From Marvania coccoides (Eukaryota > Chlorophyta > Trebouxiophyceae > Chlorellales > Chlorellaceae): DNA of 64,000 nt. The stretch covers positions 1,488,001 to 1,552,000 of the forward strand of contig OY978100.1 of the NCBI GenBank assembly GCA_963854735.1, read 5' to 3'. This document shows positions 1 to 64,000 of this stretch, in pieces. How positions within the stretch are numbered: position 1 is the first letter of the stretch; the number at the start of each line of letters is the position of its first letter. Both the position numbers and the translations under genes were made by a program. Under the pieces are notes generated by a model that had not been told where the DNA came from, searched no databases, and saw nothing but the letters and a program-made list of their open reading frames with translations.

Positions 1-2325
1 CGCCCAAAACGACTTGGTACACAATGTTGCCGATGGCCGCCCCTGCCCAGGCTCGCTTTCCAGACCACATCTCGTACAGCAGCACACCGAATCCGTACGC
101 GTCTCCCGCTTTAGTCAGCAGCCCGTCTCGCAGCATCTCAGGCGGCATGTGCGTCACAGTTCCTATCGTTTTCGTCTTCGTTTCCTCCGGCAGTGCTCTT
201 GACAGTCCGAAATCACACACAAGCGCCACAAAGCCCCTTTCATTTTCCGCCGATGACAGCAGGACGTTGCTGCCAGAGAGGTCGCCGTGCAGAATGTCCA
301 TATCGTGCAGGTAGCACAGCGCAGAGGCGATGTCTACGGCAGTGGCCAGGATGTTGGGGAGAGAGGGAGGGGACGTGATGAAGGGCTCTTCATGCAGCAG
401 TCCCCGCTCGATGAAGTCGTACAGGGAGCCCTTGTCGCAGAGGTGCTGAATGATCCACACCTGCTGCAAGCCGTAAAACTGAAAGAGGAGAAAGGTTAAG
501 GGAATGAATAAATTAAATATGGCGATGAAGAAAAAACCTATCAGTCTCACATGCGTGCATTTTTCCCTTCTTCCTTACTTCGGAGGAGACTATTTTGTAA
601 TTGAGGGTAGGGACAATGTGAGGGTGAGCAAACCGCCGGCTCAAAAACGCCTCCAGCACGGCTTGCGCCGGCGCTGTAGCGCCGGCGCTGCCGCCTGCAG
701 GGAGGTCCAGCACCTTGATGGACACTGGCTGGCTCCTCAGCGTCCCCCTGTACACCTTGCCGTAAGAGCCCTGCCCGATGAGCGGCCCCATTTTTAGCCC
801 CGCGATGCCGCCGTCGCCCTGCAGCTTGCACAGCGCTTTTCCGCCGTCCAGCGACCACCGAGGAGAGAAATGGCAGGCAGCGGCTCCGTCGCCGCCCACG
901 GTTTTCACCGTCCCTATCCACAGCAAATTCAAAGGACACGCCATGGCTTCGGCAGCCGCTGAGCCCTCGTCCAGGGCGACAAACTGTGGAATGCCGACTG
1001 GCACCGCGTTTCTGAACGATTCTCGGCTGGCGAGCCAGAATTCCATGCGAACAATGCCGTGCTGATGGGGGGGCTCTGCGCTGCAATCACTGCCGCAGCG
1101 GTCGCTGGCAAGGTGCATCATCACCTCCTCTCGGTTGCCGCCCTCCACGCCTGCCCGCAGGCTCGCCAAGTCGAGGGTTGGGTCGGCCGCCCGGCAACAG
1201 TCCCACAGAGAGCTGTTGAGCAGCTCTGCGGGGGCTGTTCCCGGTGCCATCACCTCTGCCCATGCTTCATTGGCATACACCACCGGCCACGAGGGCTGTG
1301 AGACGTCTAGTATCACCACAGGTTCGTAGGCTGCCGGCAAAACGTGAGACCTGCCGCCGCTCCCTTCCGCCTCTTCTCCTATCTCGCTCAGCAGCTGCGT
1401 TTGCACTACTTCGCGCTCCACCTGAAGAAAACAAAACGATTTTTACTTAGTATGCAAATTTTTAAATGCAGTGGGGGGCGAAAAACCAAGGAAAGGGGGG
1501 GTCACCTCCCGCACGACAATCTCAGCCAGGTTGCACTGCAGGTTGTAGGCGGTGGAGGGAAAGTGCCGCGGCTTGAAGTCACACAGACACAGCGTGCCTA
1601 TGCGGTGCCCCGAACTGGTCACCAAGGGGCAGCCGGAGTAAAACCGCAGGCCAGGAGGGCCCATGACAAAGGGGTTGTGCGCGAATCGCGCATCCCTGGT
1701 GCAGTCCTCCACGATGATCACCTCCGCAAAGTCAGGGACAGTAATGTAGGAACAGAAGCTGCCGTGCCGAGTGACGCACCCCCCCAGAGGGCCGTAGTTG
1801 CTCTTGAACCAGCCCTTGTCGATGTCGACTAGAGACACAACGGACACGGGGACGTCAAACAGCTTCGCTGCCAGTTCGGTTATCACGTCAAAGCGCCCCT
1901 CGGGGGCGGTGTAGAGCTGGCCGCAGCCACGCAGCGCGTCCAGCCGCGGGACCTCGCAGTCGAAGCTCAGGGTATCATAGAGGCTGGCGGAGGAGGACTG
2001 CAGCAAGACCACAGCGTCTGCGATGCGCTTCTCCTCGGCGGCACCGGCGCTCAGAAAGCACCCCAGATCGCCTGCCCCAGCGTCGCCGTCGTCGAATGGC
2101 GACGTCAACGGATTGAATTTGCCAAGACCGATTGAGGACACCTGGAAAAGAAGAAGAATAATCCGAAGAATGAGATCCGAGTATTAAGCGGCTGGACTCG
2201 GTTATTCAAGTCTGCTTCAAGATCTGAAAAAATGTTCGAATTTATTTTCCAAACAGGGGGGCTTTTGCGGAAGCAGCTTCTCGAGGGCCCAAAATCATTC
2301 GGTTTAAGTTCATTTCGCTCACCAT
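1..2325 (-). CDS. GAF-PAS sensor-type protein kinase (3' end outside window)
   Basis: Exons read as 2325-2323 (ATG only, uncertain), 2141-1506, 1421-579 and 478-1; the gene runs off the window before the end of the kinase domain. The first large exon is a GAF domain, recognisable by an SFC motif, an NPFVMGPPGLRFYSGCPL stretch and an IGTLCLCD strand. The next exon holds a PAS-like segment (PVVYANEAWAEVM) and the kinase N-lobe: glycine loop GQGSYGKVYRG and lysine in VSIKVLD. The last exon gives the catalytic loop HGDLSGSN, DFG, and an MPPEML substrate loop. HGD replaces HRD, so this is a non-RD kinase. The layout suggests a ligand- or redox-sensing Ser/Thr kinase of the TKL type common in green algae. 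The ligand and substrate cannot be told. The start is weak: ATG followed directly by a GTGAGC donor, joined to the acceptor at 2142. Confidence 0.75.
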
Positions 2326-2732
2326 TATCTCGTGGCGGTCTTGAAATTAGAAATTTCACAAGAACATATCTATCATAACCCTAAAGCTGTATCTTAAACT
2401 CGTTTGAAATCTCCTCCTTCCTGAAACAAGAATTTTGCTGCGCTAGTTTCGCAATGATACCAGCAAAACTTTGTAATGAATGGAGGCAATAGTAGTTTTT
2501 ATAATATCTCGTCACGAAATGCTGACTCGGTTGATCGGTGGCCGAAAGGAAACACACCAGAAGGACAACTCAATGAGATTGCCTAGCATCTCTCTCGGGT
2601 TAAATAAACCCCAGTTCAAGAAAATCGTCGGAAATAGCCTCCCAAATCATCAGCAACAAGTGTAGAAAACACTTTTCCCAACATTTTTTTTTTAAAATGG
2701 GGGAGAATTCTTAATTATTTTACTTTAACAAT
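2326..2732. promoter_or_regulatory. Divergent spacer between two kinase genes
   Basis: About 400 bp of AT-rich sequence separates the inferred start codons of the GAF-PAS kinase (-) and the SnRK2-like kinase (+), so it should hold both promoters. I see no clear TATA box or named operator. Confidence 0.35.
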
Positions 2733-3896
2733 ATGGATCAACACATTTATCTGAACCATCCACGTTACGAACTCGTGCGTTAGTTCCGAGCATTTCACAT
2801 TTCCCCTCCCTTTTCCAACAAACTTTTCATTTCCTTGTGCTGCAGGTGGGTCTCATCGGCAGGGGCTCCCACGGCGTCGTCATGGCGGCGAAAGATAAAG
2901 CACGAAATGATACTTACGTCGCCCTGAAGTTTTTGACTCTTACGCCGTCGGTGAGAAACAGAGTTCAACAAAATCGCCCTCCTTTCTCTGAAGAGAGTTT
3001 GGCATTATTACCACTCACCCCGACATCCTCTTCCCCTGCAGCTGCTATCGAAGTCAAAGTACGCTGAGCGCGAAATAGTCAACCAGTTCAAGCTTCGGCA
3101 TCCCCACGTCATTCAACTAGAAGAGATATTCGTCACCGACACCCACCTCATTCTCGTCATGGAGTACGCCAACAAGGGCGACCTCCACCGCTTCGTCAAG
3201 ATGCTACCGGAGGGACTGCCTGAGAGCGATGCCCGCAGCCTCTTCCAGCAGCTGATGGTGGCCGTAGATTTTTGCCACCGCATGGGGGTGGCCAGTCGAG
3301 ACATCAAGCTGGGAAATGTGTTGCTGGGGGGAAACGGGCAGCGCCCCCTGGTGAAATTAAGCGACTTTGGCTTTTCCAAAGACGAACACAACCAGTCTGC
3401 AGCAAAAACGGCCTTGGGGACGCTGGATTATATCGCCCCCGAGGTGGCAATCCGCAACGCGTGGTCCGACTCGTATGACGCAAAAAAAGCAGACATTTGG
3501 TCGTGCGGCGTACTGCTGTACACGATGATTACTGGCGAGTATCCTTTTCGTAGACCAGATGACTTGAGCACTGGGCCAGGGCGCATGGGCAAGATGCTGG
3601 GCCGTATTGCCAGCGGGGAGTACACCGTGCCGGAGCGGGTGTCAGCAGAGTGCAAAGAGCTGCTGGAAGGGATGCTGGTTGTGGACGTTGCACAGCGGTT
3701 TAGCATGAAGGAAATATATGAGAGCCGGTGGTTCAAAGAGGGCATTAAACCTGAGGTGCTGACGTACAACGACCAGGTGATTGCGTTTTATGCCGAAAAC
3801 CCGACCATGAACGACGACACCGTCCAAAAGATTAGGAACATTCTTGCGCAAGCCCAAAAAAAGGCAGCTGCTCCTTGCGATGCTGGAACCGAATGA
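2733..3896 (+). CDS. SnRK2-like Ser/Thr protein kinase
   Basis: Exons are 2733-2774, 2846-2950 and 3042-3896, all phase 0, giving 333 residues. The 14-residue first exon ends in RYEL and joins VGLIGRGSHGVV to complete the glycine loop, which supports this short exon. Other landmarks are VALKFL (catalytic Lys), VMEYANKGDL (hinge), SRDIKLGN (catalytic loop), SDFGFSK and the substrate loop GTLDYIAPEV with WSCGV. The kinase fills most of the protein, with a short C-terminal tail after subdomain XI. Similarity is closest to plant SNF1-related kinase 2 (osmotic-stress and ABA signalling), but the usual HRD is SRD here and no acidic C-terminal box is obvious. The subfamily is inferred; a CAMK-type kinase of another group is possible. 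Confidence 0.85.
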
Positions 3897-4024
3897 AATT
3901 AACTTGGTGCATCTTGCAAGTAATTCGGTGAGGTTGCATCCTCGCCACCATAGCATAATTAAAGTAAACCGTGATGTATGTATCATGGCCTGACATTTAA
4001 TTTGTGGTTGGACCTAAGAAGTAG

Positions 4025-4106
4025 TATGTATGTATGTATGAATGTATGTATGTATGTATGTATGTATGTATGTATGTATGTATGTATGTATGTATGTATG
4101 TATGTA
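4025..4106. repeat. (TATG)n microsatellite
   Basis: About 20 copies of TATG with one AATG interruption early in the tract. Confidence 0.95.
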
Positions 4107-4126
4107 TTCATACACAAAAAACAAAA

Positions 4127-4187
4127 AAAAAGATCCTAAGGGGGATGACTGAAGGCGCAATAAATTGCCCCTATAACTGGGGCAATT
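4127..4187. repeat. Hairpin-forming dispersed repeat, copy A
   Basis: AATTGCCCC at 4163-4171 and GGGGCAATT at 4179-4187 are perfect inverted arms around a 7-nt loop. An overlapping imperfect hairpin is formed by GGCGCAA (4154-4160) and TTGCCCC (4165-4171). A related sequence lies at 24342-24408, including TGACT(A/G)AAGG upstream and GCCCCTAT within. Confidence 0.5.
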
Positions 4188-4570
4188 TACCAGTGTTTGA
4201 GGGCTGTTGAGCTTTCTTCCTATAGTCCCAGCAGAGGTCAAAGCTTTGTAAAACTCGGCAATTGTTTTTATATCATTATATTACACGTTTTACCCCAGCA
4301 TTTTAAAGTATCCGCCGCCGCAAAGCTATCGCACAAGCTTGAATTTTGTTCAAACACTAACTTCAAATTGGATTTAATTTGGCAAAACGGTCTAGCTCAT
4401 CTCACTTTTTCGTGGTTTACAATTCGATGGTGGCGTTTTAAGCAAAATTTATGCCAGTTTTGTGACATTCCCAAAGATCGCGTCGCAATTACTTGCTTTT
4501 GAAGGCGAAAAAAACTTATGTCCTTTAACGCTTTGCTAAATATCATTGAAATCATCGTATATTCTGCAAA

Positions 4571-7500
4571 ATGTTGAATAACCTGCGGCGGAGGCTCCGC
4601 GGGGCTGGTGCAGAGCCTATGCCGGACCAAGAGGTAGGTGTTGGTGTTGCCGCAGCTGCTGTTGAAAGTGCTCAGGGTCTTTACCGTATTTGCCCGAGGC
4701 TGAAACCTACTCTGTGTTGCGTTGCAGGGGCTCGATGGCGCGATGGGCGCAGCTGGCGCCGTTGACAACGAGCTGGCGGAGCGGAAGCGGCCCACGCTGG
4801 TCGACACCGGCAAACACACCGGCCAGTCGCGAGTGCAGTACCGCGGGTACTTCATTCCGCTGCACCTGATCACAAAAGGCGCGTGGTAATCTCCTTACCC
4901 CGTATAGAACCCACCATTTCATTCTTTACAAGGGTTAAAATTTTCTTACGAATTTGGAAAATTCTCGCCCATGCAGATTTTTTCATCTCCATGGTGCAGT
5001 TGGACACCTACCTGATCGTGCTGATCGTGGCAGCCGTATACCTCTTCTTCTTCTTCTTTTGGTCCATCATTTGGTACCTCATCGTGCGGTATTACCCCTC
5101 CTGCGTCTACGGCGCCACCACCTACATAGAATCCCTCATCTTCGCCACAGTCACCCAAATGACCATCGGCTACGGCAACTCGGGTCCCAAAGCATGCTGG
5201 GCGGCCGGCTGGCTGATCATCATTCAGTCGATAATCGGCGTTCTGCTGGAGGCGGTGGTGCTGGGTATCGTGTTTGCGCGCATTTCGCACCCCCACCAGC
5301 GCTCCCGCTCCATCTTCATGTCGGATAAGGCCATTGTGGCGCGGCGTGACGGCATTCTGAAGTTCATGTTTAGGGTGGCGGACATCAGAAACACCCAGGT
5401 GGTTGAGCCAAAAGTCAAAGCGTGAGTGGATCTAGTGGGGTCGCACATGCATTTGCGAATAATGCTGTGAATAGCGTTGTTTAATTGTAGCGCCAGAGGA
5501 CGGTTTTACTGATTTATATGAAAAAGGCTCGTTTCGTTGTTTTTTAGTATCTGAAAATGTCATGCATAATTTTTTTTTGTTTTTTTTGCACAGGTATCTG
5601 TACACGTGGGGCCAGGGGCGCATCACCGCGGAGGGGGAGCGCATCCCGGTGCGCGTTGAGCCCCTGGACGTTGACTACATCGACGGCATGCTGCTGCTGC
5701 CGCTGATCATCGAGCATACAATAGACGAGCGCTCCCCGCTGTGCGGGCACACCCACACCTCTTTGGTGTCGCTCAACGCCGAGATCGTGGTCACATTTGA
5801 GGGCACGACCGAGGTGCGGCGCGTTCTGTCCATTGCCTGACGCTCTTTGGCTACGTCAATAATTCACAGGAGACACCATTCTAAACTGGATATGGGTATT
5901 TTTCTTCTTCTTTCTATCTTTGCAGATGGGCAACCCTTTCATGGCGCGGCGGTCCTACACCCCCGAGGAGATCTTCTGGGGCCACCAATTCGTCAACATT
6001 GTTGACCTGCCCCACGACGCCGCCGGCCACTACGAGATTGACCTGGAGAATTTCCACAAGGTGGAGCGGCAAGAAAAGATGCCTAACCTGTACCCCATGC
6101 AACTCAGCCAGCTGGTGGTCAACCGCGCCAAGCGCACGGTGCCCTACCCGCTGCTGGGGGAAAACACGCTGGTGCTGTCAGACGTGCTGTGCTTGGCGCC
6201 CAACGAGGACGGGCTGCTGACGCTGTACTGCCGCGTGGGGGACACGTACCCCAACCAGATGCTGGAAATCACCGCCAAGATGCTACTGTACCGGTGGAAG
6301 AATGTGGCGGCGGTGGAGGCGGTGCCAGGCCCAGCGCCAGAGGGAGAGGCGTTTGAGCTGTTCGCGCTCCACGTAAGCGACTAAACTCATTCTTCTTCTG
6401 GGCCCTTGTCTTTCAAAATACGATTTTTGTCTTTCTGTTTATTGGCGAGCTCAGTGTGCCGACATTGTTTAACCTCCTGCCGTCATTTTTATTTTTATTT
6501 TGCAGTGCGGGTATGATACGGGCGAAGACCGCCTGCACCTGCGTCTCCCGGTCCTGCTTGAGCACGTAATCGACGTGGACTCCCCGCTGTCAAACTGGCG
6601 GGAGCCGGGCGGCTTCCAAGCCGACGAACACTCTGAGATCATTGTAGTGGTGAGCTTTTAGCTAATAGCAAAGTATTCATTAATTTCTTCTGCATTAGTC
6701 TTCTCTTTCCTTCTTTCTTTCTTTCTTAAATGTTTCCCCCCCTATCTTTGCTTCCCAACACATTCCTCCCCCCCCAAAAACCCCAAAACAGATCAACGCC
6801 TACATGAACGTCAACAACAACAACGTTCTCCGCCAGCGCACCTACACCTGCAACCACCACGTGCGCTTCGGCTACGGCTTCACCCCCATCGTCAAACACC
6901 CCGGGCTGGCTAGGGACGGCAAGCCGAGGGTGCGGTGGCAACACTTCCACGCTGTGCAGCCAGCTGAGGGGATGGAGGACTACCCCGCCCTGCAGGTGAA
7001 TGCCAGCGGGGACGGCGGCATGACGGCGCCCGAGTCGCACGCCAACCTGCGCACTGTGATCGGCAACTCTCGATCAACAGCCAGCCTGGGCGGTGTGGCC
7101 ATTCAGCAGCAGCAAGCAAACATGGGCTACGGCGGCATGCTGTCCAACATGGAGCGCAACGACTTCACCGTCCTGCCGATGGACCTGCAGCGGTGGGTTT
7201 AGTTGAAACTTTGCAACATTTTATGTTTACTTTTTTCGTTTTCTATTTTGGTTGACTTTTCTCATCCTTTTTAAATAAAATGTGTGTGTGCAGGTACGCT
7301 GCTGCGGTCGGGGGCGACGCTTCTCAGGTGACCGGCTCGCCCAGGCCCCCAACAGTCCTCTTCCCCGACATCATTCTCAAGTAAGCAGATCATTTTTTTC
7401 CTTTTTTCCTTTTTCAATTCCCCAATTCTTCTCTTCCACATATTAACAATATGATGCGTGGTTCTGCTTGTGTAGCTATGCCGAGGACACCACGGATGCG

Positions 7501-8142
7501 TCAAACTCTCTGCCCCATCCCGCTGCCCTGCACCCCGCCCTCCCAGGCATCGACAGGTTTCGGCTCAGCGACGCAGCAGAGGAAATGAACGACTACACCG
7601 TGGCAGCAGCAGATCTTTCGCGCTACTCCGCAGCCATCGCGCGTGCAGACACGCTGCCACGCAGCCTGCGCGCGCCGTCGAGCTTCACCCCGCTGCCTGC
7701 GGGGATGCGAAAGTCAACCCCGCCGAAAACAAGCCCCAAGCATGACGAGGCTGCTGCCGCTGCCTCCCAGCAGCAGGAACATGCCGATGACCGACAGCAT
7801 GTGGCATTCGTCTCTGGTCCAATCGAGGAGAAAATTTCGGAGGGCAGCGACGAGAGGGACGGGCCGCTGGCTGGTGTGCACCCCATTGAGCGCACTATGT
7901 CTCACGCGTTCACCGGCGGGGACAACAGCGACGAGGAGGGGGCAGGGCCTATGCACTTTGCGTGAGTTGCGATTTTATTTATATACGTGTTTGTCTTTCT
8001 TCTGTGGAGCTAAGCAGCCGATTTCTTTCTTTCATGGTTCAGGACGTCAAAAGCTCGCTTGGGGGCCAAGTCTTTGAAGGAGATATCCACACTGTTCAAC
8101 ACGGAGCCTGAAGATGACGATTTGACGCCGCCGCCTTCATGA
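4571..8142 (+). CDS. Inward-rectifier-type K+ channel with two tandem cytoplasmic IRK domains
   Basis: Ten exons: 4571-4633, 4728-4885, 4933-5421, 5594-5813, 5926-6372, 6506-6649, 6792-7192, 7294-7380, 7476-7961 and 8043-8142; 864 residues. Residues 75-98 resemble the slide helix, 99-125 form TM1, TIGYG at 151-155 is the K+ selectivity filter, and TM2 spans about 162-188. A first Kir cytoplasmic domain runs from about 195 to 360 (RDGILKFMFRVADIRNTQ, EIVVTFEGTTE, EEIFWGHQF). A second, diverged copy runs from about 390 to 565 (EDGLLTLYCRVGD, GYDTGEDRLHLRLPVLLEHVID, VRFGYGFTPI). There is only one pore module. The last 300 residues are low complexity. The 47-nt intron 2, ending in AAG, is required to keep frame. 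Expected role: membrane K+ conductance gated through the cytoplasmic domain. Confidence 0.88.
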
Positions 8143-8520
8143 TGGTGTTGATAATTGTTTAAAGGGACGAGCAGTGCGTGCATTTACAATTACACGTTTG
8201 TTAAGGTCCCGATGTCAGAGATTGGGCGAGGAAGTGTACAAATCAAGCCAAAAGGAGGCGTGTGTCTCTTGGGCGTTTTCAGCGCGGCGTTGGGAATTAA
8301 AAAGCCAAAAGTGACAGCGATGTTCGTTATCAAGCGATCTCATCATTCATTAGCATATACACGTCACATCCACGAGGATATTAATTTGTCAAATGCGACA
8401 TTCGCTAGCTTCGTGACAGCTGCAATTATAAAAAAATCTGGAGAGCCGCAAGTGCTTTGCCCGTTTTCAAGATGCATAAAAACCCCGTTTCTATCGGCTT
8501 TGAGACCGTTTGCCTCTGCC
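8143..8520. other. Spacer downstream of the K+ channel gene
   Basis: The frame stays open here from 8155 into the next gene, but codon use is poor and the first well-placed ATG is at 8521. Probably 3' UTR of one gene and promoter of the next. Confidence 0.4.
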
Positions 8521-9395
8521 ATGCTGCCTCACATTGAAGGAGAAAAGGGAGAGCGAAAAGACCAACCTGGGGTGATTGGCAACACAATACAGGGCCCAGC
8601 GGGCTCCAAAGTGCCTGATGAAGACGAGATGCCCCAGCAGGTCGACTTCGAGGAGTTGCCTGACGTCGCAGACCTCCCTTTCGAATATTTGGGCGACGAC
8701 GAGGCGCCTGAAGAAGCAGCGGGCGAGTATTCGCTGTTTAAACGTATAAGCATAGCACTATCCCGGCTCTACAACCGTGATATATACTTGAACTTTTTTC
8801 TCGTCCAGGTCCTGCGCACCGCCTTGGGCCTGTGGACTCTTTTGCGGTCGAGGAGATGATGACGGTGCCCGAAGTTGAGGCTGCCGCTACGGCCGCAGCG
8901 CACGTGCCCCATACCAGCACTGAGGCCATGCTGGATGCGATGGAGGAGGTACATATTGGGTTCATGTCTATTTCGCTTGTTTTCCGGTTGCAGACCGACC
9001 ACCTTATTTTGAACTCCTCGCAGGCTGAATCTCAATTTGAAGGTGCTGAAGCGCCATCCAGACCCCAGCCACCGGTGCAGCCCTCGCAAAACCAGCGCCA
9101 TCACCATGCAATCAGTGACTCGGTGCGGCACAAAGTCGTTCAGAGACTGAATGCCGTGTTTGTGGAAAATAAAGCTGGCCTTCTGAAAATTGGGGCCCAG
9201 CCCGACGCTGTCGCAGTTGCGGAGGACTGCGAGCGCGAGTTGTACGCCTCCAGCAAGTCTCTGCCCGTTTATCTCTCCGTAAGCAACAATGCTGTGCGGG
9301 CGGCACAACAGGCCACCACCTTCACCGAGGTCCTGCGGGTAGCGCGCGGGGAGGTGCGAGATGAGACAGAGCGACACCGCAACATGCGGGGTTGA
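8521..9395 (+). CDS. Small protein with a KIX- or TFIIS-M-like helical domain
   Basis: Exons 8521-8743, 8809-8948 and 9024-9395 join in frame to 244 residues. The N-terminal half is acidic and looks disordered (DEDEMPQQVDFEELPD). The C-terminal 85 residues (after QPSQNQRHHH) are helical: SVRHKVVQRLNAVF, then AVAEDCERELYASS, then LPVYLSVSNNAVRAA. This spacing resembles the KIX domain of plant Mediator MED15 and also the central domain of TFIIS; I cannot choose between them by eye. The ATG in GCCATGC was preferred to an upstream in-frame ATG at 8155 because composition only becomes protein-like after 8521. A role in transcription is a guess from the fold. Confidence 0.55.
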
Positions 9396-9900
9396 GCAGC
9401 GAGGCTGTCTTGAGTTTGAAGGTCTGGTCTGGCTGTTTGAGATGAGGTGTGAAAAATTAAGAAATTTCCAAGGCTGTTGTACGATTATTGGTGATCCAAA
9501 GTCCAACAATCTTTCCGTGCATATTATATCTACATTGCGCTGTGTGCTTCCCCAAAATTTAATCTCGCAACAAATCAAGAGATCGCTCTTAAAAGGTATG
9601 ATGCAACATGGATGAAAGATGATGACTTTGAGCTATGCATGGCGACATGCAACCAGCCACTGAAGGGCGGGTGTTGGACTACTTCAAGAGGCCCCAAAGA
9701 CAGCTGCCAAAAAGCGCAGCTCGGTTTATCCTCAAATCTTTCCTCCTCCCTCCGGATTTTGCAACATGGCTTTTACTTACAAAATCTTCGGAAACTCGAT
9801 CCAATTCCTTCTCAAATTTCTTGCACTTTTACTTGGAGCGCAACCTGTTGGGCCTAGCAACCGTTGCATTCAACGTGGCTCCCACAGCGGCTTCGCAAAA
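9396..9900. other. Spacer upstream of glutamyl-tRNA reductase
   Basis: Contains 3' flank of the preceding gene and the promoter/5' UTR of the next. Short overlapping ORFs are present but none has conserved features. An in-frame extension of the reductase back to 9766 has poor composition and no transit-peptide character. Confidence 0.5.
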
Positions 9901-11616
9901 ATGAAGTTCGGCCTCGCCAACTCCACACGGGCCCCTGCCCAGCAGCTGGGGTCTATTTCTGGCCCGCGCGTTGCCCACACAGTCTCCCATAAGCGCCACT
10001 GCGTGCAGCGCACCGCGACTGCTTCCGCTTCTGGCTCATCGAGGCTTTTGGCTCCGGCATCGCACTTGCAAGCGTCCCAGGCCGCGCTGCAGCAGCTGCA
10101 AGCAAACAAGGGCGTAAACCGTGAGTAAAATTCATTTGGCTCAATTCATCGCCGCACAATATCGCTCATCTTGTCATCTTACCTGAGCCACTCTTTTTTT
10201 TTATCTCATTTTTAAACCCCATTCCACCCGTTTTCCCACACACCAGGGTACGCGCTCGAGAAGAAGAGCAGCATCATCGCCATCGGACTCACCATCCACA
10301 ACGCCCCCGTCGAGCTGCGCGAGAAGCTGGCCGTGCCAGAGGCCGAGTGGCCCCGCGCCATCCAGGAGCTGTGCAGCTACCCCCACATTGAGGAGGCGGC
10401 GGTGCTTTCCACCTGCAACCGCATGGAAATCTACCTCGTGGGCCTGTCGTTCCACCGCGGCGTGCGCGAGGTGGAGGAGTGGATGTCCCGCGCGTCTGGC
10501 GTCCCCCTGGAGGAGCTCCGCCCCCACCTCTTCCTGCTGCGCGACCGCGACGCCACCTCCCACCTGCTGCGCGTGTCGGGCGGCCTCGACTCGCTGGTGA
10601 TGGGCGAGGGCCAGATCCTGGCGCAGGTGAAGCAGGTGCACAAGGTGGGGCAGAATTCGCCCGGCTTTGGCCGCCACCTCAACGGTCTCTTCAAGCAGGC
10701 GGTCACCGCGGGCAAGCGCGTCCGCGCCGAGACCTCCATCTCCTCTGGCGCCGTCTCTGTGTCCTCCGCCGCGGCCGAGCTCGCGCAGCTCAAGCTGCCC
10801 ACCCACTCCTTTGCCGACGCCCGCATCTGCATCATCGGCGCCGGCAAGATGTCGAGGCTGCTGGTCAAGCACCTCCACTCCAAGGGCTGTAACCGCGTCA
10901 CAGTGCTCAACCGCTCGCTGCCCCGCGCCGAGGCGCTGGCCGAAGAGTTCCCCGACGTCGAGTTCGAGATCAGGCTCATGCCCGACCTGATGGCCTGCGT
11001 TGAGGAGTCTGACGTCATTTTCGCCGCCTCGGGATCTGAGGAGCTGCTGGTGCACGCCGAGGACATTGCCGGCATGGCTCCCGCCCCGGAAGTGGTGGGC
11101 GGCGTGCGGAGGTTCATCGACATCTCTGTGCCCCGCAACATCGCCCCCGACATCACTCCCGAGTCAGCGGGTGCTATTGTGTACAACGTGGACGACTTGA
11201 AGGAGGTGGTGGCTGCCAACAAGGAAGAACGCGCCAAGGCAGCGGCGGAGGCTGAGATCCTGCTGGTGGAGGAGCAGCTGGCGTTTGAGGCGTGGCGGGA
11301 CTCGCTGGAGACGGTACCCACCATCAAGGCGCTGCGCGGCAAGGCCGAAACCATCCGATCGGGCGAGTTGGAAAAGGCGCTGAACAAGCTGGGCGAGGGG
11401 CTGACCAACAAGCAGAAGAAGGCGGTGGAGGAGCTCAGCAAGAGCATCGTCAACAAGCTGCTGCACGGCCCCATGACCGCGCTGCGCTGCGATTCGTCCG
11501 ACCCCTCCGCGGTCACCCAGACGCTGCAGAATATGGACGCCCTGGAGCGCATGTTTGAGCTGGCAGAGGCCATCGAGCACGACAGGTTGGCGGCGGCATC
11601 AGTCAGCAAGCAGTAA
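9901..11616 (+). CDS. HEMA: Glutamyl-tRNA reductase, plastid
   Basis: Exons 9901-10120 and 10247-11616 give 529 residues. The enzyme reduces glutamyl-tRNA(Glu) to glutamate-1-semialdehyde with NADPH, the first committed step of tetrapyrrole and chlorophyll synthesis in the plastid. The first exon encodes a basic, Ser/Ala-rich transit peptide. The catalytic domain shows LSTCNRMEIYLVG with the active-site Cys, and SGGLDSLVMGEGQILAQVK. The NADPH-binding domain follows (IIGAGKMSRLL, LNRSLPRAEALAEEF), then the long C-terminal dimerisation helix region. The intron falls between transit peptide and mature domain. In plants this enzyme is controlled by light, heme and the FLU protein; no such sites were identified here. 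Identification is secure. Confidence 0.97.
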
Positions 11617-12719
11617 ATTTTGGAACAAAAACAGGCTTCTTGCTCACCCCTCCACTACAGTATCACCCTCGAGCGAGAAAATCACAACAATGCTTTTTAT
11701 AGATCCCAACGAATGTGGCGTGTTATTGGGGGAGGTGCCCGAGGCGTGCCCCCCGTCTTGTGTGGCATGGCAGTTACCAGTGCAGTGCAGTTCAGTATAG
11801 TATCATCATGATGTTCATTTTGCCGCTGCGTTTTATTTTGTGTCGGCAGGCCCCTGAGCGGTTGAAGTGCTCGCCGCGATGGGAAGGTTTGAGAGCCGGC
11901 TGGCAACATTTCGTTTACATCCTCTTTTTTTCCTGTGGCAGACCCCTTGAGATTGTTTTGTGGGACCAGGATTTTTTTCATCTTTATTGGGCGGCTCGCA
12001 TATGAGCGCCCCTGCCTGCCCTCCTTTCCTTCTTCAATTTATGTTCAATTACTGCGGCAACGAAAACAATCTACTTTGGGTGCTCATTTTCTTCCCCTTA
12101 AATTTTATAAGAATAAACAAGGATATAATCCGTTGAGACCAGAGGACAGACGGGAAAGAAAAGTTGTATGGGAAAAAGCAAGCCGAATGATTGAGGGTGG
12201 GCGATGAGAAATAAAGTGCGCTCCTCGATCCTTTAAGGTTTCTGCTTCAGCGTCACGTTACCGTAACGTGTGTAGTACAACGCCTGCCAGGAGGCTGCTC
12301 CGTTCCACCATTCACTACTTTTTGTGGTAGGCTGACGTATTGCCTCCAGCTCCTCTCTGCTATAGGTAATAGCAATATGGGACCGATGTGCTGGAAGGAA
12401 ATGGACAGGAAAAGCGTTGTCTTTACTCGAATGTTTGAAAATTCATCCATCGGCAGTAAAATTGCTGGAGAAACTCAATACAGCGCTGGGCACCGTGCTG
12501 TTTGACATTTTGTTTTTTTTGTTTTTTTTTAACCACAAGTCAAGGCTGTTGAAGCCCAAAATGCGGCAATAGGATTCGTCGTTTTGCGATAGCATTTTCC
12601 CCCCCTGGACTGCCCTCGACGAATTTTATTATTGTTGAGATTTTCAATCAGCTGCCAAAATTTGAGCACTCGGCTTCAATCTGCCATTAATGATATTTTT
12701 TAATTCAATAAATTATAGG
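11617..12719. other. Intergenic region, 1.1 kb
   Basis: AT-rich with poly-T runs. A 17-bp near-perfect palindrome lies at 12254-12270. Otherwise no gene, RNA or repeat was recognised. Confidence 0.5.
12254..12270. promoter_or_regulatory. Palindrome CACGTTAC-C-GTAACGTG
   Basis: Perfect 8-bp arms around a single C. The CACGTTAC half-site resembles ACGT-core elements bound by plant bZIP factors. It lies about 450 bp upstream of the reductase start at 12720. Function is inferred only. Confidence 0.3.
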
Positions 12720-13876
12720 ATGCTTTCGCTCAAGCCCACCCCAACCCAATGGGCGCTGGAAACCAGGCGGGTGGTACCTTCTTGCCGCTCGCAACCTCGC
12801 ACGTGCAACAAATTGGCTCAACCGCGGCGCTGCGTCGTCCGTCCTTTCCTTCCAACGCCCCGCCGCCGCCGCCACTCCCACTCCCTCGTTACTCGCGCCA
12901 GCACCAGCGTCTCCGTAGCTGATCCCACTAGGTACGCTGTATATACCCCCAAAATTCATCAATCGTCGCTCTTTCTTAATAATTCATCTCTCGCTGTTGC
13001 AGGACCAAAGTGGGCTTTGTGGGTCTGGGCATCATGGGCTACCCCATGGCGCTCAACCTCCTGAAAGCCGGCTACTCCCTCACCGTATGGAACCGCTCCT
13101 CCGAGAAATGCGACGACCTGGCAGCAGGCGGCGCTGCAGTGGCCAACTTTCCTGCTGAAGTCACAGCAGCCTGTGACATCACCATCGCCATGCTGGCAGA
13201 CCCGCAGGCCTGCCTGGAGGTGACCATGGGCGCCAAGGGCGCCGCCGCCGGCATGGCTCCCGGCAAAGCTTACATTGACGTTTCCACTGTGGACGCTGCA
13301 ACTTCGAAGCGGGTGGCGGAGGCTGTGCGGGTGCAAGGGGGTTTGTTTCTAGAGGCGCCCGTCTCGGGGTCAAAAGCTCCGGCCGAGCAAGGCCAGCTTG
13401 TGTTCCTGACGGCGGGGGACAAGGCTGCGTTTGACGCCGCCGCCCCGCTGCTGGAGGTGATGGGAAAAGCTTCTTTCTTCCTGGGGGATGTGGGCGCGGG
13501 CGCGCGGATGAAGCTGGTGGTGAACCAGGTCATGGGCAGCATGATGGGGGCGCTAGCAGAGGGTCTGGTGTTGGCTGATGCCGCTGGATTAGAACAGAAC
13601 GATGTGGTGGAAGTGCTGGGGTTAGGGGCCATGGCGTGCCCCATGTTTGCGCTGAAGGGTCCTGCGATGGCAGAGGGGCGCTACCCCACGGCGTTCCCGC
13701 TGAAGCACCAGCAGAAGGACCTGCGGCTATCGTTGGAGTTGGCAGAGGAACTGGGAACGCGGGCGCCCATCGCAGCAGCGGCCAACGCAGAGTTCGTGGC
13801 TGCCATGGAGCAGGGGCTGGGGGATGCGGACTTCTCAGCGGTCCTGGAGGCTCTGGCTGTGCGACGGACTACATGA
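12720..13876 (+). CDS. Beta-hydroxyacid dehydrogenase family, glyoxylate/succinic semialdehyde reductase-like, plastid
   Basis: Exons 12720-12931 and 13003-13876 give 361 residues. The first exon is an Arg/Ser-rich organelle-targeting peptide. The mature part opens with the NADP-binding motif VGFVGLGIMGYPMALNLLK and carries the substrate motif EAPVSGSKAPAEQG, the catalytic-lysine segment GARMKLVVNQVMG, and the cofactor-proximal FPLKHQQKDLRLSLE. These match plant GLYR enzymes, which reduce glyoxylate and succinic semialdehyde with NADPH, and the wider 3-hydroxyisobutyrate dehydrogenase family. The plastid location is inferred from the targeting peptide. A TGTAA motif, the usual poly(A) signal in chlorophytes, lies at 14032-14036. 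Confidence 0.9.
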
Positions 13877-14209
13877 GTAGCAGCGTGGTCGCAGTGGTTT
13901 GTGTGTGTGTGTGTGTTGCGCCGAAAACCGAATGGGTAGGTGGAGAACTGTTTATTGTACGCTGATGGAGAGGTGACCTGGTAATGCGAGTGCAGGAATG
14001 TGCTGTATACCGAAGGAGAGAGTGCAATTCTTGTAACTTGAATCTGATTTTCAAATCCAAAAAAGATAAGAATTGAGGCCACACAACTCGACAGAGATAA
14101 TTTCAAATTTATCATTTCGCACCGTTATATTTAGAGCTGTCAACATCGTTTGCGCATCGTTTGGCGACCTCCAATTCGCACGTCATCAATTTTTGGATCG
14201 CTTTTTGAG
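13877..14209. other. Spacer with (GT)n tract
   Basis: Contains a (GT)n run at 13899-13917 and a candidate TGTAA poly(A) signal at 14032-14036 for the reductase gene. No gene seen. Confidence 0.5.
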
Positions 14210-16524
14210 ATGAGGCCGGCGGCCAGCCATTCCGGCGCCCTGTGCGCTGTCAACAACAAGCCGTTGAGACCTCGTACCTGCAGGCCACGCAGCGCGCTGC
14301 TTCCGCTTTGCGCCCACGGGGCCAGGCGAGGAGACTCAAATGCCGCTGCCGCCGCCACCACAGGGAGCCTGTTAGCTCTCCTCACAGCCCTCCCAGCCCA
14401 CGCAGCTGACTCGGTTGCATCACAGTCCAGCCCATCTCTCATTATCGCCGCTGCCGGCGGCGCTGTCGCGGGCCTGTTGGGTGTCCGCCTGATGCAGCAA
14501 CCGCAGCCAGACACCCCTGCACCTGCACCTGCAGCCCCTGCCCCTCCGCCCGTAGCGCAGCAAGACGACTCCAAGGTCAAGAAGCTCGCGGCCAAGATCA
14601 CCGGCTTCGCGGAACAGGCGAAAGCGCTCGAGGCAAAATTGGAAAACGCGGCTGCAGGACAGGCCAAGGCGCAGAGCCGCGTGGCTGAGCTGGAGAAGGC
14701 GCTGACTGCCGCAGAAGCTGTAGCAGCCCAGGCAGAGATTTCAGTGGCGGCGGAGCGTGCAGCGGCAGCGGAGCTGGAGCGCAGCCGGGCGGAACTCGCG
14801 TCTGCCAAGGCGGTGGCCGCTGCCGCTGTGACCCAGGCCGCCAAGGCCGCTGCAGCTGAGGCATCAGCGCTGGAGGAAGCCAAGCAGGTGCAGGCGGCGG
14901 GCGTCGGCGCTCAGGAGGAGCTGGTGAAGGGGCGCATGGAGAGAGAAGCACTTAAATTCAGAGTCATCGATGCGGAACGAGCCGTGGCGGAAGCGAAGCA
15001 GGCGCAGCATGCTGCAGAGGCGGCTGCGGCGGCCGTCAAGGCCGAGCTTGAGGGCGTGGCGAAGCATCTTTCAGCGGCAGAGCAGACGGTGGCCTCGACA
15101 GAAAAGCAGCTACAGGCGGCCAATGCCGAGAAGGCTGAGCTCTCTGCGAAGCTGGAGAGCGAGCGCGCTGCTGCGGGGGCGGCACAGGCGGCGCTGGACC
15201 ATCAGCTTGCCGCAGCTTCCTCTGATAACTCAGCCCTTCGGGCTGAATTGAAGCAGCAGAGCGCCGCTGCAGAGCTGGCGCAGGTCGCAGCGACTGCCGA
15301 AAATTCTGCTCTCCAAGTGAAGCTGGAGAAGCAGCATGGCGCTATGGAGCAGTTGCAGGCAGCGCTGGAGAAGCAGACGGTGACGGCATCCGCCGAGGGC
15401 TCTGCCCTGCGCGCCGAGCTGGAGAAGCAGATAACTGCAGCAGATCTGGCGCAGGAGACGGCATCTTCGCAAATATCTGCCCTTCAGGCCAAGCTGGAGG
15501 ACCAGCGGGGTTCAATCGAGCGGCTGCAGGCCGCGCTGGAGGCTGCCGTCGAGGACGCCACTGCCGCCAAGTCTCTGGTGCTGGCCGAGCGCGAGACCAA
15601 CGCCACACTGGAGGCTGCGCGGTCGGCAGCGGTGGAAGACGTGCGGAAGCTGCTGGCGGAGAGGCGGGACGTTGCTGAGGCGGTCAAGGCCGGGGAAGAG
15701 AAGCTGCACCAGGAGCACATCGATCGCGTGGCTGCCGAAAAGGCGCTGGAGAGCGCGGGGACAGAGGTCAGTGTGAATTATATTTGCATATGTTCTTTCG
15801 TCTCATCCGTACATCTTTACTTTAATATTTAGTTCTAGACCTTCCAATTTACGTATATTTCATTGCTTTCACGTTCGCCTTACTTTCCCGTATTTCTCTC
15901 ACACAGGTGACCCACCTGGCATCAGAGCTGGCAGCTGCTCAGGCCGAGGCTGACGCTGCAACAGCCGAGGCCGCTGCAGCCAAGCGCCAGATCATGGAGC
16001 TCGAGCAGGAGGTGGAGCTCGCTGCCAAGGACGCCAAGGACGCCGTGCACCGCGAGAGGGAGGCCCTGGTGGAGGCGGAACGGCAGGCGGAGGCGGCAGA
16101 AGCGCTGCGCATCGAGCTGTCGCACACGAAGCGGCATGCGGCAGAGGCTGCAGGCGCTGCATCTCGGCAGCAAGACCAAGCGTCCGCTGCTGCAGCAGCT
16201 GCAGAAGAAGCGCCCAAGCGGGGGCGAGGGCGGCCCAAAAAGATGACGGCAGCCGGTGACGGCTCTTCCGCGCCTGCGATCGAGATGGCGCCGCTGGGAA
16301 TGGACGAGGACGAGATGGCGCGCCGACTGGACGAGGCTGACGCAGCGGCGGCGGCAGCCAAGGCTGCGGTGGAGGAGGCGCATCAGCGTTCGTTTGAAAT
16401 AAGGGCCGAGGCTGCGCTGCTGGTGGAGACGGTGGAAGACAGGGCGGTGGAGGCGGTGGAAGCTGCGCAGAAGGAGGTTGCCAGGCTGAAGGCGGAGCTG
16501 AAGCGGGCAAACGGCGGACTGTGA
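14210..16524 (+). CDS. Plastid/thylakoid coiled-coil protein with AT-hook (MFP1-like)
   Basis: Exons 14210-15766 and 15907-16524 give 724 residues. A basic transit peptide is followed by LLALLTALPAHA-AD, which looks like a lumenal-type cleavage site, then a hydrophobic stretch IIAAAGGAVAGLLGVRLM. Almost all the rest is Ala/Glu/Lys-rich heptad-repeat coiled coil, with degenerate repeats around LEKQ between about 350 and 450. KRGRGRPKK at 623-631 is a canonical AT-hook. This architecture (plastid targeting, membrane anchor, long coiled coil, DNA binding) resembles plant MAR-binding filament-like protein 1, which sits on thylakoids next to nucleoids. Homology to MFP1 is inferred from architecture, since coiled coils align poorly. 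An upstream in-frame ATG at 14150 exists; 14210 gives a better transit peptide. Confidence 0.7.
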
Positions 16525-16954
16525 ACACGCGAGGGAGAATGAGAGAGAACTCAATGTATTATTATTGAATGGGGGATGCTTCTTACGACGATGCTTGATA
16601 TTTTCTCTCTCTAGATTTCTTGTAAGCCTCGTGCATGTTGAAAAAAAATGGGGCTGCTGCCCCAGACTTTCCAGCAAAATGCACGTTTGAATTTCTCGCG
16701 TTTTAGTTTCGAATTCGAAGAATCCGCTGCAGAAAACAAAATAAATCTGCGTTGAACTGAAAGCAGACGGCTGTTGTGTTGTCTCAAGCGGCCCAGAGCG
16801 GCAGGTGCGATGCGGCAAAGCTGTTGGGCGACCAATTGAACTTGCTAATTTGCTGTGTTCGTCGCCTCTGGCCGCAGTGCTCTACCCACAAATGCTGGAA
16901 ATCGCTCCCTTCATCCATTGTTGACCATTTCCCCTCCGCTTTGCAGACGAGACG
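16525..16954. other. Spacer upstream of CDC6-like gene
   Basis: No gene. A TTTGCAG acceptor-like site just before 16955 suggests a possible 5' UTR intron for the next gene. Confidence 0.45.
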
Positions 16955-19900
16955 ATGGCAGAGTCCGAACCATCTTCAAGCTTTGGGGTCTATTTATCAG
17001 ACAGTGAGGGCCCCTCGGAGACATCGCCCCACAAACGCGCACTACATTCAGCGCCCACAACCGCTGCCAAGGCGCGGCCGGCCGTCCAGACCACTGCAAC
17101 GTCCCCTCCCGCTCGTGCTGGCCGGCCGCAGCGTGCTGCAGCAGCAGCAGCCAAGCCCTACGGCCGCCCGTCCACTCGCTCCAACAAGCGGGCAGCAGCT
17201 GACACCGCTGTAGAGGAGGTTGGCGCAGCAGCTGCGGCAGCAGAGGCACCCCATGGCCGTTCTGCGAAAAAGTCTCGTGCTGCCAAGCCAGCTCCCTTGG
17301 GACGCTCAGCCAAGGACGGTCAGCTTCCCCAAGAGAAGAAGGAAGCCGCCTCGCAGCGCGAGCTAAGGCGGCAGTGGGAGCAGCGGCGGGAGCAAAAACC
17401 TGAACCTTCAAGAGAAGAGGTTCAGCGCTTCAGGGTCGCTATCGCCGCCGCCGTTACCAGCGCACTCGGCGACTTGAGGGAGCCGGGCTGCCTCAAGTGC
17501 CGGTTTCGTGTCGGCGGGTGCAGCCGCTGCCAAAAGGAGTCTGCCGCCGCCGAATCTGCTGTTTTCCAGGGCCTCCTGGGGTGCTCCAAGTGCCGGGTGT
17601 CGAAGAATGGGTGCATCGTGTGCCTTGATGCCGCCAGGCGCAAGATCAGGGCCGTCAAGGCAAAGTGGGCGAAAAAACCGGCGGCAAAAAGGGTGTCTGA
17701 CAAAAATGCGGCAGCTGAGAAACGGCCTCCCAGGCTCGAGCCCTCTACGATTCCGCTCGACAAGGTCTCTGCGCGGACCTCCAAGGGCGACGGACCCCCT
17801 GCCGCGGTCTCCCCCGCCGCTGCAGCAGCGCCTCTGAGGAAAAGGAAGGTCCCTGCCACCGCTGCTGCGGCTCCAACTGCGCAGGGTGTCCCCCCTCCTG
17901 TCGGGGTCAGGCGCAGCACCCGTGGGGCACCCCCGCTGGCTGAGCCAGCTGCCGCCGCGTCGCTGGGCGCTGCCAAGAAGAAGCGGGGAGCGTCGCAGCC
18001 CCCACTAGCGGAGCCTTCGCCGGCCAAAGCGGCTGCTGTTACCGAGGTTGCAGCTGCTCCTACTGCTGCTGCTGCTGCTGCGCTGCCGGAGGTCCAGGAA
18101 GCGGAGGCAAAGACAGCATCGCCAGCACAGAAATCGCCGCCTGGTCGCCGAAGCGGCAGCAAGCGCAGCCTCAAGGTAAAAACAGCAGCAGCTGCTGCTG
18201 TTCGCGAACCAGCTGAGACCGTAGAAGTCACTTCGGCGGCGGTGGTGGAGCAGCAGCAGCCGCCGGAGGAGGAGAAGCCAGCTGCAGCAGCAGCGGTGCA
18301 AGCAACCGAGGAGCGACCGGAGCTGGGCGAGCAGGAGCCACAGCAGCAGGAAGGAGAGCCTACGTCTGACCCTACCCTTGCCGCTGAAGAGCTCAGCCAG
18401 AAGTGGTGGGACCCCCTGGACCCCGCAAAGCTGGCTGCAGCCCAGGCTGCGCTCCACGTCTCCACGGCGGCCGTCCCATGGCAGCTGCCGCTGTGCCGAG
18501 ACCGGCAGGCGCAGGCCATTGACGAGTGGCTGGCGGAGCGGCTGCGCACGGGGCAGGGCGGTTCGTTGTACGTGTCTGGCCTGCCTGGCACCGGCAAAAG
18601 TCTCACAGCTCTGGAGTTGGTGCGGCGGTGTGGGCGGCACGCAGAGGGGGCGGACAGCCGGTGCCAGCTGCCGCCCGCGCTTCTGGCGGTGAACTGCATG
18701 CGGCTGGCGGATCCCAAGCAGGTGACGGAGCGGCTGCTGGCGGGGCATCGCACCGCCTGCCGCCAGGACGCAGCAGCAGTGGCGGCAAGTGCAGCAGACC
18801 CGCTGGTGCAGGTGCCTGACGAAGACGTCTTCTCGGCGGGCAGCCAAGAGGCGGCGCAGGAGGCGCTGCAGCGGATTGCGCTGCAGCCGCTGCCGGCCGG
18901 AGCAGTGGCTCAGACGCAGCAATGGCGGAGGTCTGTGGGCGGGAGGAAGTCGCTGGGTGGCGGTGGCAGTGGCGGTAGTGACGGGCGTGGCATGATTGTG
19001 GCCGTTTTAGATGAGTTGGATGGGCTGTTGGCAGGGCGGCAGGGTGACGCCCTGGTAGGTCAGCTCTTCTCTCTGGCGCACGCCCCCAAGTCCCGCCTCA
19101 TCCTGGTGGGCATCGCCAACAGCATCGACCTGGTGCAGCAGCTCATGCGCCCGGGGGGCACCCTGCATGTGAGTTGATACCGAAAATATTAAAAAACGGC
19201 ATTTTTTCGTCAATTTTTGAAGGCATTCATGTGTACTTTATTCCAATGCGTGGCCTGACCCCACCATCTCCGTTTTTATGTTTCTGCGCTGCAGCGCCAC
19301 AACCTGCGCCCTGCCCACGTCATCTTTCCTGCCTATCTGCGTGGCGAGATCTCCCGTGTCGTCGCCCAGAGGCTGGAGTCGCTGCCTGGCCCGGTCATCG
19401 AGCCCAACGCCATCGAGCTGTGCGCCCGCAAGATCGCCAACGGCAGCGGCGACATGCGACGAGCGCTGCAGGCGGCCTCCACCGCCGTGGCGGCGCTGGC
19501 TGCAGACGAGCAGCGAGCTGCTGCTGCTGGTGCTGGTGCGGCCGTGCAGAAGAAGCGGGTGGGCATGCGGCACATGGCGGCAGCGCTGTCAAATGTCACT
19601 GGCGGCATCGGAGCTGGCAACGATGCTGTGACGGCCATCCGCAAGCTGCCCGTGCCGCAGCAGCTGCTGATGGCCACGGTAGCCAAGCTGCTGGGGGAGC
19701 GGCTGGCTTCCCGGGGTCTTGCGGTCAAAATTCCCAGCGGCATCGCTGGCCAGGCCTCGGCGGCAGCTCGCTTCATCGGCGGAGGAACTGCAACGACCAC
19801 AACCATAACGCAAATGACGGCCAACAAGGCCCTGGCGGACGGCCACCGGCGGCGCACCTCCGCCGGCGGCGCTGGCAGCAGCGGTGTCGGCAACGGTGGG

Positions 19901-20140
19901 CTGACAGTGGGCGACCTTAAGGGGGCCCACGCTGGACTGTGCAAGCGGGTGGGGGTGGGGGCGTACACCGCTGCCGAGTTTGGCACCGCCATGGACATGC
20001 TGTGCACGCTGGGGCTGGTGGAGCTGAAAGGTGGCGCGGGGCAGGGCCAGCGCCAGCGGGTGACGCTGCAGGTGGCTGAAGACGACGTGCTGATGGCGCT
20101 GGCTGACGTGCCGGTGCTGAAGGACGTGGTGGGGGCTTGA
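16955..20140 (+). CDS. CDC6: CDC6-type origin licensing AAA+ ATPase
   Basis: Exons 16955-19168 and 19295-20140 give 1019 residues. CDC6 loads MCM helicase onto origins with ORC and CDT1 in the nucleus. The ATPase shows GSLYVSGLPGTGKSLT (Walker A), VAVLDELDGLL (Walker B) and LVGIANSIDLVQQL (sensor 1), followed by the lid segment FPAYLRGEI and SGDMRRALQ (sensor 2). The C-terminal 90 residues (LTVGDL, FGTAMDMLCTLGLVEL) form the winged helix. ORC1 is less likely because no BAH domain is present and the P-loop context is CDC6-like. The long N-terminus (about 490 residues) is Ala/Pro/Lys-rich. It contains two cysteine clusters, CLKCRFRVGGCSRC (179-192) and CSKCRVSKNGCIVC (210-223), not part of standard CDC6. 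The protein is about twice the usual CDC6 length. Confidence 0.88.
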
Positions 20141-20624
20141 ATAGAACCCATCTGCCGTTGATTTATTTATTCAGCGAGACTGTCTACTACGGAAACAAAT
20201 TTGAGCATGGGGGAGAGTGAAGTGCAGCGTATTTACAGAACATAATGGTAAAACGAAGTGCATGGTGGAGCGGAAGAGCGCACTGGGTTTGCAATAGTAA
20301 AGAAAAGGGGGGGAAGTAGTAAAAGGAAATAAGTACTAGAAATTACGGTACCAAAAAAGAAGTTTTTATAAGTTAATTATATAAAGTCTCTCATTATTGG
20401 TTGTGTGTTTTATTGGAATGATGGGTGGCATGGTATTGTGCAGTGGCACAACAACGTGAAGGGTAAAGGCAGTAGATTTGCATGAAAGAAAGAAAGAAAA
20501 TTCCTGGTAACTAACTACCACTCGAAAGCTGACCGGAATTCATCGGGTCCTCGTTCTGATAGAATATCGCTGTCCCTCTAAAAAGAAGAAGGAGAAGACC
20601 AAAAAAAAAAATCCCTCTAGAGCC
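20141..20624. other. Convergent 3' region
   Basis: Lies between the ends of the CDC6-like (+) and GT47 (-) genes; AT-rich UTR sequence, nothing else seen. Confidence 0.5.
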
Positions 20625-22256
20625 TTAATTTTTTCTCTTGGGCAGCCCTTTTGCCGCCGCTTTCCCGGCCTTTGGCAGCTTTGGCAGCGCATCAAAATTC
20701 TGCTCCCGCTGCGCCTTTTGCGCCGCCAGCGTGGCGTTCAGCCGCCCCGCGTAGTCGCACATCCGCCGCATGATGATGGCCTCCAGCGGGGACAGCGTTT
20801 TGGCCGTGGGCGGCGGGTAGTAAAACTTGAGGCGCTCCCCGTCCAGCGCTCCCTGCATCGCCTTCACCTCCTCTCGAGGCATCTCCCGTAGGTAGTCCAG
20901 CGCCGCGCGGAATGTGGGCACCTCCACGATCCACCCCTCCAGCCCCGCGTTCGGCTCGAGCTCCCCTGGCGGCTGCGGCTGCAGCGCTTCTTCAGCAGAC
21001 AGCGGCAGCTCGCGCCCCGACTTCGTCAAGTTGAAGAACACCGCGATGGACGCGTAGTTCACCTCCCCAGCCAACGGCAGCGCCGCCCAGGGCGGTCCGA
21101 AGAACACAGGGATACAGCCAGACAGCACCGCCGCTGGGAGCGCCCTCGTGGCTTGCGAACCGTAGGGCAGCACGGCGCAGAAGATCGAGCGCTGCATCGC
21201 GCGCAGGGACTCCTCTTGCGGGGGGTCCGTCGCGCAGCTCACGCTGAGGTCGCTGGCCTTAGAGGTGCCCAGCTCCGCCAGCATTGCCGCCAGCTGGCGC
21301 CGCCCCAGCAAGGAGGGCTCTCCCGCTAAAGAGGCGCCGTGTTTCACCTCCCTGGGCAACAAAGCCGCCGCTTCCGCCGACTCCGCGGGGCATCGCCCGC
21401 GGAAGAAGAAGAAAGTGGGGCGCAGCGCCCCCAGCGCCGACGCCTGCAAGTCCACTCCCGTCGTGACCACCAGGGGCACCAGCAGCGAGTCGCCGTGCGC
21501 CGCGCGGTCGCGGTCGTTGTCACAGAACACCGCGCGCTCGGACGCGATGAAGAACGACCGCTTCAGCCGCGCGCAGGTGTCCATTAACCCGCCGGGAGCG
21601 CCGCCCGCCGTCGGGCGCGACAGCACCAGCCTCCGCCCCGCCGTCGCCCGAAACTGCTTCATCTGCATCACCCCGTCCACCATCAGCTGCGAAATCCACG
21701 TTCCAACCTCGTTAAAAGGGTTGAAGGGCGGGGCGGCAGCGCTGGTATTGCGGCGAGCTAAATGCCACGTGGACTCGTACCACATGGCGTAGCAGTGCGA
21801 GTCCACAAAGACGAGGTCCGCGTCGTTGATGTTCTTGGTGCGGTGCGCTGTGCGGCTGATGGCGTCGGCTATCCAGTGGCCCGAGGCATGTTGAGCGGCC
21901 CAGTGCGGGGTGCGGTGGAGGCCGTCTACGCCCTCACCAGGGATGTCAAACGGCCAGGCGTTTGCTATGCTGCACTGCGGGATGTTCAGGCCCGGCGCCA
22001 GGTCCCTGGAGGGGTCCACGATGAAAATTTTGCAGGGGGCGGTGTGCGGTTCTGGGACTGCCGGCACGGAGTCCCACTGGGCCGCCCTGCGCAGCCTAGG
22101 TATTGTGGTGGGAGGAGGGTCTAACGGTGCGGTTGAGGTGCGGAACAGAAAGAGGGCTGCGCGAAAAATAGCTGCGAGATGTGCAGAGGGAGATAAAGAT
22201 TAGGTGCGGGGTTTGTGACGGGGGTGCGGTGGGATGCATAGATCGCGTTTGATCAT
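20625..22256 (-). CDS. Exostosin-like (GT47) glycosyltransferase
   Basis: The main exon (22171-20625) encodes a GT47-type protein. It starts near KIFIVDPSRDLAPGL and carries ADLVFVDSHCYAMW, LVPLVVTTGVD, RPTFFFFRGRC and the donor-binding region SIFCAVLPYGSQATRALPAAVLSGCIPVFFG. Such enzymes transfer sugars to cell-wall or glycoprotein glycans in the Golgi. The 5' end is uncertain because no ATG occurs in frame in the main exon. A candidate 37-nt first exon (22256-22220) joins through a 48-nt intron to place IFRAALFLF as a short signal anchor, giving 527 residues, but its donor (GTCACA) is weak. The catalytic family is well supported; acceptor and product cannot be predicted. Confidence 0.78.
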
Positions 22257-22965
22257 GATATGACACAATTTTTGAAGCCTACCGAAGAGAAGAATTGTGT
22301 AGCCGGCCGTTTTAAGTCGGACTTTTGTTGCTTCCCAACGCCTCCAGCGCCGACCTCGCGGCGCTTTGCCCACCATCACTTCATCACTCTATTTATTTAG
22401 GTATTTTATTGGAGCAACAGAGCAAAAAATGGGTGCTTTTCAATACTGTGCCACGATTTCAAATGTTGATGTGACAGGTGGCCATGTAGGCTGAGCAGGG
22501 AAGAAGAAACAAACTTCTGTCCAGTCAATAAAGTGCCTTATATATTGAATTAACCGCAGGCCAAAAGAAGCACTCGTTGGTGCAGCGTTGCAGCAGGCTG
22601 GCTTCCCCCGAATGAATGACTCTCGTCGGGGTAGCACCCAGTAAGGCTGAACACGAATGCGAAGGAAAAAAGACGATGCTTTTCAGGCCAGGAAGAGATG
22701 CAGGATACGTTCGCTTACACTGCACCGTCATTCCATCTGTTCAAGCCCACATTTTGTGACAAGTTCAAGTGTTTTTTTTTCAGCTAGCAAAATTTATTTG
22801 AAAGCGTTACACTTGCACCGTCACAGATACTGCTTGATATAATGAGCCTTTCTGATTCACATAACGCCAAAAAATATCATCTTCATTCAGCTCTTTTTCC
22901 AAAACATTTCTGTCGTCCAAAGCAGGGAATTTATCAATTTTGTTCATTAAAAAATATATTTTATC
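22257..22965. promoter_or_regulatory. Divergent spacer, GT47 (-) and dehydroascorbate reductase (+)
   Basis: About 700 bp of AT-rich sequence expected to hold both promoters. No gene or recognised motif. Confidence 0.35.
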
Positions 22966-23957
22966 ATGCCGACCGATATTACTGCAATTGTGAAGGGCCG
23001 CTCCCAAGGCCACAAGCAGCTGGGAGCCTGCCCTTTTTCAGGACGGATTCTGCTGGTTCTTGAAGAGAAGGAGATTCCCTACAACCTGGAGTACGTCGAC
23101 CTCGACAACAAGCCCGACTGGTGAGCCGTCGCGTTGCGTCCAATGCCCTTAGGGGGCAGTTTTGCCAGTTTTCAACTTTTTGACGTCGAAAAAAAAATTG
23201 GCCAACCTTTGGCCTCTTTCCCTTTTCCCCGTTCAACCCCACTCTTTATTATTCCCCACATGGGTAGGCTGCTGAACGTGAACCCGCTCGGCACGGTCCC
23301 GGTGTTGAGAGACCACGAAACTGACAGCTACATCGTGGACAGCGACACAATCTCAGACTACCTGGAGGAGAAGTACGCGCCCGGGAAGGACATCGAGCGG
23401 AAGCCCCTGCGCAAACGGGGCCCCCAGCCGTGAGTTCTGCGCCATTAAAAAAACTGTTGAATTTCTCTCCCGTGTGGAACCCTCCAGTTTTTATTTATTC
23501 TTGCAGGGGGCTGAACCTGTGGCCCCGCTTCGAGAGCTTCCTGATCAGTGGCTCTCCCAGCGACCGCGAGCAGCTGGCTGAGGAGCTGCGTCAAATTAAC
23601 GGAGCAGTGGGAGACCAGGCACCGGCTACGCCCTACGTGGGGGGGGAGGAGCCCTGTGCGTGGGACTGCGCCATCGCCCCCCGCCTGTACATCGCGCGTA
23701 TGGGCTGCAAGGTCCTTCACGGCTGGGATTTTGCGCAGGAGTTTCCCAACGTCAAAACCTACCTTCACCGCTGGTCTGGGCGCACTTCCTGGCGAAACAC
23801 CGCTAGCTGGGACAATACGAGTATTATCGAGGATCTGCGCGCCAAGCTGAAGGAAACCAGCGAGAAATATCCTTGTTTTTCACTAACTGTTGCCACCACG
23901 CTTTCCAAGTGTGTTTTTGAGGGTGCAGCTGCCAGAAACACCCGAGCTGGAAGTTAA
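22966..23957 (+). CDS. DHAR: Glutathione-dependent dehydroascorbate reductase
   Basis: Exons 22966-23120, 23268-23429 and 23507-23957 give 255 residues. DHAR regenerates ascorbate from dehydroascorbate with glutathione in the ascorbate-glutathione cycle. The GST fold opens with LGACPFSGRILLVLEEK, which contains the catalytic CPFS motif typical of DHAR and CLIC-type GSTs. It continues with NVNPLGTVPVLRD (cis-Pro) and IVDSDTISDYLEEKY, then the helical domain with CAWDCAIAPRLYIARMG. There is no transit peptide, so a cytosolic form is likely. The C-terminus after about residue 220 is longer than usual and low in conservation; a final unrecognised intron is possible there. Confidence 0.92.
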
Positions 23958-24117
23958 AAAAAAAACGTTTTCAATAATGCGCGACAAAAAAAATGTCGAT
24001 TTTTCATTTTCTGCTATTCCTTGCGAATTTGACGGCCGATACATGCCGAAATTTTCAGTTGAAATGAGTCAAGTGCTGTAAAGAATGACGGACGCCATCT
24101 TCACCTTCCCTCCAGGT

Positions 24118-24532
24118 TTCAAGGTTTCAAGGTTTCCAAAACTTGTGCCTAACTTTGCGGTTGGCAGATGCAGAGGTGCATCAAAATGTTTGCAAGCTGC
24201 GGGATTTCCAAAAAAGTTCATTACAAGCTCATGAACTCCAAGCTGGCCTTTTCGGCAGAATGGAACTTAGTAAATAGATTGGGTAAAACATGCATACCAA
24301 AACAATCCATTTGAAAACTAGTTGAGGTTCGTGCAATACAAAACAAAACATAGACCCCAAAAGGGTGACTAAAGGGGCGAGAAATCGCCCCTATGAAAGG
24401 CAATTGCATGCAGGTCATCAACGCCGGTCATTAGCCGCATCACCGCCGCTCGCAACGTGTCATGGTGGACAAAATTAACCATTTTTTCTTTTCTCTCTTT
24501 CTTACGGCTTCGTAAGACCTTGAAACCTTGAA
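24118..24532. mobile_element. Candidate MITE with 15-bp terminal inverted repeats
   Basis: TTCAAGGTTTCAAGG at 24118-24132 is the exact reverse complement of CCTTGAAACCTTGAA at 24518-24532. The 415-bp interior has no ORF with coding character and carries a hairpin repeat (24342-24408) and a second hairpin CTTACG-GCTT-CGTAAG at 24501-24516. No clear target-site duplication was found, so this stays a candidate. Confidence 0.45.
24342..24408. repeat. Hairpin-forming dispersed repeat, copy B
   Basis: GGGGCGA (24374-24380), GAAA loop, TCGCCCC (24385-24391) make a perfect 7-bp stem with a GNRA-type tetraloop. It aligns with copy A at 4127-4187 over about 60 bp. Confidence 0.5.
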
Positions 24533-24592
24533 TCCCCCCCCCCCCTTATGTTGTGTTATACTGCACATACAAGCAGAGAACGAGCTCCATGC

Positions 24593-26458
24593 TCATTGCG
24601 TGTGCTCAGGCTTCCCAGCCACGGTCTCCTTGTAGGCGGCCGCCTGAGGCCCCTCGCCAGCAGCCAGTACTCCAATTGGAGCCGCCGACGCCGCCCCGCT
24701 GCCCTCAGAATGGTGCTCAACCACATTCCCAGCCACGGTCTCCTTGTAAGCGGCAGCCTGCGGTCCCTCAGCGGAGGCCAGCTTCCCCACTGGAGCCTCA
24801 ACCTCCGGCCCGCCTCCCTCACCGTGACGCTCAGCCATCTTTCCACCCGTGGTCTGGTCAAAGTGGGAAATGGGGACGGGAAGGGGGAACCCAGCTGGCT
24901 TTTCCTGCTGAGAGGTCTGCGCGCCGCCACCGCTGCTTCCGCCGCCGTCGCCTCCCTCCATCTGCCCAGCCTGCTTCGTCATCAGGCTCGAAGCGGGGGG
25001 CAGCAGCGACTCCTCTCCTCCCTCCTTGGTCTCGGCCATCACTGCTGACGTGGCGTGTTTTCCAGCCCCCTGCGCCTGCTGGCGGTCCTTCTCCTCGGCC
25101 AGGGCCTTGCCGTGCGCGTATATGCCCCTCATGGTGTCTGGCAGGTGCATCACACTCTCTTTCGCGCCGTGCAGTGCCTCCACGGTCACACGGCGCATCT
25201 GAAATTATTAAAAGAACGCAAGACCAAAACTAGTATCTTTAGAAATCAGCATAAAAGCGATGCAACACATGCAATTTTGCGGACTGCACTAAAACATGTA
25301 CCAATTGGTAGCCTCACCTGCTCGGAAACGGCCTGTGCCTTGGTGCGGGAGGCATCAGCAGCAGCGGCCGTGGCCTCGCGCGCCGACTCCCCGATGGTCT
25401 TCTCGGGGCTCAGCCCCACCGCCTCCTTGGCCGCCGCCGTCAGCGGCTTCTCCGCGGGGATCCCCGCCTTCACTTTGGTGGCCTGCACCATCACAGCCAC
25501 GCGGTTCACAGTGACGCAAGCAACACGCTTGGCGACTTCCTTGGCGTGCGCCACAGCGCCCTGGGGGGTTGCTCCGGCCTTAGGAGTTTCTTTGGTGTCC
25601 TCAGCGGGTTTCTTCTCCTGCTGCTCGGCGTGGTGGCGGTGGCTGCCCGCCAGTTCGCCAGCGCCGGCAGATTCCTCCCAGTGGCCGTGCTCGTGCTCCT
25701 CCGCGCGCTTCTTGATCTGAAACAATGCAAAACACAAACGAGTCATACATGTTTATCTTAATAATGGCGAAAAAGCACAATGAGAAGTAAAATCTTGGCG
25801 TTGTGAGGCTGGGGCTTTTTTAATATGCATGGACCCCTATACCTCGGGGCTGACGTCTTCAGGAGAGGCATAAGCCTCTATCTGCTCGTATTCCTCCGCC
25901 TGAAGTAGAAGAAAGGTGTTGGAGAACTTGGATCAGCTTGTTTTTTAATATCAAAAAGCTGTTAGAAAAACACGGAACTTCCAGAAGAGGGGGGGGGTGA
26001 CTGAGACTTGCCTCGTGGCCCTTGACCATGGGAAAGAGCTGCTCTCCATGCTTGGGGTCTTCCCCCCAGGGCTCGTGGTACTTGCGCGGCTGCAGAGAAA
26101 AATACATTTTTGTTTAGTCACAGCATGTGCCATCAACATGGCGAGCGAAGAAAACGAAAGATGAACAACTTAAAAGCATCGAAATTACCTCTTCCTCCTG
26201 CGCGCCCTGCTTTGAAATCTTCTCAATCAGGGGGCTCTGAGCGTGCTGGCGGGTGGCCTCCCCCGTCGGCGTGGTAGGCTCAACGCCTCCTCGGAGGGAA
26301 GTGGCGCCCGGCAGGATGTCTTTGGTGGGCGCAGCGGTCTCATTCTGCACCATTGCACGAATAATGAGGCAATGTCGCTGTTCAGCTACTTCAAAAATAA
26401 TATAGGAGACAAAAATAAGGTTTACCTTCGGCGCCATCCTCGGCTCGGTAGCAGACAT
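24593..26458 (-). CDS. LEA-like hydrophilic stress protein
   Basis: Six phase-0 exons: 26458-26426, 26344-26189, 26089-26012, 25899-25843, 25716-25318 and 25198-24593; 442 residues. The protein is rich in Ala, Glu, Lys, Gly and Thr with no hydrophobic core, and has LEA-group-3-like helical stretches (AKEVAKRVACV, AAKEAVGLSPEKTIGESAREA). Two copies of EGPQAAAYKETVAG separated by about 35 residues lie near the C-terminus. LEA proteins protect membranes and enzymes during desiccation and cold; that role is inferred from composition. Intron 3 has a GC donor (GAG then GCAAGT). The many small exons at the 5' end all preserve frame, which supports the model. Confidence 0.7.
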
Positions 26459-26984
26459 ATTGGCTAAAATTAAGTTTAGGGGCAATTTTAAGGATTTTTA
26501 AAATCAATATTTGAATTCCGGAACCAAAAAGGGGAGAAAATCCCTGACAGGGCTAACTTCCAGGTCAAGAGGCCTCTTGATTTTAATTGAAAATGTAAGA
26601 AAACAAGGACATCCGGTAACTCGCCGTTTTTTGCCTCTAAATGTGCGAAGACGGGTAGGGATTTTTCCAGCAGACGGTGGAAATATTCGAAATACGAAAC
26701 ACTCTCTTCTTGTGATGTCGGTGACGGATGTCAGAGCTCTCTTTGGTTCCGCAGTTATATGCTGGTGATATACACCCCGATTTATATTTCTAGAAATGCG
26801 TCGGGGTGCAGGAACAGAACGGTCACCGGGTGAGCTGGCAAGCAAACAACTCACGCCATTTCCAATGGCATTTACAACATTTTTTTTTAACAATTCAAGA
26901 GAAATTCATCTGCCTTAGCTAGGTCCGAAAGCGCCGGCCTTGGCCCTCTCCCAGAAAATTTTGATCAGTTCGAATTTCGGGAAA
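26459..26984. promoter_or_regulatory. Divergent spacer, LEA-like (-) and VDE-related (+)
   Basis: About 525 bp between start codons; both promoters are expected here. No motif recognised. Confidence 0.35.
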
Positions 26985-29027
26985 ATGTTTACAGAGGCAG
27001 CGCTGGCCTCTTTGAGTCCCACGCCAGATCTACATCGCGAGAAAAAATCAGCACCCCATCGGCGCAGGGCGCCCTCCAGAGGCCCTGCCCCCGTCCCTCC
27101 AACACATCACCGACTGCATATCCCCCGCCACCTTCAAACAGCCACCACCGCAGCGAGCACCCTCGGCGCCAGCCCCACACCATCCTCTCCGCACCTCTCT
27201 AGCGCCCCCCTCTTCCGTAAATCCCCCATTCCTTGGCGCACAGCCCTGAGGGTGACGTTGCCGCTCTTCGTACTCATCGCCACCGGCCTCCTGCTACCCT
27301 TCATCCTCGGCCCTGATCCCAAAACCACCCCGAGGTCACTAACAAGAACTCCTGCGGCGCAAGGTGGACCCGGCTCTGGCGGCTCAGGCGGTGCAGTGCG
27401 CATTGCGGTAATAGCGCCCTTCGACTCCCCCAGCACGCTGGGGCCAACGTGGGGGGAGGTGCTGGAGCACATTGGCGCGCGGATGACGTGGACGGAGCCA
27501 GGGGTGCAGCTCCGCGCCGTGGACGTCGCCTCTCTTGCTGCTGGGGACAATGTTTTTGAAGGCGACGACATCGTGCTTGCGATGGGCGTAAACGAGGCTG
27601 GCTCCGCCGCTGCGGTAGCTCAGGCTGTGGGAGACATCTCCACCTTTGTTTCGCTCGGTGGTACCCCTGATTTACGGTCGCTGGCGCGCCTGGCAGGGGC
27701 CTCTGTGCCGCCCAAGGCTGGCGACGGCGGGGGCGGCCCTCTCGAGGCGCTATGGGAAGCGCTTTCAGCCTCAGCGCGCCTGGAAAAGCAGCGTGCGCAA
27801 GTGGTGGCCACCGTAGAGGAGATGTACGATCGCCGCACCTCTGATGACCTTCTTTTCAGCCTCCTAGTGTTGGTTAACGAAGTGGTCCGCCCTGTGGCAG
27901 CGGTGTCCAACTCCACGAAGCGGGCGGACGCCGGGCTGGACGCCGTGACGTGCATGGTCTCCAACTGCGGCAAGGAAATGTTCAATTGCTTTGCAAAGGA
28001 TGCCACGTGTCGTGCCGCCCTCGACTGCATGAACGGCTGCAGTTTCAACGACCAGGTGTGCTCCTACCGCTGCATCGCGTCTTACGAGTCGCCGGCGCTG
28101 GAGAAGTTCAGTTTGTGCATCATCCAGAAGCACAACTGCCTGGGGCTGAGCGCTGAGATCCCAGAGGTGGGCGCAGCATGAGCACTGGATTTTACAATGT
28201 CATTTATAAATATATAAATATATAAATATAAATATAAATATAAATATATAAATATAAATATAATTTACATGCGGCTAAAATAAACATATTAACTTGAGGT
28301 TTTTTCTTCTTTCCAGGGCCCCAATCCCGAGCCCATGACCACTTTCAGAGGCCAGCCCCTGACCCATGAAGTGAGCGATGGACTTTTTGTGGGGTGGCTC
28401 GATGGAGCACAGGCCGCCATCGACCGGACCAGCATGCAGCTCGAGCCGCACTCTTGGCGCATATTTGCAGGCAAGATTTTTACGACGAATTTCAAAGCCT
28501 CCTACAACCAGGGAGAATCATTCGTCGGGTTGATTAATACATGGATTTCACATAATGCAGGCAAGAACCCCGCTTTTGATTTCTTCCCCTGCCAGTTCCA
28601 GCTGTTCTACCCCGGGCGCGCCAAAAACAGCATGTGGTACCAGCCCGTGTTCAAGGTCATCACCATCGACGGCCGCTCGGTGTGGCGGCAGCGCCTCTAC
28701 CGCGTGCGAAAAGACGCCACGCCCGGGCGCTTCACGCTCTCAGTACTTGATAACGGGGTCACGTCCCTTGAAAAGTGGTCGATTTTGGACTGCGATGATG
28801 CCCTGGAATGGTGCATATTTTACTACAGAGGCGCGGCAGCAGCGGCTGGCATGTCGTACACCGGGGCTGTGCTGGGCAGCAGGACGGGGGACTGGCCAAC
28901 GGACCCTCAGGCGTTGAGGCGGATCGAGGGCGTGCTGGATGGCGCAGGCATCAAGATGTGGGAGTTGAGCACTGTGAATAATGACGATTGCGTCGGGGCG
29001 CCTCTGGGGCGCATTGGGCCGCAGTAG
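26985..29027 (+). CDS. Violaxanthin de-epoxidase-related protein (VDR-like)
   Basis: Exons 26985-28166, 28317-28470 and 28561-29027 give 600 residues. The N-terminus is basic and Pro/Ser-rich (plastid targeting likely), with one membrane span near residue 85-110 (LRVTLPLFVLIATGLLLPFI). A VDE-type cysteine-rich segment follows (MVSNCGKEMFNC, CMNGCSFNDQVCSYRC, QKHNCLG). Then comes a lipocalin-like part: GKNPAFDFFPCQFQLFYPGR, WYQPVFKVITIDGRSVWR, VLDNGVTSLEKWSI and EWCIFYYRGAA. True VDE de-epoxidises violaxanthin in the thylakoid lumen; VDR paralogues are of unknown activity. The longer N-terminal region makes VDR more likely than VDE. The second intron is GC-AG; if it is retained, the frame stays open for 30 extra residues. 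The ATG at 26985 is preferred to an upstream in-frame TTG. Confidence 0.82.
28204..28265. repeat. AT-rich simple repeat (AAATAT-type)
   Basis: Lies within intron 1 of the VDE-related gene. Confidence 0.9.
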
Positions 29028-29242
29028 TCAGGTTAATTTTTGTTCGAAATGTCGGGTTTGCTTCCAATTTTTGAGGCTGCACGGCGGTGCATTTTCTACC
29101 TGAATATTTGTACTTGAAGAACATGTTTAATTTGTTACTTATTAAATTAGTTAAATAAAGAAATTACTACCGTAAGTAGGCGCAGCTGTGGGGTGCGAAG
29201 GAGCAACGGCCTGCGAATACTTTTTTTTGTCAGGGGATTATT

Positions 29243-29821
29243 ATGCTGATTGACGGCAGCAGGCTGACCGTTACCGACAACAGCGGCGCAAAAGAGGTGA
29301 GATGCGATGAATTCATGCTAATTGTATGCGTCCAGAGGCGTTAACGATCTCCGCCGCTCTCCTGAAACTCATCTTTGTAAAACATGTTTCTCCTGTTTTG
29401 TGTTTCAGGTCGAGTGCATTAAGGTGAAAGGACGGTTCGCTACCATCGGCGACATTATCACCTGCTCAGTGAAAAAAGCCGGCAAGGGTAAAGTAGAACA
29501 GGCAAGTAGTTCCATTTTGATTTATGTTTACTTAAATTAAAGTTTATTTCGAAGAAAAGACTTCTTCAATTCGACAATTAAACACTGTTCTCGATATATG
29601 TCTTGCTGCTGCAGGGCCAGGTTGTCAAGGCCGTGGTTGTGGAGACCAAAAAGGAGGTGAGGCGGCAGGACGGCAGCGTCATCAAGTTCGACAAGAACTC
29701 CTGCGTGCTGGTGAACGCCAAGGGGCTGCCCATCGGAACCCGCGTGCTGGGATTCGTCACCCACGAGCTCCGAGCCAGGCAGCTTATGAAAGTGCTGTCA
29801 TTGGCGGCCCGAGTCTTCTGA
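29243..29821 (+). CDS. MRPL14: Ribosomal protein uL14, bacterial type (probably mitochondrial)
   Basis: Exons 29243-29296, 29409-29501 and 29615-29821 give 117 residues, close to the bacterial L14 length (about 122). It shows [75 protein letters not shown] and [10 protein letters not shown], all uL14 signatures. It binds 23S-type rRNA in the large subunit. Plastid L14 is normally plastid-encoded in green algae, so a nuclear bacterial-type gene is most likely mitochondrial. No presequence is visible; an acceptor-like site just upstream (29231-29233) with a GTAAGT donor near 29173 suggests a 5' UTR intron. Intron 2 is GC-AG (CAG then GCAAGT). Confidence 0.93.
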
Positions 29822-29902
29822 GAAAATATTAAACACGTTTACAAAAATACGGAACCAACCCAACTCGGAAATACATTGGAGCGGCAAGTACTTCTCAGCA
29901 GC

Positions 29903-30100
29903 ATGGCAAAGATTGGAGACCGTGCTTCTATGGCCCTGCTGGTGGCGTTGAGCGGCGGCACTTTTGTGGCGCTGTTGATGACTAGCGCAGCAAAAAAGGC
30001 GGGAATTCTGGGGCCGCAAAATATGTCCAACAGCAGCACCCCTGAAAAAGAGGTCGAGAAAAACTTCCATGACCGCCTGAAAGCGCTGGAGAGAATGTAG
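29903..30100 (+). CDS. Small single-span membrane protein, 65 residues
   Basis: A short intronless ORF begins 81 nt after the uL14 stop on the same strand. It encodes MAKIGDRASMALLVALSGG with a hydrophobic stretch (ALLVALSGGTFVALLM), then a basic and charged tail (EVEKNFHDRLKALERM). The size and topology resemble small mitochondrial inner-membrane accessory factors, but I do not recognise the family. There is little room for its own promoter, and a TGTAA motif lies 50 nt after its stop (30150-30154) with none between the two ORFs. This suggests one dicistronic transcript with uL14. Confidence 0.5.
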   Translation: MAKIGDRASMALLVALSGGTFVALLMTSAAKKAGILGPQNMSNSSTPEKEVEKNFHDRLKALERM

Positions 30101-30175
30101 ACAGCGAATTTTATGCAAGACTTTCTAGTTGTACAAACACCCTTTCATCTGTAAGTGAAATACGTCAGAACAGTA

Positions 30176-31032
30176 TTAACAAGCTGCCTTGATGTCCCAG
30201 CTGTCGTCCCACTTCTTGTGCGGCTGCCTCATCCCAGGCGGGGTGGGCCTGGGGCCTTCGCGTTTGATTGGCTTCAGGCGCCTGCGGTTGGCCAGGAACT
30301 GCTGGTCCAGCACCGCACGGTTGACCACGATGGTGGGACGCACCGCCTGCAGCTTGCGGTACAGCATTGCGTTGCCCTCAACCACTTTGTCCGCCTGCTG
30401 TTGCATCCTGGTGAGGGAAGAAGCCTTGGCATTGGCCATGTGCTGCAGAAAGGGGGTGAAGAAGCAAGAAATAAAGGAAAAAATGGGAATTTACAAGAAG
30501 CAAGAAATAAAGGAAAAACTGGGAATTTACAAGAAGCAAGAAATAAAGGTTACTTCTGATAAGGCGACGAGTAATGACAACGGTTATGCGAATTTCTCAC
30601 TCTTTCGTGCTCCGCTAGGGCAGTTTTCGTGGCAGCTGGCGCGGTGGCCACCGCCACGAGGCGCCTGACCAGCCGCTGGTTGGCTTCCTTGATCTCCTGC
30701 ACTCTGTGGGGGTCGTGGCCGTAGCTGGCCAGCGGCAGCTCCTTTTTCTTGGGCCGCCGCGCTTTAGGACCGCTGGCCTGGGGCTTCAGGGCTGTTGCCT
30801 GAGGGAGCGCTGGGGAGGAGCGGTGTGAAACGTTCGAGGCCATCAACAGCCGCTGAATTTCCTCCACCTGTGCCTCCAGCTCCACGGGGCTGCCGATGTA
30901 AGGGAACTCGGCTCCATCTGTCGCCTCCAAGTCCATCAGCCCCAGATCGTTGTTTACTGTCAGCACATCGGCTTCGCAGCTGCCTTGGGGTTCGGCCGAT
31001 CGAATTGGGACAGCGCCCTCTGCTGCGGCCAT
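30176..31032 (-). CDS. CFAP97-domain-like protein
   Basis: Exons 31032-30601 and 30442-30176 give 232 residues. The N-terminal half is acidic and unconserved. The second exon holds KVVEGNAMLYRKLQAVRPTI followed by a basic stretch (LDQQFLANRRRLKPIKR), resembling the KIAA1430/CFAP97 pattern of a leading 'N..L..+L..++PT' then basic residues. CFAP97 proteins are linked to cilia and axonemes in animals and flagellates. If correct, it hints at flagella or a retained flagellar gene. The motif is short, so the assignment is tentative. The gene converges with the small ORF at 29903-30100, with only 75 bp between stops. Confidence 0.5.
30459..30549. repeat. 36-bp tandem repeat, about 2.5 copies
   Basis: GAAGCAAGAAATAAAGG recurs at 30461, 30497 and 30533 with a constant 36-nt period, inside the single intron of the CFAP97-like gene. 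Confidence 0.9.
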
Positions 31033-31328
31033 TTCTGAGCGACCTCCACGCGAGGCTACCCTCTCAAAGATAGTAACGAACCTCTGTTTCGATGGGTGAG
31101 CGCGTAAATTGAGCGTGAGTTTAGGGTGAAATGTATTTTTTTGGTCAAAATTTGGTCCAGCTTAAGCTGGGGGTTCGTCGTAGCGCGCTCGAGGCGATGG
31201 CTGCTATTTTTTAAAGGAAATCGCCTCCAAAACCTCAGTTAAATTGGTTTTTATTTGAAAAAAGCGATCCTCTGCAGCGCCGTCATTTTTATTTAGTAAA
31301 ACTAATTTGGAAATTAAGATTTCACATA
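31033..31328. promoter_or_regulatory. Divergent spacer, CFAP97-like (-) and small basic protein (+)
   Basis: 296 bp between start codons of divergent genes; both promoters expected. Nothing specific recognised. Confidence 0.35.
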
Positions 31329-31541
31329 ATGCCGACGAAGCGCGGCCCGCTTGTGAAGCAGCTTAGGAATTTCATCAGTGAGATGCCGCCTGAGAACATC
31401 GCCCCTTGGAAGAACCCGAACAACAAGATGAAAGCAATCATCCGAACAAAAATCAGAGGGAAACTCGAGTCTGCGATCAGAACGGTACAAGAAAATATCG
31501 CCAAGCAGCACATATTGCGGTTAATGAGGGAGCGGGAGTAA
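31329..31541 (+). CDS. Small basic protein, 70 residues, unrecognised
   Basis: Intronless ORF starting MPTKRGPLVKQLRNFIS and ending LRLMRERE, with many Lys/Arg and a helical C-terminal half. Gly/Pro/Asn residues (MPPENIAPWKNPNNK) break the middle. Composition is that of a real, nucleic-acid- or ribosome-associated protein, but I cannot place the family. The ATG is the first after an AT-rich leader. A GTGAGA donor-like site and a distant TTGCAG after the stop may mark a 3' UTR intron. Confidence 0.45.
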   Translation: MPTKRGPLVKQLRNFISEMPPENIAPWKNPNNKMKAIIRTKIRGKLESAIRTVQENIAKQHILRLMRERE

Positions 31542-32692
31542 GGAGGAGGCGCACCACATGCCCTCAATTTATAGGTGAGAGACCCGCTGCCGGCCCTTAA
31601 ACAAATCATACTCAGCTAGCCTTCTTCAGAGCCAACCCTCTACCTCTTCTTTACGTCATTGCAGGATTAGCAACCATCCAATGTTTTAGCTTTGTACTAC
31701 CATGTTTTACCTACTTGTTTCTATTGAATTTACCATTTGGCAATAAAACTGACTCTTCACGCGGCAATTGTGTAAGGCATGATTGCAAATGCACAAATTT
31801 GAGGAGAAGGTTTATGGAAGGTGCTGTAGACGAGCGTGGATGGCGTGCGAGCTCCTTCTGCACGTTGCTTTTGGGGGTGGCGGCGAGAGAGCGCTTTTTG
31901 AAAAAACGTCACGATTCAGCAGCTTGCCGTCCCGCATGGTTGACTTGTGCCAATCCACGATCCACGTGGTGCTGTTCGGTAATTTCAACGCCGATTTGCC
32001 TGTTAAGGGAAGTTCCCCGCCCTCCTCGTGCGGCCAACGTAAACACTGTTGTACACTGCGCCTGAATGCCGCAACTGCAGCTCACTTCTCCGCCGCTCAT
32101 CGGGAGCAGGCTATCATAGCGAGACGGCCTCTCTGTCTAAAAAATTGTCTACATAACCATTTAACCATTCCCGTTAAGAACCCGAGGCAGAAGCTAGGGG
32201 AGCTCACGAGATGCGACGTATACTATTTTAAATAAATGATTGGGTCCGAAAACTGTGGCTCCTTCGAAGAGTTTCATAAGCAAATCAATGAAGATGTCAA
32301 AACCCTGTTTACCTGCAAATCCGCGAAGCGTGTGTTGCTGACGTTAGTAAGGTTTCCAAGACAGCCAAATAACCATTATGATAATGGCCGCCTGGAAGAT
32401 GCCCATGCCCCAAAAATGATGATGCTCGCCTTGGCGATGCAGGCCCTCCCTCGCTGTCAGCACAGTTCCATAGGGTTGCTCTCATTTTCTTACAGGGAGC
32501 AACAATTGTTAACTTTGAAACAAGTCAAACTTTCTTCGTTTCTCCAAATAATTCAAACGCTGAATTGAATGCAGCATTTTTTTGTTGATAAATTATAGCA
32601 TACATACCGTACACATCAGAAATAAATAATATACATTCAATGCAGCGAGCATAGCCAGCTATTTGCCGCAAGTACGGATCGACGGTTGAAGT
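31542..32692. other. Intergenic region, 1.15 kb
   Basis: Several short overlapping ORFs (up to 150 codons near 31783-32235) occur, but they lack recognisable domains and have no consistent codon bias. No gene is called. Confidence 0.4.
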
Positions 32693-35600
32693 ATGACCAG
32701 CTTTTCCGGCAGAGAGACCGACAGCTACAGGTATCCGCCAGTACTCGGTGCACAACGCTGATCAGTGCTGCGTCGCCATCTCGGCTTCTGCTTGACCTGC
32801 CTCGTTTTAAAATTTATTTGTGTTTGCATTTTCCCGCAGGTCGCAAGGCGGTAAGCGCCACCCCAGGAGCTCACAGCTTCATTTAAACGAGTACGAATCC
32901 ATCAGAGCCTGGCGAGGAGGCAGCAAGCCCGCTGTGCTGTCCCAGTCACAACCGGCGGTGTTCGGCCGAGCCGCTGCTGCAGCTCCACTGCACCGTGAGG
33001 ACAGTGGGGACGCACGTGCGACGACCACAGCGCGACTGTACCGCTCTGAGCTTGCTCGGGACGAAACGCAGGCCAAACTGACGGAATGGTGAGTGTGTAA
33101 CATCGTCGGTTGAGTGAGAACAAGACGCTTAAATTTTGTATTTTCACGTCGTCAACCTCCCCTCACTCTCTCCTTTGCCTCGTATTTTGCCCAGGATGAA
33201 AGTGGCTGCAGAGTTGCAGGAGGTGGTGCAGCACCAGCAGCAGCAGCTGGACGCTGCTCTGCATTCAAAAAGCGGTGATGGCGCTCACATGTTTTCTATT
33301 AAAACACCCTCCTCCCAGCCGATCTCGCCCCCCAGAACTACGAGCCGCCCCACCACCCAGATCGCGCAGCTTCAGACCCTGGTGCAAAGCGTGAGGGCAG
33401 AGCTGGAGCGCACGCCAGTAGGCCCGCAAGGCCTTTCTGCCGCTGCCGCCACCGCTGCCCTTAGAACGCCGCAGTTGGTGGACCCAACCAAGCTGCAATC
33501 AGAGATCCAGGCCCTACGACGGCAACTGCGCCACCTGCAGTCTTCCCAGCAGAGCGCGGTGAGCGCGCAGCAGGAGGAGGCGGCGGTGCTTGCTGCGCAG
33601 GTGGAGGCGCAGCGCCGCGCAGCAGAGGACGCGAGGAGCGACCACGAGCGGTCGAGGTCGGCTCTGATGGACGCAGAAATGGAGCTGCAGCGCGCTAAGG
33701 GCGAGGCTGCGGCGCTCCGGCAGGCGGTGGAGGCGGGGGAACGGTTGGGGCGAGAGAAGGATCGGGCGCTGGCAGAAGCTCGGGAAGAGGTGCAGCGCGC
33801 GCAGCACCGCGCCGAAGCTGCGGAGCGGCAGGTGGAAGAGTTCGCCAAGGACAAAGCGGAAGCGATGCAGCTGGCAGGGGATGCCACTGCGGAGGCGGGG
33901 CGGTTGGAGGCAATGTGTGGCCAGCGGGAGGCACAGATGCAGGCTGTGAGCGAGGAGGCAGAGCGTGCGATGGCAGCGCTGGCGGCGGCGGACGCCAGGG
34001 CCTCCGCCGCTGAGACTGCGGTGGCGACGGAGCGTGCCAAGCGCGGCAAGGCCGAAGCTGAGCTTGCTCGGCTCAACGCCGAGGTGATGGCGCTGGACGC
34101 GGCAAAGAGCGAGGCGTTGCGCCGGGCTAAGGCGGACTTTGCGGCTTTTTCGGCGCAGATTGAGGCGCTAGAGGAGGAGGTGGCCAGCGCACAGAAGGCT
34201 GCTCGTGCCGCCCGCAAGGAGGCCTCCTCCTCGCAGGAGAAGCTGGCGTCGCTCACGCAGGCCCACGCCACTGCCGTGGCGACAGCTAGATCCTCGAAGG
34301 AGCGGCAGATGCGCGCCGAAGCTGACGCTGACGCTGCCACAAAGCGGGCAGAGCAGGCGGAAGCTCGGCTGGCCACGCAGGCTGCTGCAGCTGCGGCTCG
34401 CGACGTTGAAGTGGAGGCGAATGGCCGCGTGCGCAGCGACCACGAAGTACAAGCCCTGAAGGCGGTTTTAGACCGGGTCACCTCGGCGGCGCAGCAAAAG
34501 GAAGCGGCGCTGCAGGGGGCGTTGGCGGAGCGGAATGCCATGCGAGCGGAGTGCGAAGGCCTCCGTGCGGAGTTCAGCGGGCTGCAGCAGCGTCTGGCGG
34601 ATGCTGAGCAGGGCGTGGCAGCCACCCAGGCCGCTGCTTCGACAGAGTTCAAGCAGTGGGAGTCCCGGGTTGCAGCCGCAGAAGAGAGGGCTGGCGCTGC
34701 GCAGGCGGATGTCCAAAACGCCCGCGAGGAGGTTGAAACTGCCAGGGCAGAGGCCAGAGCAGCTCAAGCTCAGGTAGTGGAGATCCAGGCGGTGGCCGAA
34801 GCAGCAAAACAGGAGGTTGAGGCAGCCAAAGCAGAGGCAGCAGCCGCTAAATTGGAGATAGCAGAAGCCCGGAGGGCTGCAGCTGCTGCTGCAGAAGCTG
34901 CTGCTAAACCTGTGCCAGTGTCTGAGCCTGTTTCGAAGCTGGAAAAATCTACGGTGCAGGCTCCAGTAGAGTGGCAGGAAGGGGACGCCATCCCGACACC
35001 GCTGCGCCGTCACTTTGAGGGCGAGCTGCAGCAGCTGCGGGAGCGGCTGGAGGCGGAGGTTGCGGCGTCGGTGGTCTACGGGGAGGAGGCGCTGATGACC
35101 GAGCGGCGGGGGCACACGGCGGCAGTTGTGGCGCTAGAGGAGGCTCACACCGCTGAGATAGAAGATGCGGTGCAGCGCGCTAAAGAAGAGGCGTCTCGTG
35201 CAGCTGCTGTTTCTGATGAGAGCAGAGAAAACATCAATGCCACCGGCCTCAGCCCTTCGGATCTGCTCATGGCCCTGGAGGCCGCTGACACGGAGACGGG
35301 CGAGCTGCGAGAGGAGGTCCACAAGCTGCGCAACCAGGAAGCGGACGCCCAGCACCGGCTGCGGGTGGTAGAAGCGGAGCTGCTGGCGGCGCAAGACACA
35401 GCGGCGCGGCTCAACTCCAGTGTGCGCAGGCTGGAGAAGAAGTTGGAGAAGCGGGACGCTTCCCTGAAGGCGGCGGTCGAGGAGGCCGACGCGCTGCGGG
35501 CGCGCGTTGAGTTGGCGGAGGGAGAGGTCGCCAAGGCGCGCAGTGACCTGGTGGACGTTCAGGATGAAGTGGAGGCGCTGTTGACTGCGCGATTGCGGGA

Positions 35601-36483
35601 CCTGTCGCGCGCTCCTAGCGAGGCTGGAGGGGAGGAAGACGACCAACACCCCGACCATTGCCCGGCAGAGGAGGCAAACGGGAATGCTGTTGATGGTTGC
35701 TATGCCGACGAAGGTGAAGAGACGGCCTATACCGAGGAACAGCAGCGGCTACAGCAAATCCAGCAATTGCAGCAGCAGATACAGCAGCAAATGGCGGCGG
35801 CGGCAGTTGAAGAAACATACCATCTGGCCCATGTGGAGGAACATCAGAGGGCCGGCAGCGGTGGCGGCGGCCGGGTGTGGGAAGTCGACTCGGAGGGCGC
35901 ATGCGGTGCTGACTTTGAAGAGGAGGACGGCCTTGCATACGCCAGCATCGGCCACGGCGGCCCGCTAGGCGCTGGTCCCATGGGCTCCCAAGCCCACCAG
36001 CTGGAGGCGTCAGTGGCGGCGCGGCACAGCGTGAACGCTTCTTGGGACGGCCGTGAAGCAGAGAGCGTGCTGCCCCTGACAGAAAGCCCCGTGGACGGAG
36101 GCTACTTCTTCCTCGAGCCTGAGCCGTCGCAAGGGGCGCACGGGGCTGCTGAGATGAACTTGGGGCTGGCGTCCATGAGGAGCGTGGGCGTTGGTGTTTC
36201 TGCAGAGCTGCCGCATATGAAGCCCCCGCGCCGCAGCCCGCTCAAGAAGTTGGCGGCCATGCTGCGGGGGAAGAAAGGAAATCAGCAGCAGGCAGCTGAG
36301 AGCGCCGGCGGTGGAATTGCGCGACGAAATTTGATGCAAAGAAACGTGCAGCAGCAGCCCTGGCAGCAGCACGGCTCAGGAACAGAGGCTGTGGCAGGTC
36401 GCAGTGGTGGTGGGGGCTATCGTGCGCAGGACGCTGCCATGTGGCGGCAGAACGACAAGTACAGCGACGGCTTTGGATACTGA
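32693..36483 (+). CDS. Large coiled-coil protein, function unknown
   Basis: Exons 32693-32730, 32840-33088 and 33195-36483 give 1191 residues; the 38-nt first exon (MTSFSGRETDSYR) joins in frame. From about residue 150 to 850 it is almost continuous heptad-repeat coiled coil rich in Ala, Glu, Arg and Gln. A Gln-rich stretch follows (about 870-890, poly-Gln runs), then Gly-rich linkers and a basic C-terminus (PPRRSPLKKLAAMLRGKKG). There is no ATPase or motor domain, so it is not an SMC or myosin. It could be a cytoskeletal, centrosomal or Golgi tether; none can be chosen from sequence. Codon use matches the neighbouring GC-rich exons. Confidence 0.8.
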
Positions 36484-36925
36484 GAGTTCCCTGGTATTTT
36501 ACACCGGCAGGCTATATTATGAGGATTTGCTGCATTTGTTTGGGTTTTCCTCAGAGCAGTGGTTTTATTTCATTTGCCGCCAGAGGCAGTCAGTTGTTTT
36601 TTTACAAAGAAAAAATCCGGTAATTCTATTAATAATCACTCAACGACTGGAGAATGGTAATAATATGGAAAATCAAGGTCTTGGATACCAGTTTTTTTTC
36701 TTACAGAGGGTGGGCGCCAGCATCATGCTGAGCATGACAGCACGACTTTCAGCTGCATTCGCGTCATGACTGCCTGCCCTCCGCCGAGAGCAGAGTGCAT
36801 TTTTCAGAGGCTCTTTTAAAATAATTTTAATAGTTTTATACATTATTAAATTCATACAATTTATCTCGCTCGTTAAACGACACCCCCACCCTTATTGTCT
36901 CATTCGATCTCTTTAATTTTTTTTT
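36484..36925. other. Spacer upstream of the SelD fusion
   Basis: AT-rich 3' UTR and promoter sequence. No gene seen. Confidence 0.45.
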
Positions 36926-39727
36926 ATGACGCACGCTGCCGCGCCGATCTACAGAGTGAGTTATCGTGCGCAATTGGAAAATTAACGGTTTTAGTCACAT
37001 TACCAAATTGGGTTCCATACCATTTTGGCGTTGCCGACGGTTCATCATTTTTTTCTAAATTTTACTGCCGCCGCATACCTTATATTTTAATTGCCTCACC
37101 TCTTTTTCCTCCTTCCTTGTTTTTCTAGGATGTTGTATTGGTCGGCGGGGGCCATGCCAACGTGCAAGTCCTGCGCCGCTTCGGCATGCAGCCTATGCCT
37201 GGCGTGCGGCTCACCCTGGTTACGCCTGACGTGCAAACGCCTTACAGGCAAGAAAAAATATTGCACAAGTGCCAAATGCTCGCATTTTAATCTCAAGTAC
37301 TCTTAAAAAATCTTGAACGACCAGAAAAATTGCTTATATTTCGCTCTCTCACTCCCCCAATTATTATTATATTTGCACAGCGGCATGCTGCCTGGCTTCG
37401 TTTCGGGCTTCTACTCTTACGATGACTGCCACATCGACCTGGTCCGCTTGGCGCGCTTTGCCAATGCCCGGGTAGTACGAGCAGAGGCCTGCGGCCTTGA
37501 CCTCTCTGCACAAGAAGTGCTCCTCTCCGGACCGCGCCCGCCGCTGCCCTACGACGTGCTAGCGCTCAACATCGGCATCACCCCCGCAGCCTCGAGTGTC
37601 CCTGGCGCTGCTGAGCACACCATCCCGGTGAAGCCCATCTCTGCATTCGCAGCCAAGTTGGAAAAAGTTATCGCAGCTGCACGCAAAGAAAGCACGACAG
37701 GAAAGGAGTTTAAGGTGGCGGTGGTGGGCGGCGGGCCCAGCGGCGTGGAGCTGGCGTGCGCCGTCAACCACCGGCTCACAGCGGAGTGCGGTAGCGGCGT
37801 GAAAGTGACGATCATTTCTCGCGGGAATATTTTATCAGAACTGGCACCATACGCGCGGCGGTCGTTCCTCACGCTGCTGCGTGAGCGAGGGATCGATTTA
37901 ATCGAGTCTCAGGGAGGGGTAGTTTCGGTCTCGCGCTCTGCTCTCCATGTAGCAACCACCGGGGCAGGTGCTGCCACTGCCGACGGTGGAATTGAAGAGG
38001 TGGGCTTTGACGCGTGTCTGTGGGCCACGCAGGCAGGAGCGCCGGGGTGGCTGTCACGCACAGGGCTGCCCTCCGATGAGCGCGGGTTTATGCTGGTGAA
38101 TGAGTGTCTGCAGAGCGATGGAGGGCCGCCCAACGTGTTTGGCGTGGGGGACGCCGCCAGCAGCCGCCTCCACCCGCGACCGAAGGCAGGCGTGTATGCA
38201 GTCAGAGCGGTGAGAGGGTGGCATAGTTGAAAATCATTTGTAACTATATGTGCGCTTGCGCCTTTTTTGTCAATGCTTGAGACGTTAAAAAATTCCTACT
38301 TTGATCGAAAACAGGGCATGCCGCTAGCAGACAACATTGCGCGTTGGCTGGAAGGTGCCCCGCTGCGGCCCTTCATCCCCCAGAGCACCCACCTGAACCT
38401 CATTTCTGCTGGCGACAAGTATGCCGTGGCGGTGAAAGGCAGCTGGTTTGGGGTGCAAGGAGGGCCGCTGTGGACGTGGAAAGACTGGATAGACCGCAAA
38501 TTCATGGCCAAATTCGGGTCAGAGCTGACATTCGACGGCAGCATGAGCGCAGGCATGGCAGCTCCTTTGATCAGCAGCGGCGGTGGCGGCAGCAACACAG
38601 AGGCGGCAGCTCTGGCTACTGCGGCGCAGATGCGGTGCAACGGGTGCGGCTCCAAGGTGGGCGCGGGTCCGCTGAGCCGCGCGTTGAGGCGGCTGCGAAA
38701 ACACCAACAACAGGGCGCCAAAGCGCAACAACCGCTGCTGCCTGTCGTTGTGGGGCTGGGGGAGCCCGACGACGCCGCGGTGCTGGGCCCCCCACCTCTG
38801 GGGCATGTCACCGTGCACAGCATTGACTTTTTCAGGGCTCCTCTCGACCTGGATCCCTTCACCTTTGGTTCCATCGCCGCCGTCCATGCCCTCAGCGACT
38901 GCTGGGCCATGGGGGCCGCCCCTGCCGCCTCCATGGCGCTCGCAGTGCTCCCTTTTGCGTCTGAGAAGAAAGTAGAAGCAGACCTGTACGCGCTGCTGGC
39001 TGGGGCAGAGTGGGTGCTGCGGCGAGAGGGCTGCGCTTTGGTCGGCGGACACTCCTCAGAAGGGGCGGAGATGGCCATGGGGCTGAGCGTGCAGGGCGTG
39101 GTGCGCCCCGAACACATTCTGCGCAAGGGGGGGCTGGCGCCAGGGCAGGTTTTGATTCTCACAAAGGCGGTGGGCACGGGGATGGTGCTGGCGGCTGCCA
39201 TGCGGGGCCAGGCAGCAGGGAGGTGGTGGGCGGCAGCAGTGGACAGCATGCTGGTGAGTAATGCAGCGGCGTCGGAGGTGCTACGTGCGCACAAAGCTGC
39301 TGCATGCACCGATGTAACCGGCTTTGGTCTGTTGGGACACCTCGCTGAAATGGCGCAAGCCAGCGGGATGGGAGTGGAGGTAGACGTTGCCCGCGTCCCG
39401 TTTCTACCGGGAGCTGCGGAGTGCGTCGCAGCTGGCGTGAGAAGCTCGCTGCACGACGGGAATTCAGCGGCAGCAGCAGCGGTGGTTGTGGGCGCAGAAT
39501 CGGCGACCCAGGCGTCGGCATGGCCGCTGCTAGTGGACCCCCAAACCTCGGGGGGGCTGCTGGGGGCTGTGCCTGCTGAGCTGGCTGACGCGTGCGTGGC
39601 GGAGCTGCGGAGGCGGGGGTGCGGGGAGGCGGCGGTAGTGGGCAGGGTGGTGGGCCCTGCAGCGGAGAATGTTGAGCGCCTGATAACATTGAAGCTATGC
39701 GCAATGGGGAATGGGAGCGATCAATAA
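36926..39727 (+). CDS. NADH-dehydrogenase-like / selenophosphate synthetase fusion protein
   Basis: Exons 36926-36955, 37129-37247, 37381-38209 and 38315-39727 give 796 residues. The N-terminal half is a pyridine nucleotide-disulfide oxidoreductase: VVLVGGGHANVQVLRRFG (FAD), GMLPGF, VAVVGGGPSGVELACAV (NADH), FGVGDAAS. The C-terminal half is SelD: RCNGCGSKVGAG, PDDAAVLGPPPLGHVTVHSID, FTFGSIAAVHALSDCWAMGA, LVGGHSSEGAEMAMGLSV, TDVTGFGLLGHLAEMA and DPQTSGGLL. SelD makes selenophosphate from selenide and ATP for selenocysteine and selenouridine synthesis. This fusion is known from cyanobacteria and algae. A 10-codon first exon (MTHAAAPIYR) fits in phase. Intron 2 is GC-AG. The usual Sec/Cys nucleophile is replaced by the CNGCGSK context typical of fusion forms. 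Confidence 0.92.
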
Positions 39728-39980
39728 TGGGTCCTCTGCTTCTTTCCTTCTTCACCTAACTCGACTAACTCATTGTTTTTTTATCTGTGTTTTTTCATTT
39801 CAAAAAAATGCAAATAAGCATATTAATCATTCAAATTCTTGACGTTTGAGATAGCATGGAGAGCAGCGCATAGAGAGCGGGGAGGATCCATACTTGATCA
39901 CACCCACCAAGAATTGAAATAAAGTTGAAAGAACGCTGGATTTTTTCTCGCCTTAAGAGCTAGAGAGGTGGTGGATCGGC

Positions 39981-42900
39981 ATGGCGTATCAGGCCTTCGA
40001 GGACAGCACCCTGCGCAAGGTGTTCGCGGTGGCCTTGACAGCGTCTCAAATCGATCCCACAGCCAACCCTCCCGTGGTGCACCTTGGCGAGCTTGAACAG
40101 GTGAGAAATACCCACCCATTTCACCGTTTTCTGTCCCGATCAGACCCCCGAGCCAACCTCCCTTGGTCGCCTCCTCCAAACATAATAATAATTCAGGAGC
40201 TCCGCGCTGAGGCCAGCAGCCCTGATGCCCCGCTGCTGCTCTCCTCGGAGACCGCCGAGCGCGCGCTGATGGCGCGCCTCAGCAGCCCTCCTCCCACCTA
40301 CCCCCAGTGGCCCGTGCACTATCTGCAGGGGTGCTACGCTCGGGCCCAAGAAGAGTCCCGCAGCGCCGGCATGCTGAAAGACCCTGCAGACCGGCAGCAT
40401 TTCATCGACGCCCTGACCCTGGCGCGGCAACTGGCAGTGTCATACGCTGGGTTCACCATCACCGCCGGAATGTTTCCGCAGCCCCCGTTGGCAGAGCAGC
40501 GGGGGGCGCTGCAGCTGCTGGACTCGCTCTACGCCTCTGTGGCGTCGTCTGGGGGCGGATTTCGAGCCCCAGTGGTCACCGGCACCCAGCCGCTGATCCC
40601 ATCGGGTGTCAGCGCCGCCACTGAGGTGGTTCCCATGCCCCAAACTTTTCTTTTTGATTTTGCAACTCGCCACGCTGAAGAGGGCCTAGACGAGGTCGTG
40701 CAGGCGATGGCGCGGTCGCTGATGGTGCGCCTGGCGGGAGTCTCGCTACTGGGCGACTTTGGCCCACCGCTATCAGCTCTGGAGTGCATCGCCGCGTGCA
40801 AACCTGCGGCAGCGGCGCTGGTGCGGCTGCCGGAGTGGCTGCCGCGCGCTGCAGCCGACGGGCGCGCCGTGGAGTTTCAGACGGTGCTGGGCCCTGCGTT
40901 TGGCATCTCCGCCATCCCTGACATCACCGCGAATCCGCTGCTGCAGGGCGGTCGCCTCCCTGACGTTGCCGCTCAGTGCTTCTCTGACCTCTCTCGGCCC
41001 ACCACGGTGCACTCCGCCATCGTCTCCATCCACGCCGCCATGGGACAGCTCCACTCGCAGTTGCACCGCGTGCTGATGGCGCTTCTGCGGGGCGGCGGCG
41101 ACGCCCGAGAGGCCGTGGTCAACTGGCTGGCCGCCGCGGTGCGCACCAACCATGAGCGCATCAAAATGCAGCCCGACCGGAAGAAGGCGGCCACCGAGGG
41201 GTTTGCGTTGAACGTGGGCGCGGTGGCGCTGAAGCTGTGCGAGCCGTTTGTAGATCCCGAGACAGGCAAGGCTTGGCCGCGACTGGACGCGCGCTACGCG
41301 TCGGACCCCGCCGCGCGGGGGCGCTGCTTTGAGGACGACACCCGGCTGGCGGCCACCTCTGAAAAAGTGGCGGCCTGGCTCAGCGAGACCGAAGGAAACC
41401 ACAGCGGAGCTGGAGCAGCAGCAGCACTGCAGTATCACTTCATCTGCGAGAGCTTCTTCCTGACGGCGCAGACGCTGCGGCTGGGGTTTGGCAAGGCCAT
41501 GGACCTGTGCCAGACCATGGCGCGACAGGCGACCGCCCTGGAGGAGGACGCAGAGGCTGTGCCGCCGGAACAGGCGCCCAGATACCGCGCTTTGGCGCAG
41601 CGGCTCAAGGGCGCTGCGGTGGCCATGGAGGCGTGCTACTCGTACGAGCCCCTCCTGAACGACACCCTGGCCTTCTACCGCCTTGTGGCTGCGTACTTGG
41701 TGCGGCTGGCAGCGCCGAAGGTGGCAGTAGGGGGGCAGCCCGAGCTGCCGCTGAAAGTGCCGGCGCCCATGGAGTTTGCGTCCTTGCCGGTGAGCCATCC
41801 AGTTATTAAATTTTTGCAGTAGTGATATTAAAAAATCATCAAAACATCTTTCTTTTTTCGTACTGTAATTTCTTTCTTCCACTTTCCCCCTCTGTACCAA
41901 CATTATTTGACTTTCATTCATTGCCCAGGAGTTCTTCGTCGACGACCTGTGCTCTGCGCTAAGCTGGGTCGGGCGGGTGCGCCCCGAGCTGGTCACCCCC
42001 CGCCGCATGGAGCTCTTCATGCTCTTTTTCACGGTGTTCCTAGGCAGCCCAGACCACATCAACAACCCGTACCTACGGGGCCGCATCGTGGAGGCGCTGT
42101 CCTCCTACATGCCGGAGGAGGAAGAGGATGACGCCAGCGGCAGGGCGGCGTGGCGGTCCCGCCCCCGCGGCCGCGGCGGCAGGGCAGCTGACGAGGTGGC
42201 CACGCTGTTTGAGGTGCACCCGCTGGTGGTGGGCCACATGGTGCGGTCGCTGATACTGCTGTACGTAGACATCGAGCGCACAGGGCGCAGCGCAGCGTTT
42301 TACGAAAAGTTCAACATGCGGTACCACATCGGCGAGATTCTGTCCTACCTGTGGCGCCTGCCGCAGCACCGCGCCGCGTGGCGCCGCGTGGCGGAGACCG
42401 ACCCCCGGCTGTACATCCGCTTTGTCAACTTTATGATGACTGACAGCCAGCACCTGCTGCAGGAGGCGCTGGACAAGATCCCGGAGGTGCAAGAGATCGA
42501 GCGGGCGCAGGAGGACGAGGCGGGGTGGATGGCGCGGCCGCGCAGGGAGCGCGCCGAAATGGAGAGCAATTTGGACAGCCACCGTCGCTCCATTAAAAAC
42601 TCGTTTGCGCTGGCGGAGATCTACCTGAAGACCATGAATTTCACCACAGAAGACCAGGCGGTGGCGTCGCGGTTCTTTGACTTACAGGTGAGAACCAAGT
42701 TATTTATTTTTTAAAGTATGGGGATAATCTCGATTTTTGTTATATTTTACCTGTGGTGATTTTCGTCTTATTTTTTGCCACTGCAGGTGCGTGACCGGCA
42801 GGCCCGCATCCTCAACTTCTTCCTGCGCTACCTCACCGTGCCCTCCGAGCGACGAAAGCTCAAGCTGAAGGACCCTGAGCGCTATGGGTGGCGCCCCAAG

Positions 42901-43419
42901 GAGCTGATTGCCACGCTGGCGTCAATTCACATCAACCTCTTCCGCACAGACCACGCTGGCTGGGCTGCAGCAGTGGCAGGCGACACCGACTACTACGGCA
43001 CCAACCCCGAGATGTTTGGGGAGCTGCTGAGCGTGCTGCGCACGCTGAGCCTGCTGCCATGGGACGCTGTGACCGACTTGGAGGCGCTGGCGGCGGAGGC
43101 GGCGGTGGCGGTGCACACGGCTGCCGCCGAGGCAGAGGCGTTTGAGGAGGTGCCTGATGAGTTTGAGGACCCGCTGTCTTGCCAGCTGATGAGCGATCCA
43201 GTGATGCTGCCGTCGGGGTCTATTTTGGACCGGTCCACGATTCTGCAGCACCTGCTGACTGACCCCCGCGACCCATTTAACCGGGCGGAGATGAAGGAGG
43301 AGGACCTGGTGGAGCAGCCGGAGCTGAAGGGGCGCATCGCGGCGTGGGTGGCACAGCAGCGGGCAAAGCGGCACAAGGAAGGAGAGGGAGGAGAGGCAGC
43401 TGCCATGCAGACGGACTGA
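39981..43419 (+). CDS. UFD2: Ubiquitin conjugation factor E4 (UFD2-type U-box ligase)
   Basis: Exons 39981-40100, 40197-41789, 41929-42687 and 42787-43419 give 1034 residues, the usual UFD2 length. UFD2 extends ubiquitin chains on substrates bound by CDC48/p97 for proteasomal degradation. Most of the chain is the helical ubiquitin-elongating core (KAAATEGF-type segments such as MQPDRKKAATEGFALNVGA, then HPLVVGHMVRSLILLYVDIE and FYEKFNMRYHIGEIL). The C-terminal U-box spans about 945-1015: PLSCQLMSDPVMLPSGSILD, RSTILQHLLTDPRDPFNR. The core and U-box are intact. A TGTAA poly(A)-type motif lies at 43476-43480, 57 nt after the stop. Confidence 0.95.
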
Positions 43420-43930
43420 ATGAGTTTATGAAATTGTGGTGGGTCGAGATGGTGTGATATTGATACCGAACAGCTTGTAAGAAATATTTAGAGGGCTTGG
43501 GCGACGGGGCACTTCTTTGTGAAGTGCTTTTCTGTAGGGCTGCAAGCGCAAAGAACAGCACATTTTAGAGGCGGTTCGCGAATGGGCCGTTAAGTGGCCC
43601 ATTTGGGGGCTGGCCACAAAGACAGAATCAGAACTTTTGATTTTTTTTTCAAGGCCTTCGTCCTAGGAAGAAACCAAACAAAACCCCCAAAACAAAGGTT
43701 TCACCGTTTGCGGCTCGATTCAACCTCTTTTTCATTTAATGACTTGATTGACATGGGGGGCCAAACTCAGGATGGTGCCCCCACGACGAACGAACGTTCA
43801 TAAACGTCGACTCAGAGTTGTTTTATTGTGACTGGCTCCCTACTTTTGCAGAGGGAGAGCGTTTTTTTCAGTACATATAGTGTGTAGTTAGTTTATTTAT
43901 ACATCTGTAGAATATCATTCGTTTCCAGCC
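43420..43930. other. Spacer with short hairpin
   Basis: 3' UTR of UFD2 and promoter of the next gene. AATGGGCC (43581-43588) and GGCCCATT (43596-43603) form an 8-bp stem with a 7-nt loop. Confidence 0.5.
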
Positions 43931-44984
43931 ATGTCCGATTTTGCTTGTCAAGGACAATTTTTGTCTGGGCCACCTCCTGGCATGAGGCGAGCTTCAAGAA
44001 ATTGGAAACTTGTATTTCAGTCGAGACATTCTCGACACCCAGCAGCAGCAGCAATCACCAGGGCGTCCATCCCTGGCCCCATTTACCTTTCATCTTCGTC
44101 CTCTGATCGAACAAGGCTGAATGCGGGAAACCAGTATTCCAACAGCTTCATCCCCTTCCCATTGAGGTAACCCTTCAACCCCCACCCTCTGACCACCCCC
44201 AGACCCCCTCACTCACTGCCGATCACCCTTTCTCACCGCCCCCCTCTTTGTGGCTTGCAGGGAGAATGACAACACCAAGAACACCCCGCCGCTGGTGCGC
44301 GTGCGCCTATCGGTGGAGTACCGCGTGCACAGCCGGCAGATGCTGTGCGTGGGGGGGTCCGCCATCCCCTTTGGCTGGTCTTTCCTGTCCATCGCCAAGG
44401 TACCGATGTCGTGGCAGCCCACCGACATCTGGACGGTCGACGTGGAGCTGCCTGCGGGCGCGCGGGTGGAGTACAAGTACGTCATCCTGGAGGAGCAAGA
44501 CTGGACGCGGCAGGTGAACGAGGCGGTTGAGGGGCGGGTGGAGTACCACTACCGCTCAGAGCCAGACATCTCGCCGCCAGACGTGCAGCGCATCACCAAG
44601 CAGATGGCCATCGTAGCGTGGCAGGCGGGGTCCAACCGCGTGCTGCAGGTGCCACGGGAGGCGGAGCTGGTGGAGCTTAAAGCCAATGGCATCACCGAGA
44701 TGGACCGACCCCTGGGGCCGCCGCCCGGGGGAGCTGGCGGCAGCAGGCTGTACGGGCAGCAGGCGCTGGGCAAGGACCGCGGCTACAGCAGCGGAGGGTC
44801 GTCGTCCGAGGAGCAGGACCCCGCCGCGTTCGCTGCGGCGACCACGGCCGCCGCCGCCGGCCCGTCGCCGGTGCTGTCCGAGCAAAACGGAATCTGGGAG
44901 CGGCTGACGATCGACGAAGTGGGGCGGCCGCTGCTGGAGCGGCGAGACGCTTGGGGGCGAGGAGAGTGGCCCTCCAGAGGCTAG
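43931..44984 (+). CDS. CBM20 starch-binding-domain protein, probably plastid
   Basis: Exons 43931-44166 and 44261-44984 give 319 residues. The first exon is Ser/Arg-rich and could be a transit peptide. Exon 2 begins the CBM20 fold: VRVRLSVEYRVHSRQMLCVGG, IPFGWSFLSIAKVPMSW, WTVDVELPAGARVEYKYVIL and W near the end of the domain (QDWTRQVNE). CBM20 binds alpha-glucans such as starch. No catalytic domain follows; the rest is linker and an acidic tail ending in Trp-rich DAWGRGEWPSRG. It may be a starch-granule scaffold or regulator rather than an enzyme. The domain call is firm, the role is inferred. Confidence 0.82.
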
Positions 44985-45822
44985 GCAGGGGCAGGGGTAG
45001 GGGTAGGGAGAGTCTTGGCTTTTCTCACTGCGCTTCACCTGACCCTCGGGAAATTTTTTCTACCTTAATATAGCACCACAATTTTTTCTTCTTTTTAATT
45101 AATAATGCTCCCCTTCACCGCCGCCGCCCTTCTGTGACGAAAAAATGAGGGAAACTGCCGCGTGTTGGGAGCGAGGCGCCGTGTGGCGCTACCATATTTA
45201 ACGACTCGTGACGTTATTAATGTGGCGCGTGCGTGGCGCCCCCCGCCCCCCTCCAATTTGGAACCTGTGGAGAACCATTTGTACACTTCAAAGAATGCCC
45301 TTGCTGCATTTTGACTGGCGTGCGCCAGTTGACACAGTGCAGCAGCAACGAAGAATTTCACACCCCCACACGCTGATCTACTCTTTTCCCTTCGTGCATT
45401 TTTCCTGAAGCGAAATATCCTTGTTTTTACACATTTCTTCTATAAAATATCCGAGCCGAGAGGAGACGGGTTAAGGGGAAACCAGCTAAGGCAGAAAGTT
45501 TTTGCGGCGGCGGTGGCAGCGGAAATGCCATGCTGGGTGGCATGAATCTCACCCTCAAATTCTCACCCCCTCCTCATTTTCTGCACGCATTTTTTTTAAA
45601 AAGGGGGACTTTCTTTTGCCCCCCGATACAAAGTCATCAAGCAAATTTGAGCCCTCGTCAAATTATTAAACTACGCCGAACTGGAGGCCACAAAAAACAT
45701 AGCACGGCGCTGCGTTTTATCGATCTACCTATGCGTCAGGTCAGGTCCCTTTTGGGTCTCTCTATTGCAAACACTCGTCCCTCTACTCTACTGCACATAC
45801 TCTTCCCTTTCTGCGAAACATT
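44985..45822. other. Convergent intergenic region, 0.84 kb
   Basis: Lies between the CBM20 gene (+) and the TIGR01589 gene (-). GC-rich patches and poly-T runs only; no gene recognised. Confidence 0.45.
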
Positions 45823-47007
45823 CTAAATTACCCCGCTGTCGTCGCCCAACCCAAACGTGGGCACGTGGCTATCGCCATTGTTGTCGTGGTCCATGCTGCG
45901 CAGGTCCGACAGCGAGAAGTTGCGGGCCAGGGTGGCAGGCACGCCCCCAGCCTGCCCCATCGCAGTCATCGGTGACGCCCCAGGCATAAATCTCAAATCC
46001 TCGGGGGTGGGCAAATTTCCCGCCAAATTCGCCAAGTCATTGTCAGACCCGATGTGGGGGAGCGCGCCAAAAAGCGGGCTGGGGCCTGGACCGTCCAGCC
46101 CGCCTCCAGGCATCTGCATGGCCTGCAGCATCGGGTCGCCGCCAGGCACCATGCGATCGTTTCCAGCCGAATGGTGGTAGGAAGAAGGCCCGTGGTGGTG
46201 GCCGCCCCCGCCGCCGTCGCGTGCCCCGCCTCCATTGGGCCCACCCTGGAACAAAGGGATGCCGGAGCGGGTGGCGGCGGCCGGGCCGGCGCCGCCGCCG
46301 CTCCAGCCGTGCTGCATGCGCTGCACCACCGCCACCTGCTGCTCCAGAAGGTGGTTGAACATGATGATCTGCGCCTTGAGCTTGAGCCGCGTGTAGTAGC
46401 ACCTGAAGAACTCTGGATTCTGTTCTTCTAGCTTCCCCCACACCAGCTGCGTGAACCCCGGGTCAATGGTGGCCTGCGTTTTCAGCACATTTACCACTTC
46501 GTCGCGCGCCATGTACAGCTGCAGACACCGCTCCACCAGGTTCTGCACCGTCTGAATGTCCTCTGGGGACACCGCACCGCCGGCGGGGCCGCTGGGACCG
46601 TCGCCGCCACCCTCCGTTCCGACTTCCCTCTCTGCTGCGGCAGCTGGCAGCGTGGTGGAGGCCTCGGGAGGGTGGGAGGCAGAGGGGGCTGATGCTATTA
46701 GCCCAACTTTGCCTGCTGCTGCTGTCGGTTGTGAGGGGGGGTGGGGAAACTGCTGCGGCGGCGGTGGCAACGGCCGGGGCGGCATTACGGGCACGCCCTG
46801 AGGCCGAAAAGGCTGGCCCTGGTCGGGAAGAAAGGGAGAGGGATGCGGTGCCATGGGCTGCTGCGGCCGTGCGTAGTGCCCTCCCCCCCCCCGCCCATTC
46901 AGCGGCGATGCTGCTGGTGGTGGTGCCGCCGCTGGCTGACCAGAAGGGCCGGGCGCAGGGGGGGGCGCGGCCTGCTGATCGCCCGCCGCGGGCCCTGCGC
47001 CTTGCAT
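45823..47007 (-). CDS. Plant-specific TIGR01589-domain protein
   Basis: Single large exon, 394 residues from the ATG at 47007. About residues 150-220 carry IQTVQNLVERCLQLYMARDE, VVNVLKTQATIDPGFTQLVW and KLEEQNPEFFRCYYTRLKLK then IIMFNHLLEQQ, which match the uncharacterised plant domain TIGR01589. Flanks are Pro-, Gly- and His-rich. The function in plants is unknown. The 5' end is uncertain: an acceptor-like CTTGCAG lies about 20 nt upstream of the ATG and a donor-like GTGAGA near 47121, so a 5' UTR intron or a small upstream exon may exist; no ATG was found in the upstream exon frame. Confidence 0.82.
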   Translation of the reverse strand: MQGAGPAAGDQQAAPPPAPGPSGQPAAAPPPAASPLNGRGGGGHYARPQQPMAPHPSPFLPDQGQPFRPQGVPVMPPRPLPPPPQQFPHPPSQPTAAAGKVGLIASAPSASHPPEASTTLPAAAAEREVGTEGGGDGPSGPAGGAVSPEDIQTVQNLVERCLQLYMARDEVVNVLKTQATIDPGFTQLVWGKLEEQNPEFFRCYYTRLKLKAQIIMFNHLLEQQVAVVQRMQHGWSGGGAGPAAATRSGIPLFQGGPNGGGARDGGGGGHHHGPSSYHHSAGNDRMVPGGDPMLQAMQMPGGGLDGPGPSPLFGALPHIGSDNDLANLAGNLPTPEDLRFMPGASPMTAMGQAGGVPATLARNFSLSDLRSMDHDNNGDSHVPTFGLGDDSGVI

Positions 47008-48148
47008 CGCAAGGTCGCTTCTCTTTGGGGTTCTGCAAGGGCGCATAATCTTTCTCAGAAAACGATAAACATAAACCTGAACGATCCCAAACATTTTCAG
47101 CCATCTCTCTTTCAATCTCACCTCTTTGGCGGCTGAACTGGTGGAGCCTAGTCGTGATCGTTATTTCATCGCATTATCCTGCGGCGTAGCTCGCTAGATC
47201 AAGCGGTGGGACCTCCCGTGCGGGCTCTCTAATCAATTTCCGTTTTCAGGGAGCGCGATTGCGAAGTCAGGCAGACCTTAGCGACGGAGAAAAATATACA
47301 AACGAGTTTAATAAAATTAATTCGAAAAAATCCGCTCATTTGGCTGCAAAAAATGATGGATAAGGAGAGGGCTTATCTCTAGCTCAGGGCATGCCAATTT
47401 GTGTTGCTATGAGGCTAGGGCTGTTCTAATTTCAGCATTGTGCCCTCTCTCATCAGACGATACAAGAACTCTTCTCCTTCCCCCAAGTTTATATATATAT
47501 ATATATACGTATATATATTTTTTTTAATTAAGATTTTCAGTTTGAAAACATTTGGGCCACGCTTGGCAATTTTGCATACTATGCACATGTGCAGCAACCT
47601 TGTAATCCATTTCTTGTTTATAACGGCGCGATGTGATCCATCAAACGACAGGAAAAAAATCCCACCCACCGACCGCCTCTGTTTCCGCTGTGCCACAACC
47701 CGGTGGGCCTCTCTGTTCTGCTCCGCCGCCTGACATCGCCATTGCCTGCCCAAGCGATCGCTGAGAAACCTGCAGAATGGCACTCGACCTCGACCTGGGT
47801 GGTGCTTGCAGCATTTAATATGAAATTACGAGCATAGCTCATGGTAAGCTTCCTGCTTCTCCCCCTCCGTCAAAGCAGGAACTTCAAAGCAATCTGATAA
47901 TCAATCTGTCACAGTGTCTCTTTTCTTTTCCGGGGGGGAAGATGACGTTTCATCAATGTGACGGTTACATTCAAAAGTGACCCTAGGAGATCCTCTTCGC
48001 AAATTTTCAGGGGAAATTCCACGCCTTTACATTTTTATTTAAATAATCTAGCAAGCCGGATCAGAAAGTGCCGTACTTAAAGCTGAAATTTTTATTTCCG
48101 CCCTATTTTCTAGAATCTGAATAATCCACGCACCGCCGACCCTCCGCA
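47008..48148. promoter_or_regulatory. Divergent spacer, TIGR01589 (-) and RRM protein (+)
   Basis: 1.1 kb, AT-rich, with a (TA)n tract at 47488-47518. Should contain both promoters and a probable 5' UTR exon of the minus-strand gene around 47122-47160. No tRNA or other RNA recognised. Confidence 0.4.
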
Positions 48149-49211
48149 ATGGACAGTCTTATTGGGTACTCCCTGGAAAACAAACTTGGTGGGTCATCAT
48201 TCCTTCATGCGCCCTCGAAACATTCACACCCCTCTCACACTTTTTCGTTCATCCCCCCGCCGTCCCCTATATGATGGGAAAAAACCCCGCCGTTCCCTGT
48301 ATGCAGTTCTCCTGTCCCATCTCCAGGCCTTGCAGCTGACCCCCATTAGTGCATCAGATCCAACGACCCCTGAAATTTTGGACAACAGCGCCCCGTGGCA
48401 CTTCGACAGCACTGCGATTGCACCCCCACCCCGGCAGTCGCAGCGTGGCGCTCACAAGAGCAAGAGCAAGGAAGAACAGATCCGACGCACGGTCTACGTC
48501 AATGAGCTCGATCGTGCACTGACCGAGCAAGATCTGGCCACCTTCTTCTCCTCGTGTGGCACCATTGTCGACTGCCGCATTTGCGGCACAGCGCCCACTC
48601 CGTTGCGCTTCGCCTTCATCGAGTTTTTCGAGGAGATCGGCGCCCGCCGTGCTCTCTCCCTGTCTGGGTGCTTTCTGAGGTCTTCCGCTGTCCGCGTGAG
48701 CCCCTCCAAAACCGCCATCGTCCCTGTCAAAAATGAGTACCTTCCTTCCTCAGACGAAGAGCGTGGGGCAGTGACCCGCACAGTTTATGTTGCCAACATC
48801 CACCAATCTATCGACCGCGCCCAGCTGCACGTTTTTTTCTCCAACCTGTGCGGGGCTGTTGACAAAATTCGCGTGCTGCATAATGGGGACGCAGAGCACG
48901 AAACAAAAATTGCTTTCGTAGAGTTTGCCACGCCAGAAGGCGCAGCTGCAGCGCTGAAGTGCACCGGCGCACTGCTGAGCTCGGTGCCAATCCGCATTCT
49001 GCCGTCGAAAACGCCGGTGCGGGCCAACCGGGGCCGCGGCCGCTCTGGGCAGCCAAAGCATGCAAGGCAACAGCTTTCTGACGGGCTGGCGACGCCATGG
49101 TCGGCAGCTTCGTCATTTATTGGCAGCTTTATCACGGGAAACAACCCATGGGCACCCCAAGGTAGCTCCCCAGCGCTGTCTCCTTCACCGTCGTGGTCTT
49201 CACTTTTGTGA
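48149..49211 (+). CDS. Two-RRM RNA-binding protein, CID8-13-like (copy 1)
   Basis: Exons 48149-48188 and 48307-49211 give 314 residues. RRM1 covers about 73-145 (RRTVYVNELD, LRFAFIEF) and RRM2 about 170-240 (RTVYVANIHQ, KIAFVEF). The phrase VDCRICG after RRM1 RNP2 and the closing PSKTAI and PSKTPVR match plant CTC-interacting-domain proteins CID8-13, which bind poly(A)-binding protein. The short N-terminus shows no clear PAM2 motif. The 40-nt first exon (MDSLIGYSLENKL) is supported by phase and by the equivalent exon in the paralogue at 51091. Expected role: cytoplasmic or nuclear mRNA binding. Confidence 0.85.
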
Positions 49212-50175
49212 TATTTTTTCCTTTTAATTAGATAACTTTAGCGGAGTCTGTTTAGGATAGCGGTATTCATAAACGCGCTCATCCAATTACGTGCACCCAA
49301 GTACACGATTCTGTGGCGTTGACGCCAGCAACTTTATTTTTATTTATTACATTTTTCTTTATTACTGTCCGCATAAGCGTCAAGTACGCAATCAACCTTT
49401 TTCGATCTCTGTTCCTCTTTTTATCCAGCCATGCTTTTCATTTTTACGTACACCCAAAATACCTTTTTTCACGGAAGTGTTTAATATTGTCTTTCTCAAA
49501 CCTTGTTTTATTACTTAACTTTGTTAATATTAGTCTGAAAAATCGTCTAAGTGCGCAACTAGCTCTTTTATCTCAAATTTCCTTCCTTTGTCACTAACAA
49601 CAGTGTAACACACCGAGTGTTTTACATTTCCATGCACCCTCTTTCCTCCAATCCAATATATACTTTATAATATAAGTGTCATTTACTTTCTATTTCTGTT
49701 GGCAGTCTTATTTTTTTTCCCCCATCATCTTCAGTTAACTCGAGATAGCTTCATCAATAAGAGCTTTTCCCTCGAGACACTGTTTTTCCCATTCCTGCGG
49801 ATATAAACTACAGACATTAAATAAACTCTCGTTTGGTACTATTAAATAATTAAAATTGTCTCGGTTTTAAAACCAGCCGTTCGCTGCTACTTCTAAAAGC
49901 ACTCGACCGCGTTGCGTGTCCTCTGTCTTCTGCATGTAAGATTATGTAGCACAGTCTAATGCGTGTTAGAAGGGTTAGAAGGGTTAGACCCCCCCCCCCC
50001 CTAGAAGGGTCAGCCAGCAAAAATTCAAACGAAAAAAACACATCTCCGAAGTTCCCTGAAAATTCCCATTTATTTTCCCTTTTCACACACATTCTCAAAA
50101 CTCATTAAGGAACATAACGCCGTTTTGATTGCAACACTGGTATCTTTGACACAATAAAACTTGAAGTAACATGAT
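49212..50175. other. AT-rich intergenic region, 0.96 kb
   Basis: Very AT-rich; includes GTTAGAAGG twice and a poly-C run near 49990. No gene or known element recognised. Confidence 0.5.
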
Positions 50176-50907
50176 ATGAAATCAACCATTTTGCGTGGGC
50201 CGTGCCTTTCGTCCGGAGCTTTGCTGCTTCGCTCGCCTCGCATTCCTGGCCTGTCCACTTTTTACCATCAACGGGGCTACCGCTGCGTGGCAGAAGAGAA
50301 AGGCGCCCAAGAAGAGGACCACACCGCTCCGACGCTGCCCCCGCCTCGAAGCTCATCGTCTTTCGTACGCGCCGCGCCAGTTATTTCTTACGAGCGCACT
50401 CGAGCCTGCGCAAGATGCCAGGGTACCCGCCTAGTGCGATGTTCATCCTGCGGCGGCAGCGGCAAGCTGCCAGCAGGTGGGAAGGCTCTCTTCAATTTTT
50501 CTACGCCTAGACTTTTTTTTTGGTTGCTCCCTTGGCTCTAACACGATTTTTCTCCTCTAGGTGGCTACAATGCGCGCAACCCGGTCTCCCTTGCCCGCAT
50601 TTTGAACTCCAAGTGGACCGCTATGGAGCGAACCCTGGGTTGGCGCCATTTCCGAGTGACTCAAAAGCGGAAGCAAGGGAGCGACACCTTCCTGCTCCTG
50701 GTGGCGACGTGCGATGAAACGGCGCAGCTGTGGGTGAACTCGAAAAACCTGAAGGAGCGGAGCCTGTGGGCAGCGGGGTGGCTCCAGAGGACGGAGATGA
50801 GGGCTCTGGAAGAGCAGGCCGGTGGCGCAGACTGCAAGATTTGCAAAGGAAGTGGCCAGCTGGCGTGCCCGCTGTGCGAGCTTGCAGGCACTGTGGTGGA
50901 ACTATAG
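50176..50907 (+). CDS. DnaJ-type zinc-finger protein, probably organellar
   Basis: Exons 50176-50476 and 50561-50907 give 215 residues. An N-terminal Ser/Arg-rich region looks like an organelle presequence (MKSTILRGPCLSSGALLLRS). CARCQGTRLVRCSSCGGSGK is a CxxCxG zinc-binding pair. After a conserved middle (WTAMERTLGWRHFRVTQKRK, LLVATCDETAQLWVN) a second pair follows near the C-terminus (CKICKGSGQLACPLC). This split DnaJ-like cysteine-rich domain without a J domain resembles plant organellar thiol/chaperone proteins of the BSD2/PSA2/LQY1 kind, but the middle region differs. It lies between the two RRM paralogues. Confidence 0.75.
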
Positions 50908-51090
50908 CATAGCTAGGAAATGGGATCGCCGCCCTAGCCCAGCCCATCCAAATTCACCAATTCTTTATATATCTATATATTCTTTGGTTATTTAATTCAG
51001 GCCATTTTGCATCAAAGGACGTCTTGCATAGTCCTTTTGGCTCGCATCAATTTAAAAATAAGATGATCTCTCAAGTTGTTCGCTTTTTTC

Positions 51091-52253
51091 ATGGAAAATA
51101 GCCTAGGTAGGTGCTCGCGATCTCCCCCCCAATATGGCATCTATTGACTTGTTTGATGTAAATTAAGCGAGGTCCCCCCCCTTTAGGTCGCCCCACCCCG
51201 CCGCCGTTGGGTTTGTCAAGCAGCAGCGAGAGCGACGCAATATCCACTCTCCCTGAAGGCAAGTTTCTATCAATAGATAAAAGAAAACACATTTTCATGC
51301 CTGCACTCTCTCCTCTTCTCCCGCCACCGCTTCTTTTGCCCCGCCCCTCAGCTACTTGACTAATGCCTGTATCGTTTCTATTTCATCTTCCTGCTAATGA
51401 TGCAGTCATCCTATTACAGCTCCGAGCCCTCCAACTCAGCCGCAGCACCTCCGCTGCTGATGCCACTCCTGAGAGGCACAACTCCTCCGAGCCATTCTTG
51501 CAGCAGCAGCAGCAGCTGGCGCAACAACGGCCTCAGAGGCACAAAAACGAGCAGATTCGCTGCACAGTCTACATCAATGAGCTCGATCGAGGGGTAAACG
51601 AGCAGGAGCTGGCCGCGCTCTTCGCCCTTTGCGGCACCGTCGTCGACTGCCGCGTCTGCGGCAACCCCAAGAACGCCACACGCTTCGGTTTTGTCGAATT
51701 TTCGGACGCGGTAGCTGCCCGTCGAGCCCTTGCCCTCACTGGAGCAGTCATCAGAGGACGGACCATCCGGGTGTTCCCCTCGACCACAGCCATTCAGCCA
51801 ATCAACGGCCACTACCTCCCGCGGTGTGAAGAGGAGCGGGAAGCGGTGGACAAAACTGTCTACGTCTCCAACATCCACTGCGCCATTGAGCGCAACCAGG
51901 TGCACGCTTTCTTCTACAGCCTCTGCGGACCCATCACAAAAATCAAGCTGCTGGGGGACGGCCAGCACCAGTCGAAGATCGCGTTCGTGGAGTTTTGCAC
52001 GCTGGAAGGGGCAGCGCTGGCGGTGAAATGCTCCGGCGTGCTGCTGGGGCTGCTGCCGCTGCGCGTGACCCCCAGCAAGACTCCCATCAGGCCTGAGAAG
52101 AAAAAAGGGCGCGAGGGTGTGCAGCATGGGCAGCTTCAGCCTAAGGCGCATCTGTGGTTGCCGCCCCCATCGCCGTTTGCTGCCGCCAGTCTTCAGTCGG
52201 AGACTGGCTCAAGTATGCTCCACAGCCTCCCTTTTGGAGCCTTCCATTCATGA
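51091..52253 (+). CDS. Two-RRM RNA-binding protein, CID8-13-like (copy 2)
   Basis: Exons 51091-51106 and 51406-52253 give 287 residues. RRM1 (CTVYINELDRGVNEQELAAL, RFGFVEF) and RRM2 (KTVYVSNIHC, KIAFVEF, PSKTPIRP) closely match copy 1, including VVDCRVCG and VLLG. The 16-nt first exon (MENSL plus one base) was chosen because its phase-1 donor GTAGGT and the acceptor at 51401-51405 mirror copy 1, where the same phase-1 intron precedes a V(I)LLxxLxALQL segment. Alternatively the ATG at 51363 could start translation without splicing. C-terminal tails differ between the copies. Confidence 0.82.
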
Positions 52254-53500
52254 TGCCCCCTAATATCTACTATTACTACTGCAATTTATTAACCGGCAAT
52301 AATATATTGGGGGTTTATACGAACAATCCAATCCATTGCTATTTTTTTCAAGGCCCCCATTTTTCAAGACTATGCTTGATACTCTTTTACTTACTGTGCT
52401 TACTAACAATTTTCGTTTTTATGCTAGTTTTCCATTCAAGAAAAGGCAGAATGCCACCTCGAAACTAGCCACTTCTTCTTATTCTTTCCATGCAAGCTAT
52501 TTTTTTTTTTTTTTTTTTGTATCCCAGTATTCTCCGTATTCTTTTCCTATTTTCTTTTTCACAAGGGCGAATAAATGCGGTTCCTTATTCTCAAGTTTTT
52601 TTTTTTTAATTGTCCGAGTATTATTTTTTCATCAGTATGCATTTCATCAGTATGCATTTTTATTCATTACTAATCGCAACCTTCAGTCGTACACAATAGA
52701 GAATTAATTTTTACGTTCAAAAATGGCACAGCCACTAGGCGTTGTTGCTACCAAGTTTATGTTTCGTCCCTAATTAATACTGCTGAACAAAGTTCACCTC
52801 TGAATTAAACTAGAAATTCGTTTTTTTAAACAACTTCCTCTGGTGGAGGCTGTGGTTAGTTTCCTAAGGCTTCCTAAGAAATTTTCTTAGGAAGCCAAAG
52901 TTCCTCCTAAGCAAGACGCAGGGTGAAACCGTCTCCTAAGGATTCCCTTAGGTGCACCTTCCATGTAACAATATATAGTTCCTAAGGCGTTCCTAAGGTC
53001 ACCTAAGAAATACCCCCTTAGGAGATATCTTAGGAAAAAAGTGATTCTAAGAAAAATCTTAGGAAAAACCTTAGGAAAAATCCTGGTTTCTTAGGGAAAA
53101 ATGGCGTTTTTCTTAGGAGCAGCTTTTTCCTAAGGTTTTTCTTAGGAGCGTTCCTTAGCAACCCGATGCATTCAACCAAGAAATCATTTCTTAGGAAACA
53201 GGCGTTCCTAAGGAAAATTTCTTAGGAAATTGAAGTTTACCTCCACCAGAGAATTCATCTATTTTTTTAAACAGCTTGGTAATACTCGAATAACTTATCA
53301 TTTATTTATTCTTTTGCTGTCCTCTCTCACCTTCTATGGTTTAAAGTTATACTAAAAGCCACCAAGCCCATTTGTCGCTAGCTTTTGGCGGGAAACTGAG
53401 AGGCGGCGGTAGTACTCAAGGCGCATCCACTGTTGAATAGACCTCACTCATTATAGTTATAACTAGACGTGTTTAAACATAATTTGTGAAATTCTGATCA
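52254..53500. other. AT-rich spacer with candidate MITE
   Basis: Convergent spacer between the RRM gene (+) and the E2 gene (-). Long A/T homopolymers, then a 414-bp inverted-repeat element at 52838-53251. Confidence 0.5.
52838..53251. mobile_element. Fold-back element rich in CCTAAG/CTTAGG with 12-bp terminal inverted repeats
   Basis: CTCTGGTGGAGG (52838-52849) is the exact reverse complement of CCTCCACCAGAG (53240-53251). Inside are about 9 CCTAAG and 11 CTTAGG motifs, the first form mostly on the left and the second mostly on the right, so the element can fold on itself. Flanks on both sides share a TTTTTTTAAACA(A/G)CTT sequence, which may be a diverged target-site duplication. Confidence 0.55.
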
Positions 53501-54435
53501 CTAATGCCAGGAAAGCTTGGACCTTTTTGAAGCAGGAGACGCTGCTGTGGCTTCCAAAGATTTTTTCTCGCTGTCTGCCACGTCACCTTGCTGCAGCTGC
53601 ACCAGAAGAGACCGATTTTCTGAGCCGCTGTCGCCACTTTCTCTAGCAACAAAATTTCCTCCGTCACCTCCACTTCCTCCCTCAGCCTTCGCGTCGTCGC
53701 CTTTTTCATGTGGCGCTTCTTTGGAGCTTATTGCAGCTTCTGCGCTGCAGCCCCCACCGTCGGCCAGCTGTACGGCGTACTGCCGCGTCCACTGCCGCGC
53801 CTTGGAATCAAACGCCCCACGGTTGCGGATGTACTCGTGGGTCTGCGACAGAAAACTTTCTTTTTACTTTTTACTGAACTGCAATAACCGCCTCTCAAAA
53901 AAGAAAAAAACAGTTTCTGCCCTCGCTCAAGCGTCATTATTCCTGGTTCTCACCGTCTCTGGCACCAGTCCGTCGTCAGGGTTGGGGTCTGACAGCAGCA
54001 GAGCGATGCAGGTGAGCACAGTGCCGAGGTTGAGGGACGGCTTCCATGCGCCCTTGGGGGGAGGGTTCAGGATGTCCAGGCAGATTCTGCCATCAGCATC
54101 GATGTTGCAGTGGTACACGGGGGTGACGAACTGCACTTTGGGGGGCTCCATGGGGTACCTTAAGAGCGAGAAAACGAGGGTGATGAGAAAGGAACAGAGG
54201 ATACGTACAGGACTGCCAACGGGGGGGCTCCTGTACTGATTGTGGCTCACCTCATCGGAATGTGGATGCTGAGCTTGAACACGCCGCCTTCATAGACGGT
54301 GCCAGCTGGGCCAGTGATGGAGGCGTCCAGCTCCGTCAGCTTGTCGTTTTTGGGGCCCGCCCAGGCGCCGGGAGGAGGGTCCTTTTGGAGCATTGCAATC
54401 TCCTTTTGCAGCCGGGCGATTGCTAGTGTTCCCAT
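53501..54435 (-). CDS. UBE2T-like ubiquitin-conjugating enzyme E2
   Basis: Exons 54435-54251, 54158-53954 and 53842-53501 give 243 residues. The UBC fold is complete: [38 protein letters not shown], then [20 protein letters not shown] with catalytic Cys88, and [16 protein letters not shown]. The PPPKGAW and DPNPDDGL segments are typical of UBE2T (plant UBC37), the Fanconi anaemia E2 that monoubiquitinates FANCD2/FANCI. The canonical HPN is HCN here. After the fold, about 90 residues of Ser/Glu/Lys-rich tail follow, ending in KRSKLSWH; human UBE2T has a shorter tail. Role in interstrand crosslink repair is inferred from family. Confidence 0.9.
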
Positions 54436-55023
54436 CGTGTTGTTTGTTTAAATTGATATGATTTTTTGAACTAGAGTATGAGATTTTGTGACTGATGCCC
54501 GGCGTTACTTGCAAGCTGGACCCGACGGTCTTTTAATTCGGGCCTAGATTTATTTTGGAGAAATAATTCAAGCTGGCAACGCAGATTTCGCTCAAATCAA
54601 ACGCAAATATTTTTGGACGTTCAGTCTGCGGGCAAAGAGAGCTCTGAGGCAAAATTTGGCAAATACGGGTATTTCGCTCGTCGTCAACATTAAAAAATAT
54701 AAGGCGAAACCTTATACGCTGGTTCTCTGATTTTCTTGACAACTCACTTTTCCAATCCCATTCACGAGAACGAGGGACAGTTCACCTCCATTTTACTGTT
54801 TAAAAGTGCCCGTAATAATATGAGGGCACTGCGCTGCCTTCAAATCGCTGAACACAGCCGTAAAAGTTGAACACACTGCAGAGCCCAATATTATATAATT
54901 TATCTCAGGCAAGTCTCCTTCTGGCCGCTTCAGCTTATTTCATTTGCTGCATTGAAACACGTGCACATAAGTGTTAATGGCGGGTTTTTGCAGGCCAGCT
55001 CTTTACGTAATTCCCACCCAATC
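54436..55023. promoter_or_regulatory. Divergent spacer, UBE2T-like (-) and SET protein (+)
   Basis: 588 bp between start codons, expected to hold both promoters. A TTTTTGCAG acceptor-like site just before 55000 could end a 5' UTR intron of the SET gene. Confidence 0.35.
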
Positions 55024-57878
55024 ATGTCGCTCACTACCGCGCACTCCGCTGCCCCTGACCCAGCCACCTGGGACCTCCTCTCCGTGTGGCCCCAGGACTA
55101 CAATAAACGCGCCAGGCTGGGGCATCTCCTGGACCCCAACGTGGACATTCTCTTCAGGCACGTCGTCAACCATTATTTCGATAAGACAAAAACAGCCCCG
55201 GACCAGAAGACATTCTCCATCTCCAAGCTCGTGGACATCCCCGAAGATGTGTGCCCAGAACTCCATGTACACCTGAAACCTAAGTTTGAGAAGAGTTTCG
55301 CCGCCGCACTCGGCGGAGAGCTGAGAGAGAGGGGGCTGCTGCCGTGCTCAGATGCCAGGGGCCTGCTCTTGAACGACCTGCCCACTGACCTGGCGTGCCA
55401 CGACCAGATGGAGATCTACACCGTCGGAGAGGAAGACCCCAGGGTGGGACTCCGAGGCGAGAGCGGCATCCGCCTGAAGCAGGCTGGCACTGGCGTCGCT
55501 GCTGGCGATTTTCTTGGGATGTACCGCTGTGGCACCTTTCTTCGGGGCGACTACGACGAGTACCGGAAGCAGGCGCCGGCGGGAGTGACCCAGGCACAGC
55601 ACAATCTCAACTCCGAGGCGTTCTGCGCCAGCATGGTGAGCAAGAGTGGGAAGAGTAAATTTCCTTTTCATTCGTGCGAAATTTTGTAATTTTGTCGTTT
55701 TATGCACACTTTAAACACCTTTTAGAGTGCGTTTCTTATCATTTCGCACCCCGTGTCTACAGAGCGCCTACTGGAACATCGAGCGCTGGGCGGCGCGAGA
55801 AGGCAAGCCAGTCCCGCCCTTCGAGGGCGTGGCGCACAGGTTTGTGGAGAGAAATACGCTGGAGCTCAGCGCTTTCGGGCTTGGTAACTTAACCTCCCTC
55901 GTAAACGACCCTCACTTTGACCCGCTGGACGATGACGACGTGGGCCAGCTGGCGGAGAACGTGGCGCTGATGGAGGTGTCCCTGGGAGGGTGGCCCTTCA
56001 TGGCCCTGTTTGCAACCAATGCCATAGCGGCAGGGGAGGATCTGCGGTACGACTACGGCATACTCTACTGGGGGGTGTTTGAGATGGCGATGAGTGAGCT
56101 GCGCCGGGCTAACGACCGTGCAGCGCACAGCGTGCCGGGAGGCACGGGCGGGACCACCACCGCGGCGCTGCCGCCGCTTGATGCCGCCTCTGGCGACTAC
56201 GCTGGCCGGCCTGATGCAGAGGTGCTGGGGGGGGTGGCTTCCATGCCGGCAACGGAGGTTCTGGAGGGCGGCGGCGACGGCGGTGACTCGGACGCAGAGT
56301 TCCCGGCGGTGCATCAGGAGCTAGTGGCGGAAAATGAGGGGCAGAAGCGCACTGCCGCTTCGACTAACAGCGGCTCGCTGCCGTTGGTTGAGGTGACTGA
56401 AGAAGACTATCGTGGAGGAGGTGGCGGCGGTGATGTGCTGGAGGATTACTCAGATGACGACTGCACGCCGTCTTCTTCTGATGAGGAGGAGGAAGGGGAG
56501 GGGGAGGAGGAGAAAAAGGAAGAGGAGCGGGAGGAAGAGGGGCAGGAGGAAGAAGATGAGGAAGAGGAAGACGGGAACGGCGCAGGTGCAGGAAGGGGAG
56601 GCGTGGTGTCGCGGAAACGCCGCCGACATGCTGCGACAGAGGAGGAACAGAGCAGCGAAAGGGAGGATCTCACGGCGGCAGCAGCGGAGGCGACAGCCAT
56701 TACCCCTGTCTCTGCCAAACGCGCTAGAGCGTCGCTCCCAACGCCGCTGCCTTCCTCAGCTGGCGGGGCCCAGCAGCTTACGAATTCTCATTATAGGCAC
56801 CGTATTTACTCCAGGAAGACGCCGTCTCCCTTGAAGAGCGTCCCCAGACAGGCACGGCCAATCCCACCGCCCTCGCCACCAACCAACCTCCTGCACGCCG
56901 CGTATTTGGAAGCGCAGCGGCAGCAGCAGCGCCAACAGCAAGCGGCGACGGTGCCAATGTTTTTCGTTGGTCCGGGGGGAGCAGCGGGACAACCACCAGC
57001 AGCGGCAGCTCCAGGAGGGGAGCAGCAGGGCAGCGGGTCTTCGCTTAGCGAGCGGCCTGCGAGCCAAGATCCCACCGTGCAGGAGCTGGAGGAGGCGGTG
57101 GCCGCTGCAGAGAAGAAGCTGAACGTGGCGCGGCGGCAGCTGGACAACATGGGCCCCTTGGTGCAGCATTGGCAGGGAGAGGTCTGTCGATTGCGGGGCA
57201 CGCCAGGGTGGTGGGATGCGAAGCTGTTTGGCTATATTCGCGAGGTGGAGGGCGGTATCGTGGGGCCTCACAGCGCGCGGGGCTTGAGGACACAAAAAGG
57301 TTAGTTGCTATAGATTTGCTACTTTCTTTGTTCAATTTAATATTTTTAAAGAAACAATGCATTTAATTTTGTCGTTGTTGTTGCGTTTTGCAGAAAGCGG
57401 CGAGCTCTCTGGGGACCTTCAAATCGTTCGGTACCCGGATGTCGACTATTATGGCACAGCTCTGGTCATTCAGGACAGCGGATGGAGCCTTGATGAGCTG
57501 CTGGCGCTTGGCGAGGCCCCGCCTCCGCCGCCGCCGCCGCCCTCTCAGGGCCAACGGGAAGGCTCGGAGGAAGAGGCGGAAGAGCTGACCCTGGAGGTCG
57601 CCGAAGCTGAGCTCGAAAAGGCGCTGGAGAAGAAAGCAGGGCGCGAAGAGCGGGTGAGGTCTCTCCTCGAGGCCAGGGCACGGCTTGCAGAGGCTGGTGG
57701 TGGTGAGTCGGATGAAGGCCCGGCTGAGTCGAAGGGTAAGGGCCATGCGGTTATGGCCCAACCGGCCCCTCCCACTGGAACGGCCACAGTTAAGGTCGAC
57801 CCATGTGGAGCGGGAACATCTGCAGCCCATGCAGCAATGAAAGACGACGATAATGTTGTTGACTTGACTAAAGACTGA
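55024..57878 (+). CDS. SET-domain protein
   Basis: Exons 55024-55635, 55763-57299 and 57394-57878 give 877 residues. The SET domain spans roughly 150-350: QAGTGVAAGDFLGMYRCG, AFGLGNLTSLVNDPHFDP (in place of the usual NHSC), ENVALMEV, FATNAIAAGEDLRYDYG. The N-terminal part (WDLLSVWPQDYNKRARL) is unrecognised. After the domain come a Glu-rich acidic run (about 470-520), a Pro/Gln-rich region and a coiled coil (about 690-730). The C-terminus is acidic. SET proteins methylate lysines on histones or other proteins; NDP instead of NHS is unusual and may change activity. Target unknown. Confidence 0.8.
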
Positions 57879-58377
57879 CCGTTTGCTCCTCTTTGTACTT
57901 TATTTATTTGCCCTGTTTTTACATGCACAAATGAAAAATAGACTGAATAGAAAAAATGACGTGATTTCATTAACATCATGCTAAAACATGAAAAAAAACT
58001 AGTGTATGAAAAAATAGTATATGTGATGTACCCTGTAATGTATTCATGTATATGTGCTGTATAATTTAATAACGCGCATGCGATACAGCGTAGATTGCAA
58101 GATTTAGTAGTAAATTAAAATTTTATAAGAATAACAAAGTAACTACGCACTACCACCACCACCAACAACAACAACAACGAAGAAGAAAAACTGCCTTTTC
58201 TTCTAGTTGCGTAGTACGTTGCACGATTGGCAGTAGGTGTCTTCCAGTAGGAGAGCACGAACTGAAAGTAATCCAAAGCTAGTGAGACCGAAGGGAGAGC
58301 GGTAATATCGAAGCGGTCAGCTTCGATTGTTGAGAGGGAAGAAAGCATGCTTTCTCCGCAGACAAGCCACGCTCCTT
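57879..58377. other. Convergent spacer
   Basis: AT-rich, with TGTAA at 58034-58038 about 155 nt after the SET gene stop and (ACC)/(AAC) triplet runs near 58150. No gene. Confidence 0.5.
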
Positions 58378-59661
58378 TCAGCAGCGCACATTGACTTTAT
58401 GGTCGCACGCCTGGATGAGCTCATTGAAGAGGGTATTAGCCCCGCAAGTATAGTACCAAGCACCGGTGGCCTCGCAGCGGTAGAATGACTTGCACCCTGA
58501 TGCGGTGTCAGCGAAGTAACCGAACGCCGCCTTCCCTGCGCAAAAGTCCTTGGGGGCCATCGGGGTGGAGGGGGAGGGGGAGGGAGTCGGGGAAGGCGTA
58601 GGAGAAGGCGTAGGAGAAGGCGTAGGAGAAGGCGTAGGAGAAGGCGTAGGAGAAGGAGATGGAGAAGGGGACGGAGAAGGAGAAGGGGAGGGCGATGGAG
58701 AGGGGGAGGGAGATGGGGATGCTACTGGGCTGGGGCTGGGACTTGGACTGGGGCTGGCGGCGGGACTAGGGGTCGGCGAGGCACCATTGCTCTTAATTAT
58801 GATGTCAGCCACGTTCCAAAACTCTTCAGGGTCTGAAACAAAGACGGATAGCGGAGAAAGGGTTGGTTATACGGTTCAGTGGGCTCATGAAGAAGGAAAA
58901 GACGTGTACATGAAGATCTTACATGGAGCTCCTGCGCCGCAGGTGGCCAGGGCATTGGTTCCGAGGTATTTCAGCGGCTCGTTGGGAGGGCTGCAGCTGT
59001 TACCGGTGAGGTAGTACCACTGCAGAACGCAGCGAGAGGAGATGCCGTCGCAGGTCAGACCCTGGGGCAGTTTGTAAGGCATGACGTACTTCCATTCGGA
59101 GGTCACTGCAGGGCGCCACCACCGATCTCCCGGCTCTTGGGCTCCGGCAACGTTGGACTGCACCAGGATGTTTTTGTTGAAGCACGCCTCGGTGAGCTGC
59201 TGCTGCTCGTCGGCCACGGAGACGCCGGCGATGCGGCAGATGCGGAATCCAAATCGTCCCTTGTGGTGGGCAGTCAAAACAGCAGTGAGGTTGGCAACGC
59301 TGCCTTCGTCAAAGGTGCCAGTGACCCTGCCACTCCAGTTCTTGCCGCCGGCTTCGTGCCTGCGGGGGGTGGCCTCGGAGGAGGGGTCGCCGCATAGGCC
59401 GTGGCTTCCTGCAGGCCAGATTGCGCCCCCGGCAGAGACGACGCCGGGTCCACCAGCGCTGAGGCATTGCGGGCCTGCAAATAGTTGAAAGGCGTACACA
59501 ATGAGCTAATGATTAGGCGGAATGAGGGTTGGTAAGCACTTACAATAATCACTGTTTGCTAGGACGTTGCGGGCAGCTGGGATGGAGAGGTAGCCGTGGC
59601 CGTGGGCTGAGGACGTCAAGCATGCCAATGCCAGAATGGTGAAGAGTTTGTTGAGAGCCAT
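58378..59661 (-). CDS. Secreted lytic polysaccharide monooxygenase with C-terminal CBM14
   Basis: Exons 59661-59544, 59474-58923 and 58832-58378 give 374 residues. A signal peptide ends at AHG, leaving His22 as the mature N-terminus ([11 protein letters not shown]), the first ligand of the copper histidine brace. [14 protein letters not shown] supplies the second His; [22 protein letters not shown] and EEFWNVADI match AA15-type LPMOs. These enzymes cleave chitin or cellulose oxidatively. A Pro/Ser linker of tens of dipeptides leads to a six-cysteine CBM14 chitin-binding domain ([43 protein letters not shown]). The linker is encoded by hexamer and 12-bp tandem repeats. Chitin is the likely substrate. 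AA15 versus another LPMO family was judged by eye. Confidence 0.85.
58593..58654. repeat. 12-bp tandem repeat in the LPMO linker
   Basis: GGCGTAGGAGAA repeated about five times on the + strand, encoding the (Pro-Ser/Thr) linker on the - strand; likely prone to length change. Confidence 0.9.
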
Positions 59662-60073
59662 TTTCGTACAAAACGCGTTAGAAAAAGTTTTCAAAAAGGA
59701 AGTACGGGATGTGAAAAGCTCGCTGGTAAGCAGAACTCGATAAATAAAGCAGCTGTGTGGCCTAGGAGGCGCTCCGGTGCAAAAAAAAGCTATTAGGTAA
59801 AATAAATCAATAAAATAATGAAAACGAAAACGAATACGAATATGAATGTGGTCCTTTTGTCCGCGTCCTCTTCTTCCCCTCTTTCTTTTTACTTTATAGC
59901 ACGCGCAGCACGTTCATTTGCATTTTCACAATTTCCAAGTTTCTTTTGTAACCAAGTGAGAGATACGTTCAGCAGCCTAGTTATCAACTGGGGAGAGACA
60001 CTCTGCACTCAATTCTCAAACCTGGTTACATGTTTGTTAGTTTGTTTGTTCTGGTTCAATAATTCCGCCGCAG
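59662..60073. other. Spacer between LPMO and SUMO-like-domain genes
   Basis: Both flanking genes are on the - strand; this holds the LPMO promoter and the other gene's 3' end. No feature recognised. Confidence 0.45.
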
Positions 60074-61210
60074 TCATTTTTTCTTCAACGTGTAGTAAGC
60101 CTCGATGACGTCGCCGTCCTCCAAATCCAGGTCAGCAGGCGTGGCATTCCGCTCCAGTGTGTCTCCGTCGAACTTGTAGATCACACCTGTAGTGCCCTCC
60201 AGCATCCAGCTCTGCAAAAAACAGAAAAAGTATCATCAGGTACTCGCTTTCTTGAACTTCAAAGCCATCCCATTTAACCATGACTGCTCCACAGCGAGCC
60301 CCACTCTGCCCCACCCCACCGCAAATACCCCCCCAGTGAACTCATGCTCATGCATGTAATCACTCTCACACTCTCTGCAGCTTTCTTCTCAAACCACGCC
60401 AGCAGCTCCTCCAGCGGACGATCGTACCGCACCCTCGCCGTCATCTCGTTGCGGCGCCCGTCCACCACTTTCACCTGTAGCCGCTTCTTGGGACCACCCG
60501 CAGGGGACTTCGCCGCGGGAGAGGGCGACGGCACAAGCGATTCTTCAGCACCGTCGCCGCTGTCGTCCTGCGCCTGTTCGTCATCTTCCTCTTCCACCTC
60601 CAGATCCTCCTCCTCCTCCTCCGTATCCTCTTCTTCCCCCACTCTGCTCAGGGCCGCCAGCCGCGCCTTGCTGCGCGCCAGCAGCTGCCGGTTGGCGAAG
60701 TCTTGGTCAGAAACAGGAACCCGGACCGCTGCCCCGCCAAGGCAGCGCTTCTCCGCCTCCTTCTTCTGTCGCTGCCTGTCCTCCTCCTCGATGAGCTCGA
60801 TGTCGCTGTCGGACTCCTCCACCCCTTGCTGCGCCTTGCCTGCTGCGCCTCTTTCTTTTGTGTTTTCATCGTCGTCCTCGAGGTCGCTGCAGCCCAGCCC
60901 CTGCCGCCGGGTGCCGTACTTTTTGGCCACCTGCGAGCGTTTACTCGTTGGCAGGAAGTCTGCGAGGTCTAAGCCTCCTTTGGAAGAGGCCTTGCGCTTG
61001 CGTTTGCTTGCAGAGGAAGGCCCAGCAGAGTCTGAAAAAAAAGAGTCGAGAGACAAAGTAGCGGTTATTTGAATAAATGCGCGTGGGTGATGCTGCACAG
61101 AAAAATGCATTTTTTTGGAAAAAGCTTGAAATGCCGGGCTCACCCTCGTCACTGTCTGAAATGATCTGAATTTGGCTTCCCAAACCTTCTTCTTCATCAT
61201 AAAACCCCAT
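60074..61210 (-). CDS. Protein with C-terminal SUMO-like (Rad60-SLD type) domain
   Basis: Exons 61210-61144, 61031-60370 and 60211-60074 give 288 residues. The first two-thirds is highly charged: acidic ESDSDIELIEEED looks like a SUMO-interacting motif next to acidic residues, KRKRK is a likely nuclear signal, and a long Glu/Asp run follows. The last 95 residues form a ubiquitin-like fold: RLQVKVVDGRRNEMTARVRY, PLEELLAWFEKKAAES, VIYKFDGDTLERNATPADLD, LEDGDVIEAYYTL. The ending lacks GlyGly, so it is not a conjugated SUMO. The layout (acidic, SIM, terminal SLD) resembles Rad60/Esc2/NIP45 family genome-stability proteins, though with one SLD instead of two. Confidence 0.8.
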
Positions 61211-61444
61211 GACTGCACTCAGGACGGCGTGTGGCCGCTGATAATTGATTTGAGACTCACCAATTCGGTTGTCTCTGTTTAAAATTTAAATTAACAACAA
61301 AATGACCATCAAATTATTTTCTTTTTTGTTTGTCGGGCACAAACGGGCTTCTGGCATTCAATGTTTAAAAAAATCAACCATTAAGCAAGTTGGAGCCTGG
61401 CAGCTGAGTTGTAAGAGGGGTGGGGTGCCTCAGCGTCGCTCCAT
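61211..61444. promoter_or_regulatory. Short divergent promoter region
   Basis: Only 234 bp separate the start codons of the SLD-domain gene (-) and the ArfGAP gene (+), so the two must share or closely abut promoters. Confidence 0.5.
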
Positions 61445-63085
<1,641 letters not shown>

Positions 63086-63394
63086 GAAAAAGCGTGCCCT
63101 TTTTAATACTTTTAGTGAGGAGTGCCAGAGCAGGGGCGGTGAACTCTGCTGTGGGTCCTCCTAGAGTAGCCTGGGGTCTGACGTCCCGCTGCCCTATTCG
63201 TTGACGGCGCGTTAGGCCTATTATATATTTCATTTAATTTCTTCTCGAGTTGAGATTGCTGAAAAACTATTTGAATTCCTTCATATTCTCCTTCCGAGCC
63301 TCATTGTAAATCTGCGATTCTTACATAACCGTATAAATATGGTACAAGGGGCTCAATAGCGATGGGGTGGGCGCTCTAGAGAGAACAAATAAAT
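63086..63394. other. Spacer, 0.3 kb
   Basis: 3' flank of the ArfGAP gene and promoter of the last gene; nothing recognised. Confidence 0.45.
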
Positions 63395-64000
63395 ATGCAG
63401 CAAGTGATGAATGGTCTTGGGCAGTGCCTTGCGGCGCTGGGCCTTGGCTTGTTTCTGCGGCAATCGATCTGCAATGAGACTGACGGGGAGGTAATCGAAA
63501 TAAACTATGCGTTGATCCTCCGACGCATGCCTCTTCTAAGAATAATTGATGTTCCTCTCTTGCGCGCAGACAGCGGCAAAGTTCGCGTTGTGGATCACCC
63601 TGCCTTCATTGATCCTCCAATCATTCAACGGGTGCGTAACCAGCATGCAACCAAGTCTCAACAAGAGTTTACAACTCAAAACTGAACATTTCACTCTTCA
63701 ACCCATTGCAGAGTCCCCCTGGCTGATCTTCCGCTGCAAGTGGTCCCTCTGTACTCCCTCTCGCTGTGCATTTCCGCCGGCGTAGCCTGGCTCAGGACCC
63801 GCGGGCTGCACCCCAAGGAGCGGGGCCTGCTAGCTGGCGTCTCAGTGGGATCCTCAGTCTCGCTGGCGGCCCTCCCGCTGGCCGCAGCGCTCTTCCCTTT
63901 ACAGGGCCTGCGTGCCGCGTTGCTCTGTGTCGCAGCCAACCTTCTGGCCTCGCATCTAGCCTCCCTCATGCTCTTCTCCACCGCTGGCCCCGCCTTCCCA
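63395..64000 (+). CDS. Multi-span membrane protein, possibly AEC/PIN-like transporter (3' end outside window)
   Basis: Exons 63395-63490, 63570-63631 and 63712 onward; the gene continues past the window. At least four hydrophobic spans are visible: LAALGLGLFL, FALWITLPSLILQSF, VPLYSLSLCISAGVAWL, and VSVGSSVSLAALPLAAALF followed by LLCVAANLLASHLASLMLF. The pattern of a leading span, 'LP.LIL' in the second, then KERGLLAG and a P in the following span resembles the N-terminal half of auxin-efflux-carrier (AEC) family transporters. That is a weak match by eye; another permease is possible. All splice phases agree. Confidence 0.55.

Follow-up and report, generated by a model that had tools for sequence, protein, structure and literature searches.

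A gene in Marvania coccoides almost certainly encodes a tandem-domain Kir subunit, in which one pore is predicted to be followed by two cytoplasmic domains of the IRK_C type. This combination of a single pore with two consecutive Kir cytoplasmic domains in one polypeptide had been put forward in a first-pass annotation of the window (the whole stretch of 64,000 nucleotides analysed here, part of an assembly of 22.46 Mb in 15 contigs), and is borne out by Pfam, which matches the IRK module once and IRK_C twice. To our knowledge, each Kir subunit so far described has one cytoplasmic domain. Searches of an open-access library found no description of tandem cytoplasmic domains in Kir channels, nor any experimental description of a green-algal tandem K+ channel. 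The protein records themselves are public, and only the doubled layout seems undescribed. Few ion channels have been studied as well as the Kir family, of which this is an old and conserved variant, and green algae, many of them of economic use, gain a K+ channel type with two cytoplasmic domains. Two inward rectifier potassium channels are counted in Picochlorum, with no comment on their layout in that passage (PMC11092101).

Structure of the gene

The splice model places the whole coding gene at 4571..8142 on the forward strand, on which all the parts described below also lie, with ten exons, 847 aa and a stop codon at 8140-8142. The extent proposed earlier, 4571..7192, holds for exons 1-7, beyond which the gene continues through exons 8-10 to 8142. 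Eight of the nine introns are modelled as GT-AG and one as GC-AG. Exon 1 (4571..4633, residues 1-21) runs from an ATG at 4571 to a GTAGGT donor, and exon 2 (4728..4878, residues 22-71) carries a Kir-like N-terminal segment (LVDTGKHTGQSRVQY), a block also found in the homologues. Exon 3 (4977..5421), to which the Pfam IRK match belongs, contains both membrane helices, the selectivity filter and the start of domain 1. The remaining exons are modelled at 5594-5813 (exon 4), 5926..6372 (exon 5), 6506-6649 and 6792-7192 (exons 6 and 7), and 7294-7380, 7476-7961 and 8043-8142 (exons 8, 9 and 10). All six motifs quoted in the first-pass annotation are located in this spliced frame.

Intron 2 (4879..4976, donor GCGCGT) is probably of the GC-AG type, a reading taken from comparison with the homologues, because P0001 and P0003 are uninterrupted at this place, with IPLHLLTH or IPLHLITK joined directly to DFF. 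A GT-AG intron at 4886-4932 was dropped, as it adds 17 residues that P0001 and P0003 do not have there; the model with this GT-AG intron and its 17 extra residues served as the full-length query in the Pfam, structure-chain and homologue searches.

In exon 5 (residues 294-442) a single frame reads through 45 residues at the end of domain 1, the entire linker and 74 residues at the start of domain 2. The boundary between the domains is crossed without interruption, and therefore they do not belong to two neighbouring genes, which had been a concern about treating this as a single transcript. An artefact of the gene model, whereby two adjacent genes or a broken copy were taken for one, is extremely improbable: no stop occurs in exon 5 where the boundary is crossed, the layout is repeated in 66/69 proteins, and the source name of P0057, as we interpret that label, reads like an ORF from an assembled transcript.

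Domain composition of the protein

The predicted protein has the features by which membership of the Kir family is recognised, namely the IRK two-helix module (PF01007, 44.9 bits against a cut-off of 22.7), a filter of the T-I/V-G-Y/F-G form (TIGYG, residues 134-138, 5162..5176) and IRK_C (PF17655). IRK_C matches two stretches, each above the Pfam cut-off, and the second region reaches 44.7 bits (cut-off 22.5) when queried alone. Hydropathy gives only two hydrophobic membrane segments, at residues 72-110 and 143-176, so that, as suggested earlier, no membrane module accompanies the second copy. A TPK or two-pore K+ channel was ruled out by the single pore module seen both by Pfam and in the hydropathy profile; plant KCO3, a member of the TPK family, has been called 'Kir-like' (PMC8619664). 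A single cytoplasmic domain is the usual layout, and no formal criterion for a Kir channel, and the window protein departs from it in having two. Hence it is a Kir variant rather than an ordinary member, and the layout varies on the Kir theme without amounting to a new kind of channel.

With borders set by profiles built in this analysis, cytoplasmic domain 1 comprises residues 179-338 (5297..6060, with introns 3 and 4 inside), contains the better of the two IRK_C stretches seen by Pfam and scores 284 bits with our own HMM. It is followed by a linker, residues 339-368 (VERQEKMPNLYPMQLSQLVVNRAKRTVPYP, 6061..6150), and by cytoplasmic domain 2, residues 369-547 (6151..6962, with introns 5 and 6 inside). 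The poorly conserved C-terminal tail, residues 548-847 (6963..8139), is encoded partly by exons 8-10 and is probably disordered. Aligned with each other over 173 columns, the two domains are 28% identical (pairwise E = 7e-9), their alignment scores 17 standard deviations above 2,000 shuffles, and a profile-profile comparison gives E = 1.2e-38 over 164 columns. On these alignments the two domains are homologues.

Distribution and conservation of the doubled layout

Both domains are found in 66 of 69 proteins, comprising that of the window and 68 homologues. The profiles for domains 1 and 2 had been built from the same proteins that they first counted, and this count was repeated with an independent profile made without tandem proteins, from 17 Kir domains of animal, bacterial and single-CTD proteins. 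The three proteins without both are P0060, which is a fragment, the insect Kir P0067, and P0068, a Kir of bacterial type. The count of 66 used preset domain borders, and these alone would limit each of the 52 single-domain Kir comparators to one region; a border-free recount gives 67/69, adding P0060, which contains the end of domain 1 and a complete domain 2, and finds a repeated domain in 0/52 comparators, some of which are among the 17 domains of the independent profile. A third protein search returned 16 further proteins. The independent profile finds both domains in 12 of them, with or without borders, and profiles made from the tandem proteins themselves find both in 13. Eight of these third-search proteins (P0122-P0129), being of equal length with nearly equal scores, are probably near-copies. 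When 20 tandem proteins were submitted individually to Pfam, two IRK_C matches were returned for 16; in P0120, P0122, P0130 and P0131 Pfam detects only one and the second region is found by our own profiles, so domain 2 has drifted strongly in these four.

The holders of the tandem, drawn from among the matches listed, include Nannochloris and Coccomyxa in the Trebouxiophyceae, Tetradesmus and Haematococcus in the Chlorophyceae, and members of the Pseudoscourfieldiophyceae, a class that falls outside the core chlorophytes in the taxonomy used. The closest homologue among the matches listed, at 70% identity, is from Nannochloris. The same tandem layout, for which the first-pass annotation had proposed searching green-algal proteomes, is thus present in three classes of Chlorophyta, and on the evidence of these proteins it is the mark of a conserved chlorophyte family and not a local oddity. 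Tandem Kir proteins may also occur outside the Chlorophyta, as the protein searches depend on shared 5-residue words and score a candidate list of limited size. The source names of the homologues, which include hypothetical protein, E set domain-containing protein, inward rectifier and IRK1B, the last in Auxenochlorella, make no mention of the doubling. No relative was found among viral contigs with a 62-row alignment as the query, nor among phage records with P0065, and a viral origin was rejected.

Conservation differs between the parts of the protein. Median identity to the window protein is 69% for domain 1 (64 of 66 homologues scored), 57% for the linker (65/66), 53% for domain 2 (65/66) and 48% for the membrane part (56/66), and falls to 25% for the C-terminal tail, for which only 13/66 could be scored. 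The alignment of 62 rows (A1) holds 62 of the 68 matches, leaving out P0016, P0037, P0040, P0047, P0067 and P0068; residue counts were made over 67 rows, omitting P0067 and P0068, and gaps were not counted. The filter has T in 60/67 rows and Y in 62/67, the remainder being gaps except for one S. Spacing between the domains is nearly constant: from the FH motif with which domain 1 ends to the opening strand of domain 2 it measures 37 residues in 52/67 rows and 38 in 8/67.

Comparison with single-domain channels

A second Kir gene of M. coccoides, on contig C8, has four modelled coding exons and encodes 400 aa with one IRK_C, providing a natural control for the tandem channel. It and its relatives P0069-P0102, those named being from green algae, share the Kir pore and IRK_C with the tandem proteins. 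The C8 protein and the 51 matches of its own search have one CTD each, and the six of them placed in the domain tree form a separate group (100/100).

The best match among solved structures is the animal channel Kir3.2/GIRK2 (PDB 9mh8, 3sya), aligned in one stretch from the slide helix to IRK_C (E = 5.4e-43). The parts shared with the window protein are the slide helix, the two membrane helices, the filter, the TM2-CTD linker and IRK_C, the linker reading QPKKR in Kir3.2 and HPHQR in the window. The solved Kir3.2 chains match the window protein once, as far as the end of domain 1; beyond that point the algal subunit has another IRK_C and a long tail. Domain 2 queried alone also finds Kir3.2 cytoplasmic chains, with E about 1e-9. 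The pore and CTD of KirBac (PDB 1xl4, 1p7b) match the window protein as well, but KirBac has one CTD.

Bacterial genomes sampled from three phyla were also surveyed. IRK_C is present in 16/398, 53/292 and 91/282 of them (160/972 overall), and an adjacent pair of IRK_C matches occurs in none of the 972, in a survey that misses a second domain if it is strongly diverged or severed at a contig end. Two matches on one contig are seen only in G633 and G672, where they lie more than one megabase apart. Kir frames of 700-1,100 aa from the myxococcal group were considered as candidate tandems, and each of the six that were read contains one IRK_C-type region. The one of them scanned against Pfam, at L020:657-2789 (+), is a fusion of a different type, where LtrA (PF06772, 226.8 bits) precedes IRK_C (95.4 bits), such that a bacterial Kir with its pore and one IRK_C lies behind another membrane domain. 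By eye, L019, L021, L022 and L024 resemble L020 in having an N-terminal segment of the HRPxLH...WLEL/WLEI type.

Origin of the second domain

A tree was made of 53 domains, to which 18 tandem proteins contributed, chosen from the 79 (66 plus 13) recognised by our own profiles. The 18 first domains form one group (support 95/88) and the 18 second domains another (99/98), which argues that the tandem layout arose once, a conclusion that is well supported by these sequences. A branch supported at 97/94 sets domains 1 and 2 together apart from animal, bacterial and single-domain algal Kir domains. With the root placed among these other Kir domains, the tree points to internal duplication of the domain as the most likely route to the tandem. 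If inheritance has been vertical, the tandem would have originated before the split between the core chlorophytes and the Pseudoscourfieldiophyceae.

The first-pass annotation had left the choice between duplication and partial gene fusion open; duplication is favoured by the 97/94 branch, and fusion is permitted by topology tests. In AU tests, placing domain 2 with the single-domain algal, bacterial or animal sets gave p values of 0.138, 0.087 and 0.156, and as none of these partners is rejected, acquisition of domain 2 by fusion with another Kir-type gene is possible. Such a fusion, which would be compatible with every reading of the mechanism discussed below, nevertheless seems unlikely, as the best tree unites the two domains. 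Intron positions differ between domain 1 and domain 2, a mismatch that fits an old event of either type, be it duplication or fusion.

Acidic sites, rectification and lipid binding

Residue numbers of the Kir2.1 rings were transferred to the algal domains through motifs on the alignments, and the sites so assigned are presumed to be equivalent. The cytoplasmic pore of Kir2.1 has an upper ring of E224 and E299 and a lower ring of F254, D255 and D259 (PMC4145359). In domain 1, the E299 site is E or D in 65/66 rows and the E224 site is acidic in 45/65; the loop of the lower ring is shortened, with one acid retained at residue 250 (D/E in 61/65). In domain 2, the E224 site is acidic in 57/67 rows, the D259 site is acidic in 58/67 and the F254 site is Y or F in 53/62. 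On these alignments the upper acidic ring is retained by domain 1, and the lower ring is retained by domain 2 only in part, because the D255 site there is acidic in 21/62 rows and basic in 19/62, while the E299 site is acidic in 23/67.

The site in TM2 that controls rectification is E163 in the window protein, and is D or E in 47/62 rows. An acidic residue at this position is at most suggestive of inward rectification, the strength of which probably varies, since the site is N in 12/62 rows. The basic residues of the lipid (PIP2) site in the TM2-CTD linker presumably correspond to three positions, of which the third is R in 62/62 rows, the first is K in 33/62 or H in 15/62, and the second is Q in 40/62 and basic in only 3/62. 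The basic pair of this site is thus retained only in part.

Proposed architecture and gating

In Kir channels, four subunits form one K+ pore, and block by internal Mg2+ and polyamines favours the entry of K+. Extending this knowledge of the family, four algal subunits would surround one K+ pore, blocked from the inside by Mg2+ and polyamines. A tetramer with eight cytoplasmic domains, perhaps in a second ring or stacked cap, had been suggested in the first-pass annotation and is plausible. The four first domains would form the usual ring below the membrane, in which the upper acidic ring and the G-loop gate would lie. From the four second domains another ring would be built, coaxial with the first and below it, thereby lengthening the cytoplasmic pore. 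Such a ring would contribute its own acidic sites and a surface where binding of ligands or partners could tighten the first ring or relax it. That the second domains do form a stacked fourfold ring is a tentative proposal. It is with similar reserve that we suggest a two-storey Kir in chlorophyte algae, with eight IRK_C domains per pore in two rings that partly divide the acidic sites between them, the second ring tuning rectification and gating. 

The N-terminal strand of Kir channels helps to hold the cytoplasmic ring together, and domain 2 has no such strand of its own. This absence, together with that of a membrane linker, is consistent with domain 2 being a peripheral regulatory module in each subunit, binding a ligand, lipid or partner and forming no ring. 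The same reading gains from the greater divergence of domain 2 relative to domain 1 (53% against 69% median identity), from its mostly non-acidic D255 and E299 sites, and from the failure of Pfam to recognise it in P0120, P0122, P0130 and P0131. By contrast, a linker of nearly fixed length and the retained E224 and D259 sites fit better with an ordered coaxial position. A peripheral module is accordingly a possibility to be taken seriously, if one of which we are doubtful; the stacked ring is narrowly preferred because the acidic sites are partly divided between the domains and the length of the linker is nearly fixed. Domain 2 is about as conserved as the membrane part (53% against 48% median identity), and its acidic sites could have been retained for folding alone.

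A third arrangement is suggested by BK (Slo1), in which tandem RCK1-RCK2 domains form a joint gating ring of eight domains per tetramer. BK thus resembles the algal protein in that a cytoplasmic domain is duplicated within each subunit of a K+ channel, but the RCK fold is unrelated to IRK_C and BK has a voltage sensor. By this precedent both domains of each subunit could build one joint gating ring, and the sequence implies eight domains per channel if the channel is a tetramer; however, the usual ring beneath the pore is expected to be made by domain 1, and a joint ring seems improbable.

The stacked ring remains the preferred arrangement, and the explanation as a whole, namely a tandem Kir channel with a stacked second ring taking part in gating and derived from one ancient duplication, is one that we find nearly as easy to believe as to doubt. 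If true, the two-storey channel would be a gating architecture not known for Kir, with a counterpart in BK and its duplicated RCK domains. A natural two-domain variant also permits one to ask directly about the function of the cytoplasmic domain: to what extent rectification depends on the cytoplasmic pore and its acidic rings, and whether signals can reach the gate from a second ring.

Genomic neighbourhood

Several single reading frames with Pfam matches neighbour the Kir gene in the window. Upstream lies a protein kinase frame at 2955-3893 (+), and between it and the Kir gene is a (GTAT)21 tandem repeat at 4024-4107. Downstream are frames for glutamyl-tRNA reductase at 10216-11613 (+), an exostosin of family GT47 at 20628-22199 (-), a VDE lipocalin domain at 26919-28178 (+), an AIR synthase type protein at 38231-39724 (+), a Ufd2 core at 39957-41819 (+) and an ArfGap at 61754-63082 (+).
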